Position numbers and translations under genes: made by a program. From Anodontia alba (taxonomy: Eukaryota; Mollusca; Bivalvia; Lucinida; Lucinidae): a DNA stretch of 64,000 nucleotides. The notes below the pieces were generated by a model that was not told the DNA's origin, searched no databases, and saw only the letters and a program-made list of their open reading frames with translations. The stretch covers positions 29,332,581 through 29,396,580 of the forward strand of contig OZ024828.1 of assembly GCA_964016985.1 (NCBI GenBank), read 5' to 3'. The stretch's first letter is position 1, and each line of letters starts with the position of its first letter. This document shows positions 1 to 64,000 of the stretch, one piece after another.

Positions 1-19
1 GGGATCACTGAGCCCAATT

Positions 20-205
20 TAACCCATTGTAGTCGGGAGACCTGTAAAAGGGTAGTTGGCAAACAGTGCAGACCCAGATCAGACGCCGCAGAATGTAGCA
101 TCTGATCAGGGTCTCCACTGTTTGCAAATAGTTAAGCCATTTTTGAAATTGGACTCTTCCAATATATAGTGTGGGAGAGTCTATTCCGTATACAATGGGT
201 TAACC
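20..205. repeat. H2 foldback element
   Basis: Ends AACCCATTGTAGTCGGGAGA and its inverse TACAATGGGTTA, with a central hairpin around GCAGACCCAGATCAGA. Other H2 copies: 201-425, 23925-24137, 29616-29840, 33072-33272; part copies about 6840-6957 and 61330-61540. Confidence 0.75.
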
Positions 206-425
206 CATTTTAGTCAGGAAACCCCAAAAGGGTGTTTGGCAAACAATGCAGATCCAGATCAGATGCCACAGAATGATCTGGATGTACACTGTTTGCATTA
301 AAAACAAGATTTCTATAAAACATAATGATGATAATAACAAATAAAAACTGACCGGACACCCTACAGTTGGAAATAGACTAGTCCAAAAAGTAGTGATAGA
401 AGAGTCCACTCAACATAAATGGGTT
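201..425. repeat. H2 foldback element, second copy
   Basis: Directly follows the first copy and shares TTAACCCAT at the border. Central hairpin remnant GCAGATCCAGATCAGATGCC. Confidence 0.65.
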
Positions 426-529
426 AAATTATTCTGGTAGTCTGTTCTGCATAAGCTGGTGCTGAGAGTATGAACAGCATTATACTGTATATTCCTAGGA
501 TTTGTTAAGGGGGGTATTTGATGATAATT

Positions 530-688
530 CAGGGTTGTCAGTTTCTGGCAAAAGAATGTGCACAATACTGGTTAACCGCTTAGAGGACTAAGCCTACCCA
601 GTAAACTTGTGGCTAGGTAAACTGACCGCGCTCGACATGACCCCATTGGGTTGACTGGGCTGTAAAACCTCAACACAAACAAACAACT
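530..688 (+). mobile_element. S1 SINE, 5'-truncated
   Basis: Body and 3' tail only: GTGCACAATACTGGTTAACC, GACCCCATTGGGTTGACTGG and CCTCAACACAAACAAACAAC. Confidence 0.78.
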
Positions 689-689
689 A

Positions 690-775
690 CTTAATTAATT
701 TCAAACAGTGCAGATCCAGATCAGTTGGCTTCTTCAGAAGCCAACTGATCTGGTTCTGCACTGTTTGCAAAGACA
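690..775. repeat. short H-core hairpin
   Basis: CAAACAGTGCAGATCCAGAT and its inverse around a short loop. Confidence 0.75.
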
Positions 776-934
776 GGGTATATCCAGTGTTCAGCAGTAG
801 ACAAATACATTCTCCACATTTTGCACAGGGCTACTTCTGAATTGTGAAGTTTAAAACTTGCTTGTTTTTACAAATACAAAAGTAACTGACTACAAACTTC
901 TGAATAGGTTGCACCCTATATTAATGCCTACTTG

Positions 935-1222
935 CCAGGCTTCATAGTGCGTTTAGCAGCATGTCTGACTGCAGATCCAGGGATCGCAAGTTCAAATCCC
1001 AACTTTGCCACATGATTTTCGTGGAGTTAGGGCATGAAATCATTTTTGCGGTCATTCTTCTCCATCTGCTGACTCAAGAGGGGCAGTTGTCGGTTACTGG
1101 TCAAAGAATGAGCAAGAGAACTATGCCTGCCTAGTGAAAGGATGAGTATGTTATCTGACCAGCTTGATGTGACCTTAACAGTGTTGACTGGGATGTAATA
1201 CACCATCTCAAACAAATCAAAT
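935..1222 (+). mobile_element. S1 SINE, diverged
   Basis: Head with GATCGCAAGTTCAAATCCC (B-box-like) and a body with GTTACTGGTCAAAGAATG, ending CTCAAACAAATCAAA. Confidence 0.65.
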
Positions 1223-1279
1223 AACTCTTAAAGCGCTAAGCAAAATTATAGCAGATGTCATTCTAAATTTTTTATTATT

Positions 1280-1378
1280 ATTATTCAGAGAAAATTAGAT
1301 TTGGCATTTCATGTGAATTGCCTGCTGGTAGACAATTCACATGAAATGCCAAGCCATATTTTCTTGGAAAAATAAAAA
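1280..1378. repeat. P4 hairpin (TTTCATGTGAATTG family)
   Basis: Near-perfect inverted repeat with TTGGCATTTCATGTGAATTG. Other P4 copies include 2464-2578, 3238-3335, 3838-3930, 7043-7140, 11895-11970, 33408-33560, 35233-35315, 36175-36300, 38590-38680, 45940-46030, 47640-47715, 48910-49000, 49080-49215, 55985-56080, 57985-58090 and 58545-58630. Confidence 0.78.
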
Positions 1379-1929
1379 AAAAGCTAAACAGAAAAACAAT
1401 CATAATATTATGTGCTGCAGTTGTGATTATCACATAAAGGGTTAATATATTTTGTTTCATTGCACAAAGTGACGAAATGCAAGTCATAAGACTCAGTTTA
1501 CTTTCTCTTTAGGAGAAGGTATGTGCAAGATTTCATGAATAAAATAGATTACCTGGGAAACTAATTTGTGCATTAACGGTTAAAGTACATAATGCCCTCC
1601 GGTTAAAAAAGAGCATTTAATATTTTGATAGAAACTAAAGAATGTCTTATAAAAATAGAGTTTAGCATGCTGGGAAAAAATATCAGCAGACTACATTTTG
1701 AAATGTGTTTCTTATTTTCTCATCGGATAAAACGTGTATGAAAAAAAAAAAAAAAAAAAATAGACAAAATTATCTACGGAGTCATATGCAGCAATCTAAC
1801 AGACATTGTTTATTGAATTCAGTTCAACAAAATGTTTAATGAATTATTCATGTTAATTAAGCTAAATATTGTTCATACCTGAGCTACTTTTTACGCACCA
1901 AAAATGACAGGAACACCACATAAACATTT

Positions 1930-2124
1930 ACATATCTCCAGATAAGAGGGGTTATTCACATTACATTTTCCTTATTTCTCCACAAAAAACATATGTTGTG
2001 AGTACTCATTAGAAGCACCTCAGTGAGGCACTTCTAATGAGTACCACAACATATGTTTTTATTGAGTAATAAGGAAAATGTAAGTGCTTTCTGGTTGCAA
2101 CAAGTGCCTTATCTGGAGGTATGA
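1930..2124. repeat. F1 foldback MITE
   Basis: Outer ends ATATCTCCAGATAAG / CTTATCTGGAGGTAT, inner palindrome ACATATGTTGTGAGTACTCA around GCACCTCAGTGAGGCAC. Confidence 0.85.
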
Positions 2125-2304
2125 TTTAGCTCTAAATAGATTATCACTTCTTGGTTATTTGTCCAAAAAGTTTTAGATGAATGACGAGCAATGTAGACCC
2201 TGCTCAAACTAGTGAATGAGAATCCTTAAAGGAGCATATTGGTCTGGGTTTGATGTATTTGCAAAAGCTTGTCTGACCAAATACTTATGCTGTTTGTTTT
2301 TCAG

Positions 2305-2397
2305 GCTTTTTGATTCCCAGAACAATCAAAGAGGTGGATACAATGTGGGTCTACAACCTATGTACTATTACGCTGGTTCCAAACTACAGTTAGAATG
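2305..2397 (+). CDS. DD3-3: DD3-3-like exon (first in window)
   Basis: Acceptor tttttcag, donor gtaaca. Reads [15 protein letters not shown] then [12 protein letters not shown], with the Trp codon split TG|G across the intron. It enters in phase 2, so at least one coding exon precedes the window. Confidence 0.85.
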
Positions 2398-5300
2398 GTA
2401 ACATCAGAGGGCTTGTTAATTCGTAAAGCTCCAAGCCTAACTGTATCAGACAACTGCCTAATTTTTTAAAATTATTTTCCAGCGAAAATAAGACTTGATA
2501 TTTCATGTGAATCGTCTGTCTAGCAGACGATTCACATGAAATATCAAGACTTATTTTCTCTGACAAAATTATAAAATAATAATAAAAAAGAAAAATATTT
2601 AAAAGTGGCTCAGTTGGATGCACATCCGACAGGTGATCTAGAGGTGCAGGTTCGATTCCCGCCGGGTTGGCAACATTCCTTCGTGGAGATTTGATCAGGA
2701 AATATTTTCTAAGGTGATTCTCTCCCTTTGGGCTGATTCAAGAAGTGCAGTTGTCAGTTTCTGGTGAAAGAATGTGCACAATACTGGTTAACCTCTTAGA
2801 GGACTAAGCCTGTCCAGTTAGTGTGGTTAGGTAAACTGACCACATTCAACATGACCCCATTGGGTTGACTGGGCCGTAAAACCTCAACACAAACAAAGTC
2901 CTCTGTTGCAGTTGTGATTGGTGCTTTATGGGTTAGAAAGAGTATTTGATGATAATTCTGGGATAGTGAGTGTTCTTCAGTGTCCCTTTAAACATGTTGT
3001 GGGCAATCATTAAAAAAGATTTGGTGAGGCACTTCTAAAAAATGAGTACTGATACTGAGCAAGATTTTCTGAAGTTTCATCAAAGCTGTTCTAATAAGTG
3101 CCCACATGATAATGCTTTTATGGAGGATTAAGAAAATTATCACTATCTGCTCTTCCTTTACATATTACTTTAGCCAACTGAATTTATTATTATTAAAACT
3201 TACCATGCTATGAACAAATTCTGATAATATTTTTCTGATATTTTTTAGAAAGTAGGATCTGACATTTCATGCAAATTGTCTCCTAAGGAGACAATTTGCA
3301 TGAAATGTCAAATCCTATTTTCTAGGAAAAATATTACGAGACTTCATCTGCTGAAATTTTTACCCACCATGCTAAGTGTTATTAATTCCTGGAGATATAG
3401 GATTTGACATTCCAGGCAGATTGTCTTCTTTTCTCATATTCTGTCTCAACTGTTTGTTCAAGGCTCTACAGAGCTGTCTGTAGTGCATCTTGACTTCAGA
3501 TCTAGGGATCGCAGCTTAGTTATTTAACTTTCATGGAGATTGATCATGAAATCATTTCTACTGTCATCATCCCACTTCCTTTGAATCAAGATGGGCAGCT
3601 GCCTGTTACTGGTGAAAGTATATGCATGAGTACTGCTTAACTAGAGGACTAATCCTGCCCAGGAAAAATGTGATTAGGTTAACTGACCAGTTAGACATGG
3701 CCTTAGCAGCATTGACGGCCATAAAACTCAAACTCACTTGTTCGTTGTCAGTTATTTTATCATCATTGTACTATTGGTTAATGCTTAGCATGCTGGGTAA
3801 AAAAAATGCTGCAGACAACATCTAGAGCTTTTTACCATTTTCCCAGGAAACAAGGTTTGACATTTCATGCAAACTGTCTCCTCGGGAGACAGTTTTGCAT
3901 TACAGTCAAACCTTGTTTTCTGGAGAAAACAAAAATATCATTAATTTGTCGTCTGCTTAATTTGCTCAGAGAATACTGAAGGTTAACTTTCACCACTCTC
4001 TGGGCTCATTCAGCAGAAGCAAATTGGGTCTATTTTTTTAATGTCAAATCCTGTTTTCTGGGAAAAGATAAGAAAAATATTATAAAATGTCTGCTGAAAA
4101 CTTTACCCAGAATGGTAAGTGTCAAGTTAAGATAATACTCAGTATTGATGCAACACTCAGGTACCAAAATAAATCAGAGCTCTATATCCTGTATTTAAAT
4201 TGTCATCTGCTTCAGTTATGATTGGCATTTAAGCCTTAACACACTCAGGGCTAACTCAGCAGGTGACAGATTGGTGATATTTTTATGGCCCCACCATTCG
4301 AAGAATGGTGGAAAGGGTATATAGTGTTACCCCTGTCCATGCATCCATCTGTCTCCATAGACCGGCACAGTGGCTCAGTGGTAGAGCATTCACTTTGTGA
4401 CTGGGAAGTTGTGGGTTCCATCCCGGCCGGGTCATACCAAAGACTTTAAAAATGGTACTAGTTGCTCTTGCTCTTTTGCTTGGCGCTCAGCATTAAGAAA
4501 GAAGAGCTAGAACTGGTCAGCTCAATGTCAGTATAATGTGACTGGGTGGAATATCATGTCAAAGTGTCTGGGGCGTGATATTTCAGTGAGGCAGCACTCT
4601 GAAAGTGAGCATTGAGCTCCCTGCCACAACCAGACACCGTGGTGATATGACTGAAAGATTGTTAAAAGAGATGTTAAGCCTAAATCAAACAAACAAACCA
4701 TCCATCTCCATCCGCATCCGGCGTTAGCAATTTGCATTTAAGTTTTTCAGGCGGAGGCGTCTGTGTTCTCTGGACACATTATTCTAGTTTTTTTTAGTTT
4801 TTTTCTTTTTATCTTACCAGAAAACGGAATGAAGGCAATTTGCATAAAATGTCAAATCCTGTTTTCTGGGAAAAAATAAGAAAAATATTTCAGTATGTTG
4901 TCTGCTGAAAATTTACCCAGGGTGGTCAGTGTCAAGATAATACTCAGTATTATGCAGAACTCAGATACCAAAATAAATCTCTATAGCCTGTACCTCAATA
5001 TTTCAGAATGTCATCTGCTGCATTCGTGATTGGAACTTTAAGTTTATAATGGATTGAAATGTTTATGTACATGTAGTTTTGATGAGTAGATGAGATGTTT
5101 ATGTAAGTTTAAGGAGCAGATAATTTTAATGAGTAGAGATGTTTGTGTAGTTTCAATGTGTAGATTAGATGTTTGTGTAGTTTTAATGTGTAGATGAGAT
5201 GTTTATGTAGTTTTATTGAGTAGATGAGGTGTATGTGTAGTTTTAATGAGTAGATGAGATGTTTGTGTAGTTTTAATGAGTAGATGAGATGTATGTGTAG

Positions 5301-8300
5301 TTCTAATGAATAGATGAGATGTATGTATAGTTCTAATGACTAGATGAGATATTTGTGTAGTTTTAATGAGTAGATGAGATGTATGTGTAGTTCTAATGAA
5401 TAGATGAGATGTATGTATAGTTTTAATGACTAGATGAGATATTTGTGTAGTTTTAATGAGTAGATGAGATGTTTGTGTAGTTTTAATGGATAAATGTGAT
5501 ATTTGTGTTATTTAAATGAGTAGATGAGATGTTTGTGTAGTTTAAATGAGTAGATGATATGTTTGTGTAGTTTAAACTAGATGAGATATTTTTGTAGTTT
5601 TAATAAGAAGTTGATATGTTTGTGTAGTTTTAATGAGTAGATTAGATGTTTGTTTAGTTTTAATGAGTAGATGAGATGTTTGTGTAGTTTTAATTAGATG
5701 TGATGTTTGCGTAGTTTTAATGAGTAGATGAAATGTTTGTGTTGTTTCAATGTGTAGATGAGATTTTTGTGTATATTTCAGGACAGATCAACATTCCTGT
5801 GGTAATCCGTACAGTCACTGTGAGCTGGTCTTACAGTACATGTGTCATGACAAGCTCCGAGATGGAACATCCACAGAGTAAGAAATTAAAATTATTCTTC
5901 AGCCTGGGCCCAGTTGTTCAAAGCGTCGTTAGCTTAACGATCTCGTTAAGGGTGATTTCGTTAACTGTTTTAGCAGATTCAATATACAGTATTCTGATAT
6001 TTTTTGCTGAAAAAATGTGAGTAGCTTTTGCACTGCAAAAGCTACTCACATTTTTTCAGCAAAAAGTTTCAGAATACTTGCGTATCACTCGATGTAAATT
6101 TTAACGAATCGTTAACTAACAACATCGTTATCTTTGAACAACTGGGCCCAGATAAGGTGTTAATTTAAGAATAAACATGTAGGATTTTTTTTTTTTTTTT
6201 TTTGTTATGTTTAACATCCAGTTGAGTGAATACCCAGCCAGATACATAAATACATGTATACGCTAAATGTCCTGAAATTTTGTATACCAAAGTGTCTGAC
6301 AAAATGGAAAATGCAAACAGTGCAGAACCAGATAAGGCTGCTGCTGAATGAGCAGTCTCATCAAGATCTACACTTTTTGTCATTCCACTAAGTGTTTTCA
6401 GAAACAACTGCATAAAAAGCAAATTGGAATGAAGTGTTTGAAATTTTATGACATTAACCATAGTTTTTGATGCAAAAAAAGGGACAAGCCTAAGCAAGAA
6501 GGGTACACAGAGATCAAACTGCTTTTGAAAGGGTCTGCACTGTTTGTGATGCAGTGAGCGCTGTTTTACACTTATTACATCGTATTGCTTTCAGTTAGAA
6601 TAATTTTTATTAATACTATTCTGGTGTGATGTTGGGAGAAATGTTTTGATGGAGAAATAAGAAAAAATGCCAACACCTTTTTTGGCCTTCAACAACCTCT
6701 CAGTTTTCCTCTTTAAATGGTAGAAATTCGGGGAAATGCTTTTTACTCATTTTAGACTGAATTAACTTGCTCCCCACACCTACCCCAATCACCTCCCCCC
6801 ACCATCATATTAGAAGAGTTGAATTTCAGTTTTATGTATATCAGGCTATATGATTTAGAAATTCCTAGAGAAAAATGGCTTAACTGCAGCATCTGATATG
6901 GGTGTGCACTGTTTGCCAGTTATCCTTTTGCGGATCTCCAGACTACAATGGGTTAAAAATATATTACATAATATGAACTGTTAACCTTCACTCCTCTCTG
7001 GGCTTATTCAGCAGATGACAAATTGATGGCATTTTTCTTGTTTTTCCCAGAAAACAGGATTTGACAGTTTGTGCAAATTGTCTCCTATGGAGATAATCTG
7101 CATGAAATGTCAAATTCTGTTTTTTGGGGAAAATTAAGAAAAAGTATTTCAAAATGTCATCTGCTGAAATTTATACCTAGAGTGCTAAATGTTAAAGAAA
7201 TGAAATCTGTTTCCAGTACCATACCCTTGGTTCAAACAAAATGTGCAAACAAAGATTGTACCACAGATGAAAAGTATGGAATGCATGAGGACTATCAGTC
7301 TTATGCAGAATGTCTGATGAGACAGAGAAACAAAGGGCTCTTCACAGCAGATCAGGTAAATACACAGCTCCAGATAAGAGGGTATCCATGAAAACACTTT
7401 TATCATATTATGTCAGTAATATGAAATTAATAGGTGTTACCTATGAAACGAGCTTAAGCATTTTATGCACTTTTTTTCCATCAGGTATGCAAAGTTGCAG
7501 ACCAGACAAAACCTGTTTTAACGTTGGTCCAAGGCAAAGTGCACAACATCGAACAATTTTTTTGGCATGAAATTTTGTACATTAGTGTGTCAGCGGGTAT
7601 AGGTATATGATACTCTTGTACTGCTGGGCGGTACAAGCTGGACTTTATAGCGACTTGGTAGAGTGGCTGCCTGTCACGCAGACGGCCGGGGTTCAATCCC
7701 CGGTTGTGCATAATTTTTTTTTTTACTTATTACAAGTGTATAAATAAATATTTAGCCTTATAGTAAAAAGAAATTATGCATGTACCCCGAAAGTTTATTT
7801 TTATAGGCTGATTTCATCAAACAACTTGATGTCTCATTTTAGCTATACTGCAAACGATGAGCTGATCGCCAGTCAACTGAAATCACTGCATATCCTACCT
7901 TTATCATGTTGTCAGTGATAAATTCTTCTCCATGCATAATATTTCTGTTATGTGCTGTAGATATGTAATCCAATTTTTACGGCAAAACTTCAGTTTTTAC
8001 ACTTAAATATGCGAAAATGTTGTTTAATGCGAGAGAAGTCACATACTAAATTTGGCGGCTTAAACGCAGATCAGTCACGCATTTATCCGTGTCAGTGTCA
8101 TAAAAAATGTATCCTTCTATTTCATTGGCTATACGATTCATTACAGCCAATGAGATCACTTGCGGTGGCTGACTGGCTTTCCATGTTTGCAGCGGAGCGT
8201 ATCTGATCATCATATTTTTCGGAAACCAGGCTGGCAAGGGACATAAATTTGCGTTGGTTTTCGGGTTCAACATTAAGCTGATACACTCCGCTGTAGATTT

Positions 8301-11300
8301 GGGAAACCAGTCAGCCCCCGCATGCGAATTCTTCTGCATAGTATGTGAGAGACTCATGATACTTATAGTACGAGCTTCGCAGGTCGCTTAAGCTCGTTAT
8401 TAGGCTAGTTTCATGAATTTTATATGAAATAACTGCTCATGTACGATCCTCTGTGTCTTACTTCTCTGTAAAAACAAAGTGGGTATATACTTATCATATG
8501 ATATAAATAGATGCATTTTAATATTTGAAAGTTTTACTATTGTAAAGACCAACAGATAACAAAAAAACATTACCGACTGAGCTGTAAACTAACACAAATG
8601 TCATCTTTAGTTTCTTGCATACACAGTTAGTTCAAACTTTCAGACTAACGTCTATGAAACATCTTCATTGGAGACAATTTGCATGAAATGTCAATTCCTG
8701 TTTTTGAGAGAAAATCGGAAAAATAATTTTAAATATTTGCTAAAAGTTTTACCCAGCATGCAAAGTTTTAACCCATTTCAATCTATAAAACATAGTAGTA
8801 ATAAAAACTAACCAGGCACCCTGATATTGGAAATAGGCCAGTCCAGAGATTTGTGGTAGAAGAGTCCACTCGATATAAGAGTCCACTAGATATGAATGAG
8901 TTAAACTAATTTTAACTTTGCAGAGAAAAGAAGTAAACAATATTGGGTTGATAATTCACAATACGTATATGCTTTAGGCAAAAAAAAAGTATTAGATTCT
9001 CAGACACTGCCGCATTTGTCCAAAAGGTCCCGCATATATGATTTTTTTCAGTGGTAAGTTTTTCTGACCCACAAAATTACTTGACATTGGATTTTTCTTG
9101 CTTATCTGAGAATCATTTCTACCCAAATTGCAATCTGGACCACAAACATATGGCATTTTTACTTACTTGCAAAGAAAATTGGTAAATTACTATCTGTTTA
9201 TGTTGTTTGAGACTTTAAACTTTGCTTTTAGACACTTCTGGTAAAACACCACCACCATTTTGTTGAGCCAAACAAACCCAAATGTCCAAGAATGTGCCTG
9301 ACCAGAAAATAAAAAAAAAAAAAAAAAAGCCGCCCACACGCATCTATTTTTTTGGCAAAAAGTGCCTGAGAATCTAATAATTTTTTTTTGACCTTAGTGC
9401 AAAAAAAGAAACAAAACAGGGGCATCAATAAAAAGTGCCCATGATATATATGCGTAAGTGCAAAATCAAAAAACATCATCCAAAGCTGTCACAAAAATTA
9501 TCTATGTTATTCCTAATATATGCCAAAGGCTGACAAATTGATGTTATGGTACAATTTCAGGACATGAGAAATCGAGAAACAGCTGTATCAACACGCCAGG
9601 AGAATAATGGCAAGAATCAGCGCTATGCTTATGAATGTACAGAAGAAAGAGACTACTATCCTTATTGGCACCCTTCGCAGTGGAAAGTCAGTATCATTTA
9701 AATGTATTAACCCTTGTCCTGCTGAACCTAGATATGCCCTGCCTTTGCAAACAGTGTAGGTCCAGATCAGTTGGCTTCAGAAGCCAACTGACGGATCTGC
9801 ACTGTTTGCCATTCAGTATGTGAATCTATTTCAACAACCTTGATCAAGTAATCTGATTGGCTGAAAATTAGAAATGGGTGTGGCTTCTTAATTTATTCAG
9901 CAGGATAAGGGTTAATGCATAGTTAAATGCGTTATAGCTCCTAATAAAGATTTTTTTTTTTTTTTTTTTTTTTCAACCTAAAGGTATTGATATTTTTCTT
10001 ATTCCTCCATGAAAACATATGTTGTGGGTACTCATTAGAAGTGCCTCAGAGAGGCACTTCTGATGAGTACCTACAACATATGTTTTCATGGAAAAATAAG
10101 AAAAGAAATATTCTAACCCTGACCCTGCTATTTTGGTTCCCATCTAGGTTTTCTAAGGAGCCTCTTACCTGAGCATTCATTTTTCTGAGCATTCATTTTT
10201 CATCTGTTTTACTCAGTGTCTTGATCAACATGCTATCATATTAGTAGAACTGCCATTGTCATGTTGATCATGTTAACCTCCATATACTCCAAGAGATGAT
10301 CATGGTCATTTTCTGAGTGCTGCCTCACTGAAACATCACCGCCCAGGCATTGCTTATTAGTCTTAAATGCATCCAAATATTATGGCTGAGGTAAACAAGA
10401 CCTGTCACTAGACAGGAAAGCTTGCATGATTTGGAGCTTGTCCAATATAGGAAAAAATTTAAGACTGAATTAATATCAGGGTCACTGCAAGGAGTAGGTT
10501 GCTTGCACTGAACAAATCTTTTGCCAGTATTTAACATCAGTTCAGTATCAACTACATTGAACTAGGAGATATACAATTGTAAACATTTTAAAAATTTACT
10601 TTAACATGAAAAGTCTGTGACCTTGACTTCAAGGTCATTCATCTGGATTGGGCTTGCACACAACAAAATATTCGACTAGTATCTAACATCAATCTAAGTA
10701 TCAGGTAAATCCATTCAAGAAATAGATATCTTTAAAATGTAAATGACGCAAATGTGTATAAAGTTTGATGACTACTGGTATGGTATTCTGCTCAGTCACA
10801 TCATACTGAAAACTTGTTGTGACTCATAGATATACTTTCTTAATGCTGAGTTCCAAGCAAAAAAGTAAATATAGCTAGTAGCATTGTTTGTCTGGCCTGT
10901 TTTAGCGGTAGGTTCGACAGAGGAGTCCTTTTTCTTTCCATTTGTCCGCATGTCAACGTTTACATCAATCTCTGTTTTGGAATCACTATGAGACCAGCAG
11001 GGTTAATTGATACGTGTTCAAGTCTTTGGTATGACTTGACTTGGAATCAAACCCACAATCTCCATCAAGCAAAACAGAGTCTGTACATAGCTATTGCAGT
11101 AGTGGTTTTGAAAGTAAGAATTAAAAGATCAAACTGCTTGGTAATAGTTTGATAAAAAGAGTTATTGGAGAAGATTTTGTCTCTTTTTAAAAGAAATATT
11201 TTTAGTTAAAATCACTTCCCTGGAAAAATGTTAAGCATGCACCCATAGAAAAAACTAGCTCTAGTAAGTTAGGTGTATATACATATCAAGTATCATTGGT

Positions 11301-14300
11301 GTTATCATGAATTGTGTTCCATAAAAGAATTATGACCAGTCATTCATGATGCTGTCAACAGCATACGTTTGGTGTACATTGCTTCTTAGGGAAGTCAGAC
11401 ACTTGACTGGAAGGATAAGGCATAGGGTCGAAGCTATCATCTGGGCATATGGCAGATACACGCTGCACTGGAGGTACTGATTTGCAAATGTAATCTAGAG
11501 ACAATAAATGACATTTTACAATGAAATATCCACCGTGCTTAGCTTAAAAAATACTTTAGGTCAATACTTGTAAGAGCATTAATTTATATTATAGATTTTC
11601 AAGTGACTGATTGTTGTACAATATGGCCTTTAATATGTGAAATTTCCATTTTGTTTTGTTGTTTTGACTTTGCCAAATGTTTACTGGTACAATAAATGGT
11701 ATTTTTCACCATCTCAATTTTGAGCTATTTCAAAGGGAGAGATAGCTTTAAAAATTGCAGTGAAAGTTTGTGGGAGTGCTTAACTTTTTTCCACTTGGAT
11801 ATAATTTAACATCGAGAAGTTTTATATCAATCGAATCATTATTTAACACTTGAATGCCAAGTCGAAATATCAAAAGATGACATTTTTTTCATTTTCCAAA
11901 ACAGTGGTTCTTGACATTCATGCAAAGGAGACAGTTTGCATGAAATATCAAGCCCTATTTTATATCATTTACATGAAATGTTGAGCTCTTTTTTTTTTTT
12001 TTTTTTTTTTTTTGAAAACAATAAAAAACTAAAAGACACTATTGTTTGTTGTCTGACAATTTCAGCCTTAGCATGCAAAGTGTTAATTTTAAATTTATTC
12101 TAAATTAGGATATAGCCGTGCTTACCAATGATGCCAAAAGATGTGCATATTACAAGACAGAGAGTGCAAATGTCAAGTCACGATGGGCATGCTATTTCCC
12201 ACTTGAAAAGTTAGAAGAAATGTACACAAAAGTCAAGAGTGTTCCAAATAACAAAGAAGACTGTGAGGTAAATATCACATTCTGTTCAGAATTTCATGTT
12301 GGAAGTTAGTTTAAAATTTTATCATTACCACTGGTGTCTAAACATATGCAAAATTCAAGGGAACGGATAATCTTTAACTGTGTCTGAATAATCACAAGAT
12401 CCTTGGTTTGGATCCAGCAGAGGTGGAATTATCTACTATCTGGAATTATGACTACTACTCTTCATTGCACAGAGCCTTTCAAGATAGAAATAAAATAAAG
12501 CACCAAACCACCGCCTCCTTCCGTCAGAATTGTTTTGCCTACTGAAAGGGGTCTTCTCTAAAAGGAAAGAATTTGCTCCCAAAGGGAGCAAATTCTTTCC
12601 TTTTATAGCAGACACCATTTCAGAAGGTGCTCGCTGTATAGGAAAGCAAACAGAAAGTGACAAAAATTGTCTCCCTTGTAGAAGGATGAAAAATCTACCA
12701 AGTTGGTCCTGTCCTCTTTACTACATGTGCTTATGAACTTGTTTAGGTTTAGAAGTAGATATCAGAGCAAACCGTCTCTAGTACAAATAGAAACAGCAAA
12801 GGCATTGACCAGTCTGCATCTATACCAAAGCTCTTGAAAGAGGAATTTTTAGATAATTGTTTTCTTAGTTTAGCAAAAACCTGTGCCAGGGTGCTTCTAA
12901 TGAGTATACAGAAAACAGATTTCAGTAGGAAAATCAGAAAACAAAATATTATAACACTTCAGCTGAAAAGGAAAGCACAATGTAAGGATCTATCATGGGT
13001 GTGTGGGGTAGATAGAAAAGTCAGTCCCTCATGATCCCTGTCTAGCATCACAAGGCTTGATGAGTAATGCCAGACTGTGATAGGGAGGGACAGATTTTTC
13101 TATCTACCTCTTATACCCACGATAGATTCTTTTTCATGCATACATTTCATTTCTGAAAGGAGATTTTTTGATAATGCAGTCATTTCAAGTGCTGAAGTCC
13201 GCCATATAGTGATGACATTACTGTGGCATTTAATGATGTCATTACCTTCAGTGACCAAGCTTTACCGATCCCATACTTGGCGTCCATTACATCAAATGTG
13301 GACCTCGGTGGCTCAGTTGGATGCGCATCCGACTGGAGACCAGGTGTGAAACCTTATTTTCTAGGAACACTAAGAAAAAAAATTACCATAATAACCCTGA
13401 ATATTGGGATGTCCTATCTACTTACCATACTTGTCCTAAAATTTGAAATAGTATATTCTACTACCTCTTGATGTGTCTAAAATATTGCTGTATGTATTGC
13501 AAACAGTGTAGACTCTGATCAGATGCCGCATTCTGCAGCATCTGAACTGGGTCTACACTGTTTACAAAAGTCCCTGTCCCAATACTTAGGGTTATTATGG
13601 TAAGCAGTTTGTCATCTGCCAATTTTGCCCAGAGAGTGCTGAAGGATTAATTTGAGAAACAGTGTCCCCCCCTACAAATTAAAGCACTGTCAGATGGGTG
13701 AGTTAATTGTCTCTGAGTGTAGACTGAGAAAATGTTCCTGAATGTGACTTAAGACTGTTTCATTTAACCCTTAAGTTCCTGTAATTTAAGCAAACAGTCC
13801 AGACCCTGATCAGATGCCATGTCCTGTCCAGGTTTTACAGATAATCCCCTTTACACAGCACTCTGACATCACAGCAACAAGAATTGTCTGGCTATAAATA
13901 ACTGTTACCTGGATTTTGTACAAAAGCTATTTACATGGGTTAACTTTATTGGTCAGCAGTAGTCACGCGGACAACCGCAATATAACTCAGATGATCAGAT
14001 CCTTAGTAACTTTGGGTTGATAGTAACTTTGGATTGATTGATAAACAATCAACCCTAAAACATCCAGTTTTGGAATAGAGTTCGGTTCGGAGACAACAGG
14101 TTTGGGAATTTCATAGTGTGAACAATTGTTTTGTCTGACTAGCTCATGGTTTAATTTCATTGGTCAATGATTATTGCATGGACAACAACTTTAAGGAACT
14201 TTTGGTGTATGTATTGTAAACAATCGACCCAAAAATGAAAATGAACACAATGCTCTAGAGTTTCAGATATCCAGCTGGTGATGAAAATGGAATTAAAGGT

Positions 14301-17300
14301 GTCTGGAAAGAGTTCCCTGCCCATGGATTACCTCCTCCTGTGTGTAGAGAGACACAGTTCACAAGAGATAATCACCTTGGTAACGGAGTGGATGGCAACC
14401 CAAACAGATACAACTGGACGGTACCAGACATTTCGGCTGACAAATGTGTCCTTAGAATAAGGTAAATATTTATCATAGTTTAGAATCTTGAATTTAACCA
14501 TTACATTCTTTGGGGAGATTCAGCTAATCAAGGAAATGATGATGTTTTTCCCAGAAAATAGACTTTTACTTTTCTTGCAAATTGTCTCCTTGATAGTTTT
14601 ATGAAAACGTACATGTTATGAGTACTTGTTAGAAGTGCCTCACTGAGGTGCTTCTAATGCATACCCACATCGTATGTTTTCATTGAGAAATAAGAAACAT
14701 ATTATGTGAATACCCCCTCTTATCTGGAGCTATGCACCCCTGTCCTTAAAATTTACACACAAACACCTGTTGATATTTCTAAAAATTACTCAAGGAATGG
14801 CAGAGAGTGTAGACCTAATCAGATGCAGCATTCAGTGGCATCTGATCTGGATCTACACTGTTCAGACATGTCTGTCTGGGCCCAGTTGTTCAAAACTAAC
14901 GATGTCGTTAGTTAACGATTCGTTAAAATTTGCTGAAATTTTTTGCTAAAAAAATGTGAGTAGCTTTTGCAGTGCAAAAGCTACTCACATTTTTTCAGCA
15001 AAAAATATCAGAATATTGTGTATTGAATCCGCTAAAACAGTTAACAAAATGACCCTTAACGAGCTCGTTAAGCTAACGACGCTTTGAACAACTGGGCCCT
15101 GATATTTAGGGTAAGTACATCAGGGAAGGTTCATTCATGAGCCAAGTGTGTATCTTCCAAGATCAGTGTCAGGATATGACAGATATTGTAAATCTTAGTA
15201 GTTGTGTATCTTGAGATGGCATCCGCACTGCACAGCACTACTTCACAATAAACTACATGACAAGACCACACTGCATCACATAGTGTTACAGGAGTAGTAA
15301 CATCAGTAAATATACCTTCTGACATGTGTGCACAGTGAAAATTCTGATCAGACTGCCTTTGCACAGTGTGATCAGAATCTTCACTGGGCGCATTTTGGAT
15401 AGCCAAGGATGTAAAGGTTTTTCATGCAGACAAGGAAGACTGATCAGACTGGCAGCTGCACAGGCTGACTTTAGTCTTTGTTTCAGAAGATACAGTGAAT
15501 CATCTTTATAATGACACAATTGTTTCCAATTAAAGATGTCGCCATTAAAATAAATTTGCTGTTGTAAAGAATCATTAATGGAATGATATATAAGGCCTTG
15601 TTTTATTCTCCTTTCCTCATAGAACATTATGTTTTGGATATTAGTTAGAATTGCCTCACTGAGGCAATTCTAACTAATATCCAAAACATATGTTGCCTGA
15701 AGTTTTAATGCAATATTTTTGCATAATTTCTCCTTAGTGTCACCTCTTTGCAAAATTCAGGGTTCAGTTGTTCAAAGCGTTGTTAGCTGAACAAGCTTAT
15801 TAGTGGTCAAAATGTTAACTGTTCCATAAGTACAATATCTAATTCACAGTATTTTTGCTAGAGAAAATGTGAGTAGCTTTTGCAAATGCAAAAACTACTC
15901 ATTGCAAAAGCTACTCACATTTTTTCAGCAAAAATATTAATGTATAAGCTGTATTCGATGATCAAAGTTTTAACTTTACGTTAACTAATAACATCGTTAG
16001 TTTTGAACAACTGGGCCCAGATTGTCATTATAAGGAATTTTGTATCAAATGTTGGTATAAAAAGTGTTGACTGTACCTTTTCTCACATTTCGGCTCACAT
16101 GATTTTGTCCTTGATTCACTTGAATAGGTACAATGTATCAACTAACGACTACGATGGTTGGAACACCAATGCTTCTTACAATGCTGAGAATAAAGATCAG
16201 CCGACCAAACTAGATCTCTCACAGAAATTTGGTTTTGAGAATAATGAAGCTGCTAAAGCCAGGGGTTATGTATTTGAAGGAGATCCAGAAGTGAAGATCT
16301 TTGATGAGGGTGAATTTAACTTCCGACTGGCAGTTGATACCTCACAGTTTGGGAGAACTTTTCAAGACAGGTATTTCTTTCACACCAGATATGGACTCCC
16401 CATGTTTTTGCATGGGATAGAAATTCTGATCTCACCCATGTTATCCTACCCAGGAACTGTTTTCAAGGAGATTCTATTCTGTACCGGAACTACTCATAAA
16501 TTGTCAGTAAGCTGAAATTGAAAATATGTAAAATATGTATTGAAAAACACCACTGACAAATGAGCATTTCTTATTTCTTTTTTTTTTTTTTTTTTTTTTT
16601 TGTTGTTGTCAGTTTTTTGCTATTTTTGCCTTTGATCAACCATACTTTCACAAGGATCTATTTATGGTGCCTAGTACTTCAGTTTGTATTTGTCAGCTTA
16701 ACAACAACACAATAACATATGTACAGACCTGGGCCCAGTTGTTCAAAGCGTCGTCAGCTTAACGAGCTTGTTAAGGGTCATTTCGTTAACTGTTTTAGTG
16801 GATTCAATATACAATATTCTGATATTTTTTGCTGAAAAAATGTGAGTAGCTTTTGCACTGCAAAAGCTACTCACATTTTTTCAGTAAAAAATTTCAGCAT
16901 ATTCGCGTATCACTCGATGTAAATTTTAATGAATCGTTAACTAACGACGTCGTTAGCTTTGAACAACTGGGCCCTGGTGATGTACAGACGCAGTGATTCA
17001 GTTCATAAAATATATAATCACCAAAAAATAAACATGAAAACAAACAAATGTAAGCAAAATAATAAAATGGTTGTGGTATGTAAGAAAAAGAATCTGATAT
17101 GGGTATGAATTGCATATAGGCATCTCCAACCCTTGGTATGTTTTATGGAAATTCCTGTAGTAGTTTGTCCTAATGATAAAAAACTAACCAGACACACTGC
17201 CATTGGAAACAGACTGGTCCAAAGAGTTGCAGTAGAAGAGTCCACTTGACAAAAAGGGGTTATGTTGCCAAGCTATAATAACAACAACAAATACGCCATA

Positions 17301-20300
17301 AGATTTAAAATATAAGAATCTTATAATGAGTATGGATTAGATATATTGTGTTGGACCAAATTACCACACATACTCTTATAAGTGCACAGTCAAGCAATTC
17401 CATAGCCTTCAGATTGTAACAGTCAGTGTACTTTTTGTCTACTTCCTTATAAAGGCATATGTTGTGTATAGTATACCTATATGAATTGCCTAGACTTGGG
17501 TTGATGCAACTGAAATGAGTACCCACAACATATGCTTTTATAAAGCAAATCAGAAAAAAATCACATAAACATATAAAAAAAAGAGAGTCCTTTGCTCTCT
17601 CATTTTTTTAAAGTCTCTTGTTCGTCTGTCATTACTGACAATGACCAATCCTAATCAACTGTGTGATGTGTTATTATTTGTGTGTTCTAAGATGGCTGAT
17701 GAGACCAATCTTAGCTCTAAACTGCCTGTTGCAGATAGAACAAGAGAGGTCTGAGGAAGAAAGTTCTGTTGGTGATGCCTTAGCTCTTGCTTTCCACTGT
17801 GCACGTTTCTGCTCGGCTTCGCTGATTCTTTTTGCTTCGTATTCACCAGCTCCCCTTTTTATGAGGCCTCGCCACTTTGTACGATCTTGTGCAATCTGTT
17901 CCCATGACTCAGTTGGTATGTTGAAGTCTTTAAGGGAGGCTTTGAGGGTGTCCTTGTATCGCTTCTTCTGACCACCATGGGAGCATTTTCCTACTTGGAG
18001 TTCTCCATAGAGGATTTTCTTTGGCAGACGTTCATCAGGCATTCTGGTAACATGGCCTGTCCATCTTAACTGTGCCAATTTCAGAAGAGTATGTATACTC
18101 TGCATCCCTGCCCTTTTCAGGACTTCTGTGTCTGGAATCCTGTCTTGCCACTTGATCTTTAGAAGTTTTCTAAGACAGCTTGTATGGAAGTGGTTCAGTC
18201 TTTTGGCATGCCGTTGGTAAACTGTCCAAGTTTCACATGCATATAATAGTGTTGGCAGCACTACCGATCTATATACTTTCAGCTTTGTGTCAAGTCTGAT
18301 ACCACTTCAGTCCCAATGCTGCACTAGCTTTGGCAATTCTAGCATTGACTTCATCATCAATGTGCACAACTCTAGACAGTGTGCTTTCAAGGTAGGTGAA
18401 CTTGTCTACCACTTGCAGTCGTTGATCTTTCACTGTGATGGTAGGCTCCTTGTAAGGCTTTCCAGGTGCTGGCTGATATACTATTTCAGTCTTTTTGATG
18501 CTGATTGTGAGATCATAGCTGTCACATGAATCAGATACTTGATCCACACCTTTTTGCATTTTCTCTTCTGTTGGAGCACCCTTTGCCATGTCATCAGCAA
18601 AGAGGAACTCGTCAAGCACCTCTGTCTGCACCTTAGATTTAGCTTGCAACCTTCTTAGGTTGAAAAGTTTCCCATCAAAGTGATACCTAATAGGTATACC
18701 ATTGTCACCATCCTGGAAAGCATCTGTAAGCATGGCAGAAAACATCCTGCTGAATAGTGTTGAAGCTAGTACACAGTCTTGCTTAACTCCATTTGTCACA
18801 GGAAATGGATCAGAAAACCCGCCATCATATTGGACCCTTGCAAGTATACCATCATGGAACTGCCGCATCATTGCTATGAATTTGGCAGGACAACCAAACT
18901 TTGCCATAATTTTCCAAAGTCCCTCACGACTGACTGTGTCAAATGCTTTGGTAAGGTCGACAAAGGTCATGTAGAGGTCCACATTCTGTTCCTGGCATTT
19001 TTCTTGAAGCTGTCGTGCTGTGAAGATCATGTCTATTGTTCCTCTGTTTTTCCTGAATCCACACTGGCTTTCCGGTAGAAGCCCTGACCGTTCCAGGTGT
19101 TCATTCAATCGGTTCAGTAGGACCCTAGCAAGAATCTTCCCAGCAATTGACAATAAAGAGATGCCTCGATGATTGTCACTTTTTAAAGTGTACCCTTAGT
19201 AGGAAGACACATATTTTACCACAAGTTTTCAGTCTGAGAGTAATTTTGAATAAACCAAAGCACACAGTGTGGTAATTAGGTCAAATATGGTAGGTGTTCC
19301 CACCCAAGGGATGCCTGGGCAGATGTAAATGGGTTAAATTACTCTTTGATTTGGCTCATAACTAAGTTTTTCACCCCATCCACAAAGAAATAATGAAAAA
19401 AAAAAAATCAAAAATCAATTCTTAAATGTTTAATATTGTAATTGTCGTGGCCCATGATTGGAAATGAAATCTATTCTATTCTCTTCTATTCATGCTTTTT
19501 CAGGAGTCATGTATTCTCAATCAAGGAGAGGCCAGAAACTCTGAAAGGAGCAGAAATATATAATCTGAATGTGAGGGGAAAGAGAGGAAACATAGTTCAG
19601 GTGTATCCTGGAGTAGAGTATGATTTTGTTCCAAATGTTCTGGAAATGCCACCTGGAGCCTTTATCCACTTCCAGTAAGTAACTGATTTAAAGGCAATGA
19701 ATAGCAAATCATACAAGATCAACACTCAAGCTAATGCACATATCAGTGTTTTGCCCCAGAGGGAGTGAGGCAGGGATGGTGGGGATATCCTAGGGATTAG
19801 CAAAAATATCCCTGCCCTTGGGCTTGGGAATTGACAGGCCATTGAAAAATGGAGGTGGGATTTTACACACCTCTGGAAGTTCTTCTTGAAATTATGTGAA
19901 AAATCTGAAGCCATGGACCCACAGGACTTTTGACATAAAATTAGAAGTCAGCTGTAAGGAGTTAGACATTTAGACATTAAATTTTCATAATTGTCAAATT
20001 CCCGGGGGTAATCCTGCACCCCGCCCCACCCCCATCCCTGGCAGGGGGAAAACACACATTTCTGTGGGTCTGTCATCCGTCCATCTGTCCGTCACGCTAT
20101 CTCCTCATAAACCACTGGGCGGAAATCTACCAAACTTGCTACATCACTTCCCATCATGGTAAAGGTGTGTGAGAATAACATTATTTTTCTGTGCATCCAT
20201 CTGCCCATGCGTCTGTCGTCCATCCATTTTTCTGTCACACTATCTCCTCCTAAACCACTGGTTGGAATTTAACCAAAATTGCTACTTCCCCTCATGTTAA

Positions 20301-23300
20301 GGTTGTGCGAGAGCAACGTTATTTTTCCATGCATCCATCCATCTGTGCTTCCCTGATACATGCCCACATGACATTCTAGGGTTATGGTTTGAGTAGAATT
20401 TGACATTATGAGGTTCATTACATTTATTCCGTCATTGTCGGGTTAAAATTGACATTGTGGGATTGACAATTTGCACTGTGTGGTTAGAAAAGATCAAAGA
20501 AAGATCAAAGGGATAACATCATAAATGCCGTCTCGTAAGAACGTCCGTCTGCCCATCTGTTCTTCATGCTATCTCTTCCTAAACCACTGGGCCAAATTCA
20601 ACCAAACTTGCTACATCACTTTCCCTCATGGTAAGGGTGTGCTAGATTATTTTGCCTGCATCTGTTGTCCATCCATCTGTCCATCACGCTATCTCCTAAA
20701 CCACTGGGCGAAATTCAACCAAACTTGCTACATCACTTCCTCTCATGGTTAGGGTTTGCAAGAGCAACATTATTTTTCCATCCATATGTCCATCTGGCAT
20801 CCATCTATCTGTCCGTCAGGCTATCTTCTAAATCACTGGGCAGAATTTAACCCAACTTGCTACATGACCTCCCTTCATGGTAAGAGTGTGGGAGAGCAAG
20901 TCCGTTCGTCATGCTATTAGCAACATTAGCAAAGAGGGTGGGGATTTGCGATGGCGCCATCGACTGCGCATTCTAGTTTTTCTTCTTTTTTCTTCAAATG
21001 TATGTTTGGGTAATCATTAGATTTGCCTAATATATACACTATACATGAAAACTACATGGTTTTAGATAAGAGAATTATCTAGGTAAGCATATTTCTTATT
21101 TCTCCATGAAAACATGTTGTGGGTACTCATTAGATTAATTGGATAATCGATTAAGCATGACTCCATCATATTTATACTTTATTGTTTGTATTTTGTCAGA
21201 TAGGCCACAAAAATTCCACAAAATGACCATCATTACAGATTTGCTAATCGTTTAATTTCTGTGTTTGTTACTTTACCACGTTTACCCTTCATATTCAGAC
21301 ATCTCATCTCCTTACCATACTTTATCTAAAATTTGAACAAGTCCAATTTACTACCCACTGTTGTGTCTAAAATAGCTGGGTGAGTGGCAAACAGTGTAGA
21401 CCCTGATGAGAGGCCGCGTTAGCGGCATCTCATCTTGGTCTATAACGTTTGATCAGGCCTATCTGACAAAATACAAACAATAAAGTATAACATATGATAG
21501 AGTCATGCTCAAATAGGTAAAATTATGATCAAATCTTCAGTGATTACTAATCGATTATCAATCACAATGGCAGGACTGATAATCGATTATCTTTTCAGCT
21601 CTGATAGTGTTAAACAGAAGACTGTTGTATGGGTGGGTCAGGGAAAGTTGATGATGCCAGGGTTATAGAAGTTATAAATTTTTTATGTACCATGGCTGAT
21701 ATACATTCCAAAAGCAACAGTAACCTTGATTCTCTGTTATTTTTTCTAATACTCAGCCTTTAACATTTTATTTGCATGTACGAGGGATGTTCGAAATGAA
21801 TTGCTTATTGTCCTCTAGCTCGATATCCACGTGGGCACGATAAAAACCAATATATACCTGTATAGGGCTGTTCAATATCTACACAATGGTGTATAAATGT
21901 ACATGTTAGACTAAGTGTAAGACATAAAATTTGCCATTTGAATACATGCAGTCATTGACCACTGCAGTAAAAATGGTTGGTAGAAGCGTCGACAAAAAAG
22001 ATGAAATACGGGCTTACATCAAAGCTCGCTCAAAACTTGGTTGTTCTTTGAAGAAGCTGATGACTGAAATTTCTACTGCTTTTGGACCTTCTTGTGTGTC
22101 TTATGACACAGTTTGGCGGTGGAAAAAGAAATTTGAGTCTGGTGTAGAGTCCATCAAAAATGCACCCAAATCAGGTAGGCCAAAATCTGCATCTCGTAAA
22201 GAAATCGTTTCCAAAATAAAGGAAATCATTGAAGGAGATGCCAGATTTACAGTTCGTGATATTGCACGAAAGGTAGGCATATCACTATCAACGGTTAACC
22301 TTATTTTGAAGAAGCATTTGAAACGGGTTAAAGTGGCCAAAAAGCTGCTTCAAATGTTTCCAAAATATAACAAAAAGCAGTTTGCCAATGTCGTCACAGG
22401 TGATGAAACCTGGGTCCATTATTTTAAGCCCGTCAGAAAGGTTAGCAATAAGATCTGGGCCACTAAACACAGCAAACGCCCAATAATTGCCAAACGTTCT
22501 TTGAGTACAAAGAAGGTTTTGTATTCAATCTTCTTCTGTGGTGAAGGAGTCGCAATAAAGTGCCGGTGAAAAAGGGCAAAAGCATCACCGGAAAGTACTA
22601 CAAAGACGTAGTACTGAAGAAACTGAAAAGGTATTGTCAGAAACGACGCCCTGCCACAGGTTTTAAACATTTTCATGAAAACATATGTTGTGGATACTCA
22701 TTAGAAGTGCCTCAGCGAAGCACTGCTAATGAGTACCCACAACATATGTTTTCATGGAGAAATGAGAAAAATATCAATACTCTTTGGTTGAAAAAAAAAA
22801 ACAGAGCTATGTTGACTGTTATTATATGAAGTTTGCATATTGTGGGCTAACTGTGTCTTATCATCATATCTCATATTATGGGATTCTAAGAAACATATGG
22901 GATTTAATGAAACTTTATGATATTATGTTTTCCACAGATGGACAGGAGCAGACACCAATCCCAGAAATAATGATGGCCAAGGCCAAGCTGGCACAGACCG
23001 GAATAATGCCTTACTGCTGAAGAACAAAAATTACCCAGAAGGCAATGGGATACAGTATGGACCAGCTCCAACATATGGTCACTATGGCAACAACTATCCA
23101 ATGCACTTGAATGACTCGGTTTTTCTTGGACTTTCAAAGGATGATTTATTAAAACTCGCTTTTCTTGATCCAGGTTGGTTTTCTTAGTTGCTGCATGCAT
23201 ATATGCCATATCTCACACTGTGAGATAAAATCTCAAAGAATTTGACCCATCTGGAAGACAATTCCCATCAAAAGTTCAAATCTCACAGAATTTTCAGACC

Positions 23301-26300
23301 ATTTTACAACAGATTTTATGAAGAAATCACACACTGTTTTAGTTTCCACAAGCTTATGGCATGTATGTTGAGGCTATCCAAATAGAAATCGACATTACGA
23401 TATTTTTGACCAGCATAGACCCAGATCAGCCTGTACATCCTTGCAGTCTGATCAGAGTCTACGCTGTTCACTAATAGAATGTTTAATCCATTTATGCCTT
23501 GTGTCCCATAAAATGGACACAGGCAAACTGTGTAGACCCAGATTAGGTGCCACAGAACACTGTTTGCATTTGGGACAGGAATCTTTATAATAAAACGTGG
23601 TAACAATTAAAAACTAATCAGACATTCCTTATGTTGAAACAAACTTATTTAAAGGGTTAATGTAGAAGCAACCACTCTACATAAATGTGTGAAAGCTCAT
23701 GCATTTAGTTATAGGACATTGTAGACTGACAAAACTGTGGGGATGTGCAGGATGATCTGAGTCTACACTGGTTGAGTATGTTGTGAGGTAGTTTTCTGTT
23801 TGGAGAGGCTATGACATATGGTATATTCAAAGTATATGCTGACAGCAAAGGCTCAGATCAGCCTGTGCATCTGTGCAGAATGATCGGGTCCTTCACCGTC
23901 TATTAACCCGTTATAGACTGGATACACTCTCCCATACTATATATTGGAATTCCGAGTCCAATTTCAGTTTTAGGTATGTCTGGCTATGAGATTTAGATAT
24001 TTTCTAGAGTAAAATGACTAATTTATTTACATACACTGGAAACCTTGATCAGACCCTGAATTCTGCTGCATCTGATCTCGGTCTGCTTTGTTTGCCAGTT
24101 ACCATTTTAGAGGTCCCCAGACTATAATGGGCTAAAGGAAACTGAAGAAAATATTTCAGCGTGTTGTCACCTGAAAATTTTACCCAGCATACCGAGCATT
24201 AAAGGCATTATTGAAGCTGTGCAGATGAGTAGGATATACATACAATAAAACCTGTGTAAGAGAGCCACCTTCGAGACTGACTTTAAATAGTGGTTGATGT
24301 GGAAAAAGTTGTCTGTCTTATAAAGGTACATGTCATGTAATTTTGCTATGAGACTGACTTTAAATAGTGGTTGATGTGGAAAAAGTTGTCTGTCTTATAA
24401 AGGTACATGTCGTGTAATTTTGCTAGCAAAATTACATGACATGTACCTTTATAAGACAACCACCTTTCCACATCAACCACTAAGGTCAATTTCAAAGGTG
24501 GCTCTCTTACACAGGTTTTACTGTATGCATCAATAAAGTCTGATTTTAGCATTCAGTGGTTGCTTACAGAACCAATGGATACTGTAGACTGTAAGTAGAC
24601 AGCTCAAAAGCCATGATGGCTATGAATGAAATAAGCGTTCCAGTCTAATTCAGGTCCTTTTGTCTGTTTTTATATGCCTGTGTGTACTTTTGAAATAAAA
24701 TACTGTATTCAACCTAATTACTGCACTGTGCACTTAGGTTTTTCAAAAATGCTGGAAAAACTTGTAAAATATGTACTTACCTATACTAAGTGTACACTTT
24801 AAAGAAAAACTAGAATGCGCAGTTGATGATGCGCCATAGCAAATCCCCACACTCGTTGCTAGTGTTGCTAATAGCATGACAGCTGGACGGATTTGCTCTT
24901 CCACACCCTTTCCATGGGGGGAGGTCATGTACCAAGTTTGCTTAAATTCTGCCCAGTAGTTTTGGAAGAGATAGCTTGATGGACAGCTGTACGGATGCCA
25001 GAAGGGTAGATGGAAAAATAATGTTGCTCTTGCACACTCTTACCATGAGGGGAACTGATGTAACAAGTTTGGTTGAATTCTTCCCAGTGGTTTAGAAGGA
25101 AATAGTGTGACAGACAGATAGACAGACAACAGATGCACATAAAAATAATTTTGCTCTCACACACCCTTACCATGAGGGGAAGTTATGTAGCAAGTTTGGT
25201 TGAATTCTACCCAGTGGTTTAGGAAGAGATAGTGTGACGGACAGATGGTGGGATGACGGGTGGATGGATGCTTGGAAAAATAATGTTGCTCTCGCACACC
25301 CTTACCTTCAGCGGACATGATGCAGCAAGTATGGTAGAATTCTGCCCAGTGGTTTAGGGGATAGTGTGATAGACAAATGGCTTGACAAGGGATGCACAGA
25401 CTAACTGACACACAGAAAAATAATGTTGCTCTCACACACCTTTACCATGAGTGGAAGTGATGTAGCAAGTTTGATAGAATTCTCCCGTGGTTTAGGAGGA
25501 GATAGTGTGAAGGATGGACGTTCTAACATTTCGGTTTTAGGGGCTACCTTAATGTTAAATTTCCATAGGGTTTTAGGGGCTATTTTTGTGGGGTTAGGGG
25601 CCAGCTAATGTATTTTAAATGGAATAAACTTATAATTATATCCAAATTAGCCCCTAAACCTTGGATGTTTGCCCGAAGGGACGGAGAGATGGAGGCCTTA
25701 ACAATATCCCCATCGCTTTTTTAAAGAAGCGTGGGGATAAAGATCAGTGAATTACTTATAGAATGATGCTTATGTGATGTTATTGTGGTTTTTAGCTCAT
25801 TGCTCCATCCGTTAGTCCATCATTTGTCTGTCGTTAGCTTTTCACATTTTTGACATCTCCTCCAGAGCCATAGATTGGATAGAGCTGAAACTTAGTGGGA
25901 GGCATTGTGGCAACATGGAGATTCAGAATTGCTAAAATAGTTCCGTTCTGATATCCAAGACGGCAGCCATGGCAGCCATCTTGAAATTCTTCAAATGATA
26001 TCACCTCCCAAACCGTAAGTAGGATTGAGCTGAAACTTGATGGGAGGCATCACAGTGACACAGAGATTCAGAATTGCTAAAATCCTTCCTTTCCAATATC
26101 CAAGATAGCCTCCATGTCGGCCATCTTGAAAATCTTCAAACAACATCTCTTCCCAAACCATATGTCAGATTGAGCAGAAACTTGATGGGAGGCATTGGAG
26201 CGACATAGAAATTCAGAATTGCTAAAAATCATTCCATTCTGATATCCAAGATATCCAGCGGCCATCTTGAAATTCTTCAGATGGCATCTCCTCCAAAACC

Positions 26301-29016
26301 GTAAGTTTGATTGAGCTAAAACTTGATGGGAAGCATCGGAGTGACATAGAGATTCAGAAGTGCTTAAATCATTCTGTTTGTCTATCCAAGGTGGCCACCT
26401 GGTATCTGATCTGGGTTTATAGTTTGATCACAGTGTAAATTTCATGGGGAAATAAGAAAAATTTAAATACTTTTCTGTTGAAAAAAAAACAAACAGTGTC
26501 TTATTTGAAGCTATGTTTGGATGGAAAAGGCCTTGATGAGTGTGTGAACAACATTCTGAACCTGTGCATTTTGCATGCTGTATTTATCTTCACTCTTTGG
26601 ATACCTTGCCCCAAGGTTTAAAACTTTTTTCATGCTCAGCTCTGCTGATCATGACGTTTGTCCTGCTTATAGATCTCAACTGCAAATTCTTTCTTGCTAA
26701 AAATAGCTGAGCAAGAAAATTTTTCTGCTAATAAATATGAAAATGCCAACTATTGTTGGCATTTTCATATTTTTAGCAGAGAAAAATTCATGAAAAAAGT
26801 TTTATATCTCCGAGGCCTTAACTCCTTACCATACCTCTCTGAAAATTTGAAAACATGCTTGCTTTACCTTGCATTTTGTATGTCTAAAAGCTACTGGATA
26901 ATGTAACAAATAGTGTAGACCCTGACTCTGTAGCATCTGATCTACACAGTTTGCTCAGGCCTATTTATTCAAATACTTAGGGCAAATGTGGTATTGTTAG
27001 AAAACATGTCTTGATGTGGTTAATATATTAGCATAAAAACTGTATTGTGTTTACTTTACAGGAAATGTTAATTCAGATTTGAATGAGGCATCACCCTATT
27101 TCGATCTTGGTCCACGTAAAGTTGACCAGGTCGGGACATACCACTATGTTTGTACGAGAAACAATGATTTCACAAACCGTGATCAGAAAGCCAGAATTAT
27201 GGTATCTCCAATGGCCTTTACAGAGATGGTTATTGGTTATCTTGGTGGAAACATTGAACTCCCGAATGGGTAAGAATTCTTATTCTGTATTTATTTTGAA
27301 TATTCAGGCATCTTAACTTCTTACAATAATTTTGCTTTTTCCGAAATTTGAGCATCTGTTTAACCTTTACCATTCTCCGGGCTAATTCAGTAAAGATTAA
27401 ATTGATAACTGTAATAACCATAAATATTGGGACAGATATGACTTTGCAAACAGTGTAGACCCAGATCAGATGCCACATAATGCGGCCTCTGATCATGGTC
27501 TACAGTGTTTGCCATAGATACAGAAATATTTTTAGACATATCAACAGGTAGTAGAATGGACTTTTTAAAATTTTAGGACAAGTATGGTAGATAAGGTGTC
27601 CCAACAATACTTAGGGTAAACGGTATATTTTTCTTATTTTTCACAGAAAATGGGGTTTGATGTTTCATGCAAGTTGTCTCCATTAGATTGAATATGGCAT
27701 TTCATATTTTGATAGGATGACAATTTTGTAAATCTTTAGCATGCTGTTGGCCACATCAGTAATTATCAAATAAGTGTTTGTTTTTTTTTATTTTTCAGAG
27801 GAAATATTTGTTGACATTTCATTTAATTTGTGCTCTTAGATTTGATTTTCAAGGAAAATACTTGTTGACATTTCATTTGATTTATGCTCTTAGATTGAAT
27901 TTTCATAGAAAATGTTTGTTGACATTTTCACTTGATTAGTGCTCTCAGATTGGACTTTCTTGGTATATTTCCAGTGTAGGAAATGTACATGCTGATGAAG
28001 GTGTGTTTGACAGCTTACATCATGTGAGACTAGAGGTGTGGCCCAAAAATGAGGGAAAACAAAAGGTGAAGGCAGCTGGAAAGGAAGTTACTGTAAGTTC
28101 AGACTGGTATTCCAGATATTAATACGATGCACAACACACTAAAAGGGCCCTTATGAAGTTTCCTGTCATCGAAGGCCTTGATCAGCGTGTGCAAATGCGC
28201 AGGCTGATCAGGGCCTTTGTTGACCACTTACAGAATCAATAAATATTGTAGTATATGTCGACAAATAGAGAATGTTCGGATCACACTGCATGGATGTGCA
28301 CGCTTGTCTGGACCTTCCCTGATACTGTGGACTCCTCATAACTGAAGTTCTGGGCCCAGTTGTTCAAAGCATTGTTAGCTTAATGAGCTCGTTAGTGGTC
28401 AAATTTTAACTATACTAGTAAGTACAATATGTAATTCACAGGTATTTTTGCTGAAAAAAAGTGAGTTGCTTTTGCAAATGCAAAAGCTACTCACATTTTT
28501 TCAGCAAAAATATTAGCTTATATGGCATATTTAATGATCAAAGTTTTAACTATACGTTAACTAACGACATTGTTAGTTTTGAACGACTGGGCCAAAAAAT
28601 TTTCTGTTCCTTTATTTCAGTCTGGTGAGGATTATGTCAGTGATTTTCTGGTGCTGTATCCACAGTCGAGCATGACTGTTCCAGGAAAAGCCATGACAGT
28701 CTCCTTAAAAGTTGACGATGCTAGCAACATAGCTGTTTATCGTTCATCTTCGGATCAGCAGTTTGCCACTTGGACAAAATTAGACACTGAGGTTGAAGAC
28801 GGTGTGGCTCACTTCCAGGCCACTGCCGGTGGGGTTTATGTGGCCAAATCACACAGTAATACTGTGTTAATAGTAGCTTTAATAATAGCTGTCCTAGCGA
28901 TTGCCTTGATAATTGTAGGCGGAGTGATGTATTTCAAAAGAAACCCTTCAAAATGGAAACACTTAAAATCTGAAACAGAAAATTTGACGAAAAATTTGAA
29001 AAGTGATGTAATATAA
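2305..29016 (+). CDS. DD3-3: DD3-3-like single-pass membrane protein, 12 exons, 5' end outside window
   Basis: Exons: 2305-2397, 5782-5877, 7217-7355, 9561-9686, 12109-12267, 14259-14461, 16128-16370, 19504-19674, 22938-23173, 27062-27269, 27975-28092, 28621-29016. Every junction has AG and GT borders and phases match throughout, giving about 728 residues. I recognise the family from motifs typical of Dictyostelium DD3-3 and its invertebrate homologues: [12 protein letters not shown], a Cys-rich CELVLQYMC segment, [52 protein letters not shown] and [19 protein letters not shown]. The last two regions look like cupredoxin-fold segments, which is inference. The final exon encodes one hydrophobic helix (about 28857-28931) and a short basic tail, so most of the protein is probably extracellular or luminal. 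Molecular function is not established. The signal peptide and first exon(s) must lie upstream of base 1; I found no matching exon in 1-2300. Confidence 0.85.
2464..2578. repeat. P4 hairpin
   Basis: GATATTTCATGTGAATCGTC and its inverse, flanked by AAAATAAGACTT. Adjoins the S1 SINE at 2601. Confidence 0.8.
2601..2897 (+). mobile_element. S1 SINE, full length
   Basis: tRNA-derived head with A-box GTGGCTCAGTTGG and B-box GGTTCGATTCCC, body with GTGCACAATACTGGTTAACC, tail GGGCCGTAAAACCTCAACAC then AAACAAA. Pol III origin is inferred from the boxes. Confidence 0.88.
3238..3335. repeat. P4 hairpin
   Basis: TTCATGCAAATTGTCTCCTA and the inverse arm TAGGAGACAATTTGCATGAA. Confidence 0.82.
3466..3748 (+). 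mobile_element. S1 SINE, diverged
   Basis: Head GTAGTGCATCTTGACTTCAG, body with GTTACTGGTGAAAG and a tail with CATAAAACTCAAACTC. Same layout as 935-1222. Confidence 0.65.
3838..3930. repeat. P4 hairpin
   Basis: Arms around GTCTCCTCGGGAGAC, with AACAAGGTTTGACATTTCAT outside. Confidence 0.8.
4361..4700 (+). mobile_element. S2 SINE, full length
   Basis: Head with A-box GTGGCTCAGTGGTAGAGC and B-box GGTTCCATCCC, body GCTCAGCATTAAGAAAGAAG, tail TTAAGCCTAAATCAAACAAA. CATCCATCT on both sides may be the target duplication. A reverse, diverged copy lies at 10785-11090. Confidence 0.82.
5045..5772 (+). repeat. 30-bp minisatellite
   Basis: More than 20 imperfect units of TGTGTAGTTTTAATGAGTAG followed by ATGAGATGTT. 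The last unit merges with the acceptor of the DD3-3 exon at 5782. Confidence 0.93.
5782..5877 (+). CDS. DD3-3: DD3-3-like exon
   Basis: Acceptor tatatttcag, donor gtaaga. Correct frame begins one base in and reads [20 protein letters not shown], then [12 protein letters not shown] longer open frame across this interval is out of phase with both neighbours and is not the protein. A 30-bp minisatellite runs up to the acceptor. Confidence 0.88.
5904..6151. repeat. G foldback MITE
   Basis: Ends CTGGGCCCAGTTGTTCAAAG and TTTGAACAACTGGGCCCAG; centre AAAATGTGAGTAGCTTTTGC with its inverse. About 245 bases. It starts 27 bases after the donor of the exon ending 5877. Confidence 0.92.
6255..6462. repeat. 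H3 foldback element
   Basis: Core AAACAGTGCAGAACCAGAT hairpin flanked by GTCTGACAAAATGG and CATTCCACTAAGTGTTTTCAG. Other H3 copies: 39725-39958, 44765-45005, 45548-45768, 55735-55900, 58300-58478. Confidence 0.72.
7217..7355 (+). CDS. DD3-3: DD3-3-like exon
   Basis: Acceptor tgtttccag, donor gtaaat. Encodes [20 protein letters not shown] through NKGLFTADQ, with several Cys that suit an extracellular domain. Starts in phase 2 and ends in phase 0. Confidence 0.88.
7648..7715 (+). pseudogene. tRNA-Asp-like sequence
   Basis: CCTGTCACGCAGACGGCCGG then GGTTCAATCCCCGG resembles the anticodon arm (GTC) and T arm of tRNA-Asp, with GGTAGAGTGG as a D-arm-like part and a T run after. The acceptor ends do not pair, so it is a tRNA pseudogene or SINE head. 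Confidence 0.55.
7716..8640. other. intron stretch, no feature recognised
   Basis: AT-rich, no exon fitting either gene and no repeat family seen here. Confidence 0.5.
8990..9540. other. intron stretch, no clear feature
   Basis: Contains an A run (9310-9328) and short T runs. The segments AAAAAAGTATTAGATTCTCA and TGAGAATCTAATAATTTTTT at 8985 and 9367 are inverse to each other, so an old inverted repeat about 380 bases long may cover most of it. Confidence 0.5.
9561..9686 (+). CDS. DD3-3: DD3-3-like exon
   Basis: Acceptor caatttcag, donor gtcagt. Exactly 42 codons: [16 protein letters not shown] through [12 protein letters not shown]. The YPYWHPS motif is typical of the family as I recall it. 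Confidence 0.88.
9749..9812. repeat. short H-core hairpin
   Basis: TTTGCAAACAGTGTAGGTCC and the inverse arm around GTTGGCTTCAGAAGCCAAC. Confidence 0.8.
9975..10115. repeat. F1 foldback MITE
   Basis: CATGAAAACATATGTTGTGG and inverse around GCCTCAGAGAGGC. A T run (9949-9973) precedes it. Confidence 0.88.
10340..10760. repeat. diverged repeats of the 49255 array type
   Basis: Contains AAAGTCTGTGACCTTGACTTCAAGGTCATT and GACTAGTATCTAACATCAAT, like units of the array at 49255-50250. Confidence 0.5.
10785..11090 (-). mobile_element. S2 SINE, diverged, reversed
   Basis: Contains CAGTCACATCATACTGAAAA, TTTCTTAATGCTGAG and CAAGCAAAAAAG, the reverse of the S2 body, then GGAATCAAACCCACAATCTC as the reversed B-box head. 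Confidence 0.6.
11091..12108. other. intron stretch, mostly unrecognised
   Basis: Holds a P4 hairpin remnant at 11895-11970 and a T run at 11990-12013; otherwise nothing recognised. Confidence 0.5.
12109..12267 (+). CDS. DD3-3: DD3-3-like exon
   Basis: Acceptor taaattag, 53 codons [19 protein letters not shown] through VPNNKEDCE, donor gtaaat. A second possible donor (gtgagg after 12262) also gives a consistent frame if the next exon starts at 14275, so the 3' border is slightly uncertain. Confidence 0.83.
12455..12695. repeat. K foldback MITE
   Basis: Central palindrome AAAAGGAAAGAATTTGCTCC with its inverse, outer parts CTGAAAGGGGTCTTCTC and TTGTCTCCCTTGTA. Other copies: 38740-38885, 43225-43405, 43515-43715, 52570-52770, 63025-63210. 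Confidence 0.85.
13296..13348 (+). mobile_element. S1 SINE head fragment
   Basis: Only GTGGCTCAGTTGGATGCGCA and TCCGACTGGAGACCAGG remain before other repeat sequence takes over. Confidence 0.6.
13384..13604. repeat. H1 foldback element
   Basis: Ends CCATAATAACCCTGAATATT and ACTTAGGGTTATTATGG; inside, the H-core hairpin GCAAACAGTGTAGACTCTGA. Other H1 copies: 27405-27615, 34878-35103, 60060-60262, and diverged ones near 21295-21480, 26815-26995, 35740-35960 and 44125-44325. Confidence 0.85.
13780..14258. other. intron stretch with repeat fragments
   Basis: Starts with half of an H-core (AAACAGTCCAGACCCTGATC). It resembles 40600-40900 (TCCAGGTTTTGCTGATAACC, ACAGCACTCTGACGTCACAG there), so both belong to one unnamed repeat about 300 bases long. 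Confidence 0.55.
14259..14461 (+). CDS. DD3-3: DD3-3-like exon
   Basis: Reads [36 protein letters not shown] and [19 protein letters not shown], donor gtaaat. The start is set by phase: acceptor ctctag at 14258 joins in frame with the donor at 12268. The nearer acceptor ending at 14274 fits only with the alternative donor at 12263. Confidence 0.82.
14594..14735. repeat. F1 foldback MITE
   Basis: Arms around GTGCCTCACTGAGGTGC, ending CTTATCTGGAGCTATG. Confidence 0.82.
14876..15101. repeat. G foldback MITE
   Basis: CTGGGCCCAGTTGTTCAAAA to TTTGAACAACTGGGCCCTG, centre GAGTAGCTTTTGCAGTGC. Confidence 0.9.
15490..15750. repeat. foldback MITE, F1-like centre
   Basis: Palindrome TTTTGGATATTAGTTAGAAT around GCCTCACTGAGGC at 15611-15705, flanked by TAATGACACAATTG and TTAGTGTCACCTC. 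Same element as 40190-40545. Confidence 0.75.
15758..16020. repeat. G foldback MITE
   Basis: GTTCAGTTGTTCAAAGCG to TTTTGAACAACTGGGCCCAG, with a slightly enlarged centre GAGTAGCTTTTGCAAATGC. Lies about 110 bases before the exon at 16128. Confidence 0.87.
16128..16370 (+). CDS. DD3-3: DD3-3-like exon
   Basis: Acceptor cttgaatag, donor gtattt. Encodes [52 protein letters not shown]; Arg codons are split at both borders. One of the most family-specific exons. An open frame that continues past the donor is intronic. Confidence 0.9.
16729..16976. repeat. G foldback MITE
   Basis: CTGGGCCCAGTTGTTCAAAG to TTTGAACAACTGGGCCCTG, full length. Confidence 0.92.
17441..17545. repeat. F1 foldback MITE, diverged
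   Basis: AAGGCATATGTTGTGTATAG and ACCCACAACATATGCTTTTA as arms; the centre has degraded. Confidence 0.68.
17674..18280 (-). pseudogene. LINE C-terminal region with zinc finger
   Basis: In another frame than the RT part: [49 protein letters not shown], then a Lys/Arg-rich region and [20 protein letters not shown]. Continuous with the RT once the frameshift near 18285-18300 is allowed for. Confidence 0.85.
18290..19185 (-). pseudogene. LINE reverse transcriptase, broken
   Basis: Shows [11 protein letters not shown] with the first catalytic Asp, [10 protein letters not shown] where GVKQGCVL is usual, and FLFADDMA in place of the more common YADD box. It ends at a stop after ALGLKWYQ, where the frame shifts into the next part. 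No 5' endonuclease domain is present. Confidence 0.87.
19504..19674 (+). CDS. DD3-3: DD3-3-like exon, cupredoxin-like start
   Basis: Acceptor ctttttcag, donor gtaagt. Encodes [40 protein letters not shown] and [16 protein letters not shown]. The last part resembles the strand pattern of a cupredoxin fold, which is inference. Ends in phase 2 (CA|A = Gln). Confidence 0.9.
20030..20981 (+). repeat. V element with about 140-bp tandem units
   Basis: Units hold CCATCTGTCCGTCACGCTAT, CTCCTAAACCACTGGGC, AACCAAACTTGCTACATCAC and GTGTGCGAGAGCAACATT. The right end is TGCGCATTCTAGTTTTTC. The same element is reversed at 24805-25741. Confidence 0.82.
21085..21145. repeat. F1 MITE half
   Basis: One arm only: CTCCATGAAAACATGTTGTG then GGTACTCATTAGA. 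Confidence 0.6.
21295..21480. repeat. H1 foldback element, diverged
   Basis: TGGCAAACAGTGTAGACCCT hairpin with AGGCCGCGTTAGCGGCATCT in the middle. Confidence 0.65.
21779..22665 (+). mobile_element. mariner element, 3' part missing
   Basis: Starts at a TA with TACGAGGGATGTTCGAAATG, a mariner-type terminal repeat, and contains a transposase frame. Similarity stops near 22665, where a foldback MITE (22668-22770) begins, and no matching 3' terminal repeat follows. It lies in the DD3-3 intron before exon 22938. Confidence 0.85.
21973..22662 (+). pseudogene. mariner transposase, truncated and frameshifted
   Basis: N-terminal helix-turn-helix region ([35 protein letters not shown]), [11 protein letters not shown], then [13 protein letters not shown] with the first catalytic Asp. 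About 20 residues usually found between the LKKHL region and [10 protein letters not shown] are absent, a frame break occurs near 22560, and the C-terminal HDNA..H and final Asp motifs are missing. Confidence 0.88.
22668..22775. repeat. F1 foldback MITE at the broken mariner end
   Basis: TTTTCATGAAAACATATGTT and inverse around GCCTCAGCGAAGCAC. It starts where the mariner similarity stops. Confidence 0.88.
22938..23173 (+). CDS. DD3-3: DD3-3-like exon
   Basis: Acceptor ttttccacag, donor gttggt (a weak but valid GT). Encodes [55 protein letters not shown] and ends in phase 1. Confidence 0.88.
23400..23470. repeat. H-core-like hairpin
   Basis: AGCATAGACCCAGATCAGCC with AGACTCTGATC-type inverse arm. 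Confidence 0.55.
23925..24137. repeat. H2 foldback element
   Basis: AACCCGTTATAGACTGGATA to CCCAGACTATAATGGGCTA. Confidence 0.72.
24245..24532. repeat. foldback element with a duplicated arm
   Basis: Ends AATAAAACCTGTGTAAGAGA and CTCTTACACAGGTTTTACTG. The left arm segment from GAGACTGACTTTAAATAGTG to TGTAATTTTGCTA occurs twice in direct order (about 24274-24353 and 24351-24425); the right arm has one copy. Confidence 0.82.
24805..25741 (-). repeat. V element, reversed copy
   Basis: Left end GAAAAACTAGAATGCGCAGT is the reverse of the right end at 20981. About five units with CCCAGTGGTTTAGGAAGAGA and TAATGTTGCTCTCACACACC. Right end CATCGCTTTTTTAAAGAAGC. Confidence 0.82.
25850..26400. repeat. 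about 143-bp tandem repeat, four units
   Basis: Units start near 25852, 25998, 26142 and 26285, with GATTGAGCTGAAACTTGATG, GGGAGGCATC and ATTCAGAATTGCTAAAAT. Confidence 0.85.
26815..26995. repeat. H1 foldback element, diverged
   Basis: Contains AATAGTGTAGACCCTGACTC and ACACAGTTTGCTCAGGCCTA, with outer ends TAACTCCTTACCATACC. Confidence 0.55.
27062..27269 (+). CDS. DD3-3: DD3-3-like exon with Tyr-x-Cys cupredoxin-like motif
   Basis: Acceptor actttacag, donor gtaaga. Encodes [40 protein letters not shown] and [20 protein letters not shown]. The [11 protein letters not shown] motif recalls the final strands of cupredoxins; copper binding is not shown. Confidence 0.88.
27405..27615. repeat. H1 foldback element
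   Basis: CTGTAATAACCATAAATATT to CCCAACAATACTTAGGGTAA, core AAACAGTGTAGACCCAGATC. Confidence 0.82.
27975..28092 (+). CDS. DD3-3: DD3-3-like exon
   Basis: Acceptor atatttccag, donor gtaagt. Encodes [20 protein letters not shown] followed by [19 protein letters not shown]. Enters in phase 2, exits in phase 0. Confidence 0.86.
28350..28594. repeat. G foldback MITE next to the last DD3-3 exon
   Basis: CTGGGCCCAGTTGTTCAAAG to TTTTGAACGACTGGGCC; ends 27 bases before the acceptor-bounded exon start at 28621. Confidence 0.9.
28621..29016 (+). CDS. DD3-3: DD3-3-like terminal exon with transmembrane helix
   Basis: Acceptor tttatttcag, stop TAA at 29014-29016. Encodes [17 protein letters not shown], a beta-rich stretch, one hydrophobic helix rich in Val, Ile, Leu and Ala, and a basic Lys-rich tail ending [10 protein letters not shown]-family MITE ends only 27 bases before the acceptor, and an H3-type repeat starts within about 20 bases of the stop. 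Confidence 0.9.
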   Translation, partial: SGEDYVSDFLVLYPQSSMTVPGKAMTVSLKVDDASNIAVYRSSSDQQFATWTKLDTEVEDGVAHFQATAGGVYVAKSHSNTVLIVALIIAVLAIALIIVGGVMYFKRNPSKWKHLKSETENLTKNLKSDVI

Positions 29017-29032
29017 TTTCTTGTATTTATTT

Positions 29033-29550
29033 ACAGTAATTGTCCTAAATTTTCATACACAACTGTTCTGGCAAAACAGTGTACACAAACTGTGCAGAAT
29101 TCATCTCAAAAACATATTTATATATTTTGACCCCATTAAACCCCTTTTATATAGTAAAACTGGGGTTTACAAGGATATATATTAGTTTTCTTATTTCTGC
29201 TCAAAACCATAAATTGTGGGTACTCATTAGAACTGCCTAGGTGAGGCAGTTCTAACGAGTACCCACAATCTATGTTTTGAGCAGAAATATGAAAAATATC
29301 AGAATTTTTATGTGAAAACTTTTAGTTTTTGGTGGTGAAATTTTCAATATATTTGAATAGGTGTGTTTTCGTAATGCGAATCAAACTGATAAAGGAGCAA
29401 TCTCATCAGGGTGCTAAAGGAACAGTCTGATCAAGGTTTCCACCATTTGCCATTCCAGCAAGAATTTTGTGATATTAAAACATGAAAATAAGATTTAGGC
29501 AAGAAAGTTAGGAAAGTGCTCAAAAATTTAGGACATTTACTGTATTTTGA
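29033..29550. repeat. repeat stack in the DD3-3 3' UTR region
   Basis: Starts AATTGTCCTAAATTTTCATA (H3-like left flank) and ends AATTTAGGACATTTACTG. Inside is an F1-like element (29106-29375) with TTTTATATAGTAAAACTGGG and arms around AACTGCCTAGGTGAGGCAG. The inner element also occurs at 55075-55350. Confidence 0.7.
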
Positions 29551-29871
29551 TGAATGTTATGAATACAGTAAAATTCTGCTATTAAGACCATTAGAAAATA
29601 AGACCATTCCGCTATCAACCCATTGTGTACTGAATAGACTCTCCAACACTATATATTGGAAGAGTCCGATTTCAATTTTAGGTTCATCTGGCTATGGGAT
29701 TTACATATTCTTAGAGAAAAATGGCTGAACTATTTGCAAACTTTGGAGACCCTGATCAGATGCCGCGTTCTGCGGCATCTGATCTGGGTCTGCACTGTTT
29801 GCCAATTACCTTTTTACGGGTCTCCCGACTACAATGGGTTAAGACCAGTTTTTGCCAGTCTCAAATGGGTT

Positions 29872-29924
29872 TTTAGCTCACCTGAGCCAAAGGCTCAAGG
29901 TGAGCTATTGTGATCACTCACCGT

Positions 29925-29956
<32 letters not shown>

Positions 29957-32858
29957 CGTATGTCCGTCCGTCCGTCCACAATCTTTAAACAACATCTCCT
30001 CCTAAACCACTGATTGGATTTTGACCAAACTTCACAGGAATGATCCTTGGTTGGTCCTCTTTCAAAGTTGTTCAAATGGTTCCGGTCCGTTGCATATCTA
30101 GGTCACAGGAGCTAAAAATAGATTTTTTAACTAAAAACTTAAAAAATCTTCTTGTCAGAAACCACAGGACCGATTTCAATATAATTTTGCAGAAATGTTC
30201 CTTTGGTGATCCTCTACCAAGATTGTTCAAGCAATTCGGATTCGTCAAAAAACATGGCCGCCAGGGGGCGGGGCTTATTTTCCCTATATATCTATATAGA
30301 AAACTTTAAAATTCTTCTTGTCAGAAACCACTGGACAGATTTCAATATAATTTTGCAGAAATGTTCCTTTGGTGATCCTCTACCAAGATTGTTCAAGGCA
30401 TTTGGATTCGTCAAAAAACATGGCCGCCAGGGGGCGGGGCTTATTTTCCCCATATATCTATATAGAAAACTTTAAAAATCTTCTTGTCCGAAACCACTGG
30501 ACCGATTTCAATATAATATTGCAGAAATGTTCCTTTGGTGATCCTCTACCAAGATTGTTCAAGCCATTTGGATTTGTCAAAAAACATGGCCGCCAGGGGG
30601 CGGGGCTTATTTTCCCTATATATCTATATAGAAAACTTTAAAAATCTTCTTGTCCGAAACCACTGGACCGATTTCAATATAATTTTGCAGAAATGTTCCT
30701 TTGGTGATCCTCTACCAAGATTGTTCAAGCCATTTGGATTCGTCAAAAAACATGGCCACCAGGGGGCGGGGCTTATTTTCCCTATATATCTAATAGAAAA
30801 CTTTAAAAATCTTCTTGTCCGAAACCACTGGACTGATTTCCATATAATTTTGCAGAAATGTTCCTTTGGTGATCCTGTACCAAGATTGTTCATGCAATTT
30901 GGATTTGTCAAAAACATGGCCGCCAGGGGGCGGGGCTTATTTTCACTGTATATCTGTATAGAAAACTTTAAAAATCTTCTTGTCAGAAACCACTGGACCG
31001 ATTTCCATATGATTTTGCAGAAATGTTCCTTTGGTGATCCTGTTGCAAGATTGTTCAAGCCATTTGGATTTGTCAAAAAACAAGGCCGCTAGGGGGGCGG
31101 GGCTTATTTTCCTTATATATCTTTATGGAAAACTTTAAAAATCTTCTTGTCAAAAACCACTGGACCGATTTCCATGTGATTTTGCAGAAATGTTCCTTTG
31201 GTGATCCTGTTGCAAGATTGTTCAAGCCGCCATGATTCGTTAAAAAACATGGCCGCTAGGGGGCGGGGTTAATTTTCCCTATATAGAAAACTTTAAAAAT
31301 CTTCTTGTCATAAACGACTGGACCGATTTCAATATTACTTGGCAGAAATGTTTCCTTAGTGACCCTCTATCAAGATTGTTCAAGCCAACATGATTTGTCA
31401 AAAAACATGGCCGCTAGGGGGTGCGGGGCTTATTTTCGATATAATTCTATATAGAAAACTTGAAAAAATCTTGTCGTCAGAAACCACAGGACCGATTTCA
31501 GTATAACTTCGCAGAAATGTTTCCTTGGTGACCCTTTACCAAGATTGTTCAAGCCGTTATGATTTGTCAAAAAACATGGCCGCTAGGGGGCGGGGCTTAT
31601 TTTCCTATATAATTTATCTATATAGAAAATTTTAATAGTCTTTTCAGAAAGCACTTGACGGATTTCAATGTAACTTTGCAGGAATGTTTCTTATGTAACC
31701 CTCTATCAAGATTGTTCAAGCCGTCATGATTCGTCAAAAAACATGGCCGCCAGGAGTCGGGGCTTATTTTCCGTATATATCTATATAGAAAACTTTAAAA
31801 CTCTTCTTGTTAGAAACCACTGAACCGATTTCATTATAACTGCAGAAATTTTTCCTTGGTGACCCTCTACTAAGATTGTTCAAGTAATCATGATTTGTCA
31901 AAAAACATGGCTGCCTGGGGCAGGGCTTATTTTCCCTATATATCTATATATAAAACTTTAAAAATCTTCTTTTCGGAAACCAATGGACCGATTTCAATAC
32001 AACTTGGCAGGAATGTTTCTTTGGTGACCCTCTACAAAGATTGTTCAGGCCGTCATGATTCATCAAAAATCATGGCCACTAGGGGGCGGGGCTTATTTTC
32101 CCTATATAGAAAACTTTAAAAATCTTCTCGTAAGAAACAGTTGGACCGAGTTCAATGTAACTTGGCAGGAATGTTGCTTTGGTGACCTTCTACCAAGATT
32201 GTTCAAGCCTTCATGATACGTCAAAAACCATGGCCCACAGGGGGTAGGGCTTATTTTTCATATATATCTGCATAGAAAATTTTAAAATTCTTCTTGTCAC
32301 ATACCCCATGACTGATTTCAATATTACTTGGCTGGAATGTTGCTTTTGTGAACCTCTATCAAGATTGTACAAGCAATCATGATTCGTCAAAAAACATGGC
32401 TGCCATGGGGTGGGGCTTGTTTTCCCTATATATCTAAATAGAAAACTTTAAAAATCTTCTTGTCAGAAACCACTGAACAGATTTCAATATAACTTGGTAG
32501 GAATGTTCCTTTGGTGAGTCTCTACCAAGTTTGTTCAAGCTGTCATGATTCGTCAAAAAACATGGCCGTTAGGGCGTAGGGCTTTATAGCTATATAAAAC
32601 TTTTTAAACCACTGGACCAATTTCAATATAACTTGGCAGAAATGTTCCTTTGGTGACCCTCTTTGAAAATTCAGTTCAGGTCATCAAGATTTGTAAAAAA
32701 ACATGGCCAGGGGTGTGGTGGAGCGGGGTGAGGGTGGTTAGTGCTATAAAGTTTATACAAAAATCCTAGAGCAGTGAACTTGGCTGAAACTTCAACAGTA
32801 AATATGCAAATCTGTTTGGTCAGGTGAGCGATATAGGACCATCATGGTCCTCTTGTTC
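29872..32858 (+). mobile_element. X1 composite element with tandem core (Helitron/HINE-like layout)
   Basis: Left end TTAGCTCACCTGAGCCAAAG with a short hairpin, a CCGTCGTCGTCG run, and CTCCTCCTAAACCACTGATT. The core is about 17 units of 150-170 bases with CCACTGGACCGATTTCAATA, CCAAGATTGTTCAAGCC and AACATGGCCGCCAGGGGGCG. Right end CAGGTGAGCGATATAGGACC with hairpin GGACCATCATGGTCC then TCTTGTT. Assignment to a class is inference. Confidence 0.85.
29923..29978 (+). repeat. CGT/CCGT microsatellite
   Basis: Run of CGT units followed by CCGT units in the left part of X1. Confidence 0.9.
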
Positions 32859-32896
32859 GTTATTCTACTTTGCTCCAGGTAGGAGGAGGTATCGGC

Positions 32897-33050
32897 ATAA
32901 TATTTTTCTTATTTCTCTTTGAAAATGTATGTCTTGGGTACTCTTTAGAAGTGCCTTGGGGAGGCACTTCTAATGAGTACCACAATATATATTTTTGTGA
33001 AGAAATAAGGCAAATATCAATACTTTTTGGTTGAAAAAGGACCTTATCTT
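32897..33050. repeat. F1 foldback MITE
   Basis: Arms around GTGCCTTGGGGAGGCAC, with ATGTATGTCTTGGGTACTC on the left. Confidence 0.82.
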
Positions 33051-33407
33051 GAGCTATTTTCTACATTTAATATTAACCTATTGCAGTCTTGAGATCTCTA
33101 AAAGGGTAGTTGGGAAACAGTGCAGACCCAGATCAGAGGGTCTCCTCTGTTTGCAAATAGTTTAGCCATTTTTCTCTAGGAATATCAAAATCTCATAGTC
33201 TGACGTACCTAAAATTGAAATTTGATTCTTCCAATATATATTGTGGGAGTCTATTCAGTCTACAATGGGTTAAGACAGCCGGGTTAATAAGGTCACTTTT
33301 AGGCAGTACCAAAGGTAGTCTTAATAATGGAAATTTACTGTTTATAGTTTGACAAGAATATTAATCCTTAATCTGCCAGTCACAACAGCAGCAGACATTT
33401 TGAATTT

Positions 33408-33560
33408 TTTTCCAATAGTAAAGCTTGACATTTTATGTGAATCCTCTGCTAGGCAGTCAATTCACATGAATAGTCGTCTTATTTAATAGTAAGACTCCCA
33501 TTTCAGGTGAATCGTCTGCTAGGCAGTCAATTCACATGAAATATCAAGTCTTATTTTTTG
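33408..33560. repeat. P4 hairpin, doubled
   Basis: Two adjacent copies of GTGAATCGTCTGCTAGGCAG, the second with a clean right arm ATGAAATATCAAGTCTTATT. Confidence 0.75.
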
Positions 33561-33974
33561 GATAATACAATAAAATATTATAATAGTATATCGTCTGCTG
33601 CAGTTTTGAATGCTACTTTTAGGGTTAGACCCTTAACCTGCAATTTAATATCAGCTGACAAAAATTTGAAAACATTTTTTTTTCTAAAAATAGGGCTCCA
33701 TATTTCATTCTGATATTCTCCCTTGGAAGTAGTTCACAGGGAATGTCAAACTGTATTTTCTGAAGAAAAAAAATGAAAAGAAAGAAACTACCATTTTTGG
33801 CCCATTTACCACACTGTATTGTTCGGCTTTCTGAAACAACAGAAAAAAAACAACAACAAAAAAACTTGAGGTAAAATATCTGCCTGGTAAGGTGATACTG
33901 AAAGGATATCTCAGCAGGGGACTTCTCCAAGTGAGTATTTAACTTGTTTATCCCAGTAGACCAAAACATAGTCC

Positions 33975-34048
33975 TTTGCAAACTGTGTAGATCCAGATGA
34001 GATGGCTCGTAAGGAACCATCTCATCTGGATCTACACTGTTTGCTATT
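33975..34048. repeat. short H-core hairpin
   Basis: TGTGTAGATCCAGATGAGAT around GGCTCGTAAGGAACC and its inverse; a T run follows (34050-34070). Confidence 0.82.
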
Positions 34049-34187
34049 CTTTTTTTTTTTTTTTTTTTTTGAGATCCCTGTCTGCAACAATGGATGCTTC
34101 AAAATCAAAGATGGAAAAGTCCACTTCAGAAACACACGGGTGAGAGTGTTAATAATTCTTGCCTGTAATCTTATTCCAATTTCTTAA

Positions 34188-34292
34188 TAAAAGCACATTT
34201 TGTGGGTACTCATAGAATTGCCTCAGTGATTGCCTCATCGAGGTTGAGGTAATTCAATGAGTAACTACAACATATGCTTTTTGTAGAGAACT
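34188..34292. repeat. F1 foldback MITE, diverged
   Basis: TTGTGGGTACTCATAGAATT and CAATGAGTAACTACAACATA arms with an irregular centre. Confidence 0.7.
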
Positions 34293-34511
34293 TGATAAAA
34301 TTGCAGTCAGTAATTGTAGACTCAGAAATTGCCTGACTGTCTGCGTAAAGGGGTATGTACGGTAATTTAGTCAGTCAGGTTTTTGCTCATTATTTGATTG
34401 TCTGCTTGTTTCAACATACACATTCAGTAAAACTCCACTATGAATCGTTAGACTGCCAATCACAACAATTCTCGTCTGCTTTGTCATCTACTTGTGATTT
34501 TAAAAGTCATT

Positions 34512-34582
34512 CTTGCAAACTGTGTGGACCCAGATCAGACTGCTCCTTTGAGCAGTCTAATCAGGGTCCACACTGTTTGCCT
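34512..34582. repeat. short H-core hairpin
   Basis: TGCAAACTGTGTGGACCCAG and inverse around CTGCTCCTTTGAGCAG. Confidence 0.82.
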
Positions 34583-34877
34583 GTATGCAAAAATAGGTTT
34601 GAAAAGTTTGTAAGAATATTCAGCAGACATTTTCAGATGCAGGTTTCTTTGCCCCTCCCCCTTTGCAAAAGAAATCTTAAAATTTTTGGAAGTTGAAAAT
34701 AACTTCCTCCCTTTACAAAAATTAACAACTTCCCTCAAAGAAATTCTTAAAAGTTTTTTTCGGTTTCTGAAAAGATTTTTGGGTCCAAATTGCAGGTTAT
34801 TGGGTTTAATTTATAGCACAAACCAAAAAATAATAAAAGTGCTATTATTAAGTGCTATAGGTGCTATTATATGACTT

Positions 34878-35103
34878 TATACTGTAATAACCCTAAGTAT
34901 CGGGACAGACAGGCCTGAGCAAACAGAGTGGACCAAGATCAGATGCTGCATTCTGCAGCATCTGATCAGGGTCTACACTGTTTGCCACTCATCCAGCAGT
35001 TTTTAGACACATCACCAGGCAGCAAAACTGGTCTTGTTCAAATTTTAGGACAAGTATGGTAAGGAGTTGAAGTGTCCCAATATTTAGGATAAATATGGTA
35101 CTT
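34878..35103. repeat. H1 foldback element, well kept
   Basis: CTGTAATAACCCTAAGTATC to CCCAATATTTAGGATAAA, core around GATGCTGCATTCTGCAGCAT. Confidence 0.86.
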
Positions 35104-36309
35104 GTAAAATGATCAACATGACAAAAATCTTGTCTTCTGACATGGGAATTGCATGCCCAGACCGAACTATGCCTAAGCCTTAAAGCATGAGGAACATTTG
35201 TAGCAAAAGTTATTCTAAAATTGATTTTGATGTTTTTCAGAGAAAATAAGACATTTCATGTAAATTGTCTACTAGGAAGATAATTGACATGAACTGTCAT
35301 TATTTTCTCCGAAAAATAAAAGAAAAAGTTGACATTTCAAGGTGTCATTTGCTGTAGTTGTGATTAGCACAGTAAGGGTAAACCGAGTCAAGTGAGAGCA
35401 TTAGATATCTGCTAAGAAAAAAATCTTTGTTAGATTTTAGAAAAAGGACTCACATTCAAGTAGTCTGTGTCTTGTTGAATCTACAGACAAAAAGCCTGCA
35501 GACCAGTCTGAAAAATGCCAGAACACCAGTCTGCAAAATGACTGCAGACCATTCTTCAGAAGGACAAAAGTCTTTGGACCAGTCTGCATAAAGACAAAAA
35601 TAGCTGCAGAGGGGCCTAAGGTTTTGCTGTTAATGTGCTAAGGGTCCTTTTATAGGGCATGGCTCATTTCTTCCATATGAATGAAAATGGCGTTTCACAT
35701 GATCAACTGATTCAAGCCATATTTTTCGTCCCGTGTTTACCCTGTATATTTGGACATCTTAACTTCATACCATACTTCGTAAAATTTGAAGAAATAAAAA
35801 ATCCATAGTGGAGTAGTTTGATCTGGCCAAGCATGACTGTCAGAATGTACAGTTGACTATGTGAGGACTTGTCAAAGGTGTTTATGATGGAACTTCTAAA
35901 TAAGTAGTTTGATGTGGGTCTACACTGTTTGCTCAGACCTGTATCTCTATTGTTGAGTAAATGTGGTTGTATTGTGTAGAAGTTACCATGATTATTCCAA
36001 CAAACGTGTCCAAACATTTTAAACAATGTAGACCTAGATCAGGGCTTGCACTCTTTTCCATTCAGCCAGCATTTTCAGAAATACATCATGTAGCCATATG
36101 GGCTTAGTTAAATATTATACCTTAAAGTGCCAAGCACAGCCACAGCTGATAACATTTCGAAGTATTTGTTATTGTTTTTCATAGAATATAGGGCTTGACA
36201 TTTCATGTGAAACATTTCACATGAATTGTCAAACCTCACATTCAAGGAAATGTCAAGAAATGTTCAAGAAATGTCAAGCCTTACAATCAAGGAAAAATAG
36301 AGACTGTCC

Positions 36310-36866
36310 TCTGCTACAGTTTATTTGGCAATTTAACGATCAGGATAATTGTGGTAAGTTCGGTGGCCTAATATTAATTTTATGATATTTATCCTGAAAA
36401 GTTGATCAAAGCATATGTTGACGAGTTTTTATACTCGTATATGTTGTATTTTCCTTTTTTCGTTTTTATTTCAACCTCCTTTTATTCCATTATAATTTTC
36501 GTTTTCTTTACTTTGTTGTAGTATCTCTGAATGTTGTTGACTTCGAATAAATTTTGATGTATAATTTCTGAAGAAAACTTATGGCAATTAACCAAGAACT
36601 TCACTTTGTTATAGCATCTCTGAATGTTGTTGACTTTGAATAAATTTTTCATGTATAATTTCAGAAAAAAAAAACCCCAAAAAACTCCTAATTAACAATC
36701 AAACAACATGCAGATTATTCCAGACCCTTTCTGTTCACGTATATATTTTAATTTGCAGAATTTAGAAAATTATCGGTTATCTGAATCCTTGATTAGAGCC
36801 TGTGGATGTAGGCTGGCCTTGACTTTCACTGTAAATGAAATGCTGTAACCCAGGGCCATGCCTTTT
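36310..36866. other. intergenic, one local duplication
   Basis: TATCTCTGAATGTTGTTGAC and GAATAAATTTT occur at about 36521 and 36605, a two-copy tandem repeat of about 84 bases. Nothing else recognised. Confidence 0.6.
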
Positions 36867-38376
36867 TATTAGCTCACCTGTCATATAGTGACAAGATGAG
36901 CTTTTGTGATCACATTTTGTCCGTCGTCCGTAAACAATTTCTTCAAACGACATCTCCTCCTAAACCACTGATTGGATTTTGACCAAACTTCACAGGAATG
37001 ATCCTTGATTAGTCCTCTTTCAAATTTGTTCAAATGGTTCAGATCCATTGCAAATCTAGGTCACAGCAGCAAAAAATAGATTTTTTAACTGAAAACTTAT
37101 AAAATCTTGTCTGAAACTAGAAAGCCCAGGTCTTTGATATTTGGTATGTAGCTTCATCTAGTGGACCTCTACCAAAGTTGTTCAAATTATAGCCCTGGGG
37201 TCAAAAATGGCCCCACGCCAGAGGTCAGTTGTTTTATATAGAACCATATAGGGAAAAATATAAAGTCTTCTTGTCTGAAAGCAGGAGCCCCAGGCCTTTG
37301 ATATTTGATACATAGCTTCACCTAGTAGACCTTTACCAAGATTGTTTAAGTTATTGCCCTGGGGCCAAAAATGGCCCCGCCTGGGGCAGATATGTTTTAC
37401 ATGGACTTATATAGAGAAAATCTTCAAAAATCTTATCTAAAACCAGAAGGCCCGGGCCTTTGATATTTGGTACATAGCTTCACCCAGTGGATCTCTGTTA
37501 ATATTGTTCAAATTATAGCCCTGGGGCAGACATGTTTTACATAGACTTATATAGGAAAAAACCTTAAAAAAATCATGTCTGAAAGTACAAGGCCTAGGCC
37601 TTTGATATTTGGTACTTAGCATTGCCTAGAGGTCCTCTGACAAGAGTTCAAATTATGCCCCTGGGGTGAAAAGAGGCCCCACCCGGAGGGGGTGGGTGAG
37701 GTCACTTGTTTTACATAGAGCAAAAAGCCATTGACAATGATTAGGCCTAGGACTATCAAACGTATAGGGAGGATGGACCTGAAGAGTAGCTGACCTTTAT
37801 GCCAAAGGTCAAGGTCACAATGACCTTTAGTACCAAAAAAGCTTACAATTCTGCAATGCTTATGATTAGGACTCTCAAACTTAGTAGAGATGTTGGTCTT
37901 AATCAGTAGATGATCCTGAGGGCAAAGGTCAAGATCACCAGGACCTTTAGTACTAAAAAGCTTGTTAACTTGGCAATGCTTAGGGCTAGGACCCTCAAAC
38001 TTAGAAGGGATGTTGGTCCTTGATGACACTGAGGGCAAAGATCATGGTCGAGGTCACCATGACTTTTAGTACTAAAAAGCTAATAATTAGGCAGCGTTTG
38101 AGGCTAGAACTCTTGAGTTTAGATGGCATGTTGGTCTTGACCAGTTGATGACCCTAAATGGCAAAGGTCTAGGTCACAGTGACCTCAAGTACAAAACAAG
38201 CTTATAAGTTGGCAATGCTTGGGGCTAGGACCCTCAAACATAATAGGGATGTTTCTTATGACCATGTGGGCAAAGGTCATGGTCAAGGTCACCATGACCT
38301 TTATAACCGCATCTTTGTTAGCAATGCTATGTATGATTCAGGTGAGTGACATAGGGCCATCATGGCCCTCTTGTTT
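36867..38376 (+). mobile_element. X2 composite element, same ends as X1, other core
   Basis: Left part matches X1 (CTCCTCCTAAACCACTGATT, GACCAAACTTCACAGGAATG) and right end has AGGGCCATCATGGCCCTCTT after CAGGTGAGTGACA. The core is different: units with CCCAGGCCTTTGATATTTGG, then units with GGCAATGCTTAGGGCTAGGA and AGGTCACCATGACC. Confidence 0.85.
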
Positions 38377-38739
38377 TTCATGTGAAAACTTACTGCTGCT
38401 ATTTTCAGGAATCTGTAGAAACTTGATTCTAATCCTTAAAATGCTTAGCAAAATTGCAGCAGATGACATTCTAATTTTTTTTCTATGATTTTACTGGGGA
38501 ATAAGCTTAACATTTCATGTGAACCATCTACCTAGCAGAAAATATACAAGAAAAGTTCATTTTTTCTGAAAACTAAAAAAGATAACTTTATCATATTTCT
38601 CTTATTTTTCCCAGAAAATAAGATTTGACAAATCATACCAATTGTCTCCTCAGGAGAAATAAGAAAAAAAAATCAGAATGTCATCTGATACAGTTACACA
38701 ACAAAGTGTGAAATCTTTTGTGAAGCTTTAAGGGAGTGG

Positions 38740-38885
38740 AAACATTTTCAGGGGAGGCAACTATGTCAGAATTGGTTTTGCCTCCCTTCTGAAAAGGGGT
38801 CTACTCAAAAAAGGAAAGAATTTGCTCCTTTTTCAGGGGAGATTTTGCAGTAAAGCAAAAGGAAACTGCAAAAGTTGTTTCCCAT
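38740..38885. repeat. K foldback MITE, partial
   Basis: GCCTCCCTTCTGAAAAGGGG, AAAAAAGGAAAGAATTTGCT; the right arm is shortened. Confidence 0.72.
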
Positions 38886-39635
38886 GTCATAAAATCTATC
38901 GAAGTGTATCAAGCTGCCTTAAACTTTGAATATATTATTTTAACAGCGAACCATTCATGTAATGATTATCATGAACTTGGCTGATTTTATCACTGACTCT
39001 TGTGATGATCAACATTCTGCCATTCAGATGCCATAGTTTTTTCACACTTTTTGCAAATCTTATATGTTAATGTATTTTTTTTTTCTGATTGTTTTGTACA
39101 TGATGCAGTTTTATGTACGTTTTCTATTTATAAAGTACTGTGTTCTGTTCATGTCTTAATTATGTTTATGAATGTTCTTTACATACATGTTATGTTCAAG
39201 GTCACAGCATACTGCACAAAAATAAGTTTCCCATAGACTTAAGCTTATTATATTGGGAAAAATGCACTGCAGACATTTTGAAGTAGTTGTATTTTCCCAG
39301 AAAATAGGATCTAACATCTCATGCAGATTGTTGGCTGAATCTGCTTAGAGAAAGGTAAAGGTTAAAACATTCATTATCCATCTCTCCATCTTCCCCAAAC
39401 TCCTCAAGTATTGATCAAAACAAATGAGGCCCTCCTAGGGGTACCTGTTCCCTTGTTCCCCTGAAAAAAAATTGGCATTTTCCCTTGTTCCCCAAAAATC
39501 AAAATCTTGATTTTCTATGTTCCCTGTTCCCCAAAATTGCCTTTGTTCCCCTGTTCCCTTCAGTTTTAGACTTTTGTTCCCCTGAAATAAATGGCATTAT
39601 TCCCATTCCCCAAAACCCTTGGGTGGGCCTCACAA
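38886..39635. other. intergenic, low-complexity part
   Basis: Between 39430 and 39610 runs of TTCCCTTGTTCCCC-like motif repeat about every 30 bases. The rest is unrecognised. Confidence 0.5.
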
Positions 39636-39639
39636 ATAC

Positions 39640-40045
39640 AGTAAATTTCCACTATTAAGACCATTCGAAATTAAGACCACTCCACTATTAAGACCGGCTT
39701 TTGTAAGTCCCAAATGCCTTTCCTTATTACAGTATGCCCTAAAATTTCATACACCTAGGTTTCTGACAAAATGGCAATGCTAACAGGGTAGATCCAGATC
39801 AGACTGCTCCTTTCAGCAGTCTGATCAGAGTCTACACGGTTTGCCATTCCACTAAGTATTTTAAGAAACAACTGCATAAAAGCATTTTTTTGGGGGGTCA
39901 AAAATTTTGGTCAAAAAAGTAAGGAATAAAGTGTTTGAAATTCTAGAATATTTACCATATGTTCAATATTAAGACTGCCCTGCTAAAAAGACCACTTTCA
40001 GACAGTCCCAAAAGTGGTCTTAATAGTGGGACTACTGTACCTTTG
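39640..40045. repeat. TIR element with H3 inside
   Basis: Ends CAGTAAATTTCCACTATTAA and TTAATAGTGGGACTACTGTA, with AAGACCATTCGAAATTAAGA next to the left end. An H3 element occupies 39725-39958. Confidence 0.78.
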
Positions 40046-40189
40046 CAAAAATATATGAGGAGGGTAATATGAAAACTTGCCTTGGTGCATGTGGGGAGCA
40101 AAGACACAGATAAGACTGTACATCCATTCTGTCCTACCTGGGCCTGGGTTGTCCACTTACAGACATGATAGGTACTGTAGCAAGTATAC

Positions 40190-40545
40190 ATGTACAGTGA
40201 ACCCTCCTTACAATGACAGCATTTGTTCTCAAAAATGTTGCCATTATAATGAATTTACTGCTCTAAAGAATCCTTAACGAACATAATGATATGTAAGAAA
40301 GGCCTTGTTTTATTCTTAATTCCTCATAGAACATATGTTTTGGATATTTATTAGAATCGCCTCTCTGAGGCGATTTTCACAAATATTCAAAACACATGTT
40401 GCTTGAAGATATTATGCAAAGTTTTTGCATAATTTCTCATTAACCGTCACCTCTTGAGAGAATGTTTCATGACATTCAAATTGTTGAATTTTGTCGTTGT
40501 ATCAAGTGTCGTTATAAAGAGGGTTGACTGTATATGTACACAAAC
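40190..40545. repeat. foldback element with F1-like centre
   Basis: Outer ends ACAGTGAACCCTCCTTACAA and TTATAAAGAGGGTTGACTGT, centre TTTTGGATATTTATTAGAAT around GCCTCTCTGAGGC. Confidence 0.8.
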
Positions 40546-40599
40546 AAAGCACTGACAGTACTGATGGGACGATTGTCTCTGACTTAAAACAGTTTCATT

Positions 40600-40905
40600 T
40601 AACCCTTATCTTCCTGTAACAGTGCAGACCCAGATCAGATGTTGCATTCTGCAGCATCTGATCTGGGTTTGCACTGTTTGCCAATATCCCGGTCCAGGTT
40701 TTGCTGATAACCCTTTATCAACAGCACTCTGACGTCACAGTGACAAGAATAGCACTGCTATAAATAACCGATACATGGATTTAATCCAAAGCGCTGTTTG
40801 ATTATATTGGGCAATGATAATCAAGTGGACAACTACCTTAAAGAAATTTTGGCATTTGTATCCTATGGCTCGATTGTAAACAATCAACCCAAAAGTCCCT
40901 ATTAT
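40600..40905. repeat. unnamed repeat with H-core hairpin
   Basis: AACAGTGCAGACCCAGATCA hairpin followed by GTTTTGCTGATAACCCTTTA and ACAATCAACCC. Similar to 13780-14258. Confidence 0.6.
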
Positions 40906-41081
40906 ATTGTGCAATTATTGTTCTACGTAGCTAGCTGGATCCTTACTCTATTTATCTAAAAAAGAGAACAAGTTACGTTTTGATCTGGCAGTTGAGTATT
41001 TCAGCACAACAAGATTTCCTTTTAGTGTCAGTTGGATTGTAAAATAGTTAATGCTTAGCATGCCCGATAAACTTCAACAAT

Positions 41082-41276
41082 CAGGGCCCAGTTGTTCAAA
41101 GCGTCATTAGCTTAACAAGCTCGTTAAGGGTCATTTCGTTAACAATTTTAAAGTGAGTAGCTTTTGCTACTCACATTTTTTCAACAAAAAATTTCAGCAT
41201 GTTTGCGTATCACTTAATGTAAATTTCAACGAATCGTTAACTAACGACATCGTTAGTTTTGAGCAACTGGGCCCTG
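41082..41276. repeat. G foldback MITE, short
   Basis: Both ends present (GGGCCCAGTTGTTCAAAGCG, GAGCAACTGGGCCC) but part of the left inner arm is lost. Confidence 0.85.
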
Positions 41277-41659
41277 CATTTGAAATATTTTGTTTGTTTA
41301 GTCCCCCTATAAAACTTACTTTTTTTACATTTCATGTAAATTGTCTGTTTCCTGTGAAAAGTAGAGTATTGCCAATTTATCATCTGCTGAATTTGTCCAA
41401 AGAATGCTAAAAGTTGAATGTAAGCAGACCAGCAAACATGTAATATTTATTCGTTTCTCACACATAGATGAAACTAGCTGGATAGAAGTATTAAGGTAAA
41501 TTTTGTTCAACCCGCAAATATCCCAGTTAGTCTATGGAAAACTTATTTTGTGGACTTCTAACATGTGCCTTGGATTGTTTTGTACATCAGCAATACAATA
41601 TTCAACCTAATTACCTACTTTACATGTGTGCTTTGCTTTTTGAAATTACTGGAAAAACT

Positions 41660-41886
41660 TGTACACTTCAACCTCTTTATAACACGGTTCGTTATAGTAC
41701 GGTTTTGGATATAACACGGTTCAAAGATGGATCCCAAAAATGCATAGACTATATTGAAAAATGACCATAAATGGTCATTTTTCAATATAATCTATACATT
41801 TTTGTTTGGACATAACACGGTTGTTTAACTAACACGGTTTATGCTATGGACCCCGACAATCGTGTTATAAAGAGGTTGTGGTGTAG
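41660..41886. repeat. T foldback element, copy 1
   Basis: CAACCTCTTTATAACACGGT to ATCGTGTTATAAAGAGGTTG, centre ATTGAAAAATGACCATAAAT with inverse. Confidence 0.85.
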
Positions 41887-42085
41887 TAAAATGTCTACCC
41901 GAAATATCCACCTGATAATGACACACTTTAAAGAAACACCAACAGAGGTCTTCAGGAGGACCATTTAATGATGCTTGTGCAATATTTTTCTTCTGATTTT
42001 TCCTTCTTCTTCTGATTTTCTTTATAAAATAAGCATACGATGTTGTTGAATTGAAAAATGAGTACCAACAACATATACATATACA

Positions 42086-42304
42086 CCATGACCTCTTTAT
42101 AACACTATTGTTAGGATCCATAGCATAAACTGTGTTAGTTAAACAACCGTGTTATATCCAAACAAATATATATAGATAATATTGAAAAATGACCATTTAT
42201 GGTCATTTTTCAATATAATCTATATATTTTTGGGATCCATCTTTGAACCGAGTTATATCCAAAACCGTGTTTTAATGAACCGTGTTATAGAGAGGTTGAA
42301 ATGT
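42086..42304. repeat. T foldback element, copy 2, opposite
   Basis: GACCTCTTTATAACACTATT to ACCGTGTTATAGAGAGGTTG, centre ATGACCATTTATGGTCATTT. Confidence 0.85.
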
Positions 42305-42685
42305 ACTTTTATTAAGTAGATAAAAGTACACGAGCTGTAATCTGAAGACTTAAGAAATTGCTTGACTGTGCACTTTTAGGGGTATATGCCGTAATTAGGT
42401 CGAATATGGTATATTATTCCAGAAACACCATATCAAAACTTCGGCTATGTTGGGACCATTTGAACCATGCAAGTGAAATGATGTCTTTGAAGTATAAGTG
42501 CATAGTGCTCTGAAGGCCCAGATCAGGGCCTTTTCTGTCCCATTAACAGGATTGTTGGATACTCTAGAATGTATCGACCCAAGGCAAGGTCTAATTGAGG
42601 ACAGTTTGGCTTTGCTCAGACATCTTCTTCCTGGATGTGGCTCATTTATTTATTAACCAGAACAAATCTTGCCATGTTTTATACA

Positions 42686-42872
42686 TGTACAGTCAAACCT
42701 GTCCTAAAGGCCACCTTTATTAAGCAATCACCTGCCTTTAAAGGCCACTATTTCAGATCCCATTAAAGGTAAAGAAGTGAAAATCTACCTGTATTAAGCA
42801 AGCACCTGTCTTAAGCAACCAATTTTTGGCTTTCCCATAGGTGCTTGCTTAACACAGGTTTGACTGTATATG
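42686..42872. repeat. foldback element
   Basis: TACAGTCAAACCTGTCCTAA to TTAACACAGGTTTGACTGTA with AAGCAATCACCTGCC inside. Confidence 0.8.
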
Positions 42873-43112
42873 AGCCAGCACACAACAAAACCTTAAATAA
42901 GACTTGTGCAATCAGTGAAGACTGATCAGCCTGCGTATCAGAAGGGGGCTGATCACATGTGCCTTCTACTGCCTCCAGGCTTTTCAAAGAGCAGGCTTCA
43001 AAGAGGAATAAACGAGAGCACTTGTCATACTGGGTAGATCTACAGGCTGACCTGAGGCTTTGCTGGTTACACAGGTCTAATTGTAGGTTCGGTCATGTGC
43101 CAGCTCATATTT
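42872..43112. repeat. M5 TIR element
   Basis: Ends ATGAGCCAGCACACAACAAA and GGTCATGTGCCAGCTCAT. Another copy at 53899-54145. Confidence 0.78.
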
Positions 43113-43224
43113 ATTTAGTATTTTTTTCCCATTATTTTATTTAAATCATCGTTTCCATTTCTGAAATATTATATTTTTCTTGTTTTGTTTTGTTTTGTGA
43201 ATGGATTAACTTGAGATTTTCTGC

Positions 43225-43405
43225 CATTTTTGTTCCAACAAGGGAGACAACTCTTGTGAATCCATGTTTGCTTTCCTGCACAGCAAGTCTCCTCTGAAAA
43301 GAGGTCTTCTCTAAAAGGAAAGAAGGGGAGCAAATACTTTAAGAGGTCCCCTTTCAGTAGGTGGGGTGGGTGGGGAGGCAAAAGAGTTGTCTCCCTTGAA
43401 AGTGT
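43225..43405. repeat. K foldback MITE
   Basis: AAGGGAGACAACTCTTGTGA to GAGTTGTCTCCCTTGAAAG, centre shortened. Confidence 0.78.
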
Positions 43406-43514
43406 ATCAGTGCCTCATACTCACTTCTGAAAATCAGCTCAAATTAATCAAACATGACTACAATGATACATATCTACATCATGTCATCATTAATGTTTCA
43501 TCTGTTGAATTTAA

Positions 43515-43715
43515 CAGGGCTGGACAACTTTTGTGACTTCCTGTTTGCTTTCTTGCACATCAAGTGCTTCTGAAAAGAAGTCTGCCCTAAAAGGAAAGAA
43601 TTTGCTCCCAAGGGGAGCAAATTCTTTCCTTTTAGAGTAGAACTCTTGAGAAAGGGGCCAAAACAAATTTTAACAGAAAACTGTTGCCTGCCCTGAAAAG
43701 ATATCAATTCCCCTT
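43515..43715. repeat. K foldback MITE, full
   Basis: Palindrome AAAAGGAAAGAATTTGCTCC around AAGGGGAGC and flanks as in the other copies. Confidence 0.85.
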
Positions 43716-43844
43716 AAATATTACCAGACAAATAGGGCCTGAATTATCACAAACATCACCTCTTTAGATGATTCGTATGTAACTACTACTTGTATGGTTT
43801 ACGGGAAAATTAAAGCATTTATGCCTTGCGTCACATAAAAGGTA

Positions 43845-43912
43845 AATGGTGTAGAACTAGATCAGATGCCGAAGTATGCTGCATCTGATCAGGTTCTACA
43901 CTGTTTACATTA
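43845..43912. repeat. short H-core hairpin
   Basis: AATGGTGTAGAACTAGATCA and inverse GATCAGGTTCTACACTGTTT. Confidence 0.78.
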
Positions 43913-44124
43913 AATATGGAAATTTCTGTCAAACTTAGTAATAATGCAAACTAGAAGGGAAGGAAAATAATTTTGACAGTTGCCTCCCCATTGTATTCAT
44001 TCCCTTCAACATTTTAATAGAGTAAAAGCACTGGCCAGCTCTGTAGATGTGAAGGCTTCTGTAGATCTTTCCCCTTGGTAAATGGGATGTCTTCATTTAC
44101 CCATTCACTGTCAGGTTCTATACT

Positions 44125-44325
44125 TACCATAATTATTTGGACACAGACTCCTTTGTTCTGAAATTTGAACAGGTCCATTTGACTGCCTGTTGATGTGTCT
44201 AAAAACTGTTAGACAAGTGGAAAACAGTGTAGACCTGGACAAATGCCATATTCTGTTGTGTATGATCTTCATCAATACTGTTTGTTGAGGCCTGTCTGTC
44301 CAAATACTTCTGGTAAGTGTATTAG
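44125..44325. repeat. H1 foldback element, diverged
   Basis: TACTTACCATAATTATTTGG left and CCAAATACTTCTGGTAAGTG right, core AAAACAGTGTAGACCTGGAC. Confidence 0.68.
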
Positions 44326-44619
44326 ATCAGGCCCAAAACTTCATGCTATTTTTCTCCACAAAAACAAATGTGGGACTTATTAATCAGAATTTACGTTAAA
44401 GAGGTGATTCTAAATCAGTACCCAAAACATTTGTTTTTTATTGGACAGGTTTTTCAAAAATCTGTCCTTTAAAACAGTGATGTCCGGGCGGTATGGGGTG
44501 TCTTCGGGCGTCGTCGGAGGTTTACCATTTGGTTTAACCTTTTTGAAAAACCTGTCCATAATATCGTTAGATGTTTTTCTTGTCTCTAAGTAAGATGCCT
44601 TTTTTTCAACCCAACTATA

Positions 44620-44740
44620 TCAACATTATTTTCTTAATCCTCCGTAAAAATCTGTTATGTGTACTTCTTTGAATTGCCTCAGCAATACAATTCTAACAGG
44701 TGCCCACAGTGTACATTTTCAAGGAGAAATAAAAAAAATG
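44620..44740. repeat. F1-like foldback, diverged
   Basis: TGTACTTCTTTGAATTGCCT and CAATTCTAACAGGTGCCCAC arms. Confidence 0.6.
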
Positions 44741-44764
44741 TTTACTTGAATATTCTAATTGTGG

Positions 44765-45005
44765 TAATTGTCCTAAAATTTAATAATGTACATCGATTTT
44801 TCTGACAATAAGTTAGATCCGTATGCAAATGGTGCAGACACAGATCAGACTGATCCTTTACAGAGGAGCAGTCTGATCAGTGTCCACACTGTTTGCCACT
44901 CCACCAATATTTTTGTTAAACAAATACAAACACAAAAAAAAAAGACAAAAATTTAGGCAAAAAAAGTAAGACTGCAAATGTTCAAAATTTTAGGGCATTT
45001 ACTTT
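44765..45005. repeat. H3 foldback element
   Basis: GTAATTGTCCTAAAATTTAA to AAAATTTTAGGGCATTTACT, core hairpin with GCAGACACAGATCAGACTG. Confidence 0.78.
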
Positions 45006-45547
45006 ACCTAGAGCTGTTGAACTTGTTTACATATACTGCAGGACAGTATGATTTTTCATCTTGTAATAATAAAATACTCTAACACACTATTTGTTTGTTT
45101 TTTCAATTTATTTTCCATTTGTTAAGCTCTTGAATATTAGCAAACCTGAGACCTATCACACAATCACAGCAACATTGCATAGAGACCAAGTCAGAGGTTA
45201 TTAGAAATCTGTGTTTGTAAAACACTGTTTCCATTCTAACCACCCCCCACCACCCTATATGTATGCTAGTCATTACAAAATGCCAAACTTGAAAAGGGGC
45301 ATAACTCTCATAAAATAAATCTGATTTTTTTTTCAAAAGTTGATCAGGTCATCTCCTCAGCCCCATTAAGTCTTATCAAAAATCAAAAGTTGTAGCTCAA
45401 ATACTTTCTGAGATATCTTGTATACAAGTATGACAAATAAAGGAATGAATGAATAAAGCAAAAGTAATATGCTCCCTCAGTTTTTTCAAACCTGAAGGCA
45501 AAAACATGCAAATGGACCCACACAAAACTTTAGTTGAAAAATGAATA

Positions 45548-45768
45548 CAGTAAATGTCCAAAATTTTCGTATGCCAAAGTTGCTGACAAAATGGCATATG
45601 CAACCAGTGAGGACCCAGATCAAACTGTTCCGTTTGCCATTCCACTAAGTATTCAATGACACAACTGCATAAAAAGCAAAATTTAGGCCAAAACTGTATG
45701 GAATAAAAAAGTTTGAAATTAAGGAAAACGTGTTCAAACTTTTTGGACATTTACTTTACCTTGAACTG
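45548..45768. repeat. H3 foldback element
   Basis: CAGTAAATGTCCAAAATTTT to CTTTTTGGACATTTACTTTA, core reduced to one arm. Confidence 0.72.
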
Positions 45769-46319
45769 TGAACTTGTATACATATACTGCCAGACAGTAG
45801 GAATCCTGGTCTTGTAATCATAAAATACCCAATGTATGATTTGTCCCTTTTGTCAATTTATTTTCTATCAATAAAAGTTTGAATGTTAATCCTTTACCAC
45901 CCTCTCTCTGACACATGACAAATCAAAGCTATTTTTTATTTTCCCAGAAAACAGGATTTGACATTGCATGCAAATTGTCTCCATTGCAGACAATGAGCAT
46001 GAAATGTCAACCTGTTTCCTGGAAAAAAAAATTGAAAAATATTTCAGTGTGTTGTCTGCAGAAAATTTTACCCAGCATGCTAATCGTTAACATGTCTGAG
46101 ACATATAGCAGCAACAATGGCTGAAGACCAAGTCAATTGACTCAAAAACAATATACCCCTCCAACTTCTTTAAATTAATGCAATTATAAAAATCTGTTTA
46201 GTGTGGTGGTTTTATATATATCAATGGGAGACTTGTGGTCATAATTAATTTAGAAAATCAATAAGGTTATAATATTGACTGAATATGTAACAAATTAAGA
46301 AATCCTAAAATTGGTGCAT

Positions 46320-46458
46320 ACATGATATAGGGTTATTGCACTGATATTGATGAATATTATCCCTAGTTGGGATATCGAAGGAGGAGAGCAAGTTCTTGCC
46401 TTTGATATCCCAACTCGGGACAATATTCACCAATATCAGTGCAATAACCCTTTTATTA
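46320..46458. repeat. palindromic element
   Basis: GGGTTATTGCACTGATATTG to CAATATCAGTGCAATAACCC around GGGATATCGAAGG; occurs once in the window. Confidence 0.85.
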
Positions 46459-47140
46459 TATAGCTATAAATATTGTTCTCTTGTTTGGTTTCTTATTCTG
46501 TAATTCTTCTTTAATTTGATGCTGCAATAGTGCTTTCTGCAAATAGTGCAAAACTGATATCAGAAAGTGATATCATTTTTGCACTAGTGTAATATCAACA
46601 TGATATCATTTTTGCACTGTTGCTGTTTTGCAGCCAATCTAAGTCATAAAAACTATTTGAGCAAATATCAGTTGTGTTGCTTAACTTGTGGCTTTCAAAC
46701 TTTAAGATAAATTATATGATGTTTAGGTCCAGCTTGATGTCATATTTCAGGTAACGTCAAGTGAAAATGACATCAGCAATTTTGACATCATACAACGTCA
46801 ACATTCCACAATAGTAATAAAGTTGGAGAGTTGTTAATGGTCAACAAACAAGCATTACTGATATAAAGAAGTATGCAGTTTTGATACTGTAGTATTGAGA
46901 AATATCGGCATTGTTGTACGTCTAATTTTATCGTTAATTTCTAATCATTTATAGCTATATAATAATATGCATTTATGAGAACAACTTTCAAATTTGTTTT
47001 AATAAAAATCTCCTTAGTGCAGCAATTTTATTTATATGAATAGCATGGTGCATTTGTGATTCAAAATAATTCCAAAAATCATTAAGGTAATAAATATTAA
47101 CTGAATATGTGGTGACTGTTTAAATAAATCATATCATGAC
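46459..47140. other. intergenic, nothing firm
   Basis: Contains ATATCATTTTTGCACT twice (about 46570 and 46601), a minor duplication. No gene or known repeat seen. Confidence 0.45.
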
Positions 47141-47146
47141 AAAGAC

Positions 47147-47384
47147 CAGGGCCCAGTTGTTCAAAGCGTCGTTAGCTTAAGGAGCTCGTTAAGGGTCATT
47201 TCGTTAACTGTTTTAGTGGATTCAATATACAATATTCTGATATTTTTTGCTGTAAAAATGTGAGTAGCTTTTGCATTGCAAAAGCTACTCACATTTTTTC
47301 AGCAAAAAATTTCAGCATATTTGCATATCACTCGTTTTAAATTTTAACAAATCGTTAACTAACGATTTGAACAACTGGGCCCAG
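47147..47384. repeat. G foldback MITE
   Basis: AGGGCCCAGTTGTTCAAAGC to TTTGAACAACTGGGCCCAG. Confidence 0.91.
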
Positions 47385-47439
47385 TTTTAGTCACGTGAAC
47401 TTCATGCGGAAACAAGACTGTCAATAATCTGGTAGGTCC

Positions 47440-47780
47440 TGCATAGTTAGCATTTACCTTAAATCTGCAAGATTCAAGGACTGTCTAGGCAAACCTCACA
47501 TGCTTTGACCAGACTTTCTGGTAAAACATTTTTCACCAAAAAGTCTGCTCAGATCATGTAAGTTTGAACTGTGAGTCCTTGAATCTTGCAGATTTTATGC
47601 TTAGCATGCTTTTCAGCAGACAACATTTAAAATTTTTTTTCCCCAGAAAATAGACTTTCACATTTCATGCAAATTGTCTCCTAATGTTAATGTCTTTACT
47701 GGGAAAAATAAGTTAAAAATTCGTCATCTGCAAATCTGACTAGACAGTAGTTAAAGTAAATGCTAACTGTACAGGACCTG
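47440..47780. repeat. inverted repeat around a P4 remnant
   Basis: GTCCTGCATAGTTAGCATTT near 47445 is inverse to AAATGCTAACTGTACAGGAC near 47758; inside, GACTCACAGT and AAATCTGCAAGATTCAAGGA segments also pair. A foldback about 340 bases long. Confidence 0.65.
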
Positions 47781-48117
47781 ATACCTTTTGGTTTTTATAT
47801 AAATGTTAACAGAAAATAGGATTTCACATTTCATGGAAATAAAGTCTTTAGGAAAATATTTGCATGAAATTCCTAACCCAATTTTGACTGGTCAGATTCA
47901 CCATGCCCATACAAGACTTTCTGACCATCTGGTATTAAAACAGTTCAGCAAATAACATGTTGGATTTTTTTTCCCCCCAGAAAACAGGGTATGACATTTC
48001 ATGCAAATTTTCAAATCCTATTTTCAGGGGAAAATATCATTAATCATCTGCTGGAGTTACCCAGAGAGTACTTAAGAATAAATGATATGACTTTATATCT
48101 AGTTCTTGCGTACATGT

Positions 48118-48310
48118 CTATCACTGAGGTAAGTGTTTTATGAACCAGTGACTTTACCAGTCCTTATATATATCACTGAGATAAATGTTTTTAACGAACC
48201 AGTGATATACAGCTGGTCCTAAAAATATCACTGAGATATGTGTTTTTTATGAACTAATGACATTACATCTGGTCCTTAAGTATATCACTGAGGTAGGTGT
48301 TCCATAAACC
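48118..48310 (-). repeat. minisatellite derived from the end of APEH exon 6
   Basis: Four units of about 52-57 bases, each starting TATCACTGAG and holding a GT(A)3-like and CCAGTGA segment. The unit at 48283 includes the exon 6 stop codon region, so the coding end appears to be the source of the array. The other three lie just downstream of the stop. Confidence 0.75.
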
Positions 48311-48390
48311 ATTTAAAGATGTTGATGAAAGCATCAGCCTCTGAGTCTACCTTCACTATCGGGTGCCCATTGTCTGGGTAAGCTATATAC
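48285..48390 (-). CDS. APEH: APEH terminal exon 6 (catalytic His)
   Basis: Acceptor tatttttcag, stop TGA at 48287-48285. Encodes [20 protein letters not shown] then [14 protein letters not shown]. The His in NGHP is 32 residues after the catalytic Asp. Length and end agree with the APEH C-terminus. Confidence 0.88.
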
Positions 48391-51300
48391 CTGAAAAATA
48401 CAACAATACTTCTAATCAAAGCTATAGATATGAAAGTTGGAACAAGGCAATTTCAATGGATATCTACAATATATGTTTTCATGAAGATATCAATATCAAA
48501 ATCATGGATGGAAAAAACGTTATCTACAGCCATGCTATCAGCCAGCCTTGGTGGCTCAGATGCACATTCTACTGGTGATCAGGAGGTCAGGGGTTCGATC
48601 CCACCCAGGTCCAACAACATTCTTTAGTAGAGATTGATCATAAAATATTTTCTACGGCCATTTTCTCCCTTCCGCTAATTCAAGAAGGGCAGTTGTCAGT
48701 TTCTAGCAAAAGACTGCACAAATACTGGTTAGCTTGGACTAAGCCTGTCCAGGAAAAGCGTGGTTCAGTAAACTGGACCGGTTCAACATGACCCTAATTG
48801 GTTGACTGGGCCATAAAACCTCAACTCAATCAAAAAACAGCCATGTTATCAAGCCAAGTGGCAATCACAACAGAGCAGACAACAGATTTGTAATATGTTT
48901 TCCATTTTTTTTTTTCAGATAAAATAAGACTTAATATTTCATATGAATCATCTGCTAGGTAGACAATTCTAAAGAAATACCATATCTTATTTTCTCTGAA
49001 AAAAAAAAAAAATAGAATGTTGCCTGCTGCAGTATTGATGGGAGCTTTGTAAGTATTAGCTATTAATATTCAACATGTTATCAATACTGCAGCAGATGAC
49101 AATTTGGCTTATTTTTTATCTCAGAAAAAAACAACAAAAAAACATAAGGCTTGACATTTAACATCTACCTAGCAGATGATTCACATGAAATGTCAAGTCT
49201 TATTTTCTCTGAAACCGGCATCTAAGGGGAATAAATACACTTTCGGGAGGGGGGTGGGGGGGGGGAGGGATGGCGGGGAGGGGCAGTATCTGTCTTAATA
49301 CCAAATAGGAGATGAATCAAATCTGTGATAAGGTTAAGATTTAATGAAGTCTTAAAAAACTTTAATGAAAACTTTAACATTTAAATTCTAAGTCTGTGAC
49401 CTCTACCTCAAGGTCATGGTCATGAATGCTGATGGTGCTGATGAAAACTTTTGACCAGTATCTATCATGATACCTAATAGGAACTAAATCCATCATTTAG
49501 TTTGGTAGTAATGAGATCCTAAAAACTTTGCCGTATAATTTTAACATGAAAACTCTAAGTCTGTGACCTTGACCTTGACCTAAGTTGGTGGGGATGGTAC
49601 CGCGCAAAATTTTGGACTACTATGTATCATCATACCAAAGAATCAAATCGGTGATCAGTTAGGAAATAATGAGGTCTTAAAAACTTTAATGAAAACATTA
49701 ACATTTAAATTCTAAGTCTGTGACCTTGACCTTGACATGACCTAGAGTGGTGGGTATGGTATTGCACAAAATTTTGGACCAATATGTATCATCATACCAA
49801 AGATGAATCAAATCGGTGATAAGGTTAGGAAATAATGAGGTCTTAAAAACTTTAAAGAAAACTTAAACATTTAAATCCTAAGTCTGTGACCTCGACCTCA
49901 AGGTCACGATCATGAATCCTGATGGTGCTGATAAAAACTTTTGACCAGTGTCTATCATAATACCAAATAGGAACAAAATCCATCATTTAGTGTAGAAGTA
50001 GTGAGATCCTAAAAACTTAGACATAAAATTTTAACATGAAAATTCTAAGTCTGTGACCTTGACCTTGACATGACCTAGAGTGGTGGGAATGGTACTGCAC
50101 AAAATTTTGGACCAATATGTATCATCATACCAAAGATGAATCAAATCGGTGATAAGGTTAGGAAATGAGGTCTTAAAAAACTTTAACGAAAACTTTAACA
50201 TTTAAATTCTAAGTCTGTGACCTCGACCTCAAGGTCACGGTGGACCAATATGTACACTGACTTTGAACTCATTATTATCAAATTTGGCATGCTATCAACC
50301 ATTAAAATGTCAAATGATATTATTTAGCCTCAAAATTTATCAATCCATATAAGTCTAAGTGCTATTTCTTGAAACTAATGCTTGCCCAACTTTCAAACTG
50401 TAAAATGCCATGTCCTACCTGTACTTCTTAGCACTGAATGCCATGCTATTTCTTGCCATTCTCAACCAACAAAAGGTCATGCTATTTCTTTCAATTAAAA
50501 TTTGCAAAGCCAGTTACCCATAAAAATGCCAAAACTGTTTCTTTCCATTAAAAATTACCCAAAATATCAACCTATAAAATGTCAAATTCTATTTCTTGGT
50601 TTTAAAAAATTATTCAATTATCAACTCATAAAAAGTTACATGCTTTATCTAGCCATGAAAATAGCCCAACTACCAACCTATAAAATGTTACTTTTGGTAC
50701 TAGGGTCATGCAAAAAGTTCTATCACTAATAGGCTTCCTTGGTTTTATATCAGGTATATTTTAAAATGCTTCACTGCACTTGAATGGTGTATTCAATAGC
50801 TAACGATACCTGTTTATTTTGTTCAAATTTCTTTCCAACTGACTGAGTTATTTCAAATTGAAATAGATGCAGTCATATACACTGCCCAATTTACTTGTTA
50901 CAATAAGAAACGACCAAGCAAAGAATGGTCAGGAGTCCACCTTTTACATGACAACGCCTCCTCTCATAAGTGTGAGGTTGTTAGTCTTTTTTGGCTTCTG
51001 AAAAGGTGAAAGTTTTAAACCATCCACCTTATTCGCCTGACCTGAGACCCTCTGACTTCTTTTAATTTCCAAGGCTTAAAAAAATGTTTTCTGGAATTAA
51101 GTATATGCCTAGGAGTTCTCTTGGCGGTGCTATTTATCAGTGTTTCCAACAGACTAAGTAAAAAGGTTACAAAAATGTGTTTCAGTAAAGGGGGAATACT
51201 TTGAAGGTTTGAAATAAAAATATGTTTGATAAAACGCAGCACCGAAGTAATCAGAACCCAGTGACATAACATTTTGCAGAACCCTCGTATTGAAAACAAT

Positions 51301-54300
51301 CCAACTATCAACCCATAAAATGTCAAGTGTTATTCCTTGCTTTTACAACAAATACCCAAATATCAACTTATAAAATGCCAAGTGCCATTTCTTGCCATTA
51401 AAATGGTCATGTTATCAATACATAAGATGCCAAGTGCCATTTCTTAAAAATTACTCAACTACATATATAAGCCTACAACAAGCCAGGTGCAGTATCTTGC
51501 CATTAAGCAGGATTTGGGTTAAAATGTGTAAATTACCTGACAGGAACATTTCTAGCCTTAAGAGCCTTGTACATTTCATTACTTTGTTTAGGTGGGCAAC
51601 GAAGATCCCCCAGACCAATCATCAACATTGTAGGGGTCTTCACCTAGTAAAGATATAACTCAGTTGAGCCATACCAAAATAAAATCTTTATTAGATCAAA
51701 ATAAAAGCAAACAGGGAACACAGCTCCAGATTAGATGGATACCCTGATAAATAATTTTCATATTTTTCCATGAAAACATATATTGTGAGTACTCATATTC
51801 CTCAAAAACAGACTTTTTTTTATCCAAGAAAGGTTTAATAAATTGATACATAGTATTAATACAATCATAAAATGTGGCATCTGACAGCCTGTAAAATTTC
51901 AGTTAGTCTCTCGTTTGTGAACTGAATCAAAAATGAAATTATCTTTTGTCGAATCTCTGAATTAATGTTGGCAATATTAATTCAGAGATACAATCAAAAA
52001 TCATTTCATTTCAAGAATGAGAGACTAACTGAAATTTTACAGGCTGTCAGGTCCCACATTTTATGATTGTATTAATACCATGTATCAATTTATTAAAACT
52101 TTCTTGGATAATAAAATGATTACTTTTGAGGAATATGGGGCCTTTAGAAGTACAGAGGCACTTCTAATGAGCACCTACAACCTACAACATGTTTTTTGCG
52201 GAGAAATAAGAAAATATCAATATTTTGTTTTACCAGAACAAACAACTTATCTATAGCTATGCAGAGAAGGACCCATACTAGCTTGCATGTCTGTGTCTTC
52301 CCTATCTGCCCCCAAAAATCTATATAAGCATGTGCACGCAGGGTTACAATGTGGCTTTGGTAAGCAGCAAAGATACTGGCTTCTACAAATTCTGATCAGG
52401 ATGTTTACTGTTTGCCGTTGGGTTCCACATATCTTGTAGAACCTAAATGTATATATAGCAAACATTTAAACCTTGTCAGATCAATTTTCACAGTTATAGA
52501 AGCTGTAAAGGATATATGCCAGTTGCCGATGCCAAATTGTATCTTTTCACATGCTCTGGTGAATATCCTCGCAGGGGAGGCAACTTTACCAAATTGTTTT
52601 TACCTCCCTTCTGAAAAAGGGTCTATGCTATAAGGAAAGAATTTGCTCATCTTGGGAGCAAATTCTTTCCTTTTAGCACAGACCCCTTTTCAGAAGCGGC
52701 ATGGTGTATAGGAACACAAACAGGAAGTCACAAAAGTTGTCTCTCTTGTAAAAAAATTGCGGAAAATCTACCAAGTGTATCCAGTCCCTTTAAGATTCAG
52801 ACTTGACCTAATTACCTGACCGGTTTATTTCTGGCTTTCAGGGCCTTGTATAATTCATATCCTTGCTTGGGTGGTACTCTCCGATCATCAAGGCCCAACA
52901 TCACCATGGTTGGGGTTTTAATCTGTATAATATAATACCACTAATTTTCATTTTAATACATGTACTAGTTTATAGAAAGGATTATCTTGTTGTTGTTTTT
53001 TTCTCATATATTATGTACCTGGTACTATACTGCTAGAAAATATTTGTGATGAATTTAAACTTCATTACCCCACACCTTTTTGGAGATATTCTGTCACCCA
53101 TGCCTTTTTGGCCAACTCCATCTCCTCCTATACCCACTGGATGGACTGCAACAAAGCTGGTTGCATACTTCCTTCATGTACAACAATCGTATAATACCAT
53201 GACTTCTGTCCGGGGAAGGGGGGTGGGGATGGGGTGTGGGGAGTGAGGAAGGAGTCAAATAAACTGACTGATTTTTGACTGTTACTCTACATCCTCCAAC
53301 CCCTTTCAATGGATTTCAAGCAAATTTGCTTTATGCTTTCCTTGCATGCTAGTCATACAACACCACATAGATTTTTCTTGAATCTGTCTCGAAGGCTGTT
53401 GCCTGACCTTGATCACTTGTCTGTTGTTGGCTCAGTGCTGTTGTACTAGAGGTTTTTATATGCTCCGACTTACAGCCGATTGGAGTCAAGTTCACAGCAC
53501 TGCTTCATCAAAGTTTTGATAAATGAGTGAGAAAGTGAATGAGTGAGTGAGTGAATGAGTGAAGAATATTTTATTATTGTGACATAATGCTATGCGATTT
53601 GATTTGTTTTGTAGTTTTACAGCCCAGACAAAAATGTTAAGGTCATGTTAACGCAATCACATTTCTGAGTGTTTAACCAGTACTTTGTACAAACTTCTGC
53701 CAGTAACTGACAGCTGTTCTTCTTGCATCAGCAGAAGGGTGAGACTATCCACATAAATCATTTCAGGGTCAATTTCCACGAAAGTTAAATGTATCTAGCC
53801 CAGCTGGGATACAAACTTGCGACCCCTGGATCTGTTGACTCGATTTGGTTGCACTACAGTCTGTGCTACGGAGCCTGGCTCAGATACGAGGAAAATTTTT
53901 ATGAGCCAGCACACGAGAAAACCTACAATAAGACCTGTGTAACCAACAAAGACTCAGATCATCCTGTACATCCATCCAGAACTGCAAGGGTTCTCGTTTA
54001 TCCCTCTTTGAATAGCCTGGAAGCTGTATAAGGTACATGTGACCAGCAAAGACTCAGATCAGACTGTGCGAATGCACAGTCTGATCTGAGTCTTTGCTGG
54101 TCACTCAAGTCTTATTGTAGATTTTGTCAAGTGCCGGCTCTTATTTCTCTATCAAACCATAAGTTGTGTGCACTAATTTGAAGTGCAATATAGAAGTGAA
54201 TGAAGTGCTCCTGATGAGTATCCACCATATATGTTTTCATGGAAAAATAAGAAAAACATCAAACTTTTTTTTTTTGAAAAAAAAAAAAAAAAAAAAATGC

Positions 54301-57300
54301 CTTATCTGTAGTGGTGACCACATGACAGATTTCAACTAAATTTGCTTTGTATCTTCCTCATGTATTGCGGTCATGCAATACCATGATTTTAAAATATCAT
54401 TTTGTGTGATTTTTAAATTGGTTTATGGTAATACTGGCTAAACAACTTCACTTGGTCAATAATTCCTTAAACATTTAAACATTGGTCCCAACCTTTTAAA
54501 ATCAGCAGGCCGACGACTATGTATATACACTTTTCAAAAAACTACTCAGCCAGCAGGAAGAGAGGATCAATTATCAACAAAGCACTTACATTATCAACAT
54601 ACTGCAGAGGTGATCTATTCCACATTTCTGTAGCACTAGGACCATCCGGTAATGACTTAAAGGTGAACTCCAAGCCACATTCTACTAAACCCCTGAAATA
54701 AAATAACATACATTACCAACATTTTAGGGGTGACTTATACCATAATTCTAGAAACTATGTCCATTTGATAAAGAAATAAGGTGAAAGGGAAGTTATGTAA
54801 TTATGTACTAATCACTGAAATAAACCAGATGGCATGCATCATCAAATTTATTCTTCATCTTTAGAGTATTACATTTATGTCTAGAATTAAGTTTCCATCT
54901 CTACTGAGAGCACAATATTGTATGCTGAGACATTCTTTATTCTATTCCTGGAGCACTATACTCTATGTCCAGATATATTCTACATTTGCTCCCTCTTAGC
55001 CCCCACCCATTGTTTTTGAAAAGTTTCAAAAACTAGGGAGGCATTTTCCTATCTGTAAAAGTCCTCTCCATCACGAAAACACGCCTATATAATTTTGACC
55101 CCCTCAAACCCCACTTTTATATAGTAAAACTGGGGTTAACAGGGGTATACATTATTTTTCTTATTTCTGCTTTAAACATAGATTGTGGGTACTCGTTAGA
55201 ACTGCCTATGCAAGGCAGTTCTAATGAGTACCCACAATCTATATTTTGAGTGGAAATATGAAAAGTATCAGAATTTTTTATCTTAAAGTTTTCATTTTTT
55301 GGTGGTAAAATTTTCAGTATATTTGAATAGGCATATTTTCGTAATGCCTCGGTCAAACAACAGCAAAATCTTTCATGTGTATTCACTCCCCTTAAATTTT
55401 GCATATTAATGGTAACTAATCATTCTGATAAACAATAATAATGATAAAAAACATTTCTTTGAACCTTGCAAAAATTAACCTAATTATCGCTAAAATTATT
55501 GTAGAAACTAGCAATCTGGTGGTAAAACCTGTCCCATTCAAATTCATTTTTTTTTTTTTTTTTTTGTTCTTGTGTATGTAAAAACTTATTGCAGAGTACT
55601 ATACCGGACAATACCATACATTTTTTCTAGTTTATTTAGAAAACCTGTATCAATAAAATCAGTGTCCAAGATGTATTTGAAATAAGCTGAGGTCATTGTA
55701 CCATCCATAACTCTGGTATGAATGAAATAATGTATGGTAAATGTCCTAAAATTTTAAACTTTTTATTCCATTTTTTTTTTTCTTACGCATTTGCTTCACA
55801 AAATATTTGTGAAATCATAAACAGTGTAGACATAATTCTGATGCTCCTTCAGGAGCAGTTTGATCAGGTTCTGCAATGTTTGTATATGCCATTTGTTTTT
55901 TCAGGAAAACTGGTGCACAAGATATTAGCACTTACCATGCTATGGGCAAATTCAGCAGACGACAAAACTGATGATTTTTCTTTTATTTTTCCTAGAAAAT
56001 AGGATCTGACACATCACGCAAACTGTCTCCTATGGAGACAATTTGCATGCAGTATCAGATCTTATTCCCTAGGAAAAATAAAATATGTCTTCTTTTTCCT
56101 AGTAAATAGGATTTGACTATTCATGCAAACTGTGTCAATCATTTCTAATTTTTCCTAGAAAATAGGATTTGACCATTCATATAGATTGTTTCCTTAGGAA
56201 GTGTCATATTCTATTGTCAAGGAAAAATATTTCACAATGCTGTCTGCTGAAATATTTACCCAGCATGCAAAGTGTTAGGACAATAACCAAGTATGTCAGA
56301 GTTTACATGGCAGATATGACTAAGATAAAGTCATGACTCACTTGTCTGGGTTATCTGCAGTCCCAAACTTTGCTGAAATGATCAACAGATCAAATTATGT
56401 CACTGTTAAAATGAAAGCTTCCAAGAGGCTTATTTTCTGATACTTTGTAAACTTCATTCTTTAATTCCAGAAAAATATTTCTTTCAAGTGCTTTATTTTT
56501 CTAATTTATGAAGGGCCATCAAGGCGATGTTGTCAATAAAATGTTTGTTTTGATGAAAAGAAAGCTCCATCTGCAAAGATACCTTAATCAGCCATGCAGT
56601 TTTGGAGGACTTGTTGAAAGTTGTATCATACGGGTTGCATCAAGCGAAAATATGCCTTTGAACATGTGCAAAATTCAGGGCCAAGTTGTTCATTGTTAGC
56701 TTAACAAGCTTGTTTATGACAAATTTGTTAACTGTTATAGCTAAGGTATTTTCAAATATATTGCTATTTTTGCTGCAAAAATGTGAATGCAAAAGCTACT
56801 CACATTTTTGCAGCAAACAAAATCGACATATCTGCCATATTTCAAGATAGAAATTTTAACATCACGTTAGCAAACAACTTTGTTATGTTTTGAACAACTG
56901 GGTGCAGATTAAGATTCAACCTGCTCATGTGCAAAGTATCATCCAGTGACAGTGTGAAGGCCCTGATTAGATTGCATGGATGAGCAGGCTGATCTGGGCA
57001 TTCACTGTCCATTTATGCCCAAAGACACATTTTCACATGACATGGCCCATATATGATCAATGTGGCCAGACTGGATGTCAGTTCCAATATCTTTAGCAAA
57101 TCTGAAAACCCTTGTTCCAAGGATGCTTAAAATGTAATGTTTTTAACTGGCAGTGATTTCCAAGAAAATAAAAATGTTAAACTGTAATACCCTGCCATTA
57201 TCGTTTTGCGCCAGCAGATAACTCAGTCAAACACTGACGAAATTTGCCTATTAACCATCCCAAACTAGATCTCCTTCATATCAATACATGTACCAAATTT

Positions 57301-60300
57301 GGTTAAAAGCCCTTGACATTTACTCAAATTATCAGCCAGAAACAAAAATATGGGCATGTCTAGGGCAAATTCCGTCAAAATTTGACGAAATTCGCCCATT
57401 AGCAATCCAAAACTAGATATCAACAATATCAATGGACATACCATCTTTGGTGAAAATCCATTGATGTAGCTCCATCAAAATTTGATGAAAATTGCCCATT
57501 AGCTATCCCAAACCAGATCTCCACAATAACAATGCACACACCAAGTTTGGTGAAAATCTGTTGATGTTTACTCAAGTTATCATCTGGAAACAAAATATAG
57601 ATGGACGGACGACTGACAGACAGACCGAAGAACAGACACACGGACGTCCAACGTGAAACCGTAATACCCTGCCACTATTGTGTGGCAGGGTATAAACCCC
57701 ACCAGTATTGTGTGGCGGGGTATAAAAACCATAATACCCCACCACTATCGTGTGGCAGGGTATATAAAGCATCTGTATGGCCATGACTATTCCATGGGAC
57801 ACTTCAGTTGCCATGCAATCCAATCAAAATGACCAATGGGTATAATTTTGCCAAAATAAAGTTGATTCCTCCTCATTTGTGCAATGTTTCTTCCAGAGTA
57901 GGATTATTCTGCTTCAGAAGTTTGGTGTTCTCATTCAACCCTTAAATCACCAAGTAAAACTGCAACAGATCACAATCTGGATTTTTAAAAAATTTTCAAA
58001 GAAAACAAGTCTTGAAATTTCATGTAAACTGTCTGCCAAGCAGACGATTTACATAAAATGTCAAGAATTATTTTCTCTAAAACATAAAAAAAAAAAATAA
58101 TTTAAGAATATCATCTGCTACAAATTTTGCTTTAAAACAGTTAATGGAGGGACAGTTAACAGATGAAAAGTAATTACTATAGCCTAGCCTGAGCAAAGCT
58201 CAAGTGAGCTAAAAACTGGAACCTAGTGACCCATTCTCTTTAATTTACAAAAACTGTAGGCCTGTAATTAAAGACTGAAGTTCACAAGTAGATTAACATG
58301 CGTAAAATGTCCTAAAATTTCAAATACTATTCCATACTTTATTTTATTTAGTATAGAATGGCAAAAACTGTAGACCCAGATCAGACTGCTCCTGCAGTCT
58401 GATCTGGGTCTACACTGCTTGCATATGCCATTTTGTTAGAAACTTTGTTGTATGAAATTTTAGGACATTTACCGAAATGACTTCACACTTAAAGCACCAG
58501 TCACAATAGCAGCGTACAATATTTTAGAAGATCTCTTTATTTTTCCAAGAAAATAAGGCTTGAAATTTCATGTAATCATCTAACAGATGAGTCACATAAA
58601 ACGTCATGCCTTATTTTATCAGAAAAATAATATATAATAATAATGACCATTAGAATGTCATATTTGCTATAACTTTAAATAGCGCTCAAGAGTTAAAACA
58701 TAGTCCCAGTTAAGGGTATGCAAGCATTGTCCTAATACATATTTTTTCTTATTTATCCATCTAAAATCATGTTATAATTATTATGTAGCTATTAGAACCA
58801 TCTTGGCCATGTGGTTTGGATGCGTGTCTGACTGGTGACCAGGAGGTTGCGGGTTCAACCCCTGCCGGGTCGGCAACATTCTTTCACGGAGATTGATCAT
58901 GAAATATTTTCTACAGTCATTCTCTCCCTTTCACTGATTCAAGAAGGGCAGGTATCAGTTTCTGTCAAAAGAATGTGCACAATACTGGTTAACTGTTTAG
59001 TGGACAAAGCCTGCTCAGTAAAAGTGTGTTTAGGTAAGCTGACTGCGTCTGATATGACCCCATTGGGTTGACTGGGTCGTAAAACCTCAACACAAACAGA
59101 CAAATATATTTTTCTTACTTCACCATCAAACCTCATATGTAGTTATTAGAATCATTGGCCATGTGGTTCTAAAGCATGCCCAAAAAATGTTTATGACATG
59201 TTTGACGACTGCAGATCCTACAGTTAATCAGAAAGGAGCTGAACATTAGGGCTGACATAAAAAAAGTCAACCACAAAATATAGGTAAGGGTCAGAATATG
59301 AACAGGACATTTGAGTCCATCTAAGCGAGTAAGCACATGCTAAGCCCGACACCAATGACATAGAAATATCAAAACGGTTAGACCGTGAAAAATAGGTCAT
59401 AGTCATAAAATGATACCACAATGCTTGAGTCATTGTTATGAAGAATGTGTATGTCATATTAGATAACTGTAGGTGCAACTGTTATTCAGAAATGGACCTG
59501 AACACTAGGGTGGTCACAAATGATAACAGATGGATGGACAGAAACCCAGAGGTCTACATAGCAGCAGCATGCTAAGCTGTGAATAAAAAAGAACTGAAGC
59601 ATGAGAAAGATATACACAGCAGACTTGAATCATGATGATGTTTGTGTTTTACATCCCTTTCAACATTACATGTATTTTAAGTCATATCGAGACAATGGAA
59701 GGATGATAATGAAAGGCTCTTTGTAAGGAAGTGCTGTACAGTCATGAGCTGAATTCTGACCCCAGCTGGGTTCAAACCCAGGACCTTGAGATCCAAAATC
59801 GGGAGTGCTAACCACTTGGCTACCCAAATGCTTCAATGTTTCAGATCAACCTGTGCAGTTGTGCAGACTGATCACATTCTTTACTGAAAAATACTTGTTC
59901 AAAGGGTGTACAGCAAACACTTAAATCAGACTGCAAGGATGCACAGGCTGCCGGGGCCATATCATAAAGTATATTTTCTCATGACTCAAATATTAGTACT
60001 GTTTATGTGAAAGAAGTGGCTTATCTGGGGCTATGTTGAGAAAAATGGTTATAAAAATCTTACCATAATTCTCCTACCATAAGTATTCAAACAGACAGGC
60101 CTGAGCAAACTGTGTAGAATTGGATCAGATGCTGCAGAATGCAGCATCTGATCAAGGTCTACACTGTTTGCACTCATCCAGTAATTTTTAAAAAAGTCTG
60201 CAGATGGTCAAATCATGTTGTTAAAATTTCAGGAGAAGTATGGTAATGAGTTGAGGCGCCTGAATATTTAGTTAATATACAGTACGAGACATCATGCACT

Positions 60301-63300
60301 CACCAATCTGGTATATCAGTACTCCCAAACATAGCTGAAATAATACAGGATTTCGCTTATGCATCTACCGTATTTACCTTAACGTTTAGCATGCTGAGTA
60401 AAAATTTCAGAAGATGACATATTAATGATATTTTTCTTATTTTTTCGAGAAAATAGACTTTGACAATCACTGAAATCTAAGAATATCCAATACGGACTTG
60501 GTACTTCACGTGATGCATCATCAAAATCTCACAACATCTCATTCTGACTCTGAGAGTTTGAAAAGACATCAGCATAAATGCTTTGCTTAGTTTTGTCTCC
60601 TTGCTTTATGTCTTAAAACCCTTCTTTTCTTCTAGACTGGTATTCTGGTGCCTTGAAAGGCCTGTGCTGTATGATTGTGGCCTTCCCTGGCTATCACCAT
60701 TTTTATTTGGACTGAAAATTTTAAATATTTTATTTCATCAAATACATACAGAGAAAAAACCCGAAACTTCATTCATAGTGACCTGATACAAAGCAAGGGG
60801 TCACTGGCAGTAGGTGATCATTAATCTTCTGCATGCTAAGTGTGTGTGTAAGGGGGGTGGGGGGGGGGGTAGCTGTGATCATTTGCTTGAAATGTCAAAG
60901 CCAATTTTCTTGGAGAAATAAAAATACTTCAAAATGATGTCTGTTGATCCCCCCTCCCCCACCGGCCCCCACCCCCCCCCCTTACACACACACTATAAGA
61001 AAATAAGAAAAATATTGTCTATATGCCATCTGCTGAATTAACCCAGAAAGTGATAAAGTTTAATCAAGGAAATTGGGAACCAGGGTTCACGAATCTGTCA
61101 GGCAAATCTATCAGGGTCAACTTTGTTGTTTTCTCGTCATACTTCAACTGATGCCTCTGGCATTTTCCTGTAATCCTCAGTATTTTCTATACCCATAAAA
61201 TATCTACTTGTGAAGAGCTACAAATGTCACTGATGTTTGTCTATCATATCCGACAATTATGATCACAAATACCCACTTCCAAGTGTTCATGGATAACTGG
61301 CTTATTACACAAAAATTAAGTCTTTGGTTAACCCTTTCAGCTAGGCAGACCAAGTAGACCACAGTGCTAACAGTGTAGATCCAGATGAGATGGCTCGTAA
61401 CGAGCCATCTCATAAGGATCTACACTGTTTGCCATTCTGTTTCCAATTTTGTACTTACAGCCATATTTATAACACTAGACGTGCCCAAATACAATGATGA
61501 AACTTCACAAAATAAGGGGTGAAAGGATTAAAGGAGGATACATGCCATATAAAAACAGCTCGGCTTTGTTTGCAAGACACAGAGTTACATGTAGTTTTCT
61601 CTGCAGCTTAGCTCATGTAATGTATACTTGATGAAGAGGATGATGATTTGATGTTTTACATCCCTTTCAACATAATTTAAGCCATCGTGAGACAATGAAG
61701 AGGTGATAATGAAAGGCTCTGTGCAATGAGGTGCTATACAGTCATTAGCTGAAATTCCACCTCTAGCGGTGTTTGAACCTGGGACCTTATGATCCAAAGC
61801 CTGGAGCACTAACTGCCTGGGCCCAGTTGTTCAAAACTAACAATGTCATTAGTTAACACACTGAAATGCATTGTTAAAACTTTGATCATTAAATATGACA
61901 TATACGCTAATATTTTTGCTGGAAAAATGTGAGTAGCTTTTGCATTAGCAAAAGCTACTCGTATTTTTTCAGCAAAAATACCTGTGAATTATATATTGTT
62001 AACATTCCAATCACTAATGAGCTTGATAAGCTAACAATGCTTTGAACAACTGGGCCCTGGCCATGTGGATGCTTCTGTAAGGTATACTTACTGGAAATAT
62101 TTATCACAGGATTTCTGCATACTGCAGCTTTGTAGAAATCCTGCAATGGAGAGAAGACATAACAAGCTCTGTCAGAGAAACTGATTTATTCACACTACAC
62201 ATTTTCTATAAAATAGCATCATCTCTAAGGCTTAATTTGAACAATAACATTAAGGAGGAACCAGACTACTATTGATGTCACACAGTTTTGGTACCCTGAA
62301 AAATAGTTTTTGTTTTGTTTTGTGTTGAGGTTTTAGGGCCCAGTCAACCCAATGGGGTCACATCGAGCACAGTCAGTTTACCTAGCCACACGTTTACTGG
62401 GCTGGCTTAGTCCTCTAAGCGGTTAACCAGTATTGTGCACACTTTTGCCAGAAACTGACAACTGCCCTTCTTGAATCAGCGGAAGGGAGAGAATGACCGT
62501 AGAAAATATTTCATGATCAATCGCCACAAAAGAATGTTGCCGACCTCGGCGGGGGTTGAACCCGCGACCTCCTGGTCTCCAGTCGGACTGTAAAAAATAG
62601 TAGATGTTGTATACAGTGTAAGGTAAAAAAAAAACTGCATTGTTCTATTCATTTCAGGCCACAGGAGGTTCCTGGAGGAGACAAATTCCAGATAGTAAAA
62701 GATTCTGTAGGGAACTATTTGGCTGGGTGGAGTGTTAAAATGAATCGGTCGGGCATTCCAGTTTGTTACCCTGAACAGGAGGATTTCTTGGGATGTCATA
62801 TGGCGGGCAATATCATGTGTTTTTTAAGTGATGAAGAAGACATGACAATCCCAGGATCTGTTGCTGACTCAAGTGGCTGTTCCATCCCACTGAAACCTGG
62901 ATCTGATTTAGGCCCATGGAACTGTAGCAGGTGAGACACTTTTGATTTCTTAGCATTGTAGCCTATGGAGAAATTAATAGGGGTGTGTAACCTATAGGAG
63001 ACTTAATACACTTTTCTGCCATTATATTCAAGGGAGACAACTTCTGTGACTTTCTGTTTGCTTTTCTGCACACCAAGCCCCTTCTGAAAAGATCTTACCT
63101 AGAAGGAAAGAATTTGCTTCCACTGAGAACAAATTCTTCCCTTTTTGAGTAGACCCGTTTTCAGACAGGAGGCAAAAACAATTTTGACAGTAACCTCCCT
63201 TGTGAAAGTGTATTCATTAAGGGGCATGACTATGCTTACATTTAGGAAATATATCTAATATGGAAATATTGGCCTACCTTGTTATTGGGATTTTCTCTTA

Positions 63301-64000
63301 AGATAAAGAATTTGCTCCCCTAATTCATTTTTTTTTTAAGAGTATTGCCCATTTTCTGAAGGTTTCAAATACTAGGGAAGCATCTTTTTATCTTTTTGTA
63401 GGCAAAAGTTGTCTTCCTTTGCAAAATGGGCACAAAATCTTCCAGGCTGATTGACTTACCTTAAAACCATTGGCTTCTGTACTTTCTGAGAAATTCTTGA
63501 TATAACAAAAACACCACAGAAGGATAGGAATGGACAGACAATGGCAAACCAGTATAAAAATGACTTTTTCAAACAAGGGGCATAAAAAAACATGGCTCCA
63601 ACGTGATCCACCCAATGTTACAACTCTACTATAACCTTTATTAATACCATTAAGTAATCCAACCAATCACATGACATACTTACAGGGTACTGGCCAATCA
63701 GATGGCAGGTAAGAAAACCACCATGTGATCCACCCCAAATCTCAACTCTGTTTCTACTACAACCTTCACTAAAACCACTATGCAATACACCCAATCACAT
63801 CACATACATACAGTGTGCTGGCCAGTCAGATGGCAGGTAAGAATACCACCATGTAATTAACATGATAACACCATGTAATCCTCCCCATATCACAACTCCG
63901 TCTGTAATTTAATCTTCACTAAAACCATCAAGAAACCCATCCTATTAGATGACATACTTACTGGGTATTGACCAATCAGATGGCAGGTTAGAAAACCACC
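48285..64000 (-). CDS. APEH: acylaminoacyl-peptidase (acylamino-acid-releasing enzyme), C-terminal catalytic half, with duplicated exons
   Basis: Serine peptidase of family S9 that removes N-acylated residues from peptides, normally in the cytosol. Exons in transcript order: array of exon-1 copies (63684-63747 best), 62092-62140, 60304-60334 or 56342-56372, 54590-54692, 52816-52922 or 51537-51643, 48285-48390. Key motifs: GGSHGGF with the nucleophile Ser, [30 protein letters not shown] with the acid Asp, YPDNGHPIV with the His. Joined through one copy of each exon, Ser to Asp is 88 residues and Asp to His is 32. This equals the spacing I recall for mammalian Ser587, Asp675 and His707. Introns are AG/GT bounded and phases agree. 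The N-terminal propeller exons lie beyond base 64000. Alternative reading: remnants of tandem APEH genes, but exon-by-exon adjacency argues against it. Confidence 0.9.
48543..48838 (+). mobile_element. S1 SINE
   Basis: Head TTGGTGGCTCAGATGCACAT and GGGGTTCGATCCCACC, tail GGGCCATAAAACCTCAACTC. It lies just upstream (on the - strand) of the APEH terminal exon. Confidence 0.85.
49080..49215. repeat. P4 hairpin
   Basis: TAAGGCTTGACATTTAACAT and CACATGAAATGTCAAGTCTT arms. Confidence 0.7.
49240..49282 (+). repeat. G-rich tract, quadruplex-like
   Basis: Several runs of four or more G within 43 bases. Confidence 0.8.
49255..50250. repeat. tandem array, unit about 160-170 bp
   Basis: About six units with AAATTCTAAGTCTGTGACCT, TGACCTAGAGTGGTGGG and CAAATCGGTGATAAGGTTAG. 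Two sub-types alternate (with and without CATCATTTAGT). Confidence 0.86.
50285..50697. repeat. minisatellite, left part
   Basis: Units of about 55-60 bases with CAACCTATAAAATG, GCTATTTCTTGCCATTAAAA and ATTACCCAACTATCAAC-type segments. Interrupted by a deleted mariner. Confidence 0.8.
50698..51289 (+). mobile_element. internally deleted mariner with both ends
   Basis: Left end TACTAGGGTCATGCAAAAAG, right end ATTTTGCAGAACCCTCGTA, inverted with respect to each other. Inside is the 3' part of a transposase: [11 protein letters not shown] near 50945, a SPDL-like segment and FSG further on, with stops. The 5' half is deleted. It splits a minisatellite that continues on both sides. Confidence 0.82.
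51290..51505. repeat. minisatellite, right part
   Basis: Same unit: CCAACTATCAACCCATAAAA, AAGTGCCATTTCTTGCCATT. It ends about 30 bases from the donor of APEH exon 5a. Confidence 0.8.
51537..51643 (-). CDS. APEH: APEH exon 5, copy a (variant Asp exon)
   Basis: Acceptor tttactag, 107 nt, donor gtaatt. Encodes [20 protein letters not shown] then [15 protein letters not shown]. Same length and phases as copy b, 26 of 36 residues identical, catalytic Asp kept. Differences between copies fall largely on third positions in the shared blocks, which suggests both were under protein-level selection. Confidence 0.85.
51762..52215. repeat. F1 MITE split by a large palindrome
   Basis: Left F1 arm CATGAAAACATATATTGTGA at 51771, right arm CACTTCTAATGAGCACCTAC at 52158. 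Between them, 51798-52137 is another foldback, from ATTCCTCAAAAACAGAC to ACTTTTGAGGAAT, with arms of about 150 bases. Confidence 0.85.
52570..52770. repeat. K foldback MITE
   Basis: ACCTCCCTTCTGAAAAAGGG, palindrome AAGGAAAGAATTTGCTCATC and inverse. It lies beside APEH exon 5b. Confidence 0.85.
52816..52922 (-). CDS. APEH: APEH exon 5, copy b (canonical Asp exon)
   Basis: Acceptor ttatacag, 107 nt, donor gtaatt. Encodes [20 protein letters not shown] then [15 protein letters not shown]. The second Asp aligns with the catalytic acid. Phase 0 in, phase 2 out. Confidence 0.87.
52930..53600. other. APEH intron, low-complexity parts only
   Basis: Holds a G-rich piece (53213-53245) and a GAGTGAGTGAGT tract (53525-53562). 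No exon recognised. Confidence 0.5.
53605..53892 (-). mobile_element. S1 SINE, diverged, reversed
   Basis: GCCAGTAACTGACAGCTGTT, CTTCTTGCATCAGCAGAAGG and ATACAAACTTGCGACCCCTG are the reversed body and head. Confidence 0.68.
53899..54145. repeat. M5 TIR element with hairpin
   Basis: ATGAGCCAGCACACGAGAAA to TTTTGTCAAGTGCCGGCTCT, centre GACCAGCAAAGACTCAGATC and inverse. Confidence 0.83.
54148..54300. repeat. F1 MITE, diverged, with A run
   Basis: AAACCATAAGTTGTGTGCAC and GAGTATCCACCATATATGTT arms; T and A runs at 54266-54297. Confidence 0.65.
54590..54692 (-). CDS. APEH: APEH exon 4
   Basis: Acceptor ttatttcag, donor gtaagt, 103 nt. Encodes [20 protein letters not shown] then [14 protein letters not shown], matching the APEH stretch after DIPDW through the SPIRY-like motif. 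Decayed copies lie next to it at 54712-54814 and about 54905-54985. Confidence 0.86.
54712..54814 (-). pseudogene. decayed copy of APEH exon 4
   Basis: On the - strand this 103-base stretch follows a ttatttcag and aligns base by base with exon 4 over much of its length (for example CAAATGGACATAG against the GGATGGTCCTAG region), but contains several stop codons. A fainter third copy may lie at 54905-54985. Confidence 0.6.
55075..55350. repeat. F1-like long element
   Basis: Outer AAACACGCCTATATAATTTT and AATAGGCATATTTTCG, inner palindrome GTGGGTACTCGTTAGAACTG. Same as 29106-29375. Confidence 0.8.
55735..55900. repeat. H3 element, partial
   Basis: GTAAATGTCCTAAAATTTTA at the left and a degraded H-core around TGCTCCTTCAGGAGCAG. 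Confidence 0.68.
55985..56230. repeat. P4 hairpins, about three in a row
   Basis: AATAGGATCTGACACATCAC, then AATAGGATTTGACTATTCAT, then AATAGGATTTGACCATTCAT; only the first has a full right arm. Confidence 0.75.
56342..56372 (-). CDS. APEH: APEH exon 3, copy b (variant)
   Basis: Also exactly 31 nt with the same phases, acceptor atcatttcag and donor gtgagt. Encodes KFGTADNPD with the final split codon making Lys instead of Trp. Joins in frame to exon 2 and exon 4, as copy a does. Including both copies shifts the frame. Confidence 0.78.
56676..56906. repeat. G foldback MITE, diverged
   Basis: CAGGGCCAAGTTGTTCATTG to TTTTGAACAACTGGGTGCAG. Confidence 0.82.
57184..57770. repeat. tandem-core element with repeated right end
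   Basis: Left end GTAATACCCTGCCATTATCG. Core of three units with CCAAACTAGATCTCC and CAAAATTTGACGAAATT. Right part TACCCTGCCACTATTGTGTG with GGCAGGGTAT occurs about three times (57660-57770). Confidence 0.8.
58300..58478. repeat. H3 foldback element
   Basis: GTAAAATGTCCTAAAATTTC to TGAAATTTTAGGACATTTAC, core GTAGACCCAGATCAGACTGC. Confidence 0.82.
58795..59106 (+). mobile_element. S1 SINE, full length
   Basis: Head CATGTGGTTTGGATGCGTG and GCGGGTTCAACCCCTGCC, body GTGCACAATACTGGTTAACT, tail GTCGTAAAACCTCAACACAA. Confidence 0.85.
59107..59630. other. APEH intron, nothing recognised
   Basis: No exon or repeat family identified. Confidence 0.45.
59637..59830 (-). mobile_element. S3 tRNA-like SINE, reversed
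   Basis: TTTTACATCCCTTTCAACAT, ATAATGAAAGGCTCTTTGTA and GGGTTCAAACCCAGGACCTT (reversed B-box and head). A second copy at 61631-61818. Confidence 0.72.
60060..60262. repeat. H1 foldback element
   Basis: TACCATAATTCTCCTACCAT, core AACTGTGTAGAATTGGATCA and GATCAAGGTCTACACTGTTT. Confidence 0.75.
60304..60334 (-). CDS. APEH: APEH exon 3, copy a (canonical)
   Basis: A 31-nt exon with acceptor ttatttcag and donor gtgagt. Encodes MFGSTDIPD plus split Ser/Thr and Trp codons, matching the APEH motif GSTDIPDW. Confidence 0.85.
60839..60994. repeat. G-rich/C-rich foldback
   Basis: GTGTGTGTGTAAGGGGGG followed by a G run; inverse C run then CTTACACACACAC at the right. A P4-like AAATGTCAAAGCCAATTTTC lies in the middle. 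Confidence 0.85.
61365..61438. repeat. short H-core hairpin
   Basis: AACAGTGTAGATCCAGATGA around GGCTCGTAACGAGCC and inverse. Confidence 0.83.
61631..61818 (-). mobile_element. S3 tRNA-like SINE, reversed
   Basis: GATGTTTTACATCCCTTTCA, GATAATGAAAGGCTCTGTGC, GTTTGAACCTGGGACCTTAT. It directly adjoins a G MITE. Confidence 0.72.
61817..62059. repeat. G foldback MITE
   Basis: CTGGGCCCAGTTGTTCAAAA to CTTTGAACAACTGGGCCCTG, centre GAGTAGCTTTTGCATTAGC. Confidence 0.9.
62092..62140 (-). CDS. APEH: APEH exon 2
   Basis: Acceptor ccattgcag, donor gtaagt. Encodes [16 protein letters not shown], the conserved ARNPVINI region. Phase 0 in, phase 1 out. A G-family MITE (61819-62057) ends 35 bases beyond the donor. 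Confidence 0.87.
62311..62592 (-). mobile_element. S1 SINE, reversed, full length
   Basis: TGTGTTGAGGTTTTAGGGCC, GGTTAACCAGTATTGTGCAC, and reversed head GGGGGTTGAACCCGCGACCT. It ends about 65 bases before the + strand exon at 62658. Confidence 0.87.
62658..62930 (+). CDS. unidentified + strand exon, Cys-containing protein
   Basis: Bounded by acceptor attcatttcag and donor gtgaga and open throughout in one frame (first full codon at 62659). Encodes [40 protein letters not shown], a middle with [17 protein letters not shown] and an end with [20 protein letters not shown]. Five Cys and one N-glycosylation site at the end suggest a secreted or extracellular region. I do not recognise the family. 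It lies inside an APEH intron on the opposite strand and no partner exon is seen in the window, so it belongs to a nested or overlapping gene extending to the right, or is an orphan. Confidence 0.6.
63025..63210. repeat. K foldback MITE
   Basis: AAGGGAGACAACTTCTGTGA, AGAAGGAAAGAATTTGCTTC with inverse, TAACCTCCCTTGTGAAAG. Confidence 0.8.
63600..63625 (-). pseudogene. APEH exon 1, copy D, 5' fragment
   Basis: Reads VVTLGGSR and then loses similarity, with no HGG and no donor at the expected place. It is the last, truncated unit of the exon-1 array. Confidence 0.65.
63684..63747 (-). CDS. APEH: APEH exon 1, copy A (nucleophile Ser exon)
   Basis: Acceptor aaacag, 64 nt, donor gtaagt. Encodes [20 protein letters not shown] then Pro, matching the APEH segment around the catalytic Ser. 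Starts in phase 2, ends in phase 0 and joins in frame to 62140. Confidence 0.85.
63812..63900 (-). pseudogene. APEH exon 1, copy B, broken
   Basis: Aligned with copies A and C it reads GGLHG where the nucleophile motif should be GGSHG (Ser to Leu). It also carries an extra 22 bases (about 63850-63871) that shift the frame and resemble the adjoining ATTACATGGTG. Donor is gtatgt. Not able to supply a working active site. Confidence 0.72.
63962..64000 (-). CDS. APEH: APEH exon 1, copy C (cut by window end)
   Basis: Encodes [13 protein letters not shown] followed by donor gtaagt. The part carrying the Ser lies past the window edge. First of the exon-1 array in transcription order. Confidence 0.75.

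Follow-up and report, generated by a model that had tools for sequence, protein, structure and literature searches.

The gene for the protein-recycling acylamino-acid-releasing enzyme (APEH) of the bivalve Anodontia alba most likely encodes the segment with the catalytic Asp twice, in an old, functional pair of mutually exclusive exons. We propose that one internal exon was tandemly duplicated long ago, which would have given two versions of this segment, and that purifying selection on the protein maintained both, with splice sites and phase intact. Of the two copies, a mature mRNA would include one, between the same two neighbors, and two full-length, probably active APEH isoforms are predicted to result. 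Both copies would be expressed, the choice between them would be regulated at splicing, an mRNA including both would be removed by nonsense-mediated decay, and the isoforms may differ in activity. Mutually exclusive exons are a known device, and the APEH catalytic-Asp pair would be a new case of it.

Results

Two versions of the catalytic-Asp exon in APEH

The window, i.e., the whole stretch of DNA that was analyzed, comprises 64,000 nucleotides (C8:29332581-29396580 of the 1.86-Gb assembly). The 3′ part of APEH occupies its right half on the minus strand, and the gene extends past the window; a further 40 kb (L003-L006) was read, giving 103.7 kb in all, and positions in this longer stretch are called extended coordinates. 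When the extended 103.7 kb was searched by tblastn with four APEHs (matches above 27 bits), the ordered blocks began at residue 111 of Potamilus APEH, ran to its C-terminus with most of this span covered, and reached extended coordinate 103,534. The features used below are as follows, in the order of transcription.

63962..64000, minus strand: 3′ end of the catalytic-Ser exon, which contains GGSHGG and runs to extended 64072 (L003)
62092..62140, minus strand: APEH exon encoding 16 residues
60304..60334, minus strand: 31-nt APEH exon
54590..54692, minus strand: common upstream exon (GLVECGLEF...SPLQYVDN), which ends in phase 0 and precedes either Asp exon
52816..52922, minus strand: Asp exon copy b, 107 nt, phase 0 to 2, acceptor ACAG, donor GTAATT, motif DDRR
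51644..52815, minus strand: intron separating copies b and a, 1172 nt, with palindromic repeat elements whose arms fall within 51794-52137 and 52608-52696
51537..51643, minus strand: Asp exon copy a, 107 nt, phase 0 to 2, acceptor CTAG, donor GTAATT, motif GDLR
48285..48390, minus strand: shared final coding exon, which includes the catalytic His and the stop codon

Copy b thus lies upstream of copy a on the minus strand, and both end in CAG/GTAATT. The initial annotation had described two 107-nt exons with phase 0 starts, phase 2 ends, AG/GT borders, 26 of 36 residues in common, and outer junctions at 54590 and 48390, and all of this is right. Among the best 120 of 954 matches to the joined C-terminal piece, bivalve APEHs come first, led by Potamilus streckersoni at 79% identity and followed by those of Mercenaria, Dreissena, Ruditapes, Mya, and Mactra; among solved structures the match is pig APEH (E 2.1e-52). 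The S9 triad is complete, with Ser in the GGSHGG exon, Asp in both copies, and His in the last exon. The PF00326 score is 98.0 bits with copy b and 94.6 bits with copy a, for a joined piece that started with residues from an array copy of the Ser exon (described below). Copy b aligns to residues 663-698 of the pig APEH chain 7px8, where the Asp is residue 675; in this fold the segment would comprise a core strand, the loop with the Asp, and the helix that follows.

The reading frame allows one copy per mRNA

With either copy alone, the spliced frame is unbroken from the Ser exon to the stop codon. If b is joined to a, a stop follows immediately at the junction (...KPVR*), as expected from the earlier claim that an mRNA with both copies loses the frame, and if neither copy is included, the frame shifts and a stop falls in the last exon. 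Thus, both or neither Asp exon breaks the frame, and only one copy is allowed per mRNA; loss of frame on joint inclusion or joint skipping is a common, although not a necessary, feature of mutually exclusive exons. Double inclusion puts its stop about 100 nt upstream of the last junction, and by the usual rule a stop that far ahead of this junction marks the mRNA for decay. This loss of frame is the sole safeguard against double inclusion seen here: the copies are separated by 1172 nt, not by a very short intron, and both have GT-AG borders, so neither steric hindrance nor mixed U2/U12 spliceosomes apply.

Both copies appear to be selected as protein

The two copies are identical at 26 of 36 residues (25 of the 35 whole codons plus a split Arg) and differ at 34 of 107 nucleotides, with 9, 4, and 21 differences at codon positions 1, 2, and 3 (chi-square against equal thirds, p=0.0012). 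By the NG86 method, dN is 0.245 and dS is 2.37, which is saturated and so does not measure the age of the pair, and dN/dS is about 0.1. Except at the acceptor AG and at six donor bases, the 100-nt flanks on each side have scattered matches only. Saturated dS together with flanks that are not alike points to an old duplication in which the likeness of the introns, but not that of the proteins, has been erased. These values, which include the dN/dS comparison that the initial annotation had proposed, support the silent third-position changes and the protein-level selection that it put forward.

Chance placement of the differences does not produce such a pair. When the same number of changes was placed randomly, the mean number of identical residues was 14.6 starting from a and 14.7 starting from b, 25 identical residues were reached in 0 of 20,000 trials from each copy, and a stop arose in 60% (from a) and 71% (from b) of the trials. 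When copy a drifted neutrally by 0.3 changes per site, 1.25% of 4,000 runs kept an open frame with at least 25 of 35 residues; at 0.4 changes per site this fell to 0.1%, and at 0.5 there were none. Judging from these simulations, copy a cannot have long been free of constraint. Pairwise dN/dS alone cannot name the constrained copy, but the simulations, the residues found in the APEH family, and the related exon P0122 (both below) together indicate that a is constrained too, so that both copies are apparently under protein-level selection.

This conservation bears on two other explanations of the pair. In the first, splicing takes up both copies, but one of them nearly always, and the other acts mainly to shut the gene off, as a poison exon through double inclusion. 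The stop that b-a joining makes at the start of exon a, upstream of the last junction, would serve such a role, but a poison exon needs no protein-level conservation, which copy a has, and we consider this explanation unlikely. In the second, copy a would be a relic or a cryptic exon that has dropped out of splicing and is open by chance. Its donor is non-consensus at +5 (as is that of b), a search among short proteins that could have taken transcript-derived ones returned only an apparently unspliced ORF, and decayed partial exon copies exist elsewhere in the gene (the Ser-exon array, and extended 97195-97145 with an in-frame stop). A relic would have to be reconciled, however, with a dN/dS of about 0.1 at saturated dS, two intact splice sites, the neutral simulations, 10 differences that are all residues known in the family, and an a-type exon in P0122 beside an unrelated intron, which makes it still less probable than the poison exon.

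The copies belong to one gene

When exon b was compared with the whole 1.86-Gb assembly at E up to 0.001, two matches were found, b itself and a (three candidates, all scored), and these lie 1.28 kb apart. The initial annotation had raised the matter of separate 5′ and 3′ exons, which would assign the copies to two genes; in the extended 103.7 kb, tblastn finds one upstream exon and one last exon, and the only exon copies besides the Asp pair are partial, decayed ones from two other exons. The Asp copies are therefore internal exons of a single gene with common neighbors, as is expected of a mutually exclusive pair. That two copies exist is all that would suggest two tandem genes or mis-assembled alleles. 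Since the outer exons are single and the assembly has only these two neighboring matches, the pair is unlikely to reflect tandem genes, a retrocopy, or mis-assembly of alleles, and the saturated dS lies far beyond allelic difference; we regard two genes or mis-assembled alleles as extremely improbable.

Two other APEH exons have partial copies. At 63640-64000 there is a tandem array of about 130- to 150-bp units that contain the 3′ part of the catalytic-Ser exon, its source exon running to extended 64072; one extra copy is still readable, and the others have decayed (in-frame stop, truncation). The true Ser exon (64072-63962) is 111 nt long with phase 0 at both ends. The second GGSHGG copy (63770-63684) has four silent and no replacement codon differences over its last 39 nt, and the true exon and the array copy differ at 10 positions over 87 nt (dN 0.078, dS 0.307). 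We considered this copy as an alternative exon and rejected it, without disproving it, on sequence grounds: it is without the 5′ part and has five replacements in the first 12 codons, and the common acceptor of the array, TTTTAG, would give TGA at once after a phase-0 exon. An N-terminal-domain exon also has a decayed partial copy (VVFTG*CHESYRLSLIY, 80% over 50 nt), which lies just upstream of the real exon, at about 3426-3476 of L006 (extended 97145-97195); tandem partial exon copies are present at least twice in this gene.

Copy a resembles a working APEH segment

We compared both copies with 121 APEHs besides P0122, comprising the best 120 of 954 matches plus one from a separate search; these are representatives of 90% clusters, which could hide isoforms, and many are from vertebrates. 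The Asp, the Arg two residues after it (D+2), and the Pro are invariant in 121 of 121 and are kept in a and b. All 10 a-specific residues are present at the same site in some of the 121 APEHs, while among single-base missense changes from b only 86 of 233 (37%) occur there. Because its residues are all found in the family, copy a appears to encode a working segment of APEH. The G before the Asp occurs in 2 of 121, the L at D+1 in 15, and the C at D+3 in 3, while the full G-L-C set occurs in 0 of 121 and a single sequence (P0011) has two of the three.

The initial annotation had noted a change from DDRR to GDLR, which is right, the acid Asp being the second D and kept in both copies; the change of Val to Cys that it placed next to this Asp is three residues after it. 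The Arg beside the Asp (R526 of A. pernix, in a 2006 paper) is reported to separate peptidase from esterase activity. We considered this lead and set it aside, since by the table in PMC4394528 that Arg is D+2, which a and b both keep, so that it makes no distinction between the isoforms. The equivalent of D+3 in A. pernix APH is position 527, which is Val in human and pig, and a docking study places this position in contact with an inhibitor (PMC4394528). This contact would leave room for a change in specificity without demonstrating one. The suggested difference in substrate handling is only partly supported: the D+3 site would allow it, and against it stand the occurrence of G, L, and C individually in other APEHs and the retention of the invariant Asp, D+2 Arg, and Pro.

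An a-type exon on another contig, probably from a second species

Exon a was also searched among proteins of about 57-182 aa, a range that would also take short transcript-derived proteins. No transcript-derived protein with copy a was found in this range, and the sole return was P0122, an 84-aa ORF (ENA) from a 1.33-Mb contig in which 48 residues are followed by a 36-residue a-type exon at the end. This exon is identical to a at 32 of 36 residues, to b at 26, and to Potamilus at 28, and it has the G, L, and C of copy a. P0122 ends after PVR, like the window ORF 51533-51643, and appears to be a genomic ORF that has not been spliced. Over its first 48 residues, 3 of 48 positions agree with the upstream intron of the window; four differences in 36 residues beside an unrelated intron lead us to take P0122 as coming from another species. 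P0122 is good evidence that an a-type exon has been maintained; within its 84 aa it shows that exon and not the pair.

A tree was built from 24 rows, namely a, b, P0122, and 21 hand-chosen sequences of the 121 homologs, with the second Mya model left out. Copy a and P0122 pair with an ultrafast bootstrap of 89, and b falls outside that pair. The a-P0122 pair stands beside Octopus and one other sequence with support of 77, a nearness that is probably, although not provably, convergence through the shared DLR; with 36 residues only, the deeper nodes of the tree are not supported. The second Mya APEH model, P0121 (Mya arenaria ACPH-like, 562 aa), comes from a contig equal in length to that of the first and has parts missing, including the end of the Asp exon, and is probably a poor gene model.

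How one copy might be chosen

The donors of both Asp exons are GTAATT, with T at +5, whereas the four preceding exons have G at +5 (GTAAGT in three and GTGAGT in one), a comparison made by eye against the consensus and over those four exons only. Donors that are non-consensus at +5 would fit regulated exons.

Within the reading of a mutually exclusive pair, the choice could also be made by competing intron pairing. The element at 51755-51796, upstream of a, has two possible partners: pairing with 54214-54255 would loop out b, and pairing with 48466-48490 would loop out a. The stretches are complementary at 90% over 42 nt and 88% over 25 nt, they have the right arrangement, and the computed duplex energies are -48.6 and -30.4 kcal/mol (elements with short flanks). 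However, the pairing element belongs to a dispersed palindromic repeat whose core occurs nine times in the window against 0.31 expected, with many more similar stretches. Opposite copies of such a repeat in neighboring introns are unsurprising; we therefore do not rely on this pairing and hold it to be very improbable as the mechanism.

Palindromic MITE-like elements lie in the introns around the pair at 51794-52137, 52608-52696, 54039-54104, and 51755-51796. A dispersed repeat with a SINE-like look is present at 48615-48716 and 58874-58975 (84% identical), with a similar stretch seen by eye near 62440-62600, and the intron 3′ of the pair contains a tandem array (49343-50241) with a period of about 160-167 bp.

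Discussion

Mammalian APEH, represented by pig 7px8, belongs to the same enzyme family, and we know of no duplicated Asp exon in it. The initial annotation likewise knew of no described pair in APEH, and among the matches listed from open-licence PMC, judged by the openings of abstracts, none described alternative Asp exons for this enzyme.

According to PMC3228551, mutually exclusive exons are recognized by similar length, the same frame, conserved splice sites, and homology, features that 90 of 16,180 non-exclusive exons of the fly X chromosome also show; in the Asp pair both exons measure 107 nt, run from phase 0 to phase 2, and have AG/GT borders, and 26 of 36 residues agree. Tandemly duplicated exons are common; a 2002 study, as cited in PMC9013439, put them in about 10% of animal genes.

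Among bivalve enzymes, the closest precedent is the duplicated exon 10 of oyster alternative oxidase (AOX), described in PMC5589949. As in APEH, a coding exon of this enzyme was duplicated in tandem, and one copy is more conserved while the other is changed next to functional sites; the exon 10 peptides of C. virginica AOX differ at 15 of 41 positions, and air exposure alters the dominant isoform. Unlike the APEH exon, which is internal and has a frame that forbids both copies, AOX exon 10 is terminal with its own stop in each copy, and one AOX mRNA has both. AOX expression has been demonstrated in that work, whereas expression of both APEH copies is a prediction. Mhc, 14-3-3 zeta, and Dscam, named in PMC9013439 and in the reference list of PMC5740500, also have tandem homologous internal exons of which one is spliced at a time, but in APEH the alternative segment holds a residue of the serine hydrolase triad.

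A bolder reading sees a single-locus housekeeping serine peptidase in which splicing exchanges the catalytic-acid segment: the exon pair would be conserved across bivalve lineages, and the choice of copy, which may depend on tissue or stress, would move APEH from one substrate or inhibitor profile to another through Leu or Arg at D+1 and Cys or Val at D+3, the latter a position lining the pocket; this is a tentative idea, and we think it less likely to be right than wrong. The isoforms differ at 10 sites only, so any difference in activity would be easily traced. An alternative exon that swaps the catalytic-triad segment of a peptidase would make the surroundings of the active site, beyond binding surfaces, a splicing choice.
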